A stretch of DNA of 64,000 nucleotides from contig JADZAQ010000082.1 of NCBI GenBank assembly GCA_020852555.1, positions 1-64,000 of the forward strand. Direction: 5' to 3'. Both the position numbers and the translations under genes were made by a program. The stretch comes from Burkholderiales bacterium (GTDB lineage: Bacteria > Pseudomonadota > Gammaproteobacteria > Burkholderiales > Casimicrobiaceae). Shown here in pieces: positions 1-64,000 of this stretch (the stretch's first letter is position 1; each line of letters opens with the position of its first letter). Under the pieces are notes generated by a model that was not told where the DNA came from, searched no databases, and saw only the letters and a program-made list of their open reading frames with translations.

Positions 1-124
1 CTGAGGCGCGCGCGGAATTCGTGCGCGGTACACGCCGGACTCCTGCCAGCACGATTTGAGCGTGCGCCGCTCGCCTTGCTCGCTTGACGTTCGCTTCCGC
101 TCACGTCAGCGCACGCCGAGATCG

Positions 125-1552
125 TCAGGCTCGGTGTTCACCGACCCTGACGATTTTCATGGTGTTGGTGCCGCCGGGCTTGCCCATCGGCTCGCCGATG
201 GTGAGCACGATCGAGTCGCCGGTCTTGACCTCGCCCTTGGCGACCAGCAGCGCCTCGGCAGCGAGGAGCACCGCGTCACGATCCGGGCTCTGCTCGAGGT
301 AGAGCGGGTGCACGTTGCGATACAACGCCATCTTGCGCTGCGACTCCACCTTCGGGGTCAGCGCGAAGATCGGGGCACCGCCGTGATGGCGCGACATCCA
401 TAGCGCGGTCGCCCCCGAATCGGTGAGCGAGGCGATTGCCTTGGCCTTGAGGTGGAAGGCGGTGAACAGCGTTGCCATCGCGATCGACTGGTCGACGCGG
501 GTGAAGGTGCTGTCGAGGAAATCGCGATCGAGCTCCACCGCGGCGGATTTCTCCGCTTCGGTGCAGATCTGCGCCATGTTCTCGACCGTTTCGACGGGGT
601 GCTTGCCCGCCGCGGTCTCGGCGGACAGCATCACCGCATCGGTACCGTCGAGCACCGCGTTCGCCACGTCCGATACCTCGGCGCGCGTGGGGACCGGCGC
701 GTGGATCATCGACTCCATCATCTGCGTGGCGGTGATGGTGAGCTTGTTGCGCTCGCGGGCGAGCTTGATCATGCGCTTCTGCAGGCCGGGCACCGCGGCG
801 TTGCCGACCTCGACGGCGAGGTCGCCGCGCGCCACCATGATGCCGTCGGATGAATCGACGATCTCTTCCAGGTACGTAATCGCCTCCGCACGCTCGATCT
901 TGGCGATGAGCAGCGCGTGCCCGCCGGCGGCGCGCATGAGCTGGCGCGCCATGTACATGTCTTCCTTGTTCTTGGGGAACGACACGGCAAGATAGTCGGC
1001 GTCGATCTGCGCCGCCGTCTTCACGTCGTCCATGTCCTTGGCGGTGAGCGCGGGTGCGGTGAGGCCGCCGCCCATCCGGTTGATCCCCTTGTTGTTCGAC
1101 AGTCGCCCGCCCATCACCACCTTGGTGTGGATGCGCGGCCCGTCCACGGCCTCGACAGCCAGACGGATGAGGCCGTCGTTGAGCAGCAGCAACGCACCGG
1201 GACCCACGTCGCGCGGCAACTCCTTGTAATCGAGGCTCGCGTGCGTATCCGCGCCGGCCTCCGCTTCAGCGTCGAGGATGAAGCTCTGGCCGACGACGAG
1301 CTCGACGTGGCCGCGGGGGAACGTGCCGACGCGGATCTTCGGCCCTTGCAGATCCGCCATGATGGCGACCTCGCGCCCGAGCTTGTGCGCGCACTCGCGC
1401 ACGATGTGCGCCCGCTCGACGTGATCGGCGGCGGCGCCGTGCGAGAAGTTGAGGCGCACGACGTCCACTCCGGCGGCGAGCATGCGCGACATGATCGCCG
1501 GCGAGGCGCAGGCGGGGCCGAGGGTCGCTACGATCTTGGTGGCGCGTATCAC
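125..1552 (-). CDS. pyk: pyruvate kinase
   Basis: ORF 125..1630; translation has RATKIVATLGPACAS, VVRLNFSHG, MVARGDLAVEVG, TATQMMESMI. GTG at 1552 is the likely start. Confidence 0.95.
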   Translation of the reverse strand: MIRATKIVATLGPACASPAIMSRMLAAGVDVVRLNFSHGAAADHVERAHIVRECAHKLGREVAIMADLQGPKIRVGTFPRGHVELVVGQSFILDAEAEAGADTHASLDYKELPRDVGPGALLLLNDGLIRLAVEAVDGPRIHTKVVMGGRLSNNKGINRMGGGLTAPALTAKDMDDVKTAAQIDADYLAVSFPKNKEDMYMARQLMRAAGGHALLIAKIERAEAITYLEEIVDSSDGIMVARGDLAVEVGNAAVPGLQKRMIKLARERNKLTITATQMMESMIHAPVPTRAEVSDVANAVLDGTDAVMLSAETAAGKHPVETVENMAQICTEAEKSAAVELDRDFLDSTFTRVDQSIAMATLFTAFHLKAKAIASLTDSGATALWMSRHHGGAPIFALTPKVESQRKMALYRNVHPLYLEQSPDRDAVLLAAEALLVAKGEVKTGDSIVLTIGEPMGKPGGTNTMKIVRVGEHRA

Positions 1553-1648
1553 TGGGGTGATCCCTTGCGTTTGCCGATGTGACGGCAGGGCGGCGATGTT
1601 ACGGGAAACGGCCGCGTATGTGCGCCGCATGCGCTGCGGCCGCGCCGA

Positions 1649-2827
<1,179 letters not shown>

Positions 2828-2865
2828 GGTGGGCTCCTGCACGCTCGTTGCCGATGGACGCTGCG

Positions 2866-3879
2866 CTACTTCGCCGCCATCAACGCCATCGTGGCATCCA
2901 GCATCCGGTTGCAGAAGCCCCACTCGTTGTCGTACCAGCTCGCGACCTTGACGAGGCGGCCCTCGACCTTGGTGAGCGTGGCGTCGAAGGTGGAGGAGGC
3001 CGGGTCGTGGTTGAAATCGATCGATACCAGCGGCGCCGTGTTGTAGTTGAGCAGCCCGGCCAGCGGGCCCGAGGTGGCCGCCGCCTTCATGATCGCATTG
3101 ACCTCGTCCACCGTGGTGTCGCGGGCGGCGATGAACGACAGGTCGACGATCGACACGTTGATCGTGGGAACGCGGATCGCGAAGCCGTCGAGCTTGCCCT
3201 TCAACTCCGGCATGACGAGGCCGATCGCCGCGGCGGCGCCGGTCTTGGTTGGGATCATGCTCATGGTGGCCGAGCGCGCCCGGCGCAGATCCTCATGATA
3301 GACGTCGGTGAGCACCTGGTCGTTGGTGTAGGCGTGCACCGTCGTCATGAGGCCGCTGACGATGCCGATCTTGTCGTGCAGCGGCTTGACGAGCGGCACC
3401 AGGCAGTTGGTCGTGCACGACGCATTCGAGATCACCGTGTGCGACGCCTTGAGTGTCTGATGGTTGACGCCGTAGACGATCGTCGCATCGACGTCCTTGC
3501 CGCCGGGCGCCGAGATGATCACCTTCTTCGCGCCGCCGGCCAGGTGCGCCCCGGCCTTCTCCTTGCTCGCGAAGAGGCCGGTGCATTCGAGGACGACGTC
3601 GACGCCGAGCTCACCCCAGGGGAGCTGCGCCGGATCGCGGTTCGCGAAGACCTTGATGCGATCGCCGTCGACGACCATCGCGTCACCCTCGACGGTGACC
3701 TTGCCGGGGAATTTGCCGTGGGCGGTGTCGTGGCGGGTCAGGTGCGCGTTGGTCTCGGGGCTGCCGAGGTCGTTGATCGCCACGATCCGCAGATCGTGCT
3801 TCTTGCCGTCCTCGTAGTGGGCGCGCAGGATGTTGCGGCCGATGCGCCCGTATCCGTTGATCGCGACTTTGACGGTCAT
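2866..3879 (-). CDS. gap: glyceraldehyde-3-phosphate dehydrogenase, type I
   Basis: [23 protein letters not shown]...[23 protein letters not shown]...[13 protein letters not shown] at 3879. Confidence 0.95.
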
Positions 3880-3908
3880 GATGTCTGTCTCCGGTTGACG
3901 ATGATGAT

Positions 3909-4460
3909 TCAGTGCAAGTGGGAGGGGTCGCCAAGCGCGGCGAGCGCCGCGAGGTCGCGCCAGCCGTAGCCAGCCTCGACGAGGTCCATGCCATCCCATT
4001 GGAAGGGCTGCTCGATGACGAGTTCCGCACCGAGCCGTTCGTAGAAGGCGCGCGCGCCCTTGTTGGCGGCGATGACCCAGGTGAGGAGCCCGGTGGCGCC
4101 GTGCGCCTGCTGCGCCGCCGCCACGCGGGCGACGAGCCGCCGGCCGATCCCCTGGCGCTGCTGCTCGCGGTCGAGGTACACGGCCGACAGCTCCGCATCG
4201 AAGCCGAGCTTGGGTGCGGGGAGCATGAGGCCGGAGGCGAAGCCGACGACGAGCCCCGCGTCCTCGGCGACGAAGGTGTTGCTGCTGTTGGGCGACGCGC
4301 CGAGGATGCGCTCCCATTGCGCGGCGCTGTCCTCGACCTTCATTGCATCGAGGTACGTCGCGGGAATCATGCCGCGGTACGTCGCGCGCCACGCGAGGAC
4401 GCGCACCTGGGCGATGGCCGAGGCATCGTGCGGCGTCGCGAGGCGGATGCGGGCGGTCAT
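3909..4460 (-). CDS. GNAT family N-acetyltransferase
   Basis: 183 aa; [29 protein letters not shown]...[20 protein letters not shown] acetyl-CoA binding motif (RQGIGRRL). Confidence 0.85.
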
Positions 4461-4488
4461 GGCGACGTCGCGCGAAGCGCTCCGTGCG

Positions 4489-6516
4489 TCAGGCGACGAC
4501 GCCGCGGACGGCCGCCGCCACGTGGTTCACGGTGAAGCCGAAATGCTCGAAGAGCACGCCGGCGGGTGCCGATTCACCGAAGCTGTCGATGCCGACCACC
4601 GCGCCGTGCGCATCGTCGATCGATCCCACGTAGCGGTGCCAGAAGGCGCTGACGCCCGCTTCCACCGCGACGCGGGGTACGCCGGCCGGCAGCACGCTCG
4701 CGCGGTACGCGGCATCCTGGCGGTCGAAGACGCTGGTGCACGGCATGGACACGACGCGAACCGCGATGTCCTCCTTGGCGAGCGCGTCGCGCGCAGCGAG
4801 CGCGAGGCCCACCTCGGAACCCGTGGCGATGATCAGGGCGCGCTTGCCGGCGCCGGCAAAGTCGGCGACGACGTAGCCGCCGCGCGCAATCGCGGCGACG
4901 GTGTCGGCGGAGCGCGGCACGAAGGCACAGTTTTGCCGCGTGAACACGAGGCACGACGGGCCGTGGCGGCGTTCGATCGCTTGCGCCCAGGCCACCGCCG
5001 ATTCGACGGTATCGCAAGGGCGCCACACATCCATGCCGGGAATGAGCCGCAGGCTCGCGACGTGCTCGACCGGCTGGTGGGTGGGGCCGTCCTCGCCGAC
5101 GCCGATCGAGTCGTGCGTGTACACGAAGAGCGTGCGCAGCTTCATCAGCGCGGCGAGGCGCACCGCGTTGCGCGCGTAATCGGAGAAGGTGAGGAAGGTC
5201 CCGACGTACGGGATGAAGCCGCCGTGCAGCGCGAGTCCGTTGCCGATCGCGCTCATCGCGAATTCACGCACCCCGAAATTGACGTAGTTGCCGGCGTGGT
5301 CGGCGCCGATCACCTTGCTGCCGGACCAGTTGGTGAAGACCGAGCCGGTGAGGTCGGCTGCACCGCCGATGAGTTCGGGGAGGTGCGGCGCGTAGCCCTC
5401 GATCGCCTCCTGCGATGCCTTGCGGGTGGCCACCGTGGCGCCCTTGGCCGCTTGCGCGGCGACGAAGGCCTGTGCGGCGGCGGCGAATCCTGCCGGCAGG
5501 TCGCCCGCCATGCGCCGCAGGAACTCCGCCGCGCGCTCGGGGAAGGCGGCGCGGTAGGCGTCGAATGCCGTGCACCACGCTGCCTCGCTTGCCGCGCCGG
5601 CCGGGCGTGCGTCCCAGGCGGCATAGATCGCCGCCGGGATCTCGAACGGTGGCCAGGGCCAGTGCAGCGCGGCGCGCGCACCGGCGATCTCCTTCGCGCC
5701 GAGCGGGGACCCGTGCGCGGCCGCCGTACCCGCCTTGGTGGGGGCGCCCTCACCGATCGTCGTCTTGCAGCACAGCAGAGACGGACGGTCGGTGACCGCC
5801 TGCGCAGCGACGATCGCGGCATCGACGGCGTCGGCGTCGTGGCCGTTCACGCCGCGGACCACGTGCCAGCCGTAGGCCTCGAAGCGCTTGGGCGTGTCGT
5901 CGGTGAACCAGCCTTGCACGTGGCCGTCGATCGAGATCCCGTTGTCGTCGTAGAACGCGACGAGCTTGCCGAGCTTGAGCGTACCGGCGAGCGAGGCGGC
6001 CTCGTGCGAGATGCCTTCCATGAGGCAGCCGTCGCCCATGAAGACGTACGTCCGGTGATCGACGATGGTGTGGCCAGGGGTGTTGAACTCACGCGCCAGC
6101 AGCGCCTCGGCGAGGGCCATGCCGACCGCGTTGGCGAAGCCTTGGCCGAGCGGTCCGGTGGTCGTCTCGACGCCGGGTGTGCGGCCCACTTCCGGGTGCC
6201 CGGGCGTCTTCGAATCGAGTTGCCGGAAGCGGCGCAGTTCGTCGATTGCGAGGTCGTAGCCGGTCAGGTGGAGCAGCGCGTACTGCAGCATCGAGCCGTG
6301 GCCGTTCGACAGCACGAAGCGATCGCGATTGGCCCAGTGCGGATCGGCCGGGTTGTGCTTCAGGTGGCGCTTCCACAGCGCCACGGCAATGTCGGCCATG
6401 CCCATCGGCATTCCGGGGTGGCCCGAATTGGCGGCCTCGACTGCATCCATCGCGAGGGCGCGAATGGCGTTGGCAAGTTCGTGAGCGGTCGGTGCGGCTG
6501 CCGGGGTCGTGGTCAT
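4489..6516 (-). CDS. tkt: transketolase
   Basis: 675 aa; [68 protein letters not shown]. Confidence 0.95.
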
Positions 6517-6681
6517 GGGAGGATCGGAATCGAAGGCGAATTCACCGTGGCGTGCACTTCGACAGCCGCGCTCGTGCGGGTGCGGCGCGCGGCACGTGGC
6601 GGAGGCGCGATGGCGTGATCGTGAAGCCCGGCATCAGCGGTGCACGAAAGACGAATTATCGCTTTGCCGTCCGATATGTGC

Positions 6682-6687
6682 AATAAT
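6682..6687 (+). promoter_or_regulatory. putative extended -10 (TGC-AATAAT) upstream of speD
   Basis: TGCAATAATCCC about 100 nt upstream of the speD ATG in the tkt/speD divergent gap; no clear -35. Confidence 0.35.
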
Positions 6688-6783
6688 CCCACGCTTTTCC
6701 CTTCGCGACGCCGCGGCAATTTCGCTCTTCTTTCCTCGCGCGCGGCGAACCGGAAATCGTTCGATCAACACGGGGGGCGGCCG

Positions 6784-7149
6784 ATGGACGGAATCCACCT
6801 TTTGGGCGAATGGTACGGTTGTCCGACCGACACGCCCGAATTCACGCAGGCAGCGCCGTTGCGCGACCTGTGCGTGGCCGCGGCGCGCGCGGCGGGGCTC
6901 ACGGTCGTCGGTGAGGCATTCCATCAGTTCGAGCCCCACGGCGTGACCGGTACCGTGCTGCTCGCCGAATCGCACATCGCGATTCACACCTGGCCGGAGT
7001 CGGGGTTCGTCACGGTCGACGTGTACGTGTGCAACTACACGACCGACAACACGGCGAAGGCGCACGCCGTGTTCCGCGCGATCGAGGCGGCGCTGCGCCC
7101 GGCGCGCACGCATTTCCAGGCCATCGAGCGGGGCGGCAAGGATGCCTGA
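6784..7149 (+). CDS. speD: S-adenosylmethionine decarboxylase proenzyme
   Basis: MDGIHLLGEWYGCP...GTVLLAESHIAIHTWPESGFVTVDVYVCN, including the E-S-H-I processing motif. Confidence 0.93.
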   Translation: MDGIHLLGEWYGCPTDTPEFTQAAPLRDLCVAAARAAGLTVVGEAFHQFEPHGVTGTVLLAESHIAIHTWPESGFVTVDVYVCNYTTDNTAKAHAVFRAIEAALRPARTHFQAIERGGKDA

Positions 7150-8044
7150 CCGCGGCAACGGCCAGGTCAACGACCCGGTTCCCGCGGGGTACATCGCGCC
7201 CGGCGCCATGGCCGAGTACATGACCGACGACTGGGGATTCTTCGTCCGCAGCGCGCGGCAGTACGAGCGCTTCTCGTCGCCGTACCAGACGGTCGAGGTG
7301 CACGACAGCGTGTCGTTCGGCAAGCTGTTCCGCCTCGATGGCGCCTTCATGACGTCGGAGAAGGACGAGTTCTTCTATCACGAGAACCTCGTGCACGTGC
7401 CGGCGATCGCGCATCCGCAACCGGAGCGCGCGCTCATCGTCGGCGGCGGCGACGGTGGCTCGGCGGAGGAACTGCTCAAGCATCCGTCGATCCGCTCGGT
7501 CACCTTGGCCGAGATCGACCTCGCGGTCGTCGACGTCGCGCGCAAGTACCTGCAGACCGTCCATCGCGGCGCACTCGACGATCCGCGGCTCACGCTGCGC
7601 ATCGAGGACGGCTTTGCCTTCGTGCGCAACGACCGGTCGCAGTACGACCTCATCGTGCTCGATCTCACCGATCCGGGCGGCCCGTCGAAGCCGCTGTACA
7701 CGACCGACTTCTATCGCGCCTGTGCGGCGCGTCTGACGCCGACCGGTGCGATGACGCTGCACATCGCAAGTCCGGTCGCGAGCCCGGAGCGCATTCGTGC
7801 GAACGTCGCGAGCCTGCGCGACGCCTTTCCCGTGGTCGCGCCGTATCTCGTCTCCGTTCCGCTGTACGGGGGCCTGTGGATGATGGCGTGTTGCGCGCAC
7901 GAGCTCGACCCGCGCCTCGTCACTCCGCTCATCGTCGAGCGGCGCCTCGCGCACCGGCAGATCGCGGACCTGCAGTATTACAACGGCGACACGCATCGGG
8001 CGGCCTTCGCGCTGCCGAATTTCGTGAAGAAGCTGGTCGCCTGA
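7142..8044 (+). CDS. speE: polyamine aminopropyltransferase (spermidine synthase)
   Basis: 300 aa; ALIVGGGDGGSAEELLKH, YDLIVLDLTDPGGPSKPLYTTDFY; overlaps speD by 8 nt. Confidence 0.95.
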   Translation: MPDRGNGQVNDPVPAGYIAPGAMAEYMTDDWGFFVRSARQYERFSSPYQTVEVHDSVSFGKLFRLDGAFMTSEKDEFFYHENLVHVPAIAHPQPERALIVGGGDGGSAEELLKHPSIRSVTLAEIDLAVVDVARKYLQTVHRGALDDPRLTLRIEDGFAFVRNDRSQYDLIVLDLTDPGGPSKPLYTTDFYRACAARLTPTGAMTLHIASPVASPERIRANVASLRDAFPVVAPYLVSVPLYGGLWMMACCAHELDPRLVTPLIVERRLAHRQIADLQYYNGDTHRAAFALPNFVKKLVA

Positions 8045-8060
8045 CGCCGCGGCGGACATG

Positions 8061-8079
8061 CCCGGCCGTTCACGCCGGG
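8061..8079. terminator. GC hairpin between convergent speE and tyrS
   Basis: Perfect 6-bp stem CCCGGC/GCCGGG with 7-nt loop; no U-tract on either side. Confidence 0.3.
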
Positions 8080-8106
8080 GCGCGTGGCGTGAAGCGCGGA
8101 CGTACG

Positions 8107-9342
8107 TCAGCGCACGGTGACGCGGGCGAAGCGGCGCTTGCCGGCCTGCACGATCACCGTCGTCCCCGCGGCCAGCACGAGCTGCTTGTCCGCCACCACG
8201 GCGCCGTCGACCTTGAGTCCGCGGCCGGCGATGAGCCGCAGCGCTTCCGATGTCGATTCGACGAGCCCGGCCTGCTTGGCGATCTGCGCGATCGGCAGCC
8301 CGGCGGCACCGCCGGTGACGCTGACCTCGGGCATGTCGTCGGGAATGGCGCCATCGCGGAAGCGCGCCTCGAATTCAGCGAGCGCGCGCGCGGCGTCGGC
8401 CGGTGAATGGAAGCGCGCGACGATCTCCTGCGCGAGTTGCACCTTCGCCTCGCGCGGGTTGAGTCCGTCGTCGCACTGACGCTTCAGCGCGGCGATTTCG
8501 GCCAGCGATCGGAACGAGAGGAGCTCGTAGTAACGCCACATGAGCACGTCGGAGATCGACATCAGCTTGCCGAACATCGACTGGGGTGATTCGGTGATGC
8601 CGACGTAATTGCGCTTCGACTTCGACATCTTGTCGACGCCGTCGAGTCCCTCGAGGAGCGGCATGGTGAGGATGCACTGCGGCTCCTGCCCGTAGTCGCG
8701 TTGCAGCTCGCGCCCGACCAGGAGGTTGAACTTCTGATCGGTGCCGCCGAGCTCGAGGTCGGCCTTCAGGGCGACCGAATCGTAGCCTTGCATCAACGGA
8801 TAGAGGAGTTCGTGGATGGCGATCGGCGTGTGGCTCGCGAAGCGCCGCGCGAAGTCCTCGCGTTCGAGCATGCGGGCGACGGTGTATCGGGCGGCGAGCT
8901 TGATCATCCCGGCGGCGCCCAACGGCTCGCTCCACTCGGAGTTGTAGCGGATCTCGGTGCGCGCCGGATCGAGCACCTTCGACGCCTGCGCGTGGTACGT
9001 CCTGGCGTTGACCTCGATCTCCTCGCGGGTGAGCGGCGGGCGCATGTCGTTGCGCCCCGAGGGATCACCGATCATCGACGTGAAATCGCCGATGAGAAAG
9101 ATCACCTGGTGCCCGAGATCCTGCATCTGGCGCATCTTGTTCAGGACGACGGTGTGCCCCAGGTGGATGTCGGGCGCGGTGGGATCGAGGCCGAGCTTGA
9201 TGCGCAGCGGCGTGCCGCGCGCGAGCTTCTTCGCGATCTCCGCGGCGACGAGCAACTCGTCGGCGCCGCGTTCGAAAACGGCGAGCTGACGGGCGACCTC
9301 ATCCGGCGCGAGCACAGCGGGAGGGGAGGCGGCGTGGGGCAT
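8107..9342 (-). CDS. tyrS: tyrosyl-tRNA synthetase
   Basis: 411 aa; [22 protein letters not shown] and [12 protein letters not shown] (KMSKS), C-terminal S4-like domain. Confidence 0.95.
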
Positions 9343-9380
9343 GGTGCGCGAAAGACCGGGTGGACGAATCGACAGGCGCT

Positions 9381-9449
9381 CGCTAGAATCGCCAGTCCGC
9401 AGGACCGGTCGCTTTCACGTTGCCCGCAAGCAAGCCCACGATTCTAGCG
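9381..9449. promoter_or_regulatory. inverted-repeat TAGAAT elements in the divergent tyrS / M23 peptidase promoter region
   Basis: CGCTAGAATCG (9381-9391) and its exact reverse complement CGATTCTAGCG (9439-9449), each containing a -10-like TAGAAT facing inward. Confidence 0.45.
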
Positions 9450-10766
9450 CAATCGCCATCCGTGCACCGGCGCAACGGCGGGATCGTCGCGCGTCGCCTG
9501 CCCACGCGCGGCCAATGGCTGCTCCTCGGCGTCTTCGGCCTTTCGGCAGTCGCTGCGTTCGGCATCGCCCCCGACACGACGCTGGACAGCGCGCCGGTGA
9601 CGCTCGTCGAGCGCGTGCTGCCGGCGCCGGTGATCGCCCCCGAGGACGTCGCCGCGGTCTACTGGCGCGAGGAGCGCGTGCAGCGCGGCGACACCATCGG
9701 CAGCTTGTTGGCGCGCGCCGGCGTCGACGATCCGCCCGCCATGAGTTATCTGCGCAGCGCCCCCGAGGCGCGTCCCATCTACCAGCTCCGGCCGGGCCGC
9801 GCCGTGCACGTCGGAGTCGATGACGAGGGCGATCTCGTCGCGCTGCGCTTTCGTACCGTCGGCAACGACGAGCTCACCATCGCGCGCACCGACGACGGCT
9901 TTCGCACCGAGCGCAGCGTGCCGTCCGAGGAGGTGCGCACCACGCTGCGCAGCGGAGAGATCAGGAGCTCGCTCTTCGGCGCCGCGGACGCCGCGGGGAT
10001 TCCCGACCAGGTGATCATCGCGCTCGCCGACGTCTTCGCGGCGGACATCGATTTCTATCACGACGTGCGCAAGGGCGACCGCTTCACGGTCGTGTACGAG
10101 ACCCGCTTCATCGACGGCGAGCCGGCCGGCACGGGCCGCATCCTCGCCGCCGAGTTCGTCAACGACGGCCACGCCTACCGGGCGTTCCAGTGGCGCGACG
10201 GCGCCGGCAACGTCGGTTACTACGGCGACGAGGGCCGGGCGAGCAGGAGCGCGTTCCTGCGCTCCCCGCTCGAGTTCTCGCGCGTGACCTCGGGCTTCAC
10301 GATGGCGCGCTTCCATCCGCTGCTGCGCACCTGGCGCGAGCACAAGGGGGTCGATTACGCGGCTCCGACCGGAACCTCGGTGCGCGCGACCGCCGACGGC
10401 ACCGTGACCTTCGCCGGCTGGCAGAACGGGTACGGCAACGTCATCTTCATCCGCCACCAGGGGGCGTACTCCACGGTGTACGGGCACCTGTCGAAGCTCG
10501 CCGCCAATCTCAAGGTCGGCGACAAGATCGCGCAGGGCGACACCATCGGCTACGTCGGCATGACCGGCTGGGCGACCGGGCCGCATCTGCACTACGAATT
10601 CCGGATCGCCGACCAGCCGCACGATCCGCTGGCGCTCGACCTGCCGGTTGCCGAGCCGGTGACGCCGGAGCGCTACGCGGCCTTCCGGGAAGGCATCGCG
10701 CCGCTGGTCGAGTCGCTGATGCTCGCGCGCTCGCTTCCCGGGACTTCACTCGCGGCGCGCGAGTAG
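9420..10766 (+). CDS. M23 family (LytM-type) metallopeptidase with N-terminal membrane anchor
   Basis: QWLLLGVFGLSAVAAF TM segment; REHKGVDYAAPTGTSVRATADGTV...GYVGMTGWATGPHLHYEFRI. TTG at 9420 or GTG at 9462 could be the start. Confidence 0.9.
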   Translation: MPASKPTILAQSPSVHRRNGGIVARRLPTRGQWLLLGVFGLSAVAAFGIAPDTTLDSAPVTLVERVLPAPVIAPEDVAAVYWREERVQRGDTIGSLLARAGVDDPPAMSYLRSAPEARPIYQLRPGRAVHVGVDDEGDLVALRFRTVGNDELTIARTDDGFRTERSVPSEEVRTTLRSGEIRSSLFGAADAAGIPDQVIIALADVFAADIDFYHDVRKGDRFTVVYETRFIDGEPAGTGRILAAEFVNDGHAYRAFQWRDGAGNVGYYGDEGRASRSAFLRSPLEFSRVTSGFTMARFHPLLRTWREHKGVDYAAPTGTSVRATADGTVTFAGWQNGYGNVIFIRHQGAYSTVYGHLSKLAANLKVGDKIAQGDTIGYVGMTGWATGPHLHYEFRIADQPHDPLALDLPVAEPVTPERYAAFREGIAPLVESLMLARSLPGTSLAARE

Positions 10767-10828
10767 GCGCTGCCGCACCCGGAGCCGGTGAGCGCGCAAC
10801 CGCCCGGCCCGCGGTGACGGGAAGCACG

Positions 10829-11932
10829 ATGGGTCGCGAGCTCTTTGCCGGCGTGATGTCCGGCACCAGTCTCGACGGCATCGATGCCGTACTCGCCGAC
10901 CTCGCACCGGCCATCGTCACCGCGCGCATTCTGGCGTCGGTGCACGTCGATTTTCCCGCCGAACTGCGCCGTGAGCTCTTCGCCTTGCAGGTGTCGGGAC
11001 CCGACGAGCTCGTGCGCGCGGCGCGCGCGGCGCAGCGTCTCGCCGAGCTGTATGCGCAGGCGCTGCGCCGCGTGTGCGTTGCCGCCGGGGTGCCGGTGCA
11101 TGACGTGATCGCCGCCGGCGTCCACGGCCAGACGGTGCGCCATCGCCCGCGCGAAGGCTGGACCGCCCAGCTCAACAGTCCCGCGCGGGTCGCCGAACTC
11201 ACGTCGATGACGGTCGTCGCCGACTTTCGAATGCGCGACATCGCCGCCGGTGGCCAGGGGGCGCCGCTCGTTCCGGCCTTCCACGCCGCGGTCTTCCGGC
11301 ACCCCGAGCGGCATCGCGTCGTCGCCAATCTCGGCGGGATCGCCAACGTCACCGACCTGCCCCCGAGTGGCGCCGTGCGCGGCTTCGACACCGGCCCCGG
11401 CAACGTGTTGCTCGACCTGTGGCAGGCGCGCAGCTGCGGTGCGCCGTTCGATGCCGGCGGCCGCTTCGCCGCCTCCGGCGCCGTCGATGCGGCGCTCCTC
11501 GCCGCGCTATTGGCCGAGCCCTACCTCGCGCTGCCACCGCCGAAGAGCACTGGGCGCGATCTGTTCGATGCCGCCTGGCTCGACGCCGTCCTGGGCCGGA
11601 CCGCGCGCGCTCCGGCCGACGTGCAGGCCACGCTCGCCGCGTTCACCGCCGCCTCGCTCGCTGCCGCGATCCGCGAGCACTGCGTCGGCGCGCAGGACCT
11701 GCTCCTGTGCGGCGGCGGCGTGCGCAATGGCGATCTCGTGGCGCGCATCCGCACCGAGCTCCCCGCGCTGCGGGTGGCGACCACCGATGCGTTCGGGGTG
11801 GCGAGCGAGCACGTCGAGGCGCTCGCCTTCGCCTGGCTGGCGCGCGAAACGATCGCCGGACGCCCCGGCAACCTGCCTGCGGTTACCGGCGCGGCCGGAC
11901 CACGGATACTGGGGGCGATCTATCCCCGCTGA
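10829..11932 (+). CDS. anmK: anhydro-N-acetylmuramic acid kinase
   Basis: MGRELFAGVMSGTSLDGIDAVL...VIAAGVHGQTVRHRP...GFDTGPGN; ATG at 10829. Confidence 0.94.
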   Translation: MGRELFAGVMSGTSLDGIDAVLADLAPAIVTARILASVHVDFPAELRRELFALQVSGPDELVRAARAAQRLAELYAQALRRVCVAAGVPVHDVIAAGVHGQTVRHRPREGWTAQLNSPARVAELTSMTVVADFRMRDIAAGGQGAPLVPAFHAAVFRHPERHRVVANLGGIANVTDLPPSGAVRGFDTGPGNVLLDLWQARSCGAPFDAGGRFAASGAVDAALLAALLAEPYLALPPPKSTGRDLFDAAWLDAVLGRTARAPADVQATLAAFTAASLAAAIREHCVGAQDLLLCGGGVRNGDLVARIRTELPALRVATTDAFGVASEHVEALAFAWLARETIAGRPGNLPAVTGAAGPRILGAIYPR

Positions 11933-11950
11933 GGCGGGGCCGAAGAATCG

Positions 11951-12301
11951 TCAGGCCGAGAAGCTCGACCCGCAACCGCAGGTCGTATTGGCATTCGGGT
12001 TCTTGATGACGAACTGCGCGCCCTCGAGGTCTTCCTGATAGTCGATCTCGGCGCCGACGAGGTACTGGTAGCTCATGGGATCGATGAGCAGCGTCACCCC
12101 ATCCTTCACCATCGCGGTGTCATCCTCGTTGGTCACCTCGTCGAAGGTGAAGCCGTACTGGAACCCCGAGCAGCCGCCACCGGAGACGAACACGCGCAGC
12201 TTGAGCTCGGGGTTGCCTTCTTCGGTGATCAGGTTCTTGACCTTTGCCGCAGCGGCATCGGTGAAGACGAGCGGGGCGGGAACTTCGTTCATGGCGTTCA
12301 T
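11951..12301 (-). CDS. erpA: iron-sulfur cluster insertion protein
   Basis: [15 protein letters not shown]...[21 protein letters not shown]...[14 protein letters not shown] (Cys-x-Cys-Gly-Cys pattern). Confidence 0.93.
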
Positions 12302-12376
12302 CGTGGACTCCGAGGGCGACGCACCGGGCGCCGCGTGGGTGGCAATGATGCCGCGTTGCCGCGGTCACGTAAATCG

Positions 12377-12787
12377 CTACGGTTCACCCGCGACCCGTTT
12401 CAATTCGACCACGCTGGCGCCACCGGGTTCGCTGTGCTTCAGCTTGCCGTGGACGACAGCGCCCAGGTGCATCTCGAGCGTTCGGTACTCGATGTCGCCG
12501 GTGACCTTGGCTTTGGGCTGCAACTCCAGGTAGTCGTTGGCCGTGACGGGCCCGGTGACCACGCCGTTGATCACCACGTGCGACACGTCGATCTCGCCGT
12601 CGATGCGTGCGCTCTCGCTGACCACCAGCGTGCCTGCAGCACCATCGACGGTCGCGATATTGCCGCGTACCGCCCCGTCGATGCGCAGTCCGCCGGAGAA
12701 GGTCACGTCGCCCGACACCGTCGTTCCCGCGCCGATGAGGCAGTCGATCCGCTTCTGTGGCGGCGCATGCTTCTTCTTCTCGAACAT
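12377..12787 (-). CDS. bactofilin (polymer-forming cytoskeletal protein)
   Basis: 136 aa; IDCLIGAGTTVSGDVTFSGGLRIDGAVRGNI...ARIDGEIDVSHVVINGVVTGPVTA repeats. Confidence 0.9.
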   Translation of the reverse strand: MFEKKKHAPPQKRIDCLIGAGTTVSGDVTFSGGLRIDGAVRGNIATVDGAAGTLVVSESARIDGEIDVSHVVINGVVTGPVTANDYLELQPKAKVTGDIEYRTLEMHLGAVVHGKLKHSEPGGASVVELKRVAGEP

Positions 12788-12796
12788 GGCGTTCTC

Positions 12797-13558
12797 CTAA
12801 CCGAGCCGCAAGGTCCGGGTGGCACGTGGCGCGGCTTGCCCGGATTCGTAGGCGCGCACGACCAAGGTCATCACCCGGGACCCCGGCGGAACCTGGAATT
12901 GCCCTTCGATGCGCTGATAATACTTGAACTTGAGAGTGAGCGCGGGCGCCTGCTCGGGCCGATCGGTCGGGATTTCGACGGCGTGCGCCGGCGCTTGCCC
13001 ATCCGCGTCACCCCCGGCGAGCGCCGCACGCAGGACGATCCTCCCGGCGAACTCTTCCTTGGGATTGCCGCCGCGCACGACGATGAAGCTGTAGCGCCAG
13101 GTGTTGTCGCCATCGGGCTCGAGCGTCAGCCGCTGGATGGTGAGTGCCTCGCCCTTGTTGGCGTCGGCGACGAGCCGCTGCAGGAACGCGAGCTCTTCCT
13201 TCGCTTGCGCGGCGTCGCCGGAGAGTTCGGTCACCTGGCGCGAGAGCGCCTCCTGCGATCCCTTGCTCATGGCGAGCTCGGACTCGAGCGTCGCGTTGCG
13301 CGCGCGCAGTTGCGCGACCTCGGCCCGGTAACGGTCGACGTCGGCGGTGAGCGTGGTGAGCTGGCCCTCCACCTGCGTGCGGTTGAAGCCGCCGAAGATC
13401 TGTCCGAAGTCGAAGCCCCACCACCACATGCCGCCGACGACCCCGACCAGTGCGGCAGCGAGCACGCTGCGGCTCCACCAGGGCAAGCGCGTCCGCACCG
13501 CCATCCGCGGCGCCGCGATGCCAAATTGGCGCCTGACCCGACGCCACCACGACGTCAT
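12797..13558 (-). CDS. single-TM coiled-coil protein of unknown function (DUF6776-like)
   Basis: 253 aa; one TM segment then heptad-like QVEGQLTTLTADVDRYRAEVAQLRARNATLESELAMSK; adjacent to bactofilin. Confidence 0.7.
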   Translation of the reverse strand: MTSWWRRVRRQFGIAAPRMAVRTRLPWWSRSVLAAALVGVVGGMWWWGFDFGQIFGGFNRTQVEGQLTTLTADVDRYRAEVAQLRARNATLESELAMSKGSQEALSRQVTELSGDAAQAKEELAFLQRLVADANKGEALTIQRLTLEPDGDNTWRYSFIVVRGGNPKEEFAGRIVLRAALAGGDADGQAPAHAVEIPTDRPEQAPALTLKFKYYQRIEGQFQVPPGSRVMTLVVRAYESGQAAPRATRTLRLG

Positions 13559-13577
13559 CGGCGGGAGGCTCCGTCGC

Positions 13578-14612
13578 CTACGGCAAGACCGGCGCCGTGG
13601 TGAGCCCGGCGGTCTCGGGTAGGCCGAACATCAGATTCATGTTCTGCACCGCCTGGCCCGCGGCGCCCTTGACGAGGTTGTCCTCGACCACGAGGACGGT
13701 GACCGTGTCGCCGTTGCCGGGGCGGTGCACGGCGAGGCGGGCGACGTTCGACGCGCGCACGCTGCGCGTATCGGGGGTCGAGCCCGGCGGCATCACGTCG
13801 ACGAACGGCTCGCCGGCGTAACGCGCCGCGAAGAGCGCCTGCAAGTCGACGTCGGTGCGCGTGAGGCGCGCGTAGAGCGTCGAATGGATGCCGCGGATCA
13901 TCGGCAGCAGATGCGGCGTGAAGACGAGCTCGACCGGCGTCTTGCTGTGCCGGACGAGCTCCTGCACGGTCTCGGGATGATGCCGGTGCCCGGCCATGCC
14001 GTACGCCTTGAAGTTGTCCGAGGCCTCGGCGAGCAGCAGGCCCACCTCCGCCTTGCGGCCGGCGCCGGACGCCCCCGACTTGCAGTCGGCGATGAGGTGG
14101 CGCGCATCGACGATACCGGCCTCGAGCAGCGGGACGAAGCCCAACTGGATCGACGTCGGATAGCACCCTGGATTGCCGACGATCCGGGCTTTCCTGATCG
14201 CGTCGCGATGAAACTCGGGCAGGCCGTACACCGCTTCGGCGAGCAGGTCGGGGCACGCGTGCGGCAGCTTGTACCACTGCTCGAAGAGCGCCGGATCCTT
14301 GATGCGGAAGTCGGCGGCCAGGTCGATGATCTTGACGCCGGCGGCGACCAGCGCGCGCGCCTGCGCCATCGCGACGCCGTGCGGCGTGGCGAAGAAGACG
14401 ACGTCGCAAGCGGTGAGGTCGGTGGCGTCGGGGGCGGTGAAGGCGAGCCGGTCGTACTTGCCGCGCAGGCTCGCGAACATATCGATGACGCGGGTGCCGG
14501 CATCGCCGCGCGAAGTGATCGCGCGCACGTCGGCCGCCGGATGCGACGCGAGGATGCGCAGGAGCTCGACGCCGGTGTAGCCGGTGCCGCCGACGATGCC
14601 GATCTTGACCAT
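13578..14612 (-). CDS. argC: N-acetyl-gamma-glutamyl-phosphate reductase
   Basis: [25 protein letters not shown]...[15 protein letters not shown]...[11 protein letters not shown] at 14612. Confidence 0.95.
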
Positions 14613-14640
14613 CGTGTTCGCCTCGTACGAGTGGGCAACA

Positions 14641-14649
14641 ATTCTAGCA
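14641..14649 (-). promoter_or_regulatory. putative extended -10 (TGCTAGAAT) for argC
   Basis: Minus strand reads TGCTAGAATTG about 30 nt upstream of the argC ATG; same 9-mer as the apaH/rep palindrome. Confidence 0.5.
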
Positions 14650-14763
14650 GCCGGTCGGGCTTCGCCCGTGGCGCCCGGCGGCGATGCCATCACGGGCACG
14701 CCGCAACGCGTCCGCGCGTCGACTCCGCCCCGCGAACGCGGCGCGCCGCTTCCGAGCAGCACC

Positions 14764-14791
14764 AAACGAAAAGGGCCGCGGACGGCGGCCC
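14764..14791 (-). terminator. intrinsic terminator of rplM-rpsI
   Basis: Minus strand GGGCCGC-CGTCC-GCGGCCC-TTTTCGTTT: perfect 7-bp GC stem, 5-nt loop, T-rich tail, 23 nt after the rpsI stop. Confidence 0.75.
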
Positions 14792-14813
14792 CATCGCGAG
14801 CAGGGTGCGCGGA

Positions 14814-15206
14814 TCAGCGCTTGCTGAACTGCTTGCGTCGCCGCGCCTTGTGGAGACCGACCTTCTTGCGCTCGACTTCGCGCGCGTCGCGGGTCACCAG
14901 TCCCGCCTTCGACAGCGTGGGCTTCAACTGCGCGTCGTAATCGATGAGCGCGCGGGTGATGCCGTGGCGCACCGCGCCCGCCTGACCCGATTCGCCGCCC
15001 CCGATGACGTTGACCATGATGTCGAACGTCGTCTGATGATTGGTGAGGACGAGCGGCTGGCGTACGACCATGCGTCCCGTCTCGCGCGTGAAGAATTCGT
15101 CGACGGGCTTTTCGTTCACGACGATCCTGCCCGAGCCGGACTTGATGAACACGCGGGCGACCGACGTCTTGCGCCGACCCGTACCGTAGTAGTAGTTGCC
15201 GATCAT
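14814..15206 (-). CDS. rpsI: 30S ribosomal protein S9 (uS9)
   Basis: [27 protein letters not shown]...[16 protein letters not shown]. Confidence 0.97.
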
Positions 15207-15231
15207 GGTGATGTCTCGCGGGGTGGCCAGG

Positions 15232-15666
15232 TCACTTGACCGGGTCGAGTGCCTTGGGTTGCTGCGCGGTGTGCGGATGCGCCGGTCCCGCGTAGCACTT
15301 GAGCTTCTTCAGCATCGCATAGCCGAGCGGACCCTTGGGGAGCATGCCGCGCACGGCCGTTTCCAGCGCGCGTCCGGGGAAGCGGGACTGCATCTTGGCG
15401 AAGCTGGTCGTCGTGATCCCGCCCGGATACCCCGAGTGGCGATGATAGAGCTTGTCCTCGGCCTTGGCGCCGGTGACGCGCAGCTTTTCGACGTTGGTGA
15501 CGACGATGAAGTCGCCGGTGTCCACGTGCGGGGTGTAGATCGCCTTGTGCTTGCCGCGCAGGCGCAGCGCGATCTGGCTCGCGAGGCGGCCCAATACCTG
15601 GTCGGTCGCGTCGACGACGTACCAGTCCCGCACGACGTCGGCGGGCTTGGCGGAGAAGGTCTTCAT
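15232..15666 (-). CDS. rplM: 50S ribosomal protein L13 (uL13)
   Basis: [41 protein letters not shown]...[23 protein letters not shown] at 15666. Confidence 0.97.
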
Positions 15667-15785
15667 GGTTCGATCGATCTTGTGGGTGGTGTCGCCGCCG
15701 CGGCGGAGGTGACGGACGTACGGCTCCGCCGGGTTCGCCGCCACTGGGCGTCGAAGGCGGTGCGCCGAATCGCGCAAAGTCGATG

Positions 15786-15815
15786 ATTGTAATATCCGCA
15801 CCCGACGCCGGTCAA
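15786..15815 (-). promoter_or_regulatory. sigma70-type promoter of rplM-rpsI
   Basis: Minus strand TTGACC (15815-15810) N18 TACAAT (15791-15786), about 120 nt upstream of rplM. Confidence 0.65.
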
Positions 15816-15873
15816 GGGCGCTGCCCGACCGCAGCGCCGCGCGAGACGAGATGACCACTGCCCCGCCGCGGAC

Positions 15874-15912
15874 AAAAAAAGAGGGCGGAGTCCGTAGACC
15901 TCGCCCTCGAGG
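15874..15912 (-). terminator. intrinsic terminator on the minus strand, not following any annotated gene
   Basis: Minus strand CTCGAGGGCGAGGTCTACGGACTCCGCCCTCTTTTTTT: GAGGGCG/CGCCCTC stem followed by seven T. Confidence 0.65.
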
Positions 15913-16080
15913 ATTCCACCATAGGAGGAGAATGGAGGAATGGGTCCGCGGTGCTGATGGAGGAGTACGGCGAAGCCGCGAACGTGCGAATCATCGCATA
16001 TTGCGCCGCACAATGCAACTGGCATATGTGGCGCCGCAGCAAATGAATCGCGGCGTGCTGGCGGCACTTGGAGTGTGGGC
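15880..16080 (-). ncRNA. candidate small RNA with anti-Shine-Dalgarno motifs
   Basis: Gap between rplM and osmC: minus strand has TATAGT (16090-16085), several CUCCUCC-like motifs (TACTCCTCCATC, ATTCCTCCATTCTCCTCCTAT), an imperfect hairpin (15986-16051) and the terminator at 15874-15912. 5' end not determined. Confidence 0.4.
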
Positions 16081-16121
16081 GCTCACTATATCCAAACATC
16101 ACTCGTTACGCGGAGATCGGT

Positions 16122-16568
16122 ATGAAGACACGGGTCAAATGGCTGGAGGGGGCGAGCTTCGTCGGCGAATCCGGCAGTGGGCACACCGTGGTGCTCGACG
16201 GCGCTCCCGAGAACGGCGGGCGCAACACCGGCATGCGGCCGATGGAGATGCTGCTGACCGGCGCTGCGGCGTGCACCGCGTACGACGTGGTGACGATCCT
16301 GCGCAAGGGGCGTCAGCCGGTCGAGGACGTGGTGGTGACGATCGAGGGCACCCGCGCCGCCGCGAGCCCGCGGGTCTTTACTGCACTGCACTATGTTTAT
16401 CGGGTCGCCGGCCATGGCCTCGACCGGCGGGCCGTCGAACGCGCGGTCGAATTGTCGAAGGAGAAGTACTGCTCGGCGACGATCATGCTCGGCAAGACCG
16501 CGACCATCACCTACGAGGTCGAACTCGTCGACGGTACGCGCATCCCGGCGCCCGCTGCGCCGACCTGA
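16122..16568 (+). CDS. OsmC family protein
   Basis: MKTRVKWLEGASFVGESGSGHTVVLDGAPENGG...GMRPMEMLLTGAAACTAYDVVTILRKGR. Confidence 0.9.
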   Translation: MKTRVKWLEGASFVGESGSGHTVVLDGAPENGGRNTGMRPMEMLLTGAAACTAYDVVTILRKGRQPVEDVVVTIEGTRAAASPRVFTALHYVYRVAGHGLDRRAVERAVELSKEKYCSATIMLGKTATITYEVELVDGTRIPAPAAPT

Positions 16569-16580
16569 GGCCGCGAGCGG

Positions 16581-17108
16581 TTAGCGGGTGGGTGAGGTGG
16601 CGGCGCCGGATCCGGGCGCCGGCTGCGGCAGCAGGAGCCCGCGTACGCTGACCTCCACGAGAACCGCGTCGAGGCGGCCCACCGCGTCGCGGAATTCGAG
16701 CACGAGCGGCACCGCCTCGCCGTTGCGCACGTCGCGCCGGAGGTCGACGAGCCGCAGATGATCGCCGCGGTAGGCGAGACGGGTGCTCGTGCGTGCGGGA
16801 ACGCGGTAAGTGGAAACCACGCGCTCGGTGGCCGCATCGCCGATCGTCGTCGTGCGCACGATGTCGACGCGCGTCGCCGCAGGCGTGGTGGCGTGCACCA
16901 GATCCACGTCGGTGTCGCTTTCGATGTCGACGTACGCGCGCGCGGCTGCGGCGCCGGCCGGAGCGGGACGCATCCAGGCGTGACGCAGGACGATCTCCGC
17001 CGCCTGGGCGCAGGCGAGCGACGACAACACCGCGGCCAGAGCGCAGGCGACCGACGCTGCGCTGCGCCGCCGTGCGGTGACTTCCGCCCCGCGCCTGGTA
17101 GTGGCCAT
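16581..17108 (-). CDS. copper chaperone PCu(A)C family protein
   Basis: Signal peptide then EIVLRHAWMRPAPAGAAAARAYVDIES...LRLVDLRRDVRNGEAVPLVLEF; ATG at 17108. Confidence 0.8.
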   Translation of the reverse strand: MATTRRGAEVTARRRSAASVACALAAVLSSLACAQAAEIVLRHAWMRPAPAGAAAARAYVDIESDTDVDLVHATTPAATRVDIVRTTTIGDAATERVVSTYRVPARTSTRLAYRGDHLRLVDLRRDVRNGEAVPLVLEFRDAVGRLDAVLVEVSVRGLLLPQPAPGSGAATSPTR

Positions 17109-17145
17109 CAGCGGCGGAGTAGCGCCGTCGTCGATATGCCGCTCG

Positions 17146-18012
17146 TCACGGGTGATTGAGGAGGCGCACGAGGCTCGACGTATCCCAGCGCCCGCCGCCA
17201 CGTGCCTGCACTTCGGCGTAGTACTGGTCGACCAGCGCCGTGACCGGGAGCATGGCCCCGTTGCGCCGCGCTTCGGCGAGGCAGATTGCGAGATCCTTGC
17301 GCATCCAGTCGACCGCGAAGCCGAAGTCGAACTTGTCCTCGACCATCGTCTTGCCGCGGTTCTCCATCTGCCACGATTGCGCAGCGCCCTTGCTGATCAC
17401 GTCGAGCACGCGCAACGGATCGAGTCCGGCGCGCATCGCGAAGTGGACGCCTTCGGACAATCCCTGCACGAGCCCGGCGATGCAGATCTGATTGACCATC
17501 TTGGTGAGCTGGCCCGCACCCGCGTCGCCCATGTGCGTGACCGCACGGGCGTAGATGGCGAGGGTCGCTTCGCACTTCGCGTAGATCGCCTCGTCACCGC
17601 CGACCATGATCGTCAGCTTGCCGTTCTCCGCCCCCGCCTGGCCCCCGGAGACCGGCGCGTCGAGGAAGCCCAGGCCGCGCTCCCGCGCCGCCGCGTGGAG
17701 CTCGCGCGCGACCTCGGCGGAGGCCGTGGTGTGGTCGACGAGGATCGCGCCTTTCGCCATGCCCGACAGCGCGCCGTCATTGCCAAGCGCGACCATGCGC
17801 ACGTCGTCGTCGTTGCCGACGCACATCATCACGATCTCGGCGTCGCGCGCCGCCGCCGCGGGAGTCGGTGCACCGCGCCCGCCGTGGCTGGCGACCCACT
17901 GCGCCGCCTTGGCCGGCGAGCGGTTGTAGACGGTCACGTCGTGCCCGGCGCGGGCGAGGTGTCCGGCCATGGGATAACCCATGACGCCCAGACCAAGAAA
18001 GGCGAGCTTCAT
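17146..18012 (-). CDS. NAD(P)-dependent oxidoreductase, 3-hydroxyisobutyrate dehydrogenase family
   Basis: MKLAFLGLGVMGYPMAGHLARAGHDVTVYNRSPAKA...LGFLDAPVSGGQAGAENGKLTIMVGG...GQLTKMVNQI. Confidence 0.9.
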   Translation of the reverse strand: MKLAFLGLGVMGYPMAGHLARAGHDVTVYNRSPAKAAQWVASHGGRGAPTPAAAARDAEIVMMCVGNDDDVRMVALGNDGALSGMAKGAILVDHTTASAEVARELHAAARERGLGFLDAPVSGGQAGAENGKLTIMVGGDEAIYAKCEATLAIYARAVTHMGDAGAGQLTKMVNQICIAGLVQGLSEGVHFAMRAGLDPLRVLDVISKGAAQSWQMENRGKTMVEDKFDFGFAVDWMRKDLAICLAEARRNGAMLPVTALVDQYYAEVQARGGGRWDTSSLVRLLNHP

Positions 18013-18347
18013 CGTTCCTCCGTTCGTGTTGCATGCAAAGGCTGCGCAGCGGCGTGGCTGCGCTCACGGCGCCGCCGCGGGGGATCGCAGTGCACCCGAC
18101 CGTAGCGCCATTTCAGCGCGAAGATCCAAAGCTGCAGGACGAGCGTGACCACGTTGGTGGCCATGAGCGGCAGCGAGTTGAGGCGCACGCCGTACCACAG
18201 CCACAGCGCGGAGGCGAGCGAGAGGATCCCGAACAGCAGCCACGACACGTCGTGCGCGCTGCGCGTGCGCAGGATGCGCAATACCTGCGGGACGAAGGCG
18301 ATCGTGGTCAGCACGCCCGCGACGATACCCAGCGGATCGGCTTCCAC
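18009..18347 (-). CDS. SemiSWEET sugar transporter family protein
   Basis: LGIVAGVLTTIAFVPQVLRILRTRSAHDVSWLLFGILSLASALWLWYGVRLNSLPLMATNVVTLVLQLWIF; PQ-loop half-transporter; GTG at 18347. Confidence 0.88.
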   Translation of the reverse strand: MEADPLGIVAGVLTTIAFVPQVLRILRTRSAHDVSWLLFGILSLASALWLWYGVRLNSLPLMATNVVTLVLQLWIFALKWRYGRVHCDPPRRRRERSHAAAQPLHATRTEER

Positions 18348-18440
18348 GTCAGGCGCTCCGCCGCGCGACGTACGACACCAGCCGCCGCCGGCGTCCCCCT
18401 CGACCGGCGACAAGCGATGCGCGCGTGGCGAGGTCTGCCA

Positions 18441-19907
18441 TCAGCCAGGCGGGAGCGCCGCACGTGCCGCCGCGGCGGCGGCGCGTACCCGGGCCGGCGC
18501 GGTGCCGCCCTCATGGTCGCGAGCGGCGACCGAGCCCTCGAGCGTGAGCACCGCGTGCACGTCGTCGCCCACCAGCGGCGAAAACTGACGTAGCTCGGCG
18601 AGCGCGAGATCGGCGAGATCGACGCCCTTCGTTTCGGCGTGACGCACCGCGCGGGCGACCGCCTCGTGCGCGTCGCGGAACGGCGCACCGCGGCGCACCA
18701 GGTAGTCGGCGAGATCGGTCGCGGTGGCGAACCCCTCACGCGCCGCCGCCCGCATGCGATCGGCCCGCACCGTGATGCCGGTGGCGACCAAGTCGGCCAT
18801 GATCGCCAGCGTGTCGGAGAGCGTGTCGACGGTGTCGAAGAGCGGCTCCTTGTCCTCTTGATTGTCCTTGTTGTAGGCAAGCGGCTGCGCCTTCATGAGC
18901 GCCAGGAGTGCGACGAGATGCCCCACCACGCGTCCGCTCTTTCCGCGCACCAGTTCCGGCACGTCCGGATTCTTCTTCTGCGGCATGATCGAGCTGCCGG
19001 TGCAGAAGCGGTCGGCGAGGCCGACGAAGCCGAAGCGCGGCGACGACCACAGCACGAGTTCCTCGGCGAAGCGCGACAGGTGGATCATCACCAGCGCCGC
19101 GGCGGCCGCGAACTCGATCGCGAAATCGCGATCCGAGACGGCGTCGAGCGAATTGCCGATCACGGCGTCGAAGCCCAGCGCCTGCGCGACCTGCGCGCGG
19201 TCGATCGGAAACGACGTGCCGGCCAGCGCCGCGGCGCCCAGCGGCAGGCGGTTGACGCGCTTGCGGCAATCGGCGAGCCGCTCGCCGTCGCGGGCGAGCA
19301 TCGCTTCGTACGCGAGGAGGTGGTGCCCGAAGGTGACCGGTTGCGCGACCTGCAGGTGCGTGAATCCCGGCATGATCGTCGCGGCGTGCGCCTCCGCGAG
19401 ATCGATCAACGCCCGGCGCAGCGCGACGAGCCGGCGCGCGATCTCGTCGATCGCACCGCGCAGCCACAGACGCACGTCGGTGGCCACCTGGTCGTTGCGC
19501 GAGCGGGCGGTGTGCAGGCGCTTGCCGGCGTCGCCGACGAGCGCGGTCAGCCGTTTCTCGATGTTGAGGTGCACGTCCTCCTGATCGAGCGACCAGGTGA
19601 AACGGCCGTCGGCGATTTCCTGGCGGATCTGCGCGAGGCCCCGCTCGATGGCGGCGAGATCGGCCGCCGCGAGGATGCCGGTACTCGCGAGCATGCGGGC
19701 GTGGGCGAGCGAGCCATCGATGTCGGCGTCGGCCAGGCGCCGGTCGAAGCCGACCGACGCCGTGTAGCGCTTGACGATGTCGCTGACCGGCTCGGCGAAG
19801 CGCCCGGACCATCGTTCATGCGCGGTCACGGCATCCGCTACACCCGCCGCCGAGCGCGCGGCCGGCGAGCCGGCGGGTGGGTCGACAGGGGGTTGACGTG
19901 CGGACAT
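18441..19907 (-). CDS. argH: argininosuccinate lyase
   Basis: [28 protein letters not shown]...[17 protein letters not shown]...[26 protein letters not shown] at 19907. Confidence 0.95.
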
Positions 19908-20041
19908 GACGCGAACGGCCTCGTGGCGGGGAGCACGGCAGGCGCCAGCAACACGGCGGGCACGCTTCGTGCGACGTGCCAAGCGTGCCGGCGAGTGCCC
20001 CGGCGAGGGCTCGGCATGAGCTTTGCATGCCGTCACGAAAT

Positions 20042-21178
20042 ATGCCGTCGATTATAAGACAAAACGCCGTGCGCACCCTGCCGGATTTCCGCAACTTGGG
20101 CACCGTGCTGCGCATTCTGATCGCCGTGAACGCCGGGGCGCTGGTGGTCGCTTTCGCGCGCGACCCCGCGCCGGCCGCGGTCTTCGCGGGCTGGACCGCG
20201 GCGGTCACCGTCGTCGAGCCGTACCTCTTCCTCGTGCTGGCGGTGCTGTGGATCGGCTCCCCGTGGCTCGGGCGCATGCGCTACGGCGGTGCGGCCGCGG
20301 CGGTCATGCTGGTGGTCACGCTGGCCGGCGTCGTCGTCTTCCAGCTGTTCCGCGGCATCGAGCCGGCACCGGAGGCCTACGTGCTGGTATGGATCGCCTG
20401 GGGGCTCCTCGCGGCCGCGGCCTTGCTCTTCTATTTCGACCTGCGCGCCCGCGCGCTGTCGCCGGCGCTGGTCGAGGCGCGACTCGCGGCGCTGCAGGCG
20501 CGCATCCGCCCGCACTTCCTCTTCAACAGCATCAATGCCGTGCTCTCGCTCGTGCGTGCCGAACCGCGTCGCGCCGAGCGGGCGCTCGAGGACATGGCCG
20601 ATCTCTTCCGCGTGCTGATGCGCGACAACCGCGAGCTGACACCGCTCGCCGACGAACTCGAGCTGTGCCGCCAGTACCTCGAGCTCGAGCAACTGCGCCT
20701 GGGCGAGCGGCTCGTCGTCGACTGGAACCTCAAGAGCATGCCGGCGGATGCGCTCGTCCCGCCGCTCGTCCTGCAACCGTTGCTGGAGAACGCGGTGTAT
20801 CACGGCATCGAGCCGTCGAGCGCACCCGGCGTCGTCTCGATCAACGTCTTCCTCACCCGCGGCTACGTGCACGCGGTGCTCAAGAATCCGTACCGCCGCG
20901 ACGGGGGCCATCACGCGGGCAACAAGATGGCGCTCGCCAACGTGCGCGAGCGGCTCGCGCTGCACTTCGACGCCGAGGCGAGCCTCGAGTCGCGGGTGAC
21001 CCGAGACGGCTACGAAGTGCACATCCGGATGCCGTACCGCGCCGCCGACACCGACGCCGCGCAGCGCGCCTCGCGCGGTGCCGCCGCGTCGACGCCCGAG
21101 CGCGGCAACGGTGGCGCCGCGCGGCGCGTCGCCACGGCATCGTCCCCTTCTCTCGAGCTGCGAGCCATTCATGTCTGA
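20042..21178 (+). CDS. sensor histidine kinase, LytS/AlgZ type
   Basis: Four TM-like segments, then [44 protein letters not shown] and [22 protein letters not shown] at 20069 is an alternative start. Confidence 0.88.
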
Positions 21179-21941
21179 ACCCGCACTGCGCGTACTCATC
21201 GTCGACGACGAGGCGCCCGCCCGCCGGCGGCTGCGCGATCTCCTCGACGATTGCAGCGCGACCTTGCCGCTCGCGGTGGTCGGCGAGGCGCAGAACGGCT
21301 GCGAGGCGCTCGATCTCCTGCACGGTGCGCCCGCCGATCTCCTGCTCACCGACATCCACATGCCGGACATGGACGGGATCGAACTCGCCCGCCATCTCCT
21401 GAAGCTTTCGCACCCTCCCGTCGTGATCTTCACGACGGCCTTTCACGAGCACGCCGTGCAGGCGTTCGAGGTCAATGCCGTGGACTATCTCATGAAGCCC
21501 GTGCGCGCCCAGCGCCTGCTGTCCGCTCTTCAGAAGGTGCCGCGCCTGAAGCCGCTCGCCGCCGACAAGCTCGCGCAACTGCCCGCGGCGGCCCGGCGCT
21601 ACCTGTCGGTCACCGAGCGCTCGCGCGTGCTGCTCGTCCCGGTCGAGGACATCGTCTACCTGAAGGCGGAGTTGAAGTACATCACGATCCGCACCGCGCA
21701 GCGGGAATACCTGCTCGAAGAGTCGCTCACCAAGCTCGAGAGCGAGTTCGGCAATCGCTTCGTTCGCGTGCACCGCAATTGCCTCGTGGCGCGCGACTTC
21801 ATTCGCGGCTTCGAGCGGCGCGTCAACGGCGATGGCGACGCGCACTGGGAGGTGGTGCTGAACGATGTGCCGGAAACGGTGCCGGTATCGCGCCGCCAGC
21901 AGTTCGTGGTGCGCGAGTCCGGGCGGGTGTCCACCGTCTGA
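21171..21941 (+). CDS. LytTR-family response regulator, AlgR-like
   Basis: LRVLIVDDEAPARRRLRDLLDD...LTDIHMPDMDGIELAR...MKPVRAQRLLSAL; LytTR domain FVRVHRNCLVARDFIRGFER; overlaps the kinase by 8 nt. Confidence 0.9.
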   Translation: MSEPALRVLIVDDEAPARRRLRDLLDDCSATLPLAVVGEAQNGCEALDLLHGAPADLLLTDIHMPDMDGIELARHLLKLSHPPVVIFTTAFHEHAVQAFEVNAVDYLMKPVRAQRLLSALQKVPRLKPLAADKLAQLPAAARRYLSVTERSRVLLVPVEDIVYLKAELKYITIRTAQREYLLEESLTKLESEFGNRFVRVHRNCLVARDFIRGFERRVNGDGDAHWEVVLNDVPETVPVSRRQQFVVRESGRVSTV

Positions 21942-22078
21942 CCACCGCGCCCCGGCGTGTCGCCCGGCGGCACCGGCGTCGCCGCCGGGGGCGCCCCGAT
22001 GCGGCCGCTGCCGGTGCATGACACCTGCGCGGCGCCGTCCCTGTACACTTCCGCGTCGCTTTCCCACCGTCCCCTTCG

Positions 22079-23014
22079 ATGCGCACCCTCATCTGCGGCT
22101 CGCTTGCGTACGACACCATCATGGTGTTCCCCGACCGGTTCTCGCGGCACATCCTGCCCGACCAGGCGAAGGTGCTCTCGGTGTCGTTCCAGATCGGGGA
22201 GATGCGGCGCGAATGGGGTGGTTGCGCGGGCAACATCGCCTACAACCTCGCGGCGATCGGCGGCGAGCCCGTGGTGATGGCCACCGTGGGCGACGACGGC
22301 CTCGAGTACCGTGAGCGCCTGGCCGCGCTGCACATCGGTACCGACGGCGTGCGTCACGTCCCGGGCGCGTACACCGGGCAGGCATTCATCATCACCGATC
22401 TCGACGACAACCAGATCACCGCCTTCCATCCGGGTGCGATGAACTTCTCTGAGCAGAGCCGGGTCGGCGACGTCGCCGGTATTGGCCTCGGCATCATCGC
22501 ACCCGACGGCAAGGAGGGCATGCTCCAGCACGCGCGCCAGTTCGCGGCCGCCGGCATCCCGTTCATCTTCGATCCGGGGCAGGCGATGACGCTCTTCGAC
22601 GGCGCCGAACTCACGGCGCTCATCGAGCTGGCGCGTTTCGTCGCCGTCAACGACTACGAGGGTCGCATGCTCTCGGAACGCACGAAGCTGCCGCTCGCCG
22701 CGATCGCCGAGAGGGTCGAGGCGCTCGTGGTGACGCAGGGCGCCGAGGGTTCGGTCATCCACGCCGGCGGTGCGGCGTACGCCATTCCTGCGGCGCGACC
22801 CGAGGCGATCCTCGACCCCACGGGCTGCGGCGACGCCTACCGTGCGGGGCTCCTCTACGGCATCGCGCAGCGCTGGGATTGGCAGCGCACCGGCGGCCTC
22901 GCATCGGTCCTGGGCGCGCTCAAGATCGCCGCGCGTGGCGCGCAGAAGCACGCCGTCACCCGCGACCGGGTCGCCCATCTCTACCGCGAGACGTTCGGCG
23001 ACGCGTTGTGGTGA
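22079..23014 (+). CDS. PfkB family carbohydrate/adenosine kinase
   Basis: MRTLICGSLAYDTIMVF...WGGCAGNIAYNLAAIGGEPVVMATVGDDG...AILDPTGCGDAYRAGLLYG. Confidence 0.9.
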   Translation: MRTLICGSLAYDTIMVFPDRFSRHILPDQAKVLSVSFQIGEMRREWGGCAGNIAYNLAAIGGEPVVMATVGDDGLEYRERLAALHIGTDGVRHVPGAYTGQAFIITDLDDNQITAFHPGAMNFSEQSRVGDVAGIGLGIIAPDGKEGMLQHARQFAAAGIPFIFDPGQAMTLFDGAELTALIELARFVAVNDYEGRMLSERTKLPLAAIAERVEALVVTQGAEGSVIHAGGAAYAIPAARPEAILDPTGCGDAYRAGLLYGIAQRWDWQRTGGLASVLGALKIAARGAQKHAVTRDRVAHLYRETFGDALW

Positions 23015-23062
23015 GGCGCACGGCGTTGTCTCGTGAGCGGTCGCCGGGCATTGCGAAGGGCG

Positions 23063-23890
23063 CTATCCGAACGGCTTCGCCAGGCGCGGCGCACGCGATG
23101 GCACCTGCACGATCCGCCGCTCCGGCAGGCTGATCGCGGTCAGCATTCCCCCCCACACGCAGCCCGAGTCGAGCATCAGCACGTCGTCGGTCAGCATGAG
23201 GCCTAGCGTCGACCAGTGACCGCAGACGATCGGCGTGCCCTTCGCTCGCCGTGCCGGCTGCTCGAACCACGGGACGAAGCCGCGCGGCGTGTGCGCGATC
23301 CCGCGCTTCTCCTTCAGTTCCAGCGTGTCGTCGGCGCGACAGAAGCGCAGGCGCGTGCAGGCATTGACGATCACCCGCAGCCGATCGAAGCCCGTGAGCT
23401 CGTCGGACCAGCGCGTCGGCGCGTCGCCGTAGAGCACGGCGAGGAAGTCCTGCGCTTGCGGGCCCGCGAGGGCGGCCTGCACCTCGGCGGAGAGCCCGAG
23501 TGCCTTCGCCACCGTCCACGACGGCAGGAAGCCCGCGTGCACCAGCGCGAAGGCGCCGTCGCTCGCCACCAGCGGGCGCGTGGTGAGCCACGCGACGAGT
23601 TCATCGCGATCGGGCGCGGCGAGGATATCGTCGAGCGTGTCGCCCTGGTGCTGCCGGCGGATGCCGGCGGCGACGGTGATGAGATGGAAGTCGTGGTTGC
23701 CCAGCACCGCCGTGCACGATGCGCCGAGCGCCATCACCTCGCGCAGCACGCGCAGCGAGTCCGGGCCGCGGTTGACGAGGTCGCCGACGAGCCACAGCGT
23801 GTCGCTGCGCGGCGCGAAGGCAATGCGCTCGAGGAGCTCGCAGAACTCGGTGTGACAGCCTTGTATGTCGCCGATCGCGTAGTGCGCCAT
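23063..23890 (-). CDS. apaH: symmetrical bis(5'-nucleosyl)-tetraphosphatase
   Basis: MAHYAIGDIQGCHTEFCELLERI...LWLVGDLVNRGPDSLRVLREV...AVLGNHDFHL; ATG at 23890. Confidence 0.94.
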   Translation of the reverse strand: MAHYAIGDIQGCHTEFCELLERIAFAPRSDTLWLVGDLVNRGPDSLRVLREVMALGASCTAVLGNHDFHLITVAAGIRRQHQGDTLDDILAAPDRDELVAWLTTRPLVASDGAFALVHAGFLPSWTVAKALGLSAEVQAALAGPQAQDFLAVLYGDAPTRWSDELTGFDRLRVIVNACTRLRFCRADDTLELKEKRGIAHTPRGFVPWFEQPARRAKGTPIVCGHWSTLGLMLTDDVLMLDSGCVWGGMLTAISLPERRIVQVPSRAPRLAKPFG

Positions 23891-23929
23891 GCGCGGTCCG
23901 ACGCGGTCGTGACGAAGCCAACGCGCCGC

Positions 23930-23954
23930 TGCTAGAATTGAACCGATTCTAGCA
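23930..23954. promoter_or_regulatory. symmetric bidirectional promoter (opposed TGCTAGAAT elements) for apaH and rep
   Basis: TGCTAGAAT-TGAACCG-ATTCTAGCA: perfect 9-bp arms, 7-nt spacer; each arm is an extended -10 on one strand. Confidence 0.55.
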
Positions 23955-23987
23955 AGCCACAGCCGGCGGTCCCGGCGCCGACGTCTC

Positions 23988-25994
23988 CTGTCTTCTTTCC
24001 CGCTCAATCCGCAGCAACGCGAGGCGGTGCGCTACTGCGACGGTCCGCTCCTCGTCCTCGCCGGCGCCGGCAGCGGCAAGACGCGCGTCATCACCGCCAA
24101 GATCGCGCACCTCATCGAGCAGGGCTGCGATCCGGCGCAGGTGGTGGCGATCACCTTCACCAACAAGGCGGCGCGCGAGATGCGCGAGCGCGCGCAGGCG
24201 CTGCTCGGGCGGCAAGGCCGGACGGAGGTGGCGAGCAAGCTCGTCATCAGCACCTTCCATGCCTTCGGGCTCCTTCTCTTGCGCCGCGAGGCGAGCGCGG
24301 CGGGTCTGCGTCCCGGCTTTTCGATCCTCACGCCGGGCGACCTCGAGGGGGTCGTCGCCGAACTCGTGGCCACTGCCGATCGCGTGCGTGCCCGTGCCGC
24401 GCAGTGGCGCATCAGCGCGTGGAAGAACGCGCTCGTCACCCCGGCGGCCGCGCTCGCGCAGGCGCAAAGCGAGGAGGAGACGGTCGCGGCGCGTGCGTAC
24501 GCGAACTACGACGAGGCGCTCGCCGCGTATCGCGCGGTCGACTTCGACGACCTCATCGTGCGTCCGCTCGCCTTGCTTGAATCCGACGCCGATGCGGCAC
24601 GCCGCTGGCAGGAACGCTGCGCGCACGTGCTCGTCGACGAATACCAGGACACCAATCCCGCGCAGTACCGCCTGCTGCGCGCGCTGGTCGGTGCGCGCAC
24701 GCCGTTCACCGCGGTCGGCGACGACGACCAGGCGATCTACGGCTGGCGCGGTGCCACCCTCGACAACCTCGCGCAGTTGCCGCGTGACTACCCCGACCTC
24801 AAGGTCGTGAAGCTCGAGCAGAACTACCGCTCGACGGTGCGCATCCTGCGCAGCGCGAATGCGCTGATCGGCAACAACCCCAAGCTCTTTGCCAAGCGGC
24901 TGTGGAGCGAGCTGGGTCACGGCGACGCGATCCGCGTCACGCCGATGGCCGACGACGAGACCGAGGCGCAACGGGTGATCGATCGCATCGCCGGCATCAA
25001 GTTCGAGCGTCGCGCGAACTATGCCGACTTCGCCGTCCTCTACCGCGGCAACCACCAGGCGCAGGCGTTCGAGACCGCGCTGCGCGCGCAGGGCATCGCC
25101 TACGAGATCTCCGGCGGGCAGTCGATCTTCGAGCGCAGCGAGATCAAGGACATCGTCGCCTACCTGCGGCTCATCGCCAACGACGACGACGATCCGGCAT
25201 TCCTGCGCGCGGTCGCGGCGCCGCGGCGCGGGGTGGGACGCACCACGCTCGCGCGGCTCGGCGAGGTGGCGGCGCAGCGCGGCGAGAGCCTCTTCGCGGC
25301 GACGTTCGCCGCCGAGCTCGCCGAGGCGGTACCCGTCCGCCAGCGCGAGGCCCTCACCGAGTTCTGCGGGCTCGTCAACGACCTGCGCCACCGCGCCCTG
25401 CGCGAGCCGGCCGGCCGGCTCCTCGACGAGCTCCTCGCGCGCAGCGGCTACGAGGCGTGGCTGGTCGACACGCTCGACAAGCGCGATGCGCAGGCGCGCA
25501 CCAAGAGCGTGCGCGACTTCACCGGCTGGCTCGCCCGCAAGGGCGAGGCCGACTCGCGCAACCTCGTCGAGCTCACGCAGATGGTGGCGCTCGTGACCAT
25601 GCTCGAGGAGCGCGAGGGCGAGCGCGCCGATGCGGTGCGGTTGTCGACGATCCACGCGGCGAAGGGTTTGGAGTTTCCGCACGTCTTCGTCGTCGGGTTG
25701 GAGGAGGGCGTGCTGCCGCACCGCGAGGCGGTCGACGCGGAAAATGTCGAGGAGGAGCGGCGGCTCATGTACGTGGCGCTCACCCGCGCGCAGCAGTCGC
25801 TGCACCTGTCGTGGTGCCGGACGCGCAAGCGCGCCGGCGAGCGGGTGGACTGCCGGCCGTCGCGCTTCATCGGCGAGCTCGTGCAGGAGGATCTGCGCTA
25901 CGCCGACGCGCCGCGGACCGCGGACGAGGCTGCGGAGGAGAAGGTCGCCGGCAACGCGCGACTCGCGTCGCTGAAGGCGATGCTGTCGCGCTGA
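23988..25994 (+). CDS. rep: ATP-dependent DNA helicase Rep (UvrD/Rep/PcrA family)
   Basis: LNPQQREAVRYCDGPLLVLAGAGSGKTRVITAKIAHLI...FTNKAAREMRERA...DDDQAIYGWRGA...LSTIHAAKGLEFPHVFVVGLEEG. Listed ORF starts at GTG 24027; homology extends upstream, CTG at 23988 is the nearest plausible start. Confidence 0.88.
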   Translation: MSSFPLNPQQREAVRYCDGPLLVLAGAGSGKTRVITAKIAHLIEQGCDPAQVVAITFTNKAAREMRERAQALLGRQGRTEVASKLVISTFHAFGLLLLRREASAAGLRPGFSILTPGDLEGVVAELVATADRVRARAAQWRISAWKNALVTPAAALAQAQSEEETVAARAYANYDEALAAYRAVDFDDLIVRPLALLESDADAARRWQERCAHVLVDEYQDTNPAQYRLLRALVGARTPFTAVGDDDQAIYGWRGATLDNLAQLPRDYPDLKVVKLEQNYRSTVRILRSANALIGNNPKLFAKRLWSELGHGDAIRVTPMADDETEAQRVIDRIAGIKFERRANYADFAVLYRGNHQAQAFETALRAQGIAYEISGGQSIFERSEIKDIVAYLRLIANDDDDPAFLRAVAAPRRGVGRTTLARLGEVAAQRGESLFAATFAAELAEAVPVRQREALTEFCGLVNDLRHRALREPAGRLLDELLARSGYEAWLVDTLDKRDAQARTKSVRDFTGWLARKGEADSRNLVELTQMVALVTMLEEREGERADAVRLSTIHAAKGLEFPHVFVVGLEEGVLPHREAVDAENVEEERRLMYVALTRAQQSLHLSWCRTRKRAGERVDCRPSRFIGELVQEDLRYADAPRTADEAAEEKVAGNARLASLKAMLSR

Positions 25995-26014
25995 GCGTGC
26001 AATGGTGCGCGCCG

Positions 26015-26866
26015 CTACTTCGCCGCCGCCACCATGTAGTCGACGGCTGCCATGACGTCGGCGTCGGAGAGCGCCGTATTGCCGCCCTTCGGCGGCATCG
26101 CACCCTTGCCCTTGAGCGCGGCGGTGTGGAGCGTGTCCATTCCGAGCTGGATGCGCGGCGCCCATTGCGCCTTGTCGCCGAACTTCGGTGCGCCCGCCAC
26201 GCCGGTGGCGTGGCACGCCATGCAGGTCGTGTCGTAGATCTTCTTGCCGGTGCCGGCGGGTGCGGCCGCTGCCGGCGCCGCGCTCGCCACAGCCGTGGCC
26301 GGAGGCGCCGCTGGGGCGGGCGCCGCCGCGGCGGCGGGTGCGGGTGCCGGTGCGGCCGCCGGCGCGGTCGCGGCCGCGGCGATGGCAGCCACCGGCGGCG
26401 CGGTCCAGGTGGCCCCCGCCTTGCTCGCCATGAAGACGACCGCGCGCTTCACCTCGTCGTCGGTGAGATCGCTGTTGCCGCCGCGCGCGGGCATGCCGCG
26501 CAGGCCGTCGATCGCGTGTCCGAAGGTCGCCGCCGCCCCTTGCGCGATGACCTTGCCCCAGGCGGCCTTGTCGCCGACCTTGGGGGCGCCCGCGAGCCCC
26601 GTCTCGTGACAGGTCTTGCAGGTGGCGTCGAAGACCTGCTCGCCGGTCATCATGCCCTTCGGCCCGGTCGCCTCCGCCAGCACCACGGTACCCACCGGCT
26701 GGATCCGCGCGAGGACGGCATCGGCATTCTCGTGGGTCCCGTATTCGCCGCTGGTCACGAGTTGCGACACGAACGTGGCCAGCGCGATGGGCACGAGGAA
26801 CGCCAGCGCGATGACGATGGCGAGTTGCCTGGGTGTCTTGATGAAGGACGCGTGTTCTTCGGTCAT
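26015..26866 (-). CDS. c-type cytochrome with two tandem cytochrome c5-like domains
   Basis: TM anchor, then [22 protein letters not shown] and [22 protein letters not shown] (two CxxCH) joined by an Ala/Pro-rich linker. Confidence 0.9.
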
Positions 26867-26901
26867 GTTCGGCGCGGGCGAGGTCGGCGGGGCAGCGGGC
26901 G

Positions 26902-26907
26902 ATTATA
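26902..26907 (-). promoter_or_regulatory. consensus -10 (TATAAT) upstream of the cytochrome gene
   Basis: Minus strand CCGGTATAATCGCCC, 36 nt before the ATG; no good -35. Confidence 0.4.
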
Positions 26908-26976
26908 CCGGGCGCAGGCACCGGCAGGGACGGGCATGGACGTGGGATGCGGACGAACGCTACAATGGCGAGTTAC

Positions 26977-27053
26977 GCGCCCGTAGCTCAGTTGGATAGA
27001 GTATTGGTTTCCGAAGCCAAGGGTCACAGGTTCGAATCCTGTCGGGCGCGCCA
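26977..27053 (+). tRNA. tRNA-Arg (anticodon CCG), CCA encoded
   Basis: GCGCCCG acceptor / CGGGCGC-G-CCA; D-arm GCTCAGTTGGATAGAGT; anticodon arm TTGGT-TTCCGAA-GCCAA; T-arm ACAGG-TTCGAAT-CCTGT. 77 nt; TACAAT 10 nt upstream. Confidence 0.95.
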
Positions 27054-27071
27054 GCCCTCTCCCCGAATCCC

Positions 27072-29537
27072 GTGTCCTCTTTCGATCCGGTCGCGACCAC
27101 CCCGGAGCCGCACGACGTAGCCAGCTTTCGGGCGGCGATCCTCTCCAAGCTGCGCTACATGGCGGCGAAGGATCCGGGGCTCGCGCGCGACCGCGACTGG
27201 CTCGTGGCGGTGTCGCTCGCCACGCGCGATCGCGTGGTCAACCGCTGGAACGAGACGACGCGGCGCACGCTGCGCCACGCGCGCAAGCACGTCTACTATT
27301 TCTCGCTCGAGTTCCTCGTGGGGCGCATGCTCCTCGACGCCCTGTCGAACCTGGGACTCGTCGCCACGGCCCGGGCGGCACTCGAGGACCTGGGGGTCGA
27401 CTTCGATCGCATCCGCCGCCTGGAGCCCGATCCGGCGCTCGGCAACGGGGGCCTGGGACGGCTCGCCGCGTGCTTCATGGAGAGCATGGCCACGCTCGGC
27501 ATCCCCGCGCACGGCTACGGCATCCGCTACGACCACGGCATCTTCCGGCAGGTCCTGCGCGACGGCTGGCAGCACGAACTGCCGGAGGATTGGCTGCGCT
27601 TCGGCAATCCGTGGGAGTTCGAGCGCCCCGAGGCGACCGCGAGCGTGGGCTTCGGTGGCCGCGTCGAGGAGATCGTGGCGAGCGACGGCTCGCGACGCTC
27701 CGTCTGGCACCCGGCGGAGACGGTCCTCGCCATCGCGCACGACATGCCGATTCCCGGCTGGCGCGGCAAGCACGTCAATACGCTGCGCCTGTGGTCGGCG
27801 CGTGCCGCCGATCCGCTCTCGCTGTCGGAGTTCAACCGCGGCGATCACGTGGGCGCGCTCGCCGACCGGGTCCGCCTCGAGGCGATCTCGCGCGTGCTCT
27901 ACCCCTCCGACGAGACGCCGGCCGGACAGGACCTGCGCTTGCGCCAGGAGTTCTTCTTCGCCTCCGCCTCCTTGCAGGATCTCCTGCGCCGCCACTGTGC
28001 GCAGCACGGCGAGCTGGGGTCGTTGCCCGACCATGCCGCGATTCAGCTCAACGACACGCATCCGGCGATCGCCGTGCCCGAGCTCATGCGGCTTCTGGTC
28101 GACGTCCACCGGATGTCCTGGGACGCGGCGTGGCGGATCGTGACGCAGGTCTTCAACTACACCAACCACACGCTCCTGCCCGAGGCGCTCGAGACCTGGC
28201 CGGTCGGCCAGCTCGCGGCGCTGCTGCCCCGACACCTGGAGATCATCGTCCGCCTCAATGCCGAGCACCTCGACGCGCTGCGTGCCCATGGCCGTGACGG
28301 CGACTTCATCGCGGCGGTGTCGCTCATCGACGAGACGAACGGACGCCGCGTGCGCATGGGGCATCTCGCTTTCCTCGGAGCGCATCGCGTCAACGGCGTC
28401 TCGGCGCTGCACACCGAGCTCATGCGCCGGACGGTCTTCCGCGACCTGCACGCGACCCATCCCGAGAAGATCGTCAACAAGACCAACGGCATCACGCAGC
28501 GCAGGTGGCTGTTCCAGGCCAACCCCGCCCTCACGGCGCTGCTCGTCGATGCGCTGGGGCCGGCGGTTTGCGACGATCCCGACGCGCTCACCGGTCTCGT
28601 GCCGCTCGCCGCCGACGCCGCGCTGCAGGAGCGCTTCGCGAAGCAGCGGCGGAGCGCCAAGCTCGCACTCGCCCGGCTCGTGGCCGAGCTCACCGGCACG
28701 AGCGTCGACCCGAGTGCGCTCTTCGACGTGCAGATCAAGCGGGTCCACGAGTACAAGCGGCAGCTCCTCAACGTCCTGCAGACCATCGCGCTCTATCAGG
28801 CGATACGCGCGGATCCGGGTCGCGGCTGGGTGCCCCGGGTCAAGCTCTTCGCCGGCAAGGCGGCGGCGGGATACCGGACGGCGAAACTCATCATCAAGCT
28901 GATCCACGACGTCGGCCGGGTGATCAATGCCGACTCGGCGGTGCGCGGGCTGCTGACGGTCGCCTTCCTGCCGAACTACAACGTGAGCCTCGCCGAGGCG
29001 ATCATTCCGGCGGCGGATCTATCCGAGCAGATCAGCACCGCCGGCATGGAAGCCTCGGGAACGGGCAACATGAAGCTCGCGCTCAACGGCGCGCTCACCA
29101 TCGGTACCCTCGACGGCGCCAACATCGAGATCCGCGAGCGCGTCGGCGCCGATAATTTCTTCTGCTTCGGGCTGACCGCCGACGAGGTCATGGCGCGCCG
29201 CGCGACGGGGCTGGGCATGGCTGCCGAGATCGAGGCATCACCGGCGCTCGCCGGTGCCGTCGCCGCGCTGGAGGACGGCAGCTTCGCCCCCGACGAACCG
29301 GGCCGCTTCCGCGAACTCGCCGCCGCGCTGCGGGAGCGCGACTACTTCATGCTGTGCCCGGACTTCGAGCGCTATCTCGGGGCGCAGCGGCAGGTCGACG
29401 CGAAATGGCGCGATGCCGCCGCGTGGTGGCGCGCGGCGATCCTCAACACGGCGCACGTGGGCTTCTTCTCGGCCGACCGCGCCATTCGCGAGTACGCCTC
29501 CGAGGTCTGGTTGCTGCCGGAGTTCACGCCGACGTGA
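27072..29537 (+). CDS. glgP: glycogen/starch/alpha-glucan phosphorylase
   Basis: 821 aa; [13 protein letters not shown]...[17 protein letters not shown]...[28 protein letters not shown] (PLP region). GTG start. Confidence 0.95.
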
Positions 29538-29550
29538 CAGTGGGGTTACC

Positions 29551-30819
29551 ATGCGCCGCATGAGCCCCTACGCTCCGCTCGCGCGCTCCGCGATGGCCTA
29601 TGTCCTGGCCGGCGGGCGCGGCACGCGCTTGCTGGAGCTCACCGACAACCGCGCCAAGCCGGCGGTCTATTTCGGCGGCAAGTCGCGCATCGTCGATTTC
29701 GCGCTGTCCAACGCGTTGAACTCCGGCATCCGCCGCATCGCGGTCGCCACCCAGTACAAGGCGCACAGCCTCATCCGCCACCTGCAGCGCGGCTGGAGCT
29801 TCCTGCAGCCGATGCGCAACGAGAGCTTCGACATCCTGCCGGCGTCGCAGCGCGTGCAGGAGAACCAGTGGTACATGGGCACGGCGGACGCCGTCTACCA
29901 GAACATCGACATCATCGCGGGCTACCACCCCGAGTACATCGTGATTCTGGCGGGCGACCACGTGTACAAGATGGACTACGAGCGCATGCTCGTGCAGCAC
30001 GTCGAATCCGGCGCCGACGTCACCGTCGCCTGCATCGAGGTCGACACCAGCGATGCCCGCAGCTTCGGCGTGATCGCGGTCGATGCGGAGGACCGCATCG
30101 TCGACTTCCTGGAGAAGCCGGCGAACCCGCCGGAACTGCCCGACCGCCCCGGCCGCACGCTCGCCAGCATGGGCGTGTACGTGTTCGGGCGCGAGTTCCT
30201 GTTCGACCAGCTGCGCCGCGACGCCGCCGATCCGACGTCCGCCCGCGATTTCGGCCGCGACATCATTCCGTGGCTCGTGAAGCACGCCAAGGCGATCGCG
30301 CACCGCTTCGCGCATTCGTGCGTGCGCTCGCCCGGCGAGACCGAGATCTACTGGCGCGACGTGGGGACGCTCGACGCCTACTTCGCCGCCAACATCGACC
30401 TCACCGACGTCGTGCCCGAGCTCGACCTGTACGACCGCGAGTGGCCGATCTGGACCTACGCCGGCATCACGCCGCCCGCGAAGTTCGTCCATGACGTCGA
30501 AGGACGCCGCGGCATGGGGGTGTCGTCGCTCGTCTCCGGCGGGTGCATCGTTTCGGGCGCGATGCTGCGCAACTCGCTGCTCTGCGAGCACGTCCACGTG
30601 CACTCCTGGAGCTCGATCGATCACGGCGTGCTGCTGCCGCACGTCGACGTGGGGCGTTACTCGCGCCTGTCCAACGTGATCGTCGACGCCGGCGTGCAGA
30701 TCCCGCGTGGCCTCGTCGTCGGCGAGGATCCGGAGCTCGATGCGCAGCGCTTCCGGCGTACCGAGAGCGGCATCTGCCTCATCACGCAGGCCATGATCGA
30801 TCGCCTCGCGGCCGGCTGA
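29551..30819 (+). CDS. glgC: glucose-1-phosphate adenylyltransferase
   Basis: [64 protein letters not shown] at 29551. Confidence 0.96.
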
Positions 30820-30839
30820 ACGCGCGCCGCGATGGTGCC

Positions 30840-32288
30840 GTGAGTACGCTGCGCGTCCTCGCCGTCGCGTCGGAGGCGTATCCGCTGGTCAAGACCGGCG
30901 GGCTCGCCGACGTGGTGGGCGCGCTGCCGGCGGCGCTCGCCCCGCTGGGCGTGCAGGTGCGCACGCTGCTGCCGGGATACCCCGCTATCCTGCGCGCGAT
31001 CGGCGCGGCGCCGGTGGCGCATGCCTACGCCAATTGTTTCGGTGGCGCCGCGACGCTTCGTCTCGCGCGCGCCGCCGGTCTCGACCTCGCGGTGCTCGAT
31101 GCACCGCATCTCTATGCGCGTGACGGGGGGCCGTATCTCGATGCGCGCGGCGAGGAGTACGGCGACAATCCGCTGCGCTTCGCGGCGCTCGCGCGCGCTG
31201 CCGCGGACCTCGGGCGAGGTTTCGGCGGGCAAGCCGGCTTCGACGTCGTGCACGCGCACGACTGGCAGGCAGCCCTCGCGCCGGCCTACCTGCATTACGA
31301 CGGCGGGACGCGTCCGGCGACCGTGATGACCGTGCACAACCTCGCCTTCCAGGGCCGCTTTCCGGGCTTGACGGTCGACACGCTCGGTCTACCGTGGCAC
31401 GCCTGGGCGATCGACGGCGTCGAGTACTACGGCGCGATCGGTTACCTGAAGGCGGGGCTGGCACTGGCCGACCGGATCACGACGGTGTCGCCGACCTACG
31501 CCCGGGAGATCTGCACGCCGGAAGGCGGAATGGGGCTCGACGGCCTCCTGCGCCATCGCGCGCAGGCGCTGCGCGGCATCCTCAACGGCATCGACGACAC
31601 CACGTGGAACCCGGCGACCGACCCGCGTATTCCGGCGCGTTTTCACGCGACGCGGCGTACCGCGCGCGTTCGTAATCGGCTGGCGCTGCGCGAGCGGGTG
31701 GGCCTGGCGCCGCGTCCCGAAGCGCCGCTCTTCGGCGTCGTCTCCCGCTTCTCGTGGCAGAAGGGGCTCGATCTCGTCCTCGAGGCGTTGCCGGCGATCT
31801 TGGCGGGTGGCGCGCAACTCGCGGTGCTCGGCAGCGGCGAGCGGGCCCTCGAGAAGGCGTTCGCGGCGGTTGCCAACGCGCACCCCGGGCAGGTCGCGGT
31901 GCGCTTGGGCTACGACGAGGATCTCGCGCATCTCGTGCAGGCCGGGTCGGATGCGATCCTCGTGCCGTCACGCTTCGAGCCGTGCGGATTGACGCAGCTG
32001 TGCGCATTGCGCTACGGGGCACTCCCCATCGTGGCGCGGGTGGGCGGTCTCGTCGACACGGTGGTCGATGCGAGCGACGCGGCGCAGGCCGACGGCACCG
32101 CGACCGGGTTCCAGTTCGGACCGGTCACCGCTGCCGAACTGACGCGAGCGATCGAGCGGGCGCTCGCGCTGTGGCACGATCCGCGGCGCTGGCGCCGGGT
32201 GCAGGCGCATGCGATGACGATCGACGTGAGCTGGCGGCGGTCGGCCGCGCAGTACGCCGAACTGTATCGGGAGATCGTGCGCCGATAG
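30840..32288 (+). CDS. glgA: glycogen synthase (ADP-glucose)
   Basis: STLRVLAVASEAYPLVKTGGLADVVGALPAAL...VHAHDWQAAL...VPSRFEPCGLTQLCALRYGALPIVARVGGL; GTG at 30840. Confidence 0.95.
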   Translation: MSTLRVLAVASEAYPLVKTGGLADVVGALPAALAPLGVQVRTLLPGYPAILRAIGAAPVAHAYANCFGGAATLRLARAAGLDLAVLDAPHLYARDGGPYLDARGEEYGDNPLRFAALARAAADLGRGFGGQAGFDVVHAHDWQAALAPAYLHYDGGTRPATVMTVHNLAFQGRFPGLTVDTLGLPWHAWAIDGVEYYGAIGYLKAGLALADRITTVSPTYAREICTPEGGMGLDGLLRHRAQALRGILNGIDDTTWNPATDPRIPARFHATRRTARVRNRLALRERVGLAPRPEAPLFGVVSRFSWQKGLDLVLEALPAILAGGAQLAVLGSGERALEKAFAAVANAHPGQVAVRLGYDEDLAHLVQAGSDAILVPSRFEPCGLTQLCALRYGALPIVARVGGLVDTVVDASDAAQADGTATGFQFGPVTAAELTRAIERALALWHDPRRWRRVQAHAMTIDVSWRRSAAQYAELYREIVRR

Positions 32289-32327
32289 CAGCATCCGGCG
32301 GCCGAGGCTGCCCGGCGCGCCGTGCCG

Positions 32328-34247
32328 TCATGCCGGCTCGACGAGACGCCGCATGCGCAGCAGTTCGCCCAGCGACCACGCCTGGAACGGGCAGCCGCGC
32401 GGGCGGTGCGGAGGGTCGCCGTCGGCGATCTCGGGGAGGAATCCGAGGCCGTAGACGGCGAGCTGGGCTTCGAGGGGAGCGACGAAGCGGCTCCTCGCGA
32501 CTTCGCGGTGCGCGGCGCTGTCGCCGTTGACGCGCAACCACGCCTCGACGAACGGCCCCATGAGCCATGGCCACACCGTACCCTGGTGGTATGCACCGTC
32601 GCGGGCGGCCGGATCGCCGGCGTAGCGCGGCTGGTAGCCGGGATCGCCGCGCGCGAGCGTGCGCAGTCCGAGCGGCGCGACGAGCTCGCGCTCGACCGTT
32701 GCCAGCACCCCGCGGGCCACGTCGCCGGTGACGACCGGGTACGGCAGTCCGCCCACCGCGAAAATCTGGTTGGGCCGCACGCGGGCGTCGATTTTCCCGG
32801 CGATGTGGTCGGCGTCGACCACATCGGCGAGACCGCCGCCGGCGAGCACGAAGCGCGCGCCGAACGCCGCCTGCGCGCGGCCCGCGGCGGTGTCGCGCCC
32901 GGCGAGGCGCAGCGCATTGATCCACAGCGCCTCGACCTCGATCGGCTTGCCGATGCGCGGCGTGACCACCCGCTCGCCGACCTTCGCATCCATCCAGGTG
33001 AGCTGCACGCCGGGGACGCCGCAGGCGAGGAGCCCGTCGGCGTCGGCGCGAATCCCGTAACGCGTCCCGTGCAGGTAGCCGTCGAGGATGGCGTCGATCG
33101 CGATGGCGAGCGTCGCGCGCTGCGCCGCCGGAGGATCGGCGAGGGCGAGATATTCGTGGGCGACGATCACGAACCACAGCGCGGCGTCGACCGTGTTGTA
33201 CTCCGGTGGTGTGCCGGCATCGGGAAAGCGGTTCGGGAGCATGCCGGCGGAAACCGTGCCGGCCCACGCGCCGAGGATGCGGCCGGCGACGTCGAGGCGG
33301 CCGCGCGCGAGGAGCAGTCCGCGCATCGCGATGAAGGTATCGCGGCCCCAGTCGGTGAACCACGGATAGCCGGCGATGATCGTCGCTCCGCTGCCACGAC
33401 GCACGACAAACGCATCGGCGGCGCGCCCGAGCGCGTCGTGCCCGTCGCGCCGCGCGTACTCGGCGCTGCGCAGGCGTGCGGCGAGGCCCGCCGGATCGCA
33501 GTCGGCATCGCCAGCGCTCGCGTTGCCGGCGCGCAGGACGAGCGTGGCGTCACCGGCCTCGAGGTCGAAGCTGAAGATGCCCGGTGCGCCCAAGTCCTCG
33601 GTGGCCTCGAGACCGCGCTCGGCCTCGGCGGCGTAGAGGAAATTGCGGTACCACACCGGTTCGTGGCGGTAGCGGCCCGAGGCGAGGGCGGTCACCGCCG
33701 GTAGCGGTGCGTAGGGATGCCAGGTGACCGCGCGGCCCAGCGTTTGCGCGGTGAAGTCGAAGGCCGCGTTCTCGCGCATCAGCGCGTGATGGTCGCGCCC
33801 CGAGAGCAGCGGGCGCACGTGCAGCTTCGCCGGGCCCGAGCCGCCGCTGCGCCGCCAGGTGAGGACGGTGCCGTTGCCCTCGGCCGCCACCACCACCTCG
33901 GCGACGATCGTCGTGCCGCCCGGTAGACGGTATGTCGAGCGTGGCCAGGGATCGAAGGCGAACAGCGCGAGGTGATCGAGGCCACGCGGATGGACGACGT
34001 CGGGCGCGTAATGCTGCGTGGTGAGCCACCAGGTGGCGCCGGGCAGTTCGAGCCAGGCCTCGACGCCGTTGACGAGCGCGAAGCGACCGGTTGGCGGGGT
34101 CGTCGCCACGACGAGCAGCGCGTGGTAGCGCCGCGTCCGGTAGCCGGCAACCGTACCGCAGGCGTAGCCGCCGTTGCCGTCGACTTCGAGCCACTCGGCG
34201 CCAAGGGGAGGCAACGTGGTGCTGGAGACGGTCGGCGCGGCGGGCAT
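32328..34247 (-). CDS. amylo-alpha-1,6-glucosidase / glycogen debranching enzyme family protein
   Basis: 639 aa; EWLEVDGNGGYACGTVAGYRTRRYHALLV...GYPWFTDWGRDTFIAMRGLLLARGR...YHQGTVWPWLMGPFVEA. Confidence 0.88.
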   Translation of the reverse strand: MPAAPTVSSTTLPPLGAEWLEVDGNGGYACGTVAGYRTRRYHALLVVATTPPTGRFALVNGVEAWLELPGATWWLTTQHYAPDVVHPRGLDHLALFAFDPWPRSTYRLPGGTTIVAEVVVAAEGNGTVLTWRRSGGSGPAKLHVRPLLSGRDHHALMRENAAFDFTAQTLGRAVTWHPYAPLPAVTALASGRYRHEPVWYRNFLYAAEAERGLEATEDLGAPGIFSFDLEAGDATLVLRAGNASAGDADCDPAGLAARLRSAEYARRDGHDALGRAADAFVVRRGSGATIIAGYPWFTDWGRDTFIAMRGLLLARGRLDVAGRILGAWAGTVSAGMLPNRFPDAGTPPEYNTVDAALWFVIVAHEYLALADPPAAQRATLAIAIDAILDGYLHGTRYGIRADADGLLACGVPGVQLTWMDAKVGERVVTPRIGKPIEVEALWINALRLAGRDTAAGRAQAAFGARFVLAGGGLADVVDADHIAGKIDARVRPNQIFAVGGLPYPVVTGDVARGVLATVERELVAPLGLRTLARGDPGYQPRYAGDPAARDGAYHQGTVWPWLMGPFVEAWLRVNGDSAAHREVARSRFVAPLEAQLAVYGLGFLPEIADGDPPHRPRGCPFQAWSLGELLRMRRLVEPA

Positions 34248-34254
34248 CGTGCGC

Positions 34255-37005
34255 CTACGGCTTACCTTGCGGAATCGGCACGCGCTCGGTGAGGCCCAGG
34301 CCCAGCTCGCCGGAAAGCATCGGCGTGGGATTGAGCGCGTACTCCGCGTACTGCTGGATCAGCTTGGCGACGACCCCCGTCCACCCGCACTGGTGACTCG
34401 CTCCGAGTCCCTCGCCGCTGTCGCCGTGGAAATACTCGTGGAACGGGATCAGGTCGCGCCAGTACGGGTCGCTCTGGAATTTCTCGCGGTCGCCGTGCAC
34501 CGCGCGGCGTCCGTTCTCGTCGCGCGTGAAGATCGTGATCAGGCGGCGCGTGAGCTCGGTGGTGACCTGCCACAGCGTCATCGCGTGGCCGGAGCCGGTG
34601 GGGCACTCGACGGTGAAGTCGCTCCCCAGCACCGCGTCGTGCTTCTGCAATGCCTCGATCAGGAGGTAGTTGAGCGGGAACCACACCGGGCCGCGCCAGT
34701 TGCTGTTGCCGCCGAACAGCGGGGTCGTCGATTCGCCGGGCGTGTATTCGAGCGTGAAGGTCTGCGTGCCGATGGTGAGCGCATAGGCACGATCGTGGTG
34801 AATTCGCGATACCGAGCGCACCCCGTGCGGCGAGAGCATCGCCGCCGGATCGAGCACGGGGCGGAGCATGCGGGCGAGCTTGTCCTTGTCGACGAGCGAG
34901 ACGCGCACCCGCCCCTTGACGCCGCGCTCGGCCATCTCGCCCAGGCCCTCCAGGAGCTCGGGGCGGTAGCGCGCGAACCAGCGCAGGCGCTTCGCGAAGT
35001 CGGGAAAGCTCGCCACCGCGTCGCGATCGGCAACCGCCACCGCGAAGAGCGGGATCAAGCCGGAGATCGTCTGGGCGCGGATGGGATAGGAACGCCCGCC
35101 GGGGAGCTTCAGCGCGTCGTAGTAGTAGCCGTCCTCCTCGCTCCACAGGCCGCCCGCTTCCTCGCCCATGCGGTTGATCGCGGCGCCGATGTAGACGAAG
35201 TGCTGGAAGAACTTGGTCGCGAGGTCCTCGTAGATCGAGTCCTTCTTGGCGAGCTCGAGCGCGATGCCGAGGAGGTTCAGGCAGTACATCGCCATCCAGC
35301 TCGTCCCGTCGGCCTGTTCGAGCACGCCCCCGGAGGGCAAGCCCGACGTCCGATCGAAGATGCTCACGTTGTCGAGCCCGAGGAAGCCGCCTTCGAAGAT
35401 GTTGCTTCCCGAGGCGTCCTTGCGATTGACCCACCACGTGAAATTGATGAGGAGCTTCTGGAACACGCGCTCGAGGAAGTCGCGGTCGGCGCGACCGTAC
35501 ATGCGCGCCTCGATCTGGTAGACGCGCAGCGCCGCCCACGCGTGCACCGGTGGATTCACGTCGGAGAACGCCCATTCGTAGGCGGGGATCTGCCCGTTGG
35601 GGTGCATGTACCACTCGCGGGTGAGCAGGATCAGTTGCTCCTTCGCGAAATCGGGGTCGATGAGCGCCAGCGGGATCGTGTGGAACGCCGTGTCCCACGC
35701 GGCGAACCACGGGTATTCCCATTTATCCGGCATCGAGAGCACGTCGGCGGCCGACATGTGATCCCACGCGTGGTTGCGACCGGCGCGTCGCGCGTCCGGC
35801 GGCGGCGGGGCGGTTGGGTCTCCCTCGAGCCAGCGCTGCACCATGTAGCGGTAGTACTGCTTGTTCCACAGCATCCCGGCGAAGGCCTGGCGCTGGATGT
35901 TGCGCAGGTCGTCGGGGATATCGAAGGGCGTCACGCGGCGGTAGAAGGCCTCGGCCTCGGCCTGGCGCTGCGCGAAGGTGGCGGCGAACGATGCGTCGAA
36001 AGGCTGTGCGAGCGGCGCGCCCGCGCGCAGGCGCAGGCGCACCGTCACCGTCGCCCGCGCGGGCACGTCGAAGACGTAGTGGAGGGCTGCCTTCGACCCG
36101 ACGCGCGCCGGATTGACCGCGTCGCCGCGCTTGCCCACGACATGCTCGTGAAACGCGTCCTTGACGTACGGCGATGCGTTGGCAACACCGAACAGACGCT
36201 GCCGATTGGTCTCGTTCTCGGTGAACAGCAGCGCTGGTGCGGATTCGCCGTAGAGGTGGTACACGGGAAGCGAGCGGTGCGCGGTGGCGAGAACGGCGAG
36301 CCCGTTCGCCTCGTTCGCCACCGTGATGCGGGGTCGCGCGGCATCACCACTCCACGTCCAGTCGTTCTTGAACCACAGCGTCGGCAGGAAGTGCAGCGGG
36401 GCGGCGTATGGCCCGCGGTTGGTGGCGCTGAGGCGGATGAGGAGGTCGGCGGTATCGGCCTTGGCGTACTCGACGACGACGTCGAAGTAGCGATCATCCT
36501 CGAAGATCCCGGTGTCGAGTAGCTCGTACTCGGGGTCGAGACGCGTGCGCCGATGGTTCTCGGCGACGAGGTCGGCGTACGGGAACGCGCGCTGCGGATA
36601 CTTGTACAGGTACTTCATGTACGCGTGGCTCGGCACGTTGTCGAGGTAGAAGTAGTACTCCTTCACGTCCTCGCCGTGATTGCCCTCGGCGTTGGTGAGT
36701 CCGAAGAGGCGCTCTTTCAGGATCGCATCCTCGCCGTTCCAGAACGCGGGCGCGAAACACAGCTGCTGGTTGTCCTCGCAGATGCCGGCGATCCCGTCCT
36801 CGCCCCAGCGGTACGCGCGCGAGCGGGCGTGGTCGTGCGGCAGGTACTCCCAGGCCGAACCGTCGGCGCTGTAGTCCTCGCGCACCGTGCCCCACTGCCG
36901 CTCGGCGAGGTACGGGCCCCACAGTCGCCACGGCGCCTTGCCTTCGCGCGCCTGCGCGAGGCGCACTTCCTCCGCGGTGAGCGGGGGAGGATCGGGATCG
37001 CTCAC
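34255..37005 (-). CDS. GH63-like (MGH1-type) glucosidase
   Basis: About 916 aa from GTG 37005: ERQWGTVREDYSADGSAWEYLPHDHARSRAYRWGEDGIAGICED...WFAAWDTAFHTIPLALIDPDFAKEQL...NSNWRGPVWFPLNYLLIEAL. Confidence 0.85.
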   Translation of the reverse strand: MSDPDPPPLTAEEVRLAQAREGKAPWRLWGPYLAERQWGTVREDYSADGSAWEYLPHDHARSRAYRWGEDGIAGICEDNQQLCFAPAFWNGEDAILKERLFGLTNAEGNHGEDVKEYYFYLDNVPSHAYMKYLYKYPQRAFPYADLVAENHRRTRLDPEYELLDTGIFEDDRYFDVVVEYAKADTADLLIRLSATNRGPYAAPLHFLPTLWFKNDWTWSGDAARPRITVANEANGLAVLATAHRSLPVYHLYGESAPALLFTENETNRQRLFGVANASPYVKDAFHEHVVGKRGDAVNPARVGSKAALHYVFDVPARATVTVRLRLRAGAPLAQPFDASFAATFAQRQAEAEAFYRRVTPFDIPDDLRNIQRQAFAGMLWNKQYYRYMVQRWLEGDPTAPPPPDARRAGRNHAWDHMSAADVLSMPDKWEYPWFAAWDTAFHTIPLALIDPDFAKEQLILLTREWYMHPNGQIPAYEWAFSDVNPPVHAWAALRVYQIEARMYGRADRDFLERVFQKLLINFTWWVNRKDASGSNIFEGGFLGLDNVSIFDRTSGLPSGGVLEQADGTSWMAMYCLNLLGIALELAKKDSIYEDLATKFFQHFVYIGAAINRMGEEAGGLWSEEDGYYYDALKLPGGRSYPIRAQTISGLIPLFAVAVADRDAVASFPDFAKRLRWFARYRPELLEGLGEMAERGVKGRVRVSLVDKDKLARMLRPVLDPAAMLSPHGVRSVSRIHHDRAYALTIGTQTFTLEYTPGESTTPLFGGNSNWRGPVWFPLNYLLIEALQKHDAVLGSDFTVECPTGSGHAMTLWQVTTELTRRLITIFTRDENGRRAVHGDREKFQSDPYWRDLIPFHEYFHGDSGEGLGASHQCGWTGVVAKLIQQYAEYALNPTPMLSGELGLGLTERVPIPQGKP

Positions 37006-37919
37006 GAACGCGGTCTCGTAGCGCCGCTGCCGGTGGGTCGGGCAGGAGGCAACGGCAGCGCGGTGAGCTGCTGCGCGAGGGCGTGCGTCGTGCCCGGATC
37101 GACGGTGAGCGGGCTGCGGGCGATCGCTGCCTCCACACAGAGCATCGCAAGGTAGCCGTCGTCGGGGAGGTCGTGTGGTCCGGGTCCGCTCGGCGGTCCG
37201 GGATTCCAGATCACCGTATCGGTGCTGCCGGATGCGCGCACGACGAGGCTGCGGTGCGGCTCGCGCACGCGCAGCTCGCTTGGCACCGTGTGGTAGACGC
37301 GATCGAGCGGGTCGGTCAGCGCGAGCGCGGGCGCGGTCTCGGCCGCGTCGTCGATCCGCAGGCGCTTGTCGCGGTAGCGCGCGGGCGCGAGGCCCTCGAT
37401 GACGGTCGAACGCACATCGCGAACGCGCAGGTACGTGTGGAGCGCGCCGGTGAAGGCAAACGGAGCGCTGCCCGGATTGCCCACCCGCAGCGTCACGGTG
37501 AGGTCGTTGCCCGCCGCGGTGGCGACGAGCTCGCAGGTGAAGGCGTGCGGCCACGCCACGCGCGTGCGGGGCGAATCGTCGAGGCGCAGCCGCACCTCGG
37601 CCGCTCCCGTGGGCGAGCGCCCGGCAAAGATGGGCGCCCATTCGCATTCGCGCACGAAGCCGTGCATCGGCAACGGTCCCTGATCGGCGAATTGCGGGAA
37701 GCACAGCGGAATGCCGCCGCGAATCGGCATGCCGGGTGCGAACCGCGACCGCGGACTGAGATAGAGGCGCTCGTCACCGGCCGCCGGTTGCCACGCGGTC
37801 AGTTGCGCGCCGTGGAGGTACACCTCGATGCGTGCGCCGTCGGCGGCGACCGCGACGATCTTGGGCAGGCCACCTTCGCCGGGGATCGTTGCAACGGGGC
37901 TGGCTCGCGCGGTATTCAT
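37002..37919 (-). CDS. D-hexose-6-phosphate mutarotase (aldose 1-epimerase superfamily)
   Basis: EVYLHGAQLTAWQPAAGDERLYLSPRSRFAPGMPIRGGIPLCFPQFADQGPLPMHGFVRECEW; 4-nt overlap with the downstream glucosidase. Confidence 0.88.
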   Translation of the reverse strand: MNTARASPVATIPGEGGLPKIVAVAADGARIEVYLHGAQLTAWQPAAGDERLYLSPRSRFAPGMPIRGGIPLCFPQFADQGPLPMHGFVRECEWAPIFAGRSPTGAAEVRLRLDDSPRTRVAWPHAFTCELVATAAGNDLTVTLRVGNPGSAPFAFTGALHTYLRVRDVRSTVIEGLAPARYRDKRLRIDDAAETAPALALTDPLDRVYHTVPSELRVREPHRSLVVRASGSTDTVIWNPGPPSGPGPHDLPDDGYLAMLCVEAAIARSPLTVDPGTTHALAQQLTALPLPPARPTGSGATRPRS

Positions 37920-38024
37920 GACGTCTTGGTTCGCCACGCCGCGGCCGGCGCGGCGGACCATGCGCCGCGCGCACTGGCCGGCGGAGGCGTGCCCATTCTA
38001 CTATCGCTGTTTCGGAGGCTCGCG

Positions 38025-38178
38025 ATGCCGCACCCCGTGTTGCCCGTGGTCCATCTCGTCCGTCACGGCGACCTCGAGCGCGCTGGGCTACGAGCACGAG
38101 GCGAGCGAGCCCGTGATCCGCCTGGGGAACGATGCACGGCATCCGCCGCCATCCGCCAAGGCGGGCGAGCAGCCGTGA
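38025..38178 (+). pseudogene. remnant of a histidine phosphatase (phosphoglycerate mutase-like) gene, internally deleted and frameshifted
   Basis: ATG 38025 frame: MPHPVLPVVHLVRHGD; from about 38068 in the +1-shifted frame: ATSSALGYEHEASEPVIRLGNDARH, resembling a family C-terminus (..LGYE....PVIRLWND..). Confidence 0.55.
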
Positions 38179-38309
38179 AGTGGTACGCTTGCCGGGTGCC
38201 GATCGGCGTCACGGCGACCGCGCGGGCGAGCCGACGTTGCACGAGGGTGCATGACATTCGCGGGGCGCCCCCCGACGCGCATCCGGCGCAACGATCCCGA
38301 GGTGATCCG

Positions 38310-39392
38310 ATGAACGCCACCACCAAGCTCCACGCCCTGGGGCAGAGCCTCTGGCTCGACAACATCACGCGCGACCTCCTCGACAGCGGTACTCTCGCGC
38401 GCTATATCGCGGAACTGTCGGTTACCGGCCTCACCGCGAATCCGACGATCTTCTACCACGCGTTCAAGGGCGGCGACAGCTACGACGCCGCCATCCGCAG
38501 CAAGCTCCACGCGGGCAAATCGGGGGAGGCGACGTTCCTCGAGCTCGCGCTCGACGATGTCACGCGGGCGGCCGATCTCTTCCGGCCGGTGCACGAGCGC
38601 ACCGCCGGCGTCGACGGTTTCGTTTCGCTCGAGGTCTCGCCGTTGCTCGCCCGCGACGCGGCGTCGACGCTCGCGGTGACGCGCGACCTCCACGCGCGCG
38701 CGGGTCGCCCGAATCTCTTCATCAAGATCCCCGGGACCCCCGAGAGCCTGCCGGCGATCGAGGAGGCGACCTTCGCCGGGATCCCGGTGAACGTCACCTT
38801 GCTCTTCTCGCGGGAACAGTATCTCGCCGCGGCGGATGCGTACCTGCGCGGTATCGAGCGGCGCATCGCCGGCGGGTCGACCGCGAACGTGCCGTCGGTG
38901 GCCTCGCTCTTCGTGAGTCGTTGGGACGTGGCGGTGGCCAAGAAGGCACCGGCCGCGCTCGTCAATCGGCTCGGCATCGCGATCGCGCAGCGCGCGTACC
39001 GAGCCTATCGCGATCTCCTCGCGTCATCGCGCGTCGCGCGCATCATGAACGCCGGCGGCCGCCCGCAGCGCCTTCTCTTCGCGAGCACCGGCACCAAGGA
39101 TCCGCGGGCATCCGATACGCTCTACGTGAGCGCGCTGGCGGCGCCGCTCACCATCGACACCATTCCCGAGAGCACGCTGCACGCCTTCGCCGATCACGGC
39201 GTGATCGGGGAGCCGCTGCGCGTCGACGGCGGCGACTGCGAAGCGGTCATCGCCGCCGCCGGCAACGCGGGCATCGACGTCGCTGCGCTCGCGCGGAAGC
39301 TGCAGGACGACGGCGCCGACGCCTTCGTGAAGTCCTGGCAAGAGGTGCTGTCGATGATCGCGGCGAAGGGCGCTGCGCGGGCGGCGCCGTGA
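38310..39392 (+). CDS. tal: transaldolase
   Basis: [51 protein letters not shown]...[21 protein letters not shown] at 38310. Confidence 0.94.
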
Positions 39393-40120
39393 AGGTGCTC
39401 GTCATCGACGTCGGCGGCAGCCACGTCAAGATCATGGCGACCGGCAGCAGCGAGGAGCGGCACTTCGTCTCCGGCGCCACGCTCAGCGGCCCGCAGATGG
39501 TCCGGCGGGTGAAGGCGCTCGCGCGCGGCTGGAAGTTCGACCACGTGGCGATGGGGTATCCCGGCGTGGTCGAGCGCGACCGGATCGTGACCGAGCCGCA
39601 CAACCTCGGCCGGGGCTGGGCGGGGTACGACTACGCAAAGGGCTTCGGCTGTCCGGTGCGCGTCGTCAACGATGCGGCGATGCAGGCGTTGGGCGGCTAC
39701 CGTGGCGGCAAGCTTCTGTTCCTGGGCTTCGGCACCGGGCTCGGCACCGCGATGATCGTCGACGACGTGATCGTGCCGATGGAGATCGCGCATCTGCCGT
39801 ATCGCAAGAAGACCTTCGAGGACTACGTCGGCGAGCGTGCGCTCGCGCGCGACGGCGTCGACAAGTGGCGCCGGCGCGTCGACGACGTGGTGCGGCGACT
39901 CATCGCCGCGCTGCAACCGGAGGACGTCGTGCTGGGCGGCGGCAACGCGCGCCTGATCACGGAGATGCCGCCGCGCTGTCGCATCGGCGCCAACAGCAAT
40001 GCATTCCCCGGCGGCTTTCGTCTGTGGGGGCAGCAGGCGCCCGCGCTGCCGACGCCGTCGACGCCGTTGTCGAAGGCGCCGCGCGCGCGCCGACCCCGGC
40101 GCGGCCGGAAGACGCCATGA
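39389..40120 (+). CDS. ROK-family / polyphosphate glucokinase-like protein
   Basis: [19 protein letters not shown]...[39 protein letters not shown] at 39389 overlaps the tal stop. Confidence 0.82.
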
Positions 40121-41760
40121 GCACGGCTCCCCGCACGGCACTTCCCGCCTGGCGCGCGCTTGCTGCGCACCAGGCGACACTCCAGTCGCGCACGCTGCGC
40201 GAGCTCTTCACGACCGACGCCACGCGCGGGACCCGCCTCGCCGTCGACGCCGCGGGAATCTACCTCGATTATTCGAAGAACCGTCTCACCGACGAGACGA
40301 TCACGCTGCTCGTCGATCTCGCCGAGGCCTGCGGCCTGCGCGAGCGCATCGCCGCGATGTTCGGCGGCGAGCGCATCAACGTCTCCGAGGATCGCGCGGT
40401 GCTGCACGTCGCGTTGCGCGCACCGGTCGGCCGCTCGATCTTCGTCGACGGGCATGACGTGGTGCCCGGCGTGCACGCGGTGCTCGCCGCGATGAGCGGC
40501 TTCGCGCAGCGCATCCGCAGCGGGGATTGGCACGGGCACACCGGCAAGCGCATCCGCAACGTCGTCAACATCGGCATCGGCGGCTCCGACCTGGGCCCGG
40601 TGATGGCGTACGAGGCGCTGCGCCACTACGCCGACCGCACGCTTGGCTTCCACTTCGTGTCCAATGTCGACGGCACCGACTTCGTCGAGGCGGTGCGCGA
40701 TCTCGACGCGGCGGAGACGCTCTTCATCGTCTCGTCCAAGACCTTCACCACGCTGGAGACGATGACCAACGCGCACGCGGCGCGCGACTGGCTGCTGGGC
40801 GCGCTGGGCGGCGATTCGCGGGCGGTGGCGAAGCACTTCGTGGCGGTGTCGACCAACGCCGAGAAGGTGCGCGCCTTCGGTATCGATACCGCCAACATGT
40901 TCGGCTTCTGGGACTGGGTGGGCGGGCGTTATTCGATGGACTCCGCGATCGGGCTCTCGACGATGATCGCGATCGGCCCCGAACGCTTCCGCGAGATGTT
41001 GGCCGGCTTCCACGAAATCGACGAGCACTTTCGCAGCGCGCCGTTCGGACGGAACCTGCCCGCGCTGCTCGGCCTCATCGCGGTTTGGAACAACGATTTC
41101 CTCGGTGCGCAGACGGTGGCGGTGCTCCCCTACGAGCAGTACTTGAAGCGTTTTCCAGCGTATCTCCAGCAGCTCACCATGGAGAGCAACGGCAAGGGCG
41201 TGCGGCTCGACGGCACGGCGGTCGACGTCGACACCGGCCCGATCTACTGGGGTGAGCCGGGCACCAACGGCCAGCACTCGTTCTACCAGCTCATCCACCA
41301 GGGCACGCGGCTCATCCCCTGCGACTTCATCGTCTTCGCCAAGACGATGAATCCCCTGGGCGCGCACCACGACTTGCTGGTGGCCAACGTGTTCGCCCAG
41401 GCCGAGGCGCTCGCCTTCGGGAAGACCGCCGCCGAAGTCGCCGCCGAGGGCGTGCCGGCGTCGCTCGTGCCGCACCGCGTGTTCACCGGCAACCGGCCGT
41501 CGAACGTGCTCTTGCTCGACACGCTGACGCCGGCGGCGCTCGGTCGCCTCGTGGCGCTCTACGAGCACAGCGTCTTCACGCAAGGCGTGATCTTCGGGAT
41601 CAACTCCTTCGACCAGTGGGGCGTGGAGCTCGGGAAGGCGCTCGCGCAGCGGATCGTCCCCGAGCTCGCCGGCACCGGCCGGGTGACCCACGACAGCTCC
41701 ACCACGGCACTGATCGCGCGCTACCGCAGGCTGCGCCGATCCGATGTTTCCCCCCTTTGA
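40117..41760 (+). CDS. pgi: glucose-6-phosphate isomerase
   Basis: [24 protein letters not shown]...[17 protein letters not shown]...[18 protein letters not shown]; 4-nt overlap with the ROK gene. Confidence 0.96.
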
Positions 41761-41776
41761 CCTCGCGAGTCTCGCC

Positions 41777-42787
41777 ATGCAACTTGGAATGATCGGCCTC
41801 GGGCGCATGGGCGCCAACATGGTTCGCCGCCTCGTCGGCGGTGGCCACGAGTGCGTCGTCTTCGACGTGTCGCCGCAGGCCGTGGCGGCGCTGGCGGCGG
41901 AACGCGCGACCGGGGCGTCGTCGATGGCCGACCTCGTCGCAAGGCTCGCGCCACCCCGCGCGGTGTGGCTCATGGTGCCCGCGGCGGTCGTCGATGCGAC
42001 GATTCACGAACTCGCGACGCACCTCGCTCCGGGCGACACGATCATCGACGGCGGCAACTCATATTACGTCGACGACATCCGCCGCAGCAGGGAGCTCGCG
42101 GCGCGTGGCATCGACTACGTCGACGTGGGGACGAGCGGCGGCGTGTGGGGTCTCGAGCGCGGCTACTGCATGATGATCGGCGGACCGCCGGCGAGCGTCG
42201 CGCGTCTCGATCCCGTCTTCGTGACGCTGGCGCCGGGACGCGGCAGCATCGAGCGCACCCCGGGTCGCGCGGCGCGCGGCGGCACCGCCGAGTCGGGTTA
42301 CCTGCACTGTGGCTCGAGCGGCGCCGGGCACTTCGTGAAGATGATCCACAACGGGATCGAGTACGGGATCATGGCGGCGTATGCGGAGGGCTTCGGCATC
42401 CTGCGCGCCGCCAACGTCGGCAAGCAGACGCACGCCGTCGACGCCGAGACCACGCCGCTGCGCGATCCCGAGCACTACCAGTACGACCTCGATCTCCCCG
42501 ATGTCGCCGAAGTGTGGCGGCGCGGCAGCGTGATCGCCTCGTGGCTCCTCGACCTGACCGCGACCGCGCTCGCCGAGGATCCGGCGCTGGCGAAATTCTC
42601 CGGGCACGTCGCGGATTCGGGCGAGGGCCGCTGGACGATTCGGGCGGCGATCGACGAGGCGGTGCCCGCTCCGGTCCTCACCTCCGCGCTCTTTGCGCGC
42701 TTCGCCTCGCGCGGCGAGGCCGATTTCCAGAACAAGCTCCTGTCGGCGATGCGCTTCCAGTTCGGCGGGCACATCGAGAAGAAATAG
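41777..42787 (+). CDS. gnd: 6-phosphogluconate dehydrogenase (decarboxylating), short form
   Basis: [30 protein letters not shown]...[46 protein letters not shown]...[14 protein letters not shown]. Confidence 0.93.
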
Positions 42788-42789
42788 CC

Positions 42790-44178
42790 ATGCGTGACGC
42801 CAGTGCATCCGACGCGCTCGTCTTCTTCGGCGCGACCGGCGACCTCGCCTACAAGAAGATCTTTCCCGCGCTGCAGGCGATGATCCGCCGCGGGACGCTC
42901 GACGTGCCGATCATCGGGGTCGCCAAGTCGAACTGGACAGTCGATCAGTTCCGGGCGCGGGCGCGCGACAGCGTCGAGAAGCACGGCGGGGTCGACGAGG
43001 CCGCGTTCGCGAAGCTCGCGCAGCTCCTGCGCTACGTCGACGGCGACTACGGCGATCTCGCCACCTTCAAGCGGCTGCGCAGCGAGTTGGGCAGCGCCGA
43101 GCATCCGGCGCACTACCTCGCGATCCCGCCGATCCTCTTCGCGCCGGTGGTCGAGCAGTTGGTCAACGCCAACTGCGCGCAAGGCGGCCGGGTGATCGTC
43201 GAGAAGCCCTTCGGCCGCGACCTCGCATCGGCACGCAAGCTCAACGCGATCCTGCTCGCCGTCTTCGACGAGGCGCACATCTTCCGCATCGATCACTACC
43301 TGGGCAAGCAGGCCGTCGACAACCTCCTCTTCTTCCGTTTCGTCAACGCGTTCCTGGAGCCGGTGTGGAACCGCAGCTTCGTGGAGAGCGTGCAGATCAC
43401 GATGGCGGAGAGCTTCGGCGTGCAGGGGCGCGGCAAGTTCTACGACGAAACCGGCGCCTTGCGCGACGTCGTGCAGAACCACCTCTTCCAGGTGCTGTGC
43501 AATCTGGCGATGGAACCGCCGGTGCGCTCCGACGGCGAGACGCTGCGCGACGAGAAGGTCAAGGTGCTGCGGTCGATCGCGACGCTCGTCCCGGCGGACG
43601 TCGTGCGTGGCCGCTTCGACGGCTACCTCGACGAGCCGGGGGTGGCCGCCGACTCGACGACCGAGACCTATGCCGCGGTGCGGCTCGCCCTCGACTCGTG
43701 GCGCTGGCAGGGCGTGCCCTTCTACATCCGCGCCGGCAAGAGCCTGCCGCAGACGCGCACCGAGGTGCTGGTGCGCCTGCGCCGCCCGCCGACGATGTTC
43801 CCCGGCTGCCGCACGCCGCCCAATCACCTGCGCTTTCGCATCGGCCCCGACGTCGAGATCGCGCTCGGCGCGACGGTGCTCGATGCGCAAGCCGCCATGA
43901 CCGGACGCGCGGTCGAGCTCCTCGCCGTCCACCGTCCGGGTGCCGAGGACCAGGACGCCTACGAGCGCGTGCTGGGCGACGCGATGACCGGCAATGAAAC
44001 ACTCTTCGCGCGTCAGGACTACGTCGAGGAAGCGTGGCGCATCGTCGATCCGGTTGTTGCCGCCGGCACCCCGCTCTTCCCGTACCAGCCGGGAACCTGG
44101 GGGCCGCCGGAAGCGGCGCGCCTCACGCCGCCGGGAGGTTGGGACGACCCCAGCGTCACGGACGATTCGACGTACTGA
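42790..44178 (+). CDS. zwf: glucose-6-phosphate 1-dehydrogenase
   Basis: [23 protein letters not shown]...[18 protein letters not shown]...[20 protein letters not shown]. Confidence 0.96.
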
Positions 44179-44202
44179 AGCGTCACGGCCGGGGAGCGCA
44201 CG

Positions 44203-44907
44203 GTGCCGCTTCAGCTCGACGTCCTTCCCGACAGCGCCGCGGTGGCGCAGGCCGCGGCGCGCTTCATCGCGGCGCAGTCGATGGCCGCGATTGCCCGGCG
44301 CGGCCGCGTCAAGCTCGCGGTGAGTGGCGGCCGCACGCCGTGGCAGATGCTGCGTGCGCTCGCCCAGGAGCGCGTCGACTGGACCAACGTGCACGTCTTC
44401 CAGGTCGACGAGCGCGTGGCGCCACCGGGTGATCCCGACCGCAACCTCACGCAGCTTCGCGAGAGCCTGCTCGCCCACGTCGACCTGCCTCCGGCGAACG
44501 TCCACGCGATGCCGGTCGAGGCCAACGATCTCGATGCGGCGGCAGCGCGCTACGCGCAAACGCTCGCCACCATCGCCGGCACGCCGCCGCTGCTCGATGT
44601 CGTCCACCTGGGTCTGGGTGCGGACGGCCATACCGCATCGCTGGTCCCGGGTGACCCGGTGCTCGACGAGGACTTTCGCACCGTTGCCGTCACGCGACCC
44701 TACCAGGGCCGCCGCCGCATGACGCTCACGTTTCCGGTGCTCGATCGCGCGCGCTGCGTGCTGTTCGTGGTGACCGGCAGCGACAAGGCGATGGCGTTGC
44801 AGCGCCTCGTCGCCGGCGACCGCCGCATTCCGGCGGCACGGGTGACGGGCGAACGCTCACTGGTGCTGGCCGACGCCGCGGCGGGCGCCACCGACGCCTC
44901 GCCGTGA
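44203..44907 (+). CDS. pgl: 6-phosphogluconolactonase
   Basis: KLAVSGGRTPWQMLRALAQERVDWTNVHVFQVDERVAPPGDPDRN...LGLGADGHTASLVPGDPVL. Confidence 0.93.
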   Translation: MPLQLDVLPDSAAVAQAAARFIAAQSMAAIARRGRVKLAVSGGRTPWQMLRALAQERVDWTNVHVFQVDERVAPPGDPDRNLTQLRESLLAHVDLPPANVHAMPVEANDLDAAAARYAQTLATIAGTPPLLDVVHLGLGADGHTASLVPGDPVLDEDFRTVAVTRPYQGRRRMTLTFPVLDRARCVLFVVTGSDKAMALQRLVAGDRRIPAARVTGERSLVLADAAAGATDASP

Positions 44908-44959
44908 TGCCGCGGCGCGCCGCGCGATCGGGGCCGGCGCCGGAGGCAGCGGCGCCGCG

Positions 44960-47900
44960 TCAGTCGAAGACGCGGCGATAGAACACCCCGACGCTGTTCA
45001 CGAACCCGGCCTCCGCGCGCAGCGTGATCGAGCGGGTCAGCGTGTACTCGATGCGCAGCGCGTTCGACGCCAGCGAAAGCCCCTGCTCGTAGACGAGCGT
45101 GAGGCGATCCGAGATGCGCTTGCCGAAGGTCGCCACCTGCGTCGCGGCGGCGCCTGGGGTAGCCGAGGCGCGGCTCTCCACCGAGACGTCGTCGAGGCCG
45201 ATCGTGTTGGCGAGCCGCGTGCCCAAGGGTCGGCTGTCGCCGCCGGTGAGCAGCGACGCCGACGCCGCGCCGAGCAGTGCGATGTCGTTGCGGCTCGCCC
45301 GATCGAGCCCCTGTCCGGTGAGGATCCACGACAGCTTCTCGCCATCGGATACCGGCGGATTCGAGACCAGGCGCACGCGTGGCTGCTGCACCGTGCCGCT
45401 CACCTCGACGCCGGCCTCGACCGCGAGGTTCTTGCGTAGCGCCACCACGTCGAGCGCCGGGTTGGCGACGGGGCCGTCGAAGATGAGTCGGCCGCGATCG
45501 ATGGTGAGGCGCTGGCCGAAGAGGTAGTAGGTGCCCGCGACCGCCTGGATCGTGCCGTTGGCGGCGAGCGTGCCGCCGGGCGTGGTCGTGACGTGCACGC
45601 CGCCGGTGAGCCGCGTATCGAGTCCTTCGCCGGTGAACCGGAAGTTGCCGCCGAGTGCCACCTGCAGGTCGAGCGCGAGCGGCAGCGCTGCGTGGCCGTT
45701 GCCGCGCGGCGGCGCACCCACGATCACCACGTCGTCCGAAAGCTGGCCGACGCGCGTGGGCGCGTACTCGATGCGCCCCTTCTCGAGCATGATGTCGCCG
45801 GCAAGATGGACCTTGCCGGCGGCAAAGGCGAGCGTGCCCTTGCCGTCGGCGACGAGTTGCAGGTCGGGTCGGTTGGCGAGCGTGAAGTCCTGCGCCTGCC
45901 AGGTGAGGCGGGTGCCGGGCTCGCCCGCGTCCTTTGCCGGAGCGGCGATGCGGCCGGTCGCCGTGAAGCGCCCGGCGCCGCCGGCGACGGACAGTTCGTC
46001 GACCACGATCGTGCGCTCGGCGAGATGCGCGCGCAGCGTTCCGTCGCGCAACTGCACGCCGTACTGCGGAAGATCGAAGCGCAGCGCGTCGCCGGCGAGC
46101 GTTCCGGTCGCCACGGGCTGCCCCAGTGTGCCGTGGGCGGCAACCTCGAGACGCAGGCGACCGTCGACCACGGCGCTGGTGCCGAGCCACGGTTGCAGCG
46201 GGCGCAGCGAAGCGAGGTCCGCCGTCACCTCGGCGGTGAACGGGGTGGCGGCCTCGATGCGCCCGGGCGCCGATCCGGGACCGAGCGTGAAGGTGGCATC
46301 GGCGGTCCCGGCGCGGGTCGAGCGGAAGCGTGCCGTCGCGGCGAGCGCATCGTCGGTGAAGCGGGCGTCGACGTCGAAGGTGGAGATGCCGAGTGCGATC
46401 TCGCTCGTCTCGAGCGTCGTCTCCGGGGCCGCGTACCAATCGCCGCGCTCGCGCGCCAGCGTGAAGACGCCGTTCAGCTGCGGGCTCGCGGCGAGCGTCC
46501 ACTGCCCGCCCACGACGAGCGTCGAGTGGAACGGCAGCGGCCGACCGACGAGTTGCGCGACCGCCGCCGCCGGCACGCCGCTGTAGCTTCCCTGCGTGTC
46601 GATGCGCCCCTCGCGCAGCGACAGCTTCGCGATATCGACGCGGCCATCGGCAATCGCGATCGCCGCGGTGCCGACCTCGATGCTGCCCGGCGCGACGACG
46701 AGGTGCGCGGGCGCCAACAGCCGCACCGCGTGGGCGCCGGCGTTGGCAAGCGTATCGAGCGTGCCCGACCAGCTGCGCGCCGCGCCGCCCGGCTCGGCGC
46801 CGGCGTCGAGCGCTCCGTTCGCGCTCGCGGTGAGGTCGACATTGCGGTCCTGCGCGGCGAGCGTCATGTGGTGCCTGCCGAGCGTGCCCTCGACGCGCGC
46901 CGTGAGACTCGCGAGCTCGATCGCCGGCGTGACGAGCTTGCCGGCGCTCGCCGCGAGCGTGAGCGCGCGCGCCTCGAGCGTCACCGGGCCCTTGGCATCG
47001 CCCCCGGGTGCGAGCGAGGCACGGACGCCGAGCGTGGCCGCCCGCAGGTCGCTGCCCCACACGAGGTCCGTTGCCTGCGCCTCGAGCGTGGCGCCAGGCG
47101 CCTGCGGCTCCCCGGTCACCGTGCCACGGGCGCGCAGCGTTCCCGCAAGCTCGGCGGGCAGCGTCATCTCGGGGAGGTAGCGCGCCAGCAGTGGCCGCAA
47201 CTCGCCGAGCTTGCCGACGGCGAGGTCGTAGGCGAGGCGGTCCCCGACGCCACCGGCGCTGCCCGTCAGCGCCAGCCGGCTGCTGCCGAGCGTCACGTCG
47301 GCCTTGGCATCGCGCACGCTGCCGGGTGCGACGTCGGCGATCGCGGTTCCGGCGAGCGCGAGCTCGGCGAAGCGGCTCCCCTTGGCGATCGCGATCTCGC
47401 CGTGGATCGCGAACGGCGACGCCAGCCTGCCGTGCGCCCGCACGGTGCCGTCGAGGCGGGCCGCCGGCATCGTCACGAAGCGCGCCGGATCGAAGCCCGC
47501 GACCTTGGCGTCGAGGGTGAAGGCGCGCGGTGCGTCGAGCCCAAGGCTCGCGCTGCCGGTGAGCGTGCCGTCGCCAGCCCGCGCGTGCAAGCGCTCGACG
47601 ATCACTCGCCGATTGGCAAGCGTTGCCGTAAAGCCGGCGGCGAGGTCGCCCTGGCGCAGGTCCGCACGCACGACCTGGCGCGCTTCCTCGACGGCGGCGT
47701 CGAGCGTGCCGCTCAAGCGGGTGGCGAGGAGCGCGGTGGATAGCCGCGCTACATCGACGTCGGCGAGCGTGAGGTCGAGGCGTACCGGGCCGGAGGCGCT
47801 GTCGAGCGTGGCGCGACCCGTGACCCGGCCGCCGGCGCCGCGCTCGCCGATCTCGGCAGCGATGTCGGTGGCGGTGAGCCGCGCCCCGTCGAAGGCGAGC

Positions 47901-48901
47901 GTGGAGGCAAGCGCGGTGATCGGGACCCGACCCGCATCGATCGGGCCGACCGCCGCATTGCGCGCGACGAGCGTTCCGACGAATCCGGCGTCCTTGGGGC
48001 GCACGCTGGCGGTGAGCGACAGCGCGGTGGTCGGCAGGCCGGCGACGAACTTGGCGAGATCGACCTCGCTCGCCTCGATGTCGGCGGCGGTGACGAGCAC
48101 CGGCGCGAACGGGGTGACCCCCGCCTTGACCGAGACCTTGGCATCGTGCCAGGTCCCCCGCGCGGCGAGCGCGACATTGGCGAGCGTCCCGGATACGTCG
48201 AGCGTGGTGCGCGCGCCGTCGTAGGCAGCGTCGCCGTCGAAGCTCAGTGCCCCGGCCAGCGCGTACGGCGCGTTGGCGGCGAGCCGCATCTGTCCGGCGA
48301 GTGCGCCCCACTCGGTGAAGAAGCGCAGGTCGCGGATGGCGTGCTCGCGGGCCCCGCCCGAGTAGCCGAAGGCGATGCCGGTGACGTAACCGCCTTGTGT
48401 CCCCGTCCGCCACTCGAGGCGCTGCACGCCGATGGCGCGCACCTCGACTTCCAGCGGCAGCGCGAGGCTCGAGGGCAGCCCGGTTCCGCTGTCGCCACCG
48501 CTGGCGCTGAATGCGAAGCTGAGCGTACGCGCGCCGAGGGAGCGCACGACGACGCGGCGGGCGAGCAGGCTCCACGGCGACCACGACAGCACCGTATCGC
48601 GCGCTTCGACGGTCAGGTCGTCGCCACGCCAGGCGATGCGCGACGCATGGATGGTCGACAGCAGCGACCCGCGGGCGCCCTCGATCGCGAGGCGGCCATC
48701 GGTATCGGCAATGGTGCGCTCGACGACATAGTCGAGCGCACGCTGCGTGCCGAGGATGAAGTAGCCGGCCACGGCGAGCGCGATGGCGAGCCCGCCGATT
48801 GCACACGTCCAGAGGATGAGCGCGAGCAGCAATCGTCGCGCGTAGCGCCGCGGCGGTACGGGCGGTGGAGGAGGCGCTGCCGGGGTGGCGTCGGCGCTCA
48901 A
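44960..48901 (-). CDS. tamB: translocation and assembly module subunit TamB (DUF490/AsmA-like)
   Basis: N-terminal TM (LLLALILWTCAIGGLAIALAVAGYFI), long beta-rich repeats, C-terminal LTRSITLRAEAGFVNSVGVFYRRVFD. TTG 48901 overlaps the tamA stop by 4 nt. Confidence 0.88.
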   Translation of the reverse strand: MSADATPAAPPPPPVPPRRYARRLLLALILWTCAIGGLAIALAVAGYFILGTQRALDYVVERTIADTDGRLAIEGARGSLLSTIHASRIAWRGDDLTVEARDTVLSWSPWSLLARRVVVRSLGARTLSFAFSASGGDSGTGLPSSLALPLEVEVRAIGVQRLEWRTGTQGGYVTGIAFGYSGGAREHAIRDLRFFTEWGALAGQMRLAANAPYALAGALSFDGDAAYDGARTTLDVSGTLANVALAARGTWHDAKVSVKAGVTPFAPVLVTAADIEASEVDLAKFVAGLPTTALSLTASVRPKDAGFVGTLVARNAAVGPIDAGRVPITALASTLAFDGARLTATDIAAEIGERGAGGRVTGRATLDSASGPVRLDLTLADVDVARLSTALLATRLSGTLDAAVEEARQVVRADLRQGDLAAGFTATLANRRVIVERLHARAGDGTLTGSASLGLDAPRAFTLDAKVAGFDPARFVTMPAARLDGTVRAHGRLASPFAIHGEIAIAKGSRFAELALAGTAIADVAPGSVRDAKADVTLGSSRLALTGSAGGVGDRLAYDLAVGKLGELRPLLARYLPEMTLPAELAGTLRARGTVTGEPQAPGATLEAQATDLVWGSDLRAATLGVRASLAPGGDAKGPVTLEARALTLAASAGKLVTPAIELASLTARVEGTLGRHHMTLAAQDRNVDLTASANGALDAGAEPGGAARSWSGTLDTLANAGAHAVRLLAPAHLVVAPGSIEVGTAAIAIADGRVDIAKLSLREGRIDTQGSYSGVPAAAVAQLVGRPLPFHSTLVVGGQWTLAASPQLNGVFTLARERGDWYAAPETTLETSEIALGISTFDVDARFTDDALAATARFRSTRAGTADATFTLGPGSAPGRIEAATPFTAEVTADLASLRPLQPWLGTSAVVDGRLRLEVAAHGTLGQPVATGTLAGDALRFDLPQYGVQLRDGTLRAHLAERTIVVDELSVAGGAGRFTATGRIAAPAKDAGEPGTRLTWQAQDFTLANRPDLQLVADGKGTLAFAAGKVHLAGDIMLEKGRIEYAPTRVGQLSDDVVIVGAPPRGNGHAALPLALDLQVALGGNFRFTGEGLDTRLTGGVHVTTTPGGTLAANGTIQAVAGTYYLFGQRLTIDRGRLIFDGPVANPALDVVALRKNLAVEAGVEVSGTVQQPRVRLVSNPPVSDGEKLSWILTGQGLDRASRNDIALLGAASASLLTGGDSRPLGTRLANTIGLDDVSVESRASATPGAAATQVATFGKRISDRLTLVYEQGLSLASNALRIEYTLTRSITLRAEAGFVNSVGVFYRRVFD

Positions 48902-50769
48902 AACGCGAGCCCCACCGAGAAGTGGATGCGCACCCGGTGGTCCTCCTGGCCGTAGGCGAGGTCGAGGCGGAACGGTCCGATCGGCGTGCGCAACCGGCCG
49001 CCGATCCCGTAGCCGAGCGCGAGGTGCAGGTCGCGCAACTGGTCGGCGGCGTTGCCGGCGTCGACGAATGCAGCGAGGCCCAGCGACGGCGTGATCCAGT
49101 GGTTGTACTCGGCACTCGCCAGAGCGTAGTAGCGGCCGCCGACGATGGCGCTTTCCTGCTGCACGCCGAGGCTCTCGAAGGCGTAACCACGGACCGTCGT
49201 ATCGCCGCCGGTGCGGAACAGGAACACCGACGGGATTCCTTCGCGCGACGAGGCGAGCACGGCACCCATCTCGGCGCGGCCGATGAGATCGTCCTTGGGC
49301 GACAGCGGCCACCAGGCGGCGAGCTTGCCGATGGTGCGCCCGAACTGCTCGGTCGACGCGCCGGGAATGCCCCATCCGGCCTGCACGTTGGCCATCCATC
49401 CCTTGGTGGGGTCGAGGAGGTTGTCGACGCTGCGCCACGTGTACTCCGCGTCGGCGTACAGCGCGTGCGACGCGACGCTCGGCTGCGCGAACGGCGTCTG
49501 CTCGTCGACGTACATGCCGAGGCCGAAGGCGGGCCGGCGCCGCTCCGCCAGCGAGTTGCGGCGCCAGGTCACCGACGCGGTACGGGTGATGAGGTTCTCG
49601 ATGTCGGTGCGTTCGGCGCCGGCGCCGAAGGTGTCGATCCAGCCCCCCGCGCGTGGCGGCAGCACGAAACGGGCGGTCGCCTGCTGCACGAGCGATTCGA
49701 TGCGCAGCGTCGTGTACATCTGCAGGCCGCGCCCGTTCACGTTCATGTCGTTGTAAGTGAAGCTTGCGCGGAACTCGGTGTTGGTCGAGTAGCCGAGGCC
49801 GGCCTCGACCCGTCGCGCCGGGGCTTCGATCACCGACACGCTGAGCGTCGCGGCGTCTGCCTGCGCCGGATCGGTGTCGATGGCGGCCTGGACGCTCGCG
49901 AAGTACCCCGACGCGAGCAGACGGCGGATGTAGGTATCGAGCGCCTCGCCGTCGTACAGGTCGCCCGGCTGGATGTTGGCGAAGTGCTCGATGACTTGCG
50001 GCGTGTAGCGCTGCAGGCCGCGGACGTCGATGCGACCGATCCTGAACGGCGGGCCGCTGTCGATCGTCACCGAGAGATCGGCGGCACGCTGCGGCGGATC
50101 GACGAGCGCCTGGCTCGCGGTGAGTCGCGCCGCCGCGAAGGGGCTCGCGGCGAGGGTGGCGACCGCGCCTTGCTTGGCCGCGGTCCACGCCTCCTGCTGG
50201 AACGGCTCGCCCACCGGTAACGACCAGCGCTCGCGCAGGCGCGCGATCGCCGCCGCGCCCTGCGGGACGGTGTCGGCGGGTCCGTCGACGGTGAGGTCGA
50301 CGCTGCGGATCGTCGTCACCGGACCCGGGTCGACGCCAAGCCGCACGGTGACCGGCGTCGTGCTGCGATCGACGGCGACGTCGATCGCAGCGGAGAAGTG
50401 GCCCTGGGTGGCGGCCGCCTCGGCGGCCTGCGGCACGGCGTCGCGCACCAGGCGTTCGAGGAGGAGCTCGGTCATGTCCTCGAAGTCCTGCCAGCGCACG
50501 AGATCGACGGCGCTGCGTATCGCCGCGGCGATCGGACCCGGCGCGACGACGTCGACGCGATAGTGAACGGCGTCGTCGGCGCCGCGGTGTGCGGTGGCAC
50601 CCGCCGTCGAGGTCGCGACGGGGGCGGCGGTGGAAACGGAACCCGAGCCCGGCTCGGCAACCCGTGCAGCTTCGCCGTCAGCGGCCGACGCGGTCGTGGT
50701 TGCCAGCGCGATCGGCAGCGCGAGGAGCAGCAAGCGCCAGGCGCGCGGTCGTGTCGTTGCAGGCAGCAC
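48898..50769 (-). CDS. tamA: BamA/TamA family outer membrane protein
   Basis: Signal peptide, POTRA-like repeats (FRIGRIDVRGLQRYTPQVIEHFANIQPGDLYD), C-terminal barrel IGPFRLDLAYGQEDHRVRIHFSVGLAF. Confidence 0.9.
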   Translation of the reverse strand: MLPATTRPRAWRLLLLALPIALATTTASAADGEAARVAEPGSGSVSTAAPVATSTAGATAHRGADDAVHYRVDVVAPGPIAAAIRSAVDLVRWQDFEDMTELLLERLVRDAVPQAAEAAATQGHFSAAIDVAVDRSTTPVTVRLGVDPGPVTTIRSVDLTVDGPADTVPQGAAAIARLRERWSLPVGEPFQQEAWTAAKQGAVATLAASPFAAARLTASQALVDPPQRAADLSVTIDSGPPFRIGRIDVRGLQRYTPQVIEHFANIQPGDLYDGEALDTYIRRLLASGYFASVQAAIDTDPAQADAATLSVSVIEAPARRVEAGLGYSTNTEFRASFTYNDMNVNGRGLQMYTTLRIESLVQQATARFVLPPRAGGWIDTFGAGAERTDIENLITRTASVTWRRNSLAERRRPAFGLGMYVDEQTPFAQPSVASHALYADAEYTWRSVDNLLDPTKGWMANVQAGWGIPGASTEQFGRTIGKLAAWWPLSPKDDLIGRAEMGAVLASSREGIPSVFLFRTGGDTTVRGYAFESLGVQQESAIVGGRYYALASAEYNHWITPSLGLAAFVDAGNAADQLRDLHLALGYGIGGRLRTPIGPFRLDLAYGQEDHRVRIHFSVGLAF

Positions 50770-51106
50770 AGGCTCGATTATCGCCGACTACGGCGCGCGT
50801 ATCGCCGGTGGCGACGCGGTCGACCCCGGTTGGGCCGACGATCACTTCGTCGAGCATCGACCAGCGTGACAGGTCGTTGAAGTCATAGGGGCTCGGCACC
50901 GGCCACAGATCGGTCGACGGCCGCTGCGGCGGCAGGATCGGCATGCGCGGATCGCTGTAGTCGATGTCCCGGTTCGAGCCCTGGCCGTACTGCCAGACGT
51001 AGATCTGATTGCCTTGGGCATCGTAGCGCGTGGCGCAACCGGTCACGAGCACCGCCGCGGCGATGATGGCGGCGCGCCCGCAGGCGCGAAGGACAGATGC
51101 AGTCAT
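50678..51106 (-). CDS. small putative lipoprotein
   Basis: MTASVLRACGRAAIIAAAVLVTGCATRYD: signal peptide with LVTGC lipobox; SD-like GGAGACGCC before ATG. C-terminus overlaps the tamA start by 92 nt. Confidence 0.6.
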   Translation of the reverse strand: MTASVLRACGRAAIIAAAVLVTGCATRYDAQGNQIYVWQYGQGSNRDIDYSDPRMPILPPQRPSTDLWPVPSPYDFNDLSRWSMLDEVIVGPTGVDRVATGDTRAVVGDNRACAACNDTTARLALAAPRAADRAGNHDRVGR

Positions 51107-51465
51107 GGCGTCTCCTCGATCGGCGCACCCCCCAACGGTCGCCGCCGCGCGTCGGCGGTGCCTTCACGGAGGCCGGTCTACCGCCGGCGCCGGAACTTCC
51201 CTGGGGATTCTTCCCGTTCAGGCGAGCGTTGGCAAGGCGCGCGGACCGACGGCTCGTCGTCGAGCCCGGGGTCGTGGCGGGAAAGCCGCACGGTCGCCCG
51301 GGTGCTGCTTGCGGTGGGAATCGCCGTTGAGCGGGCCGTCATCGAACCATCGTTCGATTACGCATGAAAAATGCCGTCTCATCTTCGTAAATAACTTTTC
51401 AAATCACTCCTAAGTATTTATTTCTTAGATGAAAACGGAATCGTCACATTTTCGTCGCTAAGTCC

Positions 51466-51476
51466 TTGTTCGACAA
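51466..51476. promoter_or_regulatory. palindrome TTGT-TCG-ACAA just upstream of the dcw promoter -35
   Basis: Perfect 4-bp arms at 51466-51469 and 51473-51476; -35 begins at 51488. Confidence 0.3.
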
Positions 51477-51487
51477 CCGGAAAAGCG

Positions 51488-51517
51488 TTGACCCCACGCT
51501 TCCGGCACGCGTATAGT
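51488..51517 (+). promoter_or_regulatory. sigma70-type promoter of the dcw cluster
   Basis: TTGACC (51488-51493) N18 TATAGT (51512-51517), directly upstream of the MraZ-box array. Confidence 0.7.
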
Positions 51518-51523
51518 GCGGTC

Positions 51524-51563
51524 AAGTGGTAAAAAGTGGGTTGAAGTGGGTTGAAGTTGGGGC
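51524..51563 (+). promoter_or_regulatory. MraZ-box array: four 10-bp direct repeats
   Basis: AAGTGGTAAA AAGTGGGTTG AAGTGGGTTG AAGTTGGGGC: TGGG-type units separated by 5 nt, starting at the predicted +1. Confidence 0.75.
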
Positions 51564-51668
51564 TTTCATGACACTCGCCTGAGGTCGTGACTGGCCCGGC
51601 GATCCGCTTCGAGCGCTGCGCCGAGAGGCGTACGCAACGCTGGTGGGTGGCAGGCGAGGGGGGCGAGC

Positions 51669-52199
51669 GTGGCGAGCGAGCGCGAACAGGGAGCGGGGGT
51701 GGTCGAAGCGACGGGGAATGGGCGTGGCGCCGCGGGCGACACCGGCGCGGCGCCGGTCTTTCGCGGGGTGACCGCCCTCGTCCTCGACGCCAAGGGCCGC
51801 CTCGCCATTCCCGCCAAGCATCGCGACAGCTTGGCCGGCGCCGCGGGCCAGCTCGTGGTGACTGCCGATCCGTCGCGCTGTCTCCTGCTCTATCCGCGCG
51901 CGTCCTGGGAACCCATCCAGGCGCAGTTGATGGCGCTCTCCTCGTTCGACCCGCAGGTGCGCAGCCTGCAGCGGCTCCTGGTCGGCCACGCCGACGACGT
52001 CGAAGTCGACGCCGCCGGCCGCATCCTGGTGCCGCCGGCGTTGCGTCGCTACGCGAACCTCGACAAGCGCGTCATGCTCGTCGGCCAGGGTCGCAAGCTC
52101 GAGCTTTGGGACGAGGCGCAGTGGGAGTTCCAGACCGCGCAGGCGATCGCGCTTCCGCCGGGCGGACCGCCTGCGGATCTTGCCGGCTTCTCGCTGTAG
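51669..52199 (+). CDS. mraZ: transcriptional regulator MraZ
   Basis: FRGVTALVLDAKGRLAIPAKHRDSL...LLLYPRASWEPIQAQLMALSSFDPQVRSLQRLLVGHADDVEVDAAGRILVPPALR. GTG start; about 30-aa N-terminal extension. Confidence 0.93.
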   Translation: MASEREQGAGVVEATGNGRGAAGDTGAAPVFRGVTALVLDAKGRLAIPAKHRDSLAGAAGQLVVTADPSRCLLLYPRASWEPIQAQLMALSSFDPQVRSLQRLLVGHADDVEVDAAGRILVPPALRRYANLDKRVMLVGQGRKLELWDEAQWEFQTAQAIALPPGGPPADLAGFSL

Positions 52200-53201
52200 A
52201 TGAGCGATGACACGCACCTTCCCGTCTTGCTCGACGAAGCGGTGGCGGCGCTGGCGATCAAGCCCGCCGGTACCTACGTCGATGCGACCTTCGGGCGCGG
52301 CGGGCACAGCGCGCGCATCCTCGCCGCGCTCGGTCCCGGCGGGCGCCTCATTGCCGTCGATCGCGATCCCGACGCCGCGCGTGCCGCGGCGGCCTTCGTG
52401 CACCGCGATACCCGCTTCACGTTTCGCCGCGCGTGGTTCTCGGAACTGCCCGCCGTCCTCGCCGAACTTGCCCCGGCTGGAGTCGACGGCGCGCTCTTCG
52501 ATCTCGGAACCTCCTCGCCGCAGATCGACGACGCCACGCGCGGCTTCTCCTTTCGCTTCGACGGGCCCCTCGACATGAGGATGGATCCGTCCCGCGGCGA
52601 GACCGCCGCCGCCTTCCTGGCCCGCGCCAGCGTGCGCGAATTGATGGAGGTCATCCGCGACTATGGTGAAGAACGGTTTGCTCAATCCATTGCAAAGGCA
52701 ATTGCGGCGGCGCGCGAAGAGCGGTCCATCGAACGTACCGCGGAACTCCGCCGTATCGTGGGCCAAGCCGTCGGCCCGCTCACGCGGGGTGATTGGCGTC
52801 AGGATCCGGCCACGCGCACCTTCCAGGCCCTTCGGATTTTCGTGAACCGCGAGCTGTCCGAGATCGGCAGCGCGTTGCCGGCGATCGTCCCGTTCCTGCG
52901 CAGCGGCGCGCGCCTCGTGGTGATCGCCTTCCATTCGCTCGAGGACCGGATCGTCAAGCGCTTCTTCCGGAAGGCGGCGCTGCCGTTCGCCGGCGATCCG
53001 CGGTTGGCGCGGCTGGCGCTGCCCGCGGCGGCACTGCCCGCGGCGCCGCTCGCCGCCGTCGGGCGGGCGACGAAGCCCTCGGCCGCGGAGGTCGAGCGCA
53101 ACCCGCGCGCGCGCAGCGCGATCCTCCGCGTGGCGGAGCGCACGGCAGCACCGCTGCCGGCTGACTGGCCGCACGGCTACGTGGCGACGGAGTGGGCATG
53201 A
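52200..53201 (+). CDS. rsmH: 16S rRNA (cytosine(1402)-N(4))-methyltransferase
   Basis: HLPVLLDEAVAALAIKPAGTYVDATFGRGGHSARIL...DGALFDLGTSSPQID...VIAFHSLEDRIVKRFF. Confidence 0.96.
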   Translation: MSDDTHLPVLLDEAVAALAIKPAGTYVDATFGRGGHSARILAALGPGGRLIAVDRDPDAARAAAAFVHRDTRFTFRRAWFSELPAVLAELAPAGVDGALFDLGTSSPQIDDATRGFSFRFDGPLDMRMDPSRGETAAAFLARASVRELMEVIRDYGEERFAQSIAKAIAAAREERSIERTAELRRIVGQAVGPLTRGDWRQDPATRTFQALRIFVNRELSEIGSALPAIVPFLRSGARLVVIAFHSLEDRIVKRFFRKAALPFAGDPRLARLALPAAALPAAPLAAVGRATKPSAAEVERNPRARSAILRVAERTAAPLPADWPHGYVATEWA

Positions 53202-53485
53202 CGCGGGTGAATCTCGTCCTCCTCGCGGTGCTCGTGCTCTGCGCGCTCTCGCTCGTGACGTCGCGGCACCAGGCGCGGCGGCTCTTCGTCGAGCTCGAGC
53301 GCGCGCAGACGGAGCAGCGCAGCTACGAGACGGAGTACGGACAGTTGCAGCTCGAGCAGTCGACATGGGGCATGCCGGCACGGATCGAGAAAATCGCCCG
53401 CGAGCAGCTGCACATGCAGTTGCCGACCGTGGCGCGCACCGAGATCGTGCCGATGCCTGCTCCGCGAGGCGAGGGTGCGCGATGA
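53198..53485 (+). CDS. ftsL: cell division protein FtsL
   Basis: Short single-TM protein MTRVNLVLLAVLVLCALSLVTSRHQARRLFVELERAQ...IEKIAREQLHMQLP between rsmH and ftsI; 4-nt overlaps on both sides. Confidence 0.88.
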   Translation: MTRVNLVLLAVLVLCALSLVTSRHQARRLFVELERAQTEQRSYETEYGQLQLEQSTWGMPARIEKIAREQLHMQLPTVARTEIVPMPAPRGEGAR

Positions 53486-55227
53486 AGGTCACCACCGCCC
53501 GCCAGCGCTTCGCCGCCGCCCCCGAGGCGCTTCCCTTGCCACGCCTGCGCGCCCTCATCGTCTTCGGCGCGTTGGCGCTCCTCTTCGCCGGCCTCGTCGG
53601 TCGCTCGCTCTACCTGCAGTGGATCGACTACGCGTTCTTGCAGGAGCAAGGCAGCGCGCGGCATTCGCGCGAGCTCGAGGTGCCCGCGCACCGCGGGCGC
53701 ATCGTCGATCGCTTCGGCGAGGTGCTCGCGGTGTCGACGCCGGTGCGCTCGCTGTGGGCGTTCCCCGACAAGTTCGAGGCCTCCCCGGAACAGCTGAAAG
53801 ACCTCGCCCGCATCCTCGAGACCACGCCGCAGCGCATCGCCGCGCGCCTCGACGCGCACGAGGACTTCACGTTCCTCGCCCGGCAGATCGCGCCGGAGAC
53901 GTCCGAGCGCGCGATGGCGCTGCGCATCAAGGGGCTGCACGATCAGACCGAGTTCCGGCGCTACTACCCGGGTGGCGACGTGATGGCGCAGATCCTCGGC
54001 TTCACCGGTGACAAGGACGCCGGGCAGGAGGGCATCGAGCTCGCGCAGCAGCCGTGGCTCGCCGGCGTGCCGGGCAGCCGGCGCGTGATCATCAATCGAC
54101 GCTTCGAGGCGGTCGAGGACGTGGCGGCGATCCGCGCCCCGCAGGCGGGGCGCGATCTTGCGCTCGCCATCGATTCCCGCCTCCAGTACCTCGCCTTCCG
54201 CGAGTTGAAGGCCGCGGTCGAGGCGAACAAGGCGCGCGCCGGCGGGATGGTGGTCCTCGACGTCGCCACCGGCGAGATCCTGGCGCTCGCCAACTGGCCG
54301 ACGTACAACCCGAATCGCCGCGACAAGGTCACGCCCGAGAAGATGCGCAATCGCACGCTGACCGACGTCTTCGAGCCGGGCTCGACGCTGAAACCCTTCA
54401 CCATCGCCACCGCGCTCGAGACGGGCAAGGTGCGTCCGGACACGGTGATCCAGACTGGCAACGGCACGCTCAGCATCGGCCCCAACACGATCCACGACGC
54501 GCACCCCGGCGGCGCGCTCACCGTCGAGCAGATCATCCAGAAATCCTCGAACGTGGGCTCGGCCAAGATCGCGTTGTCGCTGCCGGCACAGGCGATGTGG
54601 CAGACGTTCTCCAACGTCGGCTTCGGGACCACGCCGAAGACCGGCTTTCCCGGCGAGGTGAGCGGCCGCGTGCGCCCGGCGAAGACGTGGAAGCCGATCG
54701 AGCAGGCGACGATGGCCTACGGGCACGGGATCTCGGTGAACCTCGTGCAACTCGCCCGCGCCTACACGATCTTCGCCACCGACGGCGAGTTGAAGCCGGT
54801 GACGCTGCTCAAGACCGAAGGTCCGGTCGAAGGCCGGCCGGCGATTTCGCCCACCACCGCGGCGGCGGTTCGCCACATGCTCGAGATGGCGGTGCAGCCG
54901 GGCGGTACGGCGCCCAGGGCGCAGGTCGTCGGCTATCGCGTCGCCGGCAAGACCGGGACGGCGCACAAGCTCGCCGGCAAGGGCTACGCCGCCAACAAGT
55001 ACGTGTCGTCGTTCGTCGGCTTCGCGCCCGCCTCGCGGCCGCGCCTCATCGTGGCGGTGATGATCGACGAGCCGTCGGGCGGCCAGTATTACGGCGGCTC
55101 GGTCGCCGGTCCGGTGTTCGCGAACGTGATGGGCGCCGCGCTGCGCCTGCTCGGCGTCCCCACCGACGCACCCGTGAACAACGTGATCCTGCCGGCGGAC
55201 GCGATCGAAGTGCACGAGGAGACGTGA
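53482..55227 (+). CDS. ftsI: peptidoglycan D,D-transpeptidase FtsI (PBP3)
   Basis: STLK (FEPGSTLKPFT), SSN (KSSNVGSAK) and KTGT (AGKTGTAHK) motifs. Confidence 0.95.
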   Translation: MKVTTARQRFAAAPEALPLPRLRALIVFGALALLFAGLVGRSLYLQWIDYAFLQEQGSARHSRELEVPAHRGRIVDRFGEVLAVSTPVRSLWAFPDKFEASPEQLKDLARILETTPQRIAARLDAHEDFTFLARQIAPETSERAMALRIKGLHDQTEFRRYYPGGDVMAQILGFTGDKDAGQEGIELAQQPWLAGVPGSRRVIINRRFEAVEDVAAIRAPQAGRDLALAIDSRLQYLAFRELKAAVEANKARAGGMVVLDVATGEILALANWPTYNPNRRDKVTPEKMRNRTLTDVFEPGSTLKPFTIATALETGKVRPDTVIQTGNGTLSIGPNTIHDAHPGGALTVEQIIQKSSNVGSAKIALSLPAQAMWQTFSNVGFGTTPKTGFPGEVSGRVRPAKTWKPIEQATMAYGHGISVNLVQLARAYTIFATDGELKPVTLLKTEGPVEGRPAISPTTAAAVRHMLEMAVQPGGTAPRAQVVGYRVAGKTGTAHKLAGKGYAANKYVSSFVGFAPASRPRLIVAVMIDEPSGGQYYGGSVAGPVFANVMGAALRLLGVPTDAPVNNVILPADAIEVHEET

Positions 55228-55290
55228 TGATGAGCGCCGGTCGCCGTTCGTCGCCCCCGCGGTCCGCGGTCGTCAGGAGCGGGCGCCACC

Positions 55291-56769
55291 ATGCCTGACC
55301 TCGAGCATCCGTTCGACGTCGCCGCGCTGCTCGCGCGCCTGGGCGCGCGGCCGCGCCGCATCACCGCCGACAGCCGGCGCGTGGAATCCGGCGTTGCCTT
55401 CGCCGCCTATCCCGGAATCGCCACCGACGGCCGCCACTTCATCGCCGACGCGCTCGCTCGCGGTGCCGCCGCGGTGTTCTGGGAGGCGCGCGGGTGGCGG
55501 TGGGATCCGGCGCTCGCCGGCGCCAACCTCGGCATCGACGGTCTGCAGCAGCGGGTGGGTGCGATCGCCGACTTCATCTACGGCAGCCCGTCGCGCGACC
55601 TGCGCTTGATCGGCGTCACCGGCACCAACGGCAAGTCGTCGTGCGCGCACTGGATCGCGCAGGCGTTCGATGCCTGCGGCACGCGCGCCGCGGTGATCGG
55701 CACGTTGGGCAACGGACTCGTCGGGGCGATCGCCCCCGCGGTGCACACCACGCCCGACGCCACCATGCTGCACGAGCTCCTCGCGCAGTTTCGTACCGCC
55801 GGCGCCCGGGCGGTGGCCATGGAGGTGTCGTCGCACGGACTCGACCAGGGTCGCGTGAACGGGGCGACGTTCGACGTGGCGCTGTTCACCAACCTGACGC
55901 GCGACCACCTCGACTATCACAAGACGATGGCGGCGTACGGCGCGGCCAAGGCGAGACTCTTCGCCTGGCCCGGCCTGCGCACCGCGGTGATCAACGCCGA
56001 CGACCTCTTCGGACGGAGCCTCATCGAAGCGACGCGCGAGCGCGGTCAGCCGACGCTGACCTACGGCCTCGGCAGCGCGGACATCGCCGCCACGCCGCTC
56101 GCGGTGGACCGCCGCGGCATCGTCCTCGACGTCGCCACCCCCTGGGGCCGCGGCACGCTGCGCTCCGGGCTCGTGGGTGCGTTCAATGCGCAGAACCTGT
56201 TGGGCGTACTGGGCGTGCTCCTGGCCTGCGACGTGCCGCTCGGGCGCGCGCTCGACGTCCTGGCGACGCTCCCCGCACCTGCCGGGCGGATGCAGCGCCT
56301 GGGTGGCGATCGCCGGCCGCTGGTCGTCGTCGATTACGCGCACACGCCCGATGCGCTCGAGAAGGTGCTGGTCGCGCTGCGCTCGGCCGTGACCCCGGGC
56401 GGCGAGCTCGTCTGCGTCTTCGGGTGCGGCGGCGATCGCGACGCGGGCAAGCGACCGCAGATGGGCGCCATCGCGGCCGCGCACGCCGATCGCATCGTGG
56501 TGACGAGCGACAATCCGCGCAGCGAAGATCCGCTCACCATCGCCCAGGACGTCGCCAAGGGCGTGCTCGATGCCGGCCATCGCCGCTGGGCGATCGAGAT
56601 CGATCGCGGTGCCGCCATCGCGCAGGCGGTGGCGAGCGCCGGCCAGGACGACGTCGTGCTCATCGCCGGCAAGGGTCACGAGACCTATCAGGAGCGCGGG
56701 GGTGAGCGGCATCCGTTCTCGGATGCCGCCGAGGCGGCGGCGGCGCTGGCGGCGTGGAGCGCGGCATGA
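55291..56769 (+). CDS. murE: UDP-N-acetylmuramoyl-L-alanyl-D-glutamate--2,6-diaminopimelate ligase
   Basis: ITADSRRVESGVAFAAYPG...LIGVTGTNGKSSCAHWIAQAF...VVVDYAHTPDALEKVL...TSDNPRSEDP (DAP-type DNPR). Confidence 0.95.
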   Translation: MPDLEHPFDVAALLARLGARPRRITADSRRVESGVAFAAYPGIATDGRHFIADALARGAAAVFWEARGWRWDPALAGANLGIDGLQQRVGAIADFIYGSPSRDLRLIGVTGTNGKSSCAHWIAQAFDACGTRAAVIGTLGNGLVGAIAPAVHTTPDATMLHELLAQFRTAGARAVAMEVSSHGLDQGRVNGATFDVALFTNLTRDHLDYHKTMAAYGAAKARLFAWPGLRTAVINADDLFGRSLIEATRERGQPTLTYGLGSADIAATPLAVDRRGIVLDVATPWGRGTLRSGLVGAFNAQNLLGVLGVLLACDVPLGRALDVLATLPAPAGRMQRLGGDRRPLVVVDYAHTPDALEKVLVALRSAVTPGGELVCVFGCGGDRDAGKRPQMGAIAAAHADRIVVTSDNPRSEDPLTIAQDVAKGVLDAGHRRWAIEIDRGAAIAQAVASAGQDDVVLIAGKGHETYQERGGERHPFSDAAEAAAALAAWSAA

Positions 56770-58136
56770 TGGACACCACCACCGCCGCCCTCGCCGTACG
56801 CGGCCGCTCGCTCGGCGGGAGCGCCTCGTTCCGGCGGGTGACGACCGACAGCCGCGATCTGCAGCCGGGCGACCTCTTCGTCGCACTGCGCGGCGAGCGC
56901 TTCGACGGTCACGATTTCGTGGCGACGGCGCTGGCGCGCGGCGCGGCCGGCGCCATCGTCGCCGACGATCGGGCCGCCGACCTCCCCGGCGTGCGCATTG
57001 CCGTCGCCGATCCGCTCACCGCCCTGGGCGAGCTCGCCGCGCACTGGCGCGCGCGGTTCGCGCTGCCGCTCGTGGTGATCGTCGGCAGCAACGGCAAGAC
57101 CACCGTCAAGGAGATGACGGCGGCGATCCTCCGCGAGGAATTCGGCGCCGACGGCGTGCTCGCGACGCGCGGCAATCTCAACAATGCGATCGGCCTGCCG
57201 TTGACGCTGCTGCGGCTCACGGCAGCGCAGCGTGCCGCGGTGATCGAGCTCGGCATGAACCACCGCGGCGAGACGCGCGAGCTCGTCGCCATCGCGCGGC
57301 CGACGATCGTCGTCGTCAACAATGCGCAGCGCGAGCATCAGGAATTCATGACCAGCGTCGCCGACGTCGCGGCGGAGCACGCCGATGCGCTCACCGGCCT
57401 CGCGCCGGGGGGCGTGGCGGTGCTCAACGCCGACGATGCGCACGTCGACCTCTGGCGTGCCGCGGCCGCCCGCGCGCAGGCCACCGCGGTGAGCTTCGGC
57501 TTCGCACCCGGCAGCGACGTGACCGCGACGCTGCGCCCGGCCGCTGCCGGTAGCGTGCTCGCGCTCAACACGCCGATCGGGCACGCGCACGTGAACCTCG
57601 CCGCACCGGGCCTGCACATGGCGCGCAATGCGCTGGCGGCCGCAGCGGCGGCCATTGCGGCCGGCGCCTCGATCGGCGCCGTGAAGCGCGGCCTTGCCGC
57701 GTTCCGGCCGGTCGCCGGCCGGCTGGTGGCGGTGCGCGCGACGGGCGGCGCGAGCGTACTCGACGACAGCTACAACGCCAATCCCGACTCGATGCGGGCG
57801 GCGATCGAGGTGCTCGCCGCGGTGCCCGGGCGGCGCGTGCTGGTCATGGGCGACATGGGCGAGGTCGGCGCGCAGGGTCCGGCGTTCCATCACGAGATCG
57901 GCGCCTACGCGCGCGAGCGCGGTGTGCACCGGCTCTACGCGCTCGGCGCGCTGTCGGCGGCGGCGGTCGCCGCCTTCGGTGACGCCGCGGCGCACTTCGC
58001 CGACGCCGGGGCGCTTACCGCCGCGCTCGCCGCCGAGGCGGGGGAGGGCGTGACGATCCTGGTCAAGGGCTCGCGCTTCATGCGCATGGAGCGCATCGTC
58101 GCCGCGCTCACCGGTCGCGGCGACGGGGAGCACTGA
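56766..58136 (+). CDS. murF: UDP-N-acetylmuramoyl-tripeptide--D-alanyl-D-alanine ligase
   Basis: [28 protein letters not shown]...[19 protein letters not shown]...[20 protein letters not shown]; 4-nt overlap with murE. Confidence 0.95.
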
Positions 58137-59287
58137 TGCTCGTCCTCCTCGCCGAATGGCTCGAGCAATTCGCGCGCGCCTTCAACGTCTTCAGCTACAT
58201 CACGCTGCGCGCGGTGCTGGCGACGATCACCGCGCTCGTCATCTCGTTCCTGATCGGGCCGCGCATGATCGCCTGGCTCGCCCGCATGAAGATCGGCCAG
58301 GCGGTGCGCGACGACGGCCCCAGGACGCACCTCGTCAAGGCAGGAACGCCGACGATGGGCGGCGCCCTCATCCTGGTCTCGATCGTCGTCACCACGCTGC
58401 TCTGGGGCAACCTCGGCAACCGCTTCGTGTGGGTGGTGCTGCTCGTCACGCTGGGCTTCGGCGTGGTCGGCTGGGTCGACGACTGGCGCAAGGTCGTGCA
58501 CCGCAATCCCAAGGGCCTGTCGGCGCGTGCCAAGTTCTTCTGGCAGTCGGCGATCGGCTTCGTCGCCGCGGTCTATCTCGCCTTCTCGGTCTCCGCCGAG
58601 AACAATCCGCAGTTGCTCCGACTCTTCTCCGAGTGGGTGGCGAGCGGCTTCGCCGCCGGGCTGTCGGCCCGCGCCGACCTCATCGTCCCGTTCTTCAAGA
58701 CGGTGTCGTACCCGCTCGGCATGTGGGGGTTCATCGCGCTCACCTACTTCGTGATCGTGGGTACCAGCAACGCGGTGAACCTCACCGACGGCCTCGACGG
58801 CCTCGCCATCATGCCCACGGTGATGATCGCCGGCGCACTCGGCGTCTTCGCCTACGTCACCGGCAACGCGATCTTCGCCCGCTACCTCGGGTTTCCGCAC
58901 ATTCCCGGCACCGGCGAGCTGGCCGTGATCTGCGGCGCGATCGGGGGCGCGGGATTGGGCTTCCTGTGGTTCAACGCGTATCCCGCCGACGTGTTCATGG
59001 GCGACGTCGGTGCGCTCGCCCTCGGCGCCGCGCTCGGCACGATCGCGGTCATCGTTCGCCAGGAGATCGTGCTGTTCATCATGGGCGGCGTCTTCGTCGC
59101 CGAGACGCTGTCGGTGATGATCCAGGTGGCGTCGTTCAAATTGCGCGGCAAGCGGGTGTTCCGCATGGCGCCCATCCACCATCACTTCGAGTTGAAGGGC
59201 TGGAAGGAGAACCAGGTCGTGGTCCGCTTCTGGATCATCACCATGCTGCTGGTGCTCTTCGGCCTGTCGACGCTCAAGCTGCGGTGA
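58136..59287 (+). CDS. mraY: phospho-N-acetylmuramoyl-pentapeptide-transferase
   Basis: [26 protein letters not shown]...[17 protein letters not shown]...[25 protein letters not shown]. Confidence 0.97.
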
Positions 59288-60669
59288 GCACGATGCGCTA
59301 CGCCGGTCGCAACGCCGTGGTGCTGGGGGCGGGCCTCACCGGCGCGTCGCTCGCCCGCTACCTGGTGGGCGAAGGCGCGCAGGTGCGCGTGGCCGACACG
59401 CGCGTCCAGCCACCGCTCGCCGCCGCGCTGCCGGACGTCGCACTGGTCACCGGCCCCTTCGGCGACGCCACCTTTGCCGGCGCCGATCTCATCGCCATCA
59501 GCCCGGGGGTCGCCAAGGACCAGCCGGCGATCGCCGCGGCGGTCGCCCGCGGCGCCGAGCTCGTCGGCGACATCGAGCTCTTCGCACGGGCCTTGCCGGC
59601 CGAGCAGAAGGTGCTGGCGATCACCGGATCGAACGGCAAGACGACGGTCACCGCACTCACCGGTGCGCTGTGCCGCGCCGGTGGCCTGCGCGCGGTGGTC
59701 GCCGGCAACATCGGCGACGCGGTCCTCGACGTCCTCGCCCGCTTCGCCGGCCCGGTTGCCGCCGAAACGTGGCCCGACGTCTTCGTCCTCGAGTTGTCGA
59801 GCTTCCAGCTCGAAACGACGTGGTCGCTGGTGCCGACGGCCGCCGCCGTGCTCAACGTCACCGACAATCACCTCGACCGCTACGCCGATCTCGGCGCGTA
59901 CGCCGCGGCCAAGGCGCGGATCTTCTCGACCCGCGGCATCCAGGTGCTCAATCGCGACGATCCGCGCACGCTGGCGATGCGCATCGCGGGGCGCACCGTC
60001 GAGACCTTCGGCGCCGGCGTGCCGGCCGCCGAGGGCGAGTGGGGGCTGGTGCGCGTCGACGGCGCCACCTGGCTCGCGCAAGGCGGCGGCTTGCTCGCGC
60101 CCGTCGACTCGCTCGCGCTGATGGGCCGGCACAATGCGCTCAATGCGCTGGCGGCGCTGGCGCTGACTGCGACGGTGACCCGGATCGACCGCCGCGTCCT
60201 CGACGCGCTGAAGGCATTCGAGGGATTGCCGCATCGCATGCGGCGCATCGCCGAGGCGCGGCGCATCGCCTATATCGACGACTCGAAGGCGACCACGGTG
60301 GCCGCCACGCGCGCGGCGCTCGACGGGATCGAGCGCCCGGCGATCCTCATCGCCGGCGGCGACGGCAAGGGCCAGGACTTTCGTCCCCTGAAAGCGGCGG
60401 TCGACGCCGACTGCCGGGCGGTCCTGCTGATTGGCCGCGATGCTCCGCTGATCGCCGCCGCATTGACCGGAACGGCAGCGCGGGTCGAGATCGCGGGCAC
60501 GCTCGATCGCGCGGTCGATCGCGCCATCGAGATCGCCGTGCCGGGCGACGCCGTGCTGCTGTCGCCGGCGTGCGCGAGCCTCGACCAGTTCACCAACTAC
60601 GTCGAGCGCGGCGAACGTTTCGCCGCTCGCGTCGGCGCCCGGCTCGCGCCGGACGTCTCGCATGCGTAA
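59284..60669 (+). CDS. murD: UDP-N-acetylmuramoylalanine--D-glutamate ligase
   Basis: [30 protein letters not shown]...[19 protein letters not shown]...[16 protein letters not shown]...[21 protein letters not shown]. Confidence 0.95.
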
Positions 60670-61915
60670 GGCGCTGACACACCCGGCCGCCGGCCGGAGC
60701 GCGGCGCGCGCGCTGCGACCCGAAGCCGCCGTTCCCGTCGCCGCGCGCGGCAGCGCCGCGCGCTCGCTCGCCGCCTACGACGCCTCGCTCGCCTGGGCGG
60801 CGCTGCTCCTCCTCGCGATCGGCCTGGTGATGGTCTATTCGGCGTCGATCGCCAGCGCCGAGGCGGCGGCCCACACCGGCCATCGTGCGTGGTACTTCCT
60901 CGCCCGGCACGCGCTGTTCGTGGTCGCCGGCCTCGCCGCCGCCGTGCTCGCCTTCCAGGTGCCGACGCGGGTGTGGCAGGCGTTCGCGCCGTGGCTGTTC
61001 ATCGCCGGTGTGGTGCTCCTCGTGATCGTGCTGGTGCCGGGGATCGGCAAGGCGGTGAACGGCTCGCGGCGCTGGCTGTCGCTGTCGTTCGTCAACGTGC
61101 AGCCTTCCGAGTTCATGAAGCTCGCCGTGGTGCTCTACGCGGCGAGCTATGCGGTACGCCGCGCGGCCTTCCTGCACGCGGAGCAGCCGCTGCGGCAGAC
61201 GATCGTGCGCGGCTTCCTGCCGCTCTTCGCGGTGATGGTGGTGGTCGGTGGTCTGCTGCTGCTCGAGCCCGACTTCGGTGCCTTCGTGGTGATCGTCGCG
61301 ATCGCCTTCGGGATCCTCTTCCTGGGTGGCCTCGACTGGCGGCTCTTCATCGGCCTCGCCGCGCTCCTGCCGGTCGCGCTCGCCGGCATCCTCGTCGCGG
61401 CGCCGTATCGCCTGCAGCGCCTCACGGCCTTTCTCGATCCGTGGTCCGACCCCCTCGGCAAGGGCTACCAGCTGTCGCACTCGCTCATCGCCTTCGGTCG
61501 TGGCGAGTGGTTCGGAGTGGGCCTGGGGTCGAGCGTCGAGAAGCTCCTTTTCCTCCCCGAAGCGCACACCGACTTCCTGCTGGCGGTGATCGCCGAGGAG
61601 CTGGGCTTCGTCGGCGTCACCGTGGTCATCGCGCTCTTCGTGTGGGTGCTCTTTCGCGCTTACCGCATCGGCAACCAGGCGGCGCGTCTCGCGCGGCCAT
61701 TCGCCGCCCTCGTCGCGCAGGGGATCGGCGTATGGCTCGGCGTGCAGACGTTCATCAACATCGGCGTCAACATGGGCGTGCTGCCGACCAAGGGACTCAC
61801 GCTGCCGCTGCTCTCGTTCGGCGGCAGCGGCATCGTCGCCAACTGCATCGCGATCGCGCTCCTCCTGCGCATCGACTACGAGAACCGGCGCCTGCTGCGA
61901 GGGTTCACGGTATGA
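60662..61915 (+). CDS. ftsW: peptidoglycan glycosyltransferase FtsW (SEDS)
   Basis: Multi-[34 protein letters not shown]...[21 protein letters not shown]...[29 protein letters not shown]. Confidence 0.95.
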
Positions 61916-61989
61916 GGCATCGGGCAGCCACCGGCGCGCGCATTCGCGGGGCCGCAGCACCTGGCGCTGCCCGGGGGTGCGGCCGGTGA
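61912..61989 (+). CDS. 25-codon mini-ORF bridging ftsW and murG (function uncertain)
   Basis: ATG overlaps the ftsW TGA (ATGA) and its TGA overlaps a murG GTG (GTGA): [25 protein letters not shown]. Confidence 0.3.
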
Positions 61990-63062
61990 ACGTGATGATC
62001 ACCACCGGCGGCACCGGCGGGCACGTCTTTCCCGGACTCGCCGTCGCGGACCAGCTCGCGGCGCGCGGCGCCGGTGTCTTCTGGCTCGGCACCCGCGAGG
62101 GGATCGAGGCGCGGCTCGTTCCGCAGCACGGCGTCGAGTTCGAGGGCATCGCGTTTCGCGGCGTTCGCGGCAAGGGCTGGCGGACGCTCCTCTTCGGGCC
62201 GGCGGCGTTGCTGGGCGCCTGCCTCGCGGCGCGCGCCGTCATCCGCCGCCGCCTGCCCGACGTCGTGCTGGGCTTCGGCGGATTTGCATCGTTCCCCGGC
62301 GCGCTCATGGGCGTGGTGACGGGCCGCAAGCTGGTGCTCCACGATTCCAACGCCGTCGCCGGACTCGCCACGCGGGTACTCGCCTATGGCGCCGATCGCA
62401 TCCTGCTGGGCTTTCCACAGGCGCTGCGCGGCAGGCACCCGCGGCGCGTCGAATGGGTCGGCAATCCGTTGCGCGATGCGCTGTGCGCGCTGCCGCCGCC
62501 GGCGCAGCGCTTCGCGGGTCGCGACGGTCCGCTGCGCCTGCTCGTGGTCGGCGGCAGCCTCGGTGCGCAGGCGCTGAACGCGCTCGTTCCGGCGGCGATC
62601 GCCACGCTGCCGGCCGCGCGCCGACCCGCGATCGTGCACCAGTCCGGCGAGCGGCATCTCGCGGCCTTGCGCTTCGCCTATGCCCAGGCCGGCGTCACCG
62701 CCGAGTGCGTCGCCTTCATCGACGACATGGCGGCGCGCTATGCGTGGGCCGATTTCGTCGTCTGCCGGGGCGGCGCGCTCACCGTGTCCGAGCTCGCGGC
62801 GGTCGGACTGGGCGCGCTCGTCGTCCCGCTGCCCGGTGCGATCGCCGACGAGCAGAGTGCCAACGCGCAGTTCCTGGTCGCCGCCGATGCCGCGTGGAAG
62901 GAGCCGCAGGACGCGCTCGATGCGAAGCGCCTCGCCGCGCGCATCGACAGCCTCGACCGCACGCGCTGCCTCGCCATGGCCAACGCCGCGCACGCGCTCG
63001 GCAAGCGCGATGCGGCGTCGCGCGTGGCCGATGTCTGCCTGGGCTTCGGGGTGCGCCCATGA
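61986..63062 (+). CDS. murG: undecaprenyldiphospho-muramoylpentapeptide beta-N-acetylglucosaminyltransferase
   Basis: [45 protein letters not shown]...[15 protein letters not shown]...[25 protein letters not shown]. Start may be GTG 61977, GTG 61986 or ATG 61995. Confidence 0.95.
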
Positions 63063-64000
63063 AGCACAAGGTCAAGCGCGTGCATTTCGTGGGCATCGGC
63101 GGTGTCGGGATGAGCGGTATCGCCGAGGTGCTGGCGACGCAGGGCTACGTCGTGTCCGGCTCCGATCTCGTGGCCAATGCCGCCACCGAGCGGCTCGCGC
63201 GGCGCGGCGTGCGCATCGTGCTCGGCCACGCCGCCGAGCACAGCGCGAACGCCGATGCCGTGGTCGTCTCGACCGCGGTGGCGCCCGACAATCCCGAAGT
63301 CGCCGCCGCCCGCGAGCGCGGCATCCCGATCGTGCCGCGCGCGCTGATGCTGGCCGAATTGATGCGTCTGAAGCAGGGCATCGCGGTCGCCGGCACGCAC
63401 GGCAAGACGACGACGACGAGCCTCGTCGCCTCGGTGCTCGCCGAAGGGGGTCTCGATCCCACCTTCGTGATCGGCGGACGACTGCTGTCGGCGGACGCCA
63501 ACGCCGGACTCGGCACCGGCGAGTTCCTGGTCGCCGAAGCCGACGAGTCCGACGCCTCGTTCCTGTACCTCTCGCCGGTGGTGGCGGTGGTCACCAACGT
63601 CGATGCCGATCACATGGAGACGTACGGCCACGATTTCTCGCGGCTCACCCGCGCCTTCGTGGACTTTCTGCAGCGGCTGCCGTTCTACGGCGTCGCTGTG
63701 GTGTGCATCGACGACGCCAACCTGCGCGGTCTTCTGCCGGAAGTCGCGAAGCCGCTGGTGACCTACGGCCTCGCGGAAGGCGCCGACCTGCGCGCGACCG
63801 ACGTCGTCAATATCGGCGGCCGCATGCGGTTCACCGCGCGGGCGAAGCGCAGCCCCGATCTCGCCGTCGAACTCGCCCTTCCCGGCGTACACAACGTGCG
63901 CAATGCGCTGGCGGCGATCGCCGTCGGTCGCGAGGTCGGCGTCGCCGATGCCGCGATCGCCCGCGCGCTCGCCGGCTTCCGCGGCGTCGGACGCCGCTTC
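63059..64000 (+). CDS. murC: UDP-N-acetylmuramate--L-alanine ligase (truncated by window end)
   Basis: Read directly, absent from the ORF track because it is open at the window edge: [36 protein letters not shown]...[24 protein letters not shown]...[14 protein letters not shown]. 4-nt overlap with murG. Confidence 0.94.

Follow-up and report, generated by a model that had tools for sequence, protein, structure and literature searches.

The window, a stretch of 64,000 nucleotides from a Burkholderiales bacterium of the family Casimicrobiaceae, contains a gap between rplM (L13, PF00572 by Pfam match; 15232 to 15666, minus strand) and an osmC-family gene (PF02566, 59.4 bits by Pfam; 16122 to 16568, plus strand). 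Within this gap we predict an sRNA gene of about 110 nt on the minus strand (15874 to 15985, 5' end ± 3 nt), which is divergent from osmC, lies ahead of rplM and falls in a block conserved in relatives. Between it and rplM, a promoter scan placed the promoter-like sequence TTGACC-18-TACAAT (15815 to 15786, minus strand), which is likely to be the rplM-rpsI promoter. The initial annotation had read a terminator, pyrimidine motifs and a TATAGT hexamer (16090 to 16085) in the gap, and all of these letters are present; on the minus strand they include GAGGGCGAGGTCTACGGACTCCGCCCTC followed by T7 (15909 to 15874), UACUCCUCCAUC (15967 to 15956) and AUUCCUCCAUUCUCCUCCUAU (15941 to 15921).

The anatomy of the gene is supported by an oriented alignment of 22 relatives, in which four pieces are conserved. 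The promoter piece reads TTGCATTGTGCGGCGCAATATGC-GATGAT on the minus strand. It holds a -35 element TTGCAT (16013 to 16018), which is kept in nearly all of the 22 relatives, and, after a spacer of 17 bp, a -10 element GATGAT (15990 to 15995) with A2 in 21 and T6 in all 22. The promoter TTGCAT-17-GATGAT thus spans 16018 to 15990 and is conserved across the relatives. We placed the 5' end about 7 nt past the -10, following the precedent of S17 (PMC11722255). The transcript would thus start near 15985 and be about 110 nt long, rather than the up to about 200 nt first suggested. TATAGT, previously taken as the -10, lies beyond the conserved block and was ruled out as the sRNA promoter. Likewise, the conserved part of the 'imperfect hairpin' proposed upstream proved to be the DNA dyad within TTGCATTGTGCGGCGCAATATGC, which belongs to the promoter and not to the RNA.

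The sRNA is predicted to fold at -41.6 kcal/mol into three hairpins, which covariation supports and two of which carry CUCCUCC loops. Hairpin I (15944 to 15983, minus strand) presents UACUCCUCCAUC as an anti-Shine-Dalgarno (anti-SD) loop, CUCCUCC; six of its seven pairs have changed on both sides, and it is specific to the window's lineage. Hairpin II (15913 to 15941, minus strand), with an AUUCC-UCCAU stem and a UUCUCCUCCUA loop, is the S17/NcS27-type core; it is nearly invariant in relatives and corresponds to the third conserved piece, AUUCCUCCAUUCUCCUCCUAUGGUGGAAU (15941 to 15913, minus strand). The intrinsic terminator (15874 to 15909, minus strand) has its stem at 15909 to 15881, followed by U7, and six of its eight pairs have changed on both sides. 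Neither the real sRNA promoter nor this terminator was picked up by a consensus scan, but the latter is evident from both fold and covariation. The C/U-rich single-stranded stretches of the RNA are UACUCCUCC, AUUCCUCC and UUCUCCUCC.

The block from 16018 to 15876 was found by BLAST in 24 of 61 related genomes and by a covariance model in 43 of 60 family genomes. Of the 24 BLAST-positive genomes, 18 belong to the genus, which counts 22 with the own genome. Among the aligned relatives a core of 28 nt is almost invariant. Double-sided changes occur in 13 of the 22 base pairs; none of 500 shuffles did as well, and no slid structure equalled the observed covariation. Conservation in the gap follows the RNA pairs and the promoter letters, not codons, so coding constraint on the plus strand does not account for it. 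Conservation, covariation, synteny and homology to characterized RNAs therefore uphold the original proposal of an anti-SD sRNA on the minus strand of the rplM-osmC gap, whereas its promoter, 5' end and size had to be revised. The proposal had also overlooked the kinship with a described RNA family and the resemblance of the upstream dyad to a PhaR operator.

At the gathering score, Rfam returned a tRNA as the sole match in the window. Against RF02278, the Rfam family of Betaproteobacteria toxic small RNAs, the sRNA scored 20.6 bits over 15940 to 15876, and as the gathering score is 50 it is not a member by the Rfam rule; three loci of the comparison set (L010, L013, L020) scored 33 to 35 bits, and five tested sRNAs of named Betaproteobacteria 68 to 75 bits. 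Nevertheless, the window sRNA has the architecture of RF02278, i.e. anti-SD stretches, a short hairpin with an anti-SD loop, and a terminator hairpin with a U-run. It also occupies the orthologous slot, as Cupriavidus, Burkholderia, Ralstonia, Pandoraea, Limnobacter and others have osmC, sRNA and rplM arranged and oriented in this way. A pattern scan of named genomes gave at least 120 matches, and those listed include the RF02278-type sRNAs of Bordetella, Achromobacter, Burkholderia, Cupriavidus, Ralstonia, Pandoraea and others. From its position, core and architecture, and despite the sub-threshold score, we conclude that the window sRNA is a diverged orthologue or subfamily of the S17/NcS27 RNAs with an extra 5' anti-SD hairpin. 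The own genome contains no copy of the S17-type pattern CTCCTCCA-N2/3-CTCCTCCT, and thus no second classical S17-type RNA was found there.

The promoter of the sRNA carries PhaR-like operators, PhaR being the regulator that senses carbon stored as PHB. We scored them with a weight matrix built from 68 sites located 5' of phaR and phasin genes only, in the own and related genomes. Operator 1 (15996 to 16016, core TGCGCCGCA at 16002 to 16010, 15.5 bits) lies in the promoter spacer, and is found in 22 of 22 relatives, 61 to 70 nt ahead of the RNA core. Operator 2 (16024 to 16044, 15.2 bits) lies upstream of operator 1, with 28 bp between the two centres. A second PhaR-like site, at -88 to -101, occurs in about half of the relatives; elsewhere in the family, other genera have two such sites 26 to 28 bp apart. 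The dyad core TGCRNYGCA equals the core of the PhaR operators published for Ralstonia eutropha (YTKNTGCRNYGCANMAR; PMC12849132) and for Herbaspirillum (TG[N]TGC[N]3GCAA; PMC3206438), with mismatches in the flanks; both operators have the form of the PhaR regulon, TGC-RNY-GCA with TT/AA flanks. A third site, inside osmC codons (16376 to 16396), has the highest score of the window, 18.7 bits; it is common only to the closest relative, L002, and its meaning is uncertain. The top three scores of the 64 kb (18.7, 15.5 and 15.2) thus lie within 401 bp around the sRNA gene, and the fourth is 2.8. In the 1.34 Mb (about 35%) of the own genome that was screened, from a fragmented assembly of 282 contigs, only two phaR-phaP promoter sites score higher. 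PhaR itself is encoded in this genome by a frame of 200 aa on contig C90 (PF07879, E 1.7e-29).

The dyad accompanies the RNA family well beyond the window. Among the matches listed, 78 of 113 named S17-family cores have TGCRNYGCA in the 230 nt that precede them, compared with 99 of 3383 background windows (2.9%; p = 2e-81). In at least 61 S17-type loci of named Betaproteobacteria the dyad, with consensus TTCTTGCRNYGCACMAA, itself forms the -35 and is followed after 17 bp by a -10 with A2 and T6. Matrix scores above the 99th background percentile were obtained, again among the matches listed, in 77 of 101 genomes with PhaR and in 1 of 15 without it; the 24 PhaR-containing genomes under the threshold include Burkholderia, Cupriavidus and Ralstonia, and many of the 24 have a weaker CGCARTGCA just ahead of the -35. 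Within the family, the sRNA occurs in 39 of 45 members with PhaR, while all 11 sampled genomes of one genus (g6) lack both. Four family MAGs and a named MAG, L149, have the sRNA and no PhaR match, perhaps because these MAGs are incomplete. Genomes without PhaR are mostly without the dyad or without the sRNA, and where they have the sRNA it is mostly away from osmC and rplM. These counts are not independent, as the PhaR-less genomes are phylogenetically clustered and represent few independent events.

Promoters of other kinds were also seen. Twelve loci, from Thiobacillus/Hydrogenophilales and similar genomes, have RF02278-type sRNAs without the PhaR dyad, and the named genomes among them have no PhaR match. 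A palindrome common to their sRNA promoters, AATATTAGANAATNCTAATAAC, covers the -10, which suggests that another regulator may have replaced PhaR there. At four further loci (L004, L013, L019, L022), strong PhaR-like sites (15.5 to 25 bits) follow the sRNA terminator on the rplM side, at +67 to +84 relative to the core.

A second anti-SD double-hairpin RNA, CTGTATCNNN-CTCCTCCTCCTGA-NNNGATACAG plus terminator, is located directly 3' of a phasin gene in most congeners. In the own genome it lies on contig C90 (about 16570 to 16495, minus strand); we also found it at 13 other loci, with two tandem copies in L026 and L029. Against Rfam it remained under the cut-offs. Upstream of many copies stands CTTGAAA-N13/16-CCCCA, similar by eye to a heat-shock sigma32 promoter; in L043, L336 and the second L029 copy, PhaR-like dyads stand in its place.

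We propose that the window encodes a trans-acting S17/NcS27-type sRNA of about 110 nt that is repressed by PhaR, induced by PHB and dampens carbon uptake by masking SD sequences, and we consider this account probable. One could instead suppose that the sRNA is of this type and that the PhaR sites serve the divergent osmC gene, the sRNA being under other control. Both operators are indeed also 5' of osmC and may be shared with it, and the third PhaR-like site is within osmC. On the other hand, in the at least 61 S17-type loci the dyad is the sRNA -35 at its fixed distance from the -10, and in Bordetella, where osmC is more than 1 kb away, the dyad stays by the sRNA. We therefore regard exclusive control of osmC as unlikely. 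We think it similarly improbable that a regulator other than PhaR recognizes TGC-N3-GCA here. G018 and L149 retain the site without a PhaR match, which would fit such a regulator, but the training set of the matrix consisted of phaR and phasin promoters from this genome and its relatives, and the sites agree with published PhaR motifs, of which some have been footprinted.

The same letters could also be a 5' leader or attenuator of rplM-rpsI, with the terminator ending a ribosomal-protein leader. The terminator is on the same strand, 208 nt ahead of rplM, and rplM adjoins the sRNA in many genera. We set this reading aside as very unlikely: there is a separate promoter-like site between the terminator and rplM, and rplM is absent from the locus region examined in Bordetella, Achromobacter and other Alcaligenaceae. 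Furthermore, experiments established S17 as a stand-alone trans-acting RNA that acts on the SD region (PMC11722255), and NcS27 is regarded as a stand-alone trans-acting RNA too (PMC5688073). That the locus is silent, its terminator and pyrimidine repeats resembling an sRNA by chance, has a negligible likelihood in view of the conservation, the covariation, the promoter and the experimentally proven relatives.

In our model, the PhaR-repressed sRNA is transcribed from a sigma70-type promoter whose spacer holds a PhaR operator, often accompanied by another one upstream. When no PHB is stored, PhaR bound to the spacer site would block RNA polymerase and the sRNA would be off. When PHB granules form, PhaR would be titrated onto them, as described for phaP1 in R. 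eutropha (PMC12849132), and the sRNA would be made. Its C/U-rich stretches may then pair with purine-rich SD regions and block translation. We hypothesize that the main targets are mRNAs of periplasmic solute-binding proteins and other carbon-uptake and catabolic genes, so that further carbon uptake would be dampened. Hfq binding, RNase E processing and target repression have been demonstrated for S17 only, which represses translation of BP2158 (PMC11722255); for the window sRNA, we infer that Hfq is used as well.

The target screen agrees with this model at the level of gene classes. Solute-binding proteins (DctP, TctC, SBP) account for 10 of the 25 best SD matches and for 1 of 20 SD-matched controls (one-sided p = 0.007), and they are also among the named targets of S17 (PMC11722255). 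This functional class was the sole target signal that stood out. The screen was crude: it covered genes with an SD in the 1.34 Mb (about 35%) of the genome, with starts called by a simple script. When the sRNA was shuffled with its core preserved, long ungapped complementarity to SDs was at least as frequent, and in a search by duplex energy G+C-rich stems swamped the result. Given the absent excess and the crude gene calls, the targets are class-level guesses.

PhaR-type operators at the promoter make PhaR a likely controller for the widespread S17/NcS27 family. The S17 promoter, PS17, needs no activator, and a repressor has been speculated to exist (PMC11722255); based on the dyad at S17-type promoters and its co-distribution with PhaR, we suggest PhaR as a candidate for this repressor. 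We lean, with less assurance, towards a broader hypothesis: the whole Betaproteobacterial S17/NcS27 family may be a PHB-sensing arm of the PhaR regulon that shuts off translation of carbon-uptake genes, PhaR (or its PHB state) being the PS17 repressor and the RNA 3' of the phasin gene belonging to the same circuit here.

RNAs of this kind are widely conserved in Burkholderiales, including Cupriavidus, Burkholderia, Bordetella and Ralstonia, and had already been described; the proposed control by PhaR is what is new in this analysis. The regulation of NcS27 was left open (PMC5688073), and a review in 2021 called riboregulation of PHB in Cupriavidus undeciphered (PMC8401924). If our model is true, PhaR operators would tie a broad translational repression of nutrient uptake to stored carbon. 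Among the papers covered by our literature search, none was found to link PhaR to the S17/NcS27 family, and earlier recognition of the motif is possible. The 'common upstream motif' that PMC5688073 assigns to a supplementary figure may be the PhaR-like dyad.

The closest known systems include S17/S17S of Bordetella pertussis and the NcS27/bdhR1 RNAs. S17 shares with the window sRNA the C/U-rich anti-SD core, the hairpin and terminator, and a -35 TTGCAT with a 17-bp spacer (PMC11722255), and S17-family promoters of other Bordetella species carry the same dyad. However, S17 is cut by RNase E from a 190-nt precursor to 67 nt, whereas the window sRNA has its promoter near the core and one more anti-SD hairpin, and the PhaR dyad overlaps the -35 in S17-type loci but lies in the spacer here. 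The NcS27/bdhR1 double-hairpin RNAs of RF02278 likewise have two anti-SD stretches flanking a short hairpin, a terminator and, at L103, the osmC-rplM location. Overexpression of NcS27 attenuates growth, SD regions of uptake and catabolic genes are its predicted targets, and RNAs of its type are commoner in glucose medium (PMC5688073). The window sRNA differs from them in its stem letters and in having one more 5' hairpin, which brings a third anti-SD loop. The alphaproteobacterial ar14 RNA (RF02344) also has three hairpins with CCUCCUCC loops; at 22.2 bits, a weak overall match, the window sRNA is below its cut-off of 58.8, and we treat this as a resemblance of design. Last, MmgR (alpha-r8) of Sinorhizobium meliloti is an sRNA tied to PHB whose promoter dyad is repressed by PhaR/AniA (PMC12542648, PMC8401924). 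MmgR is alphaproteobacterial, its reported targets are phasins, and the window sRNA scores 13.5 bits against a cut-off of 41. PhaR/AniA-MmgR is a functional parallel and not a homologue, and, if our model is true, PhaR and the window sRNA would be the counterpart of that alphaproteobacterial pair.
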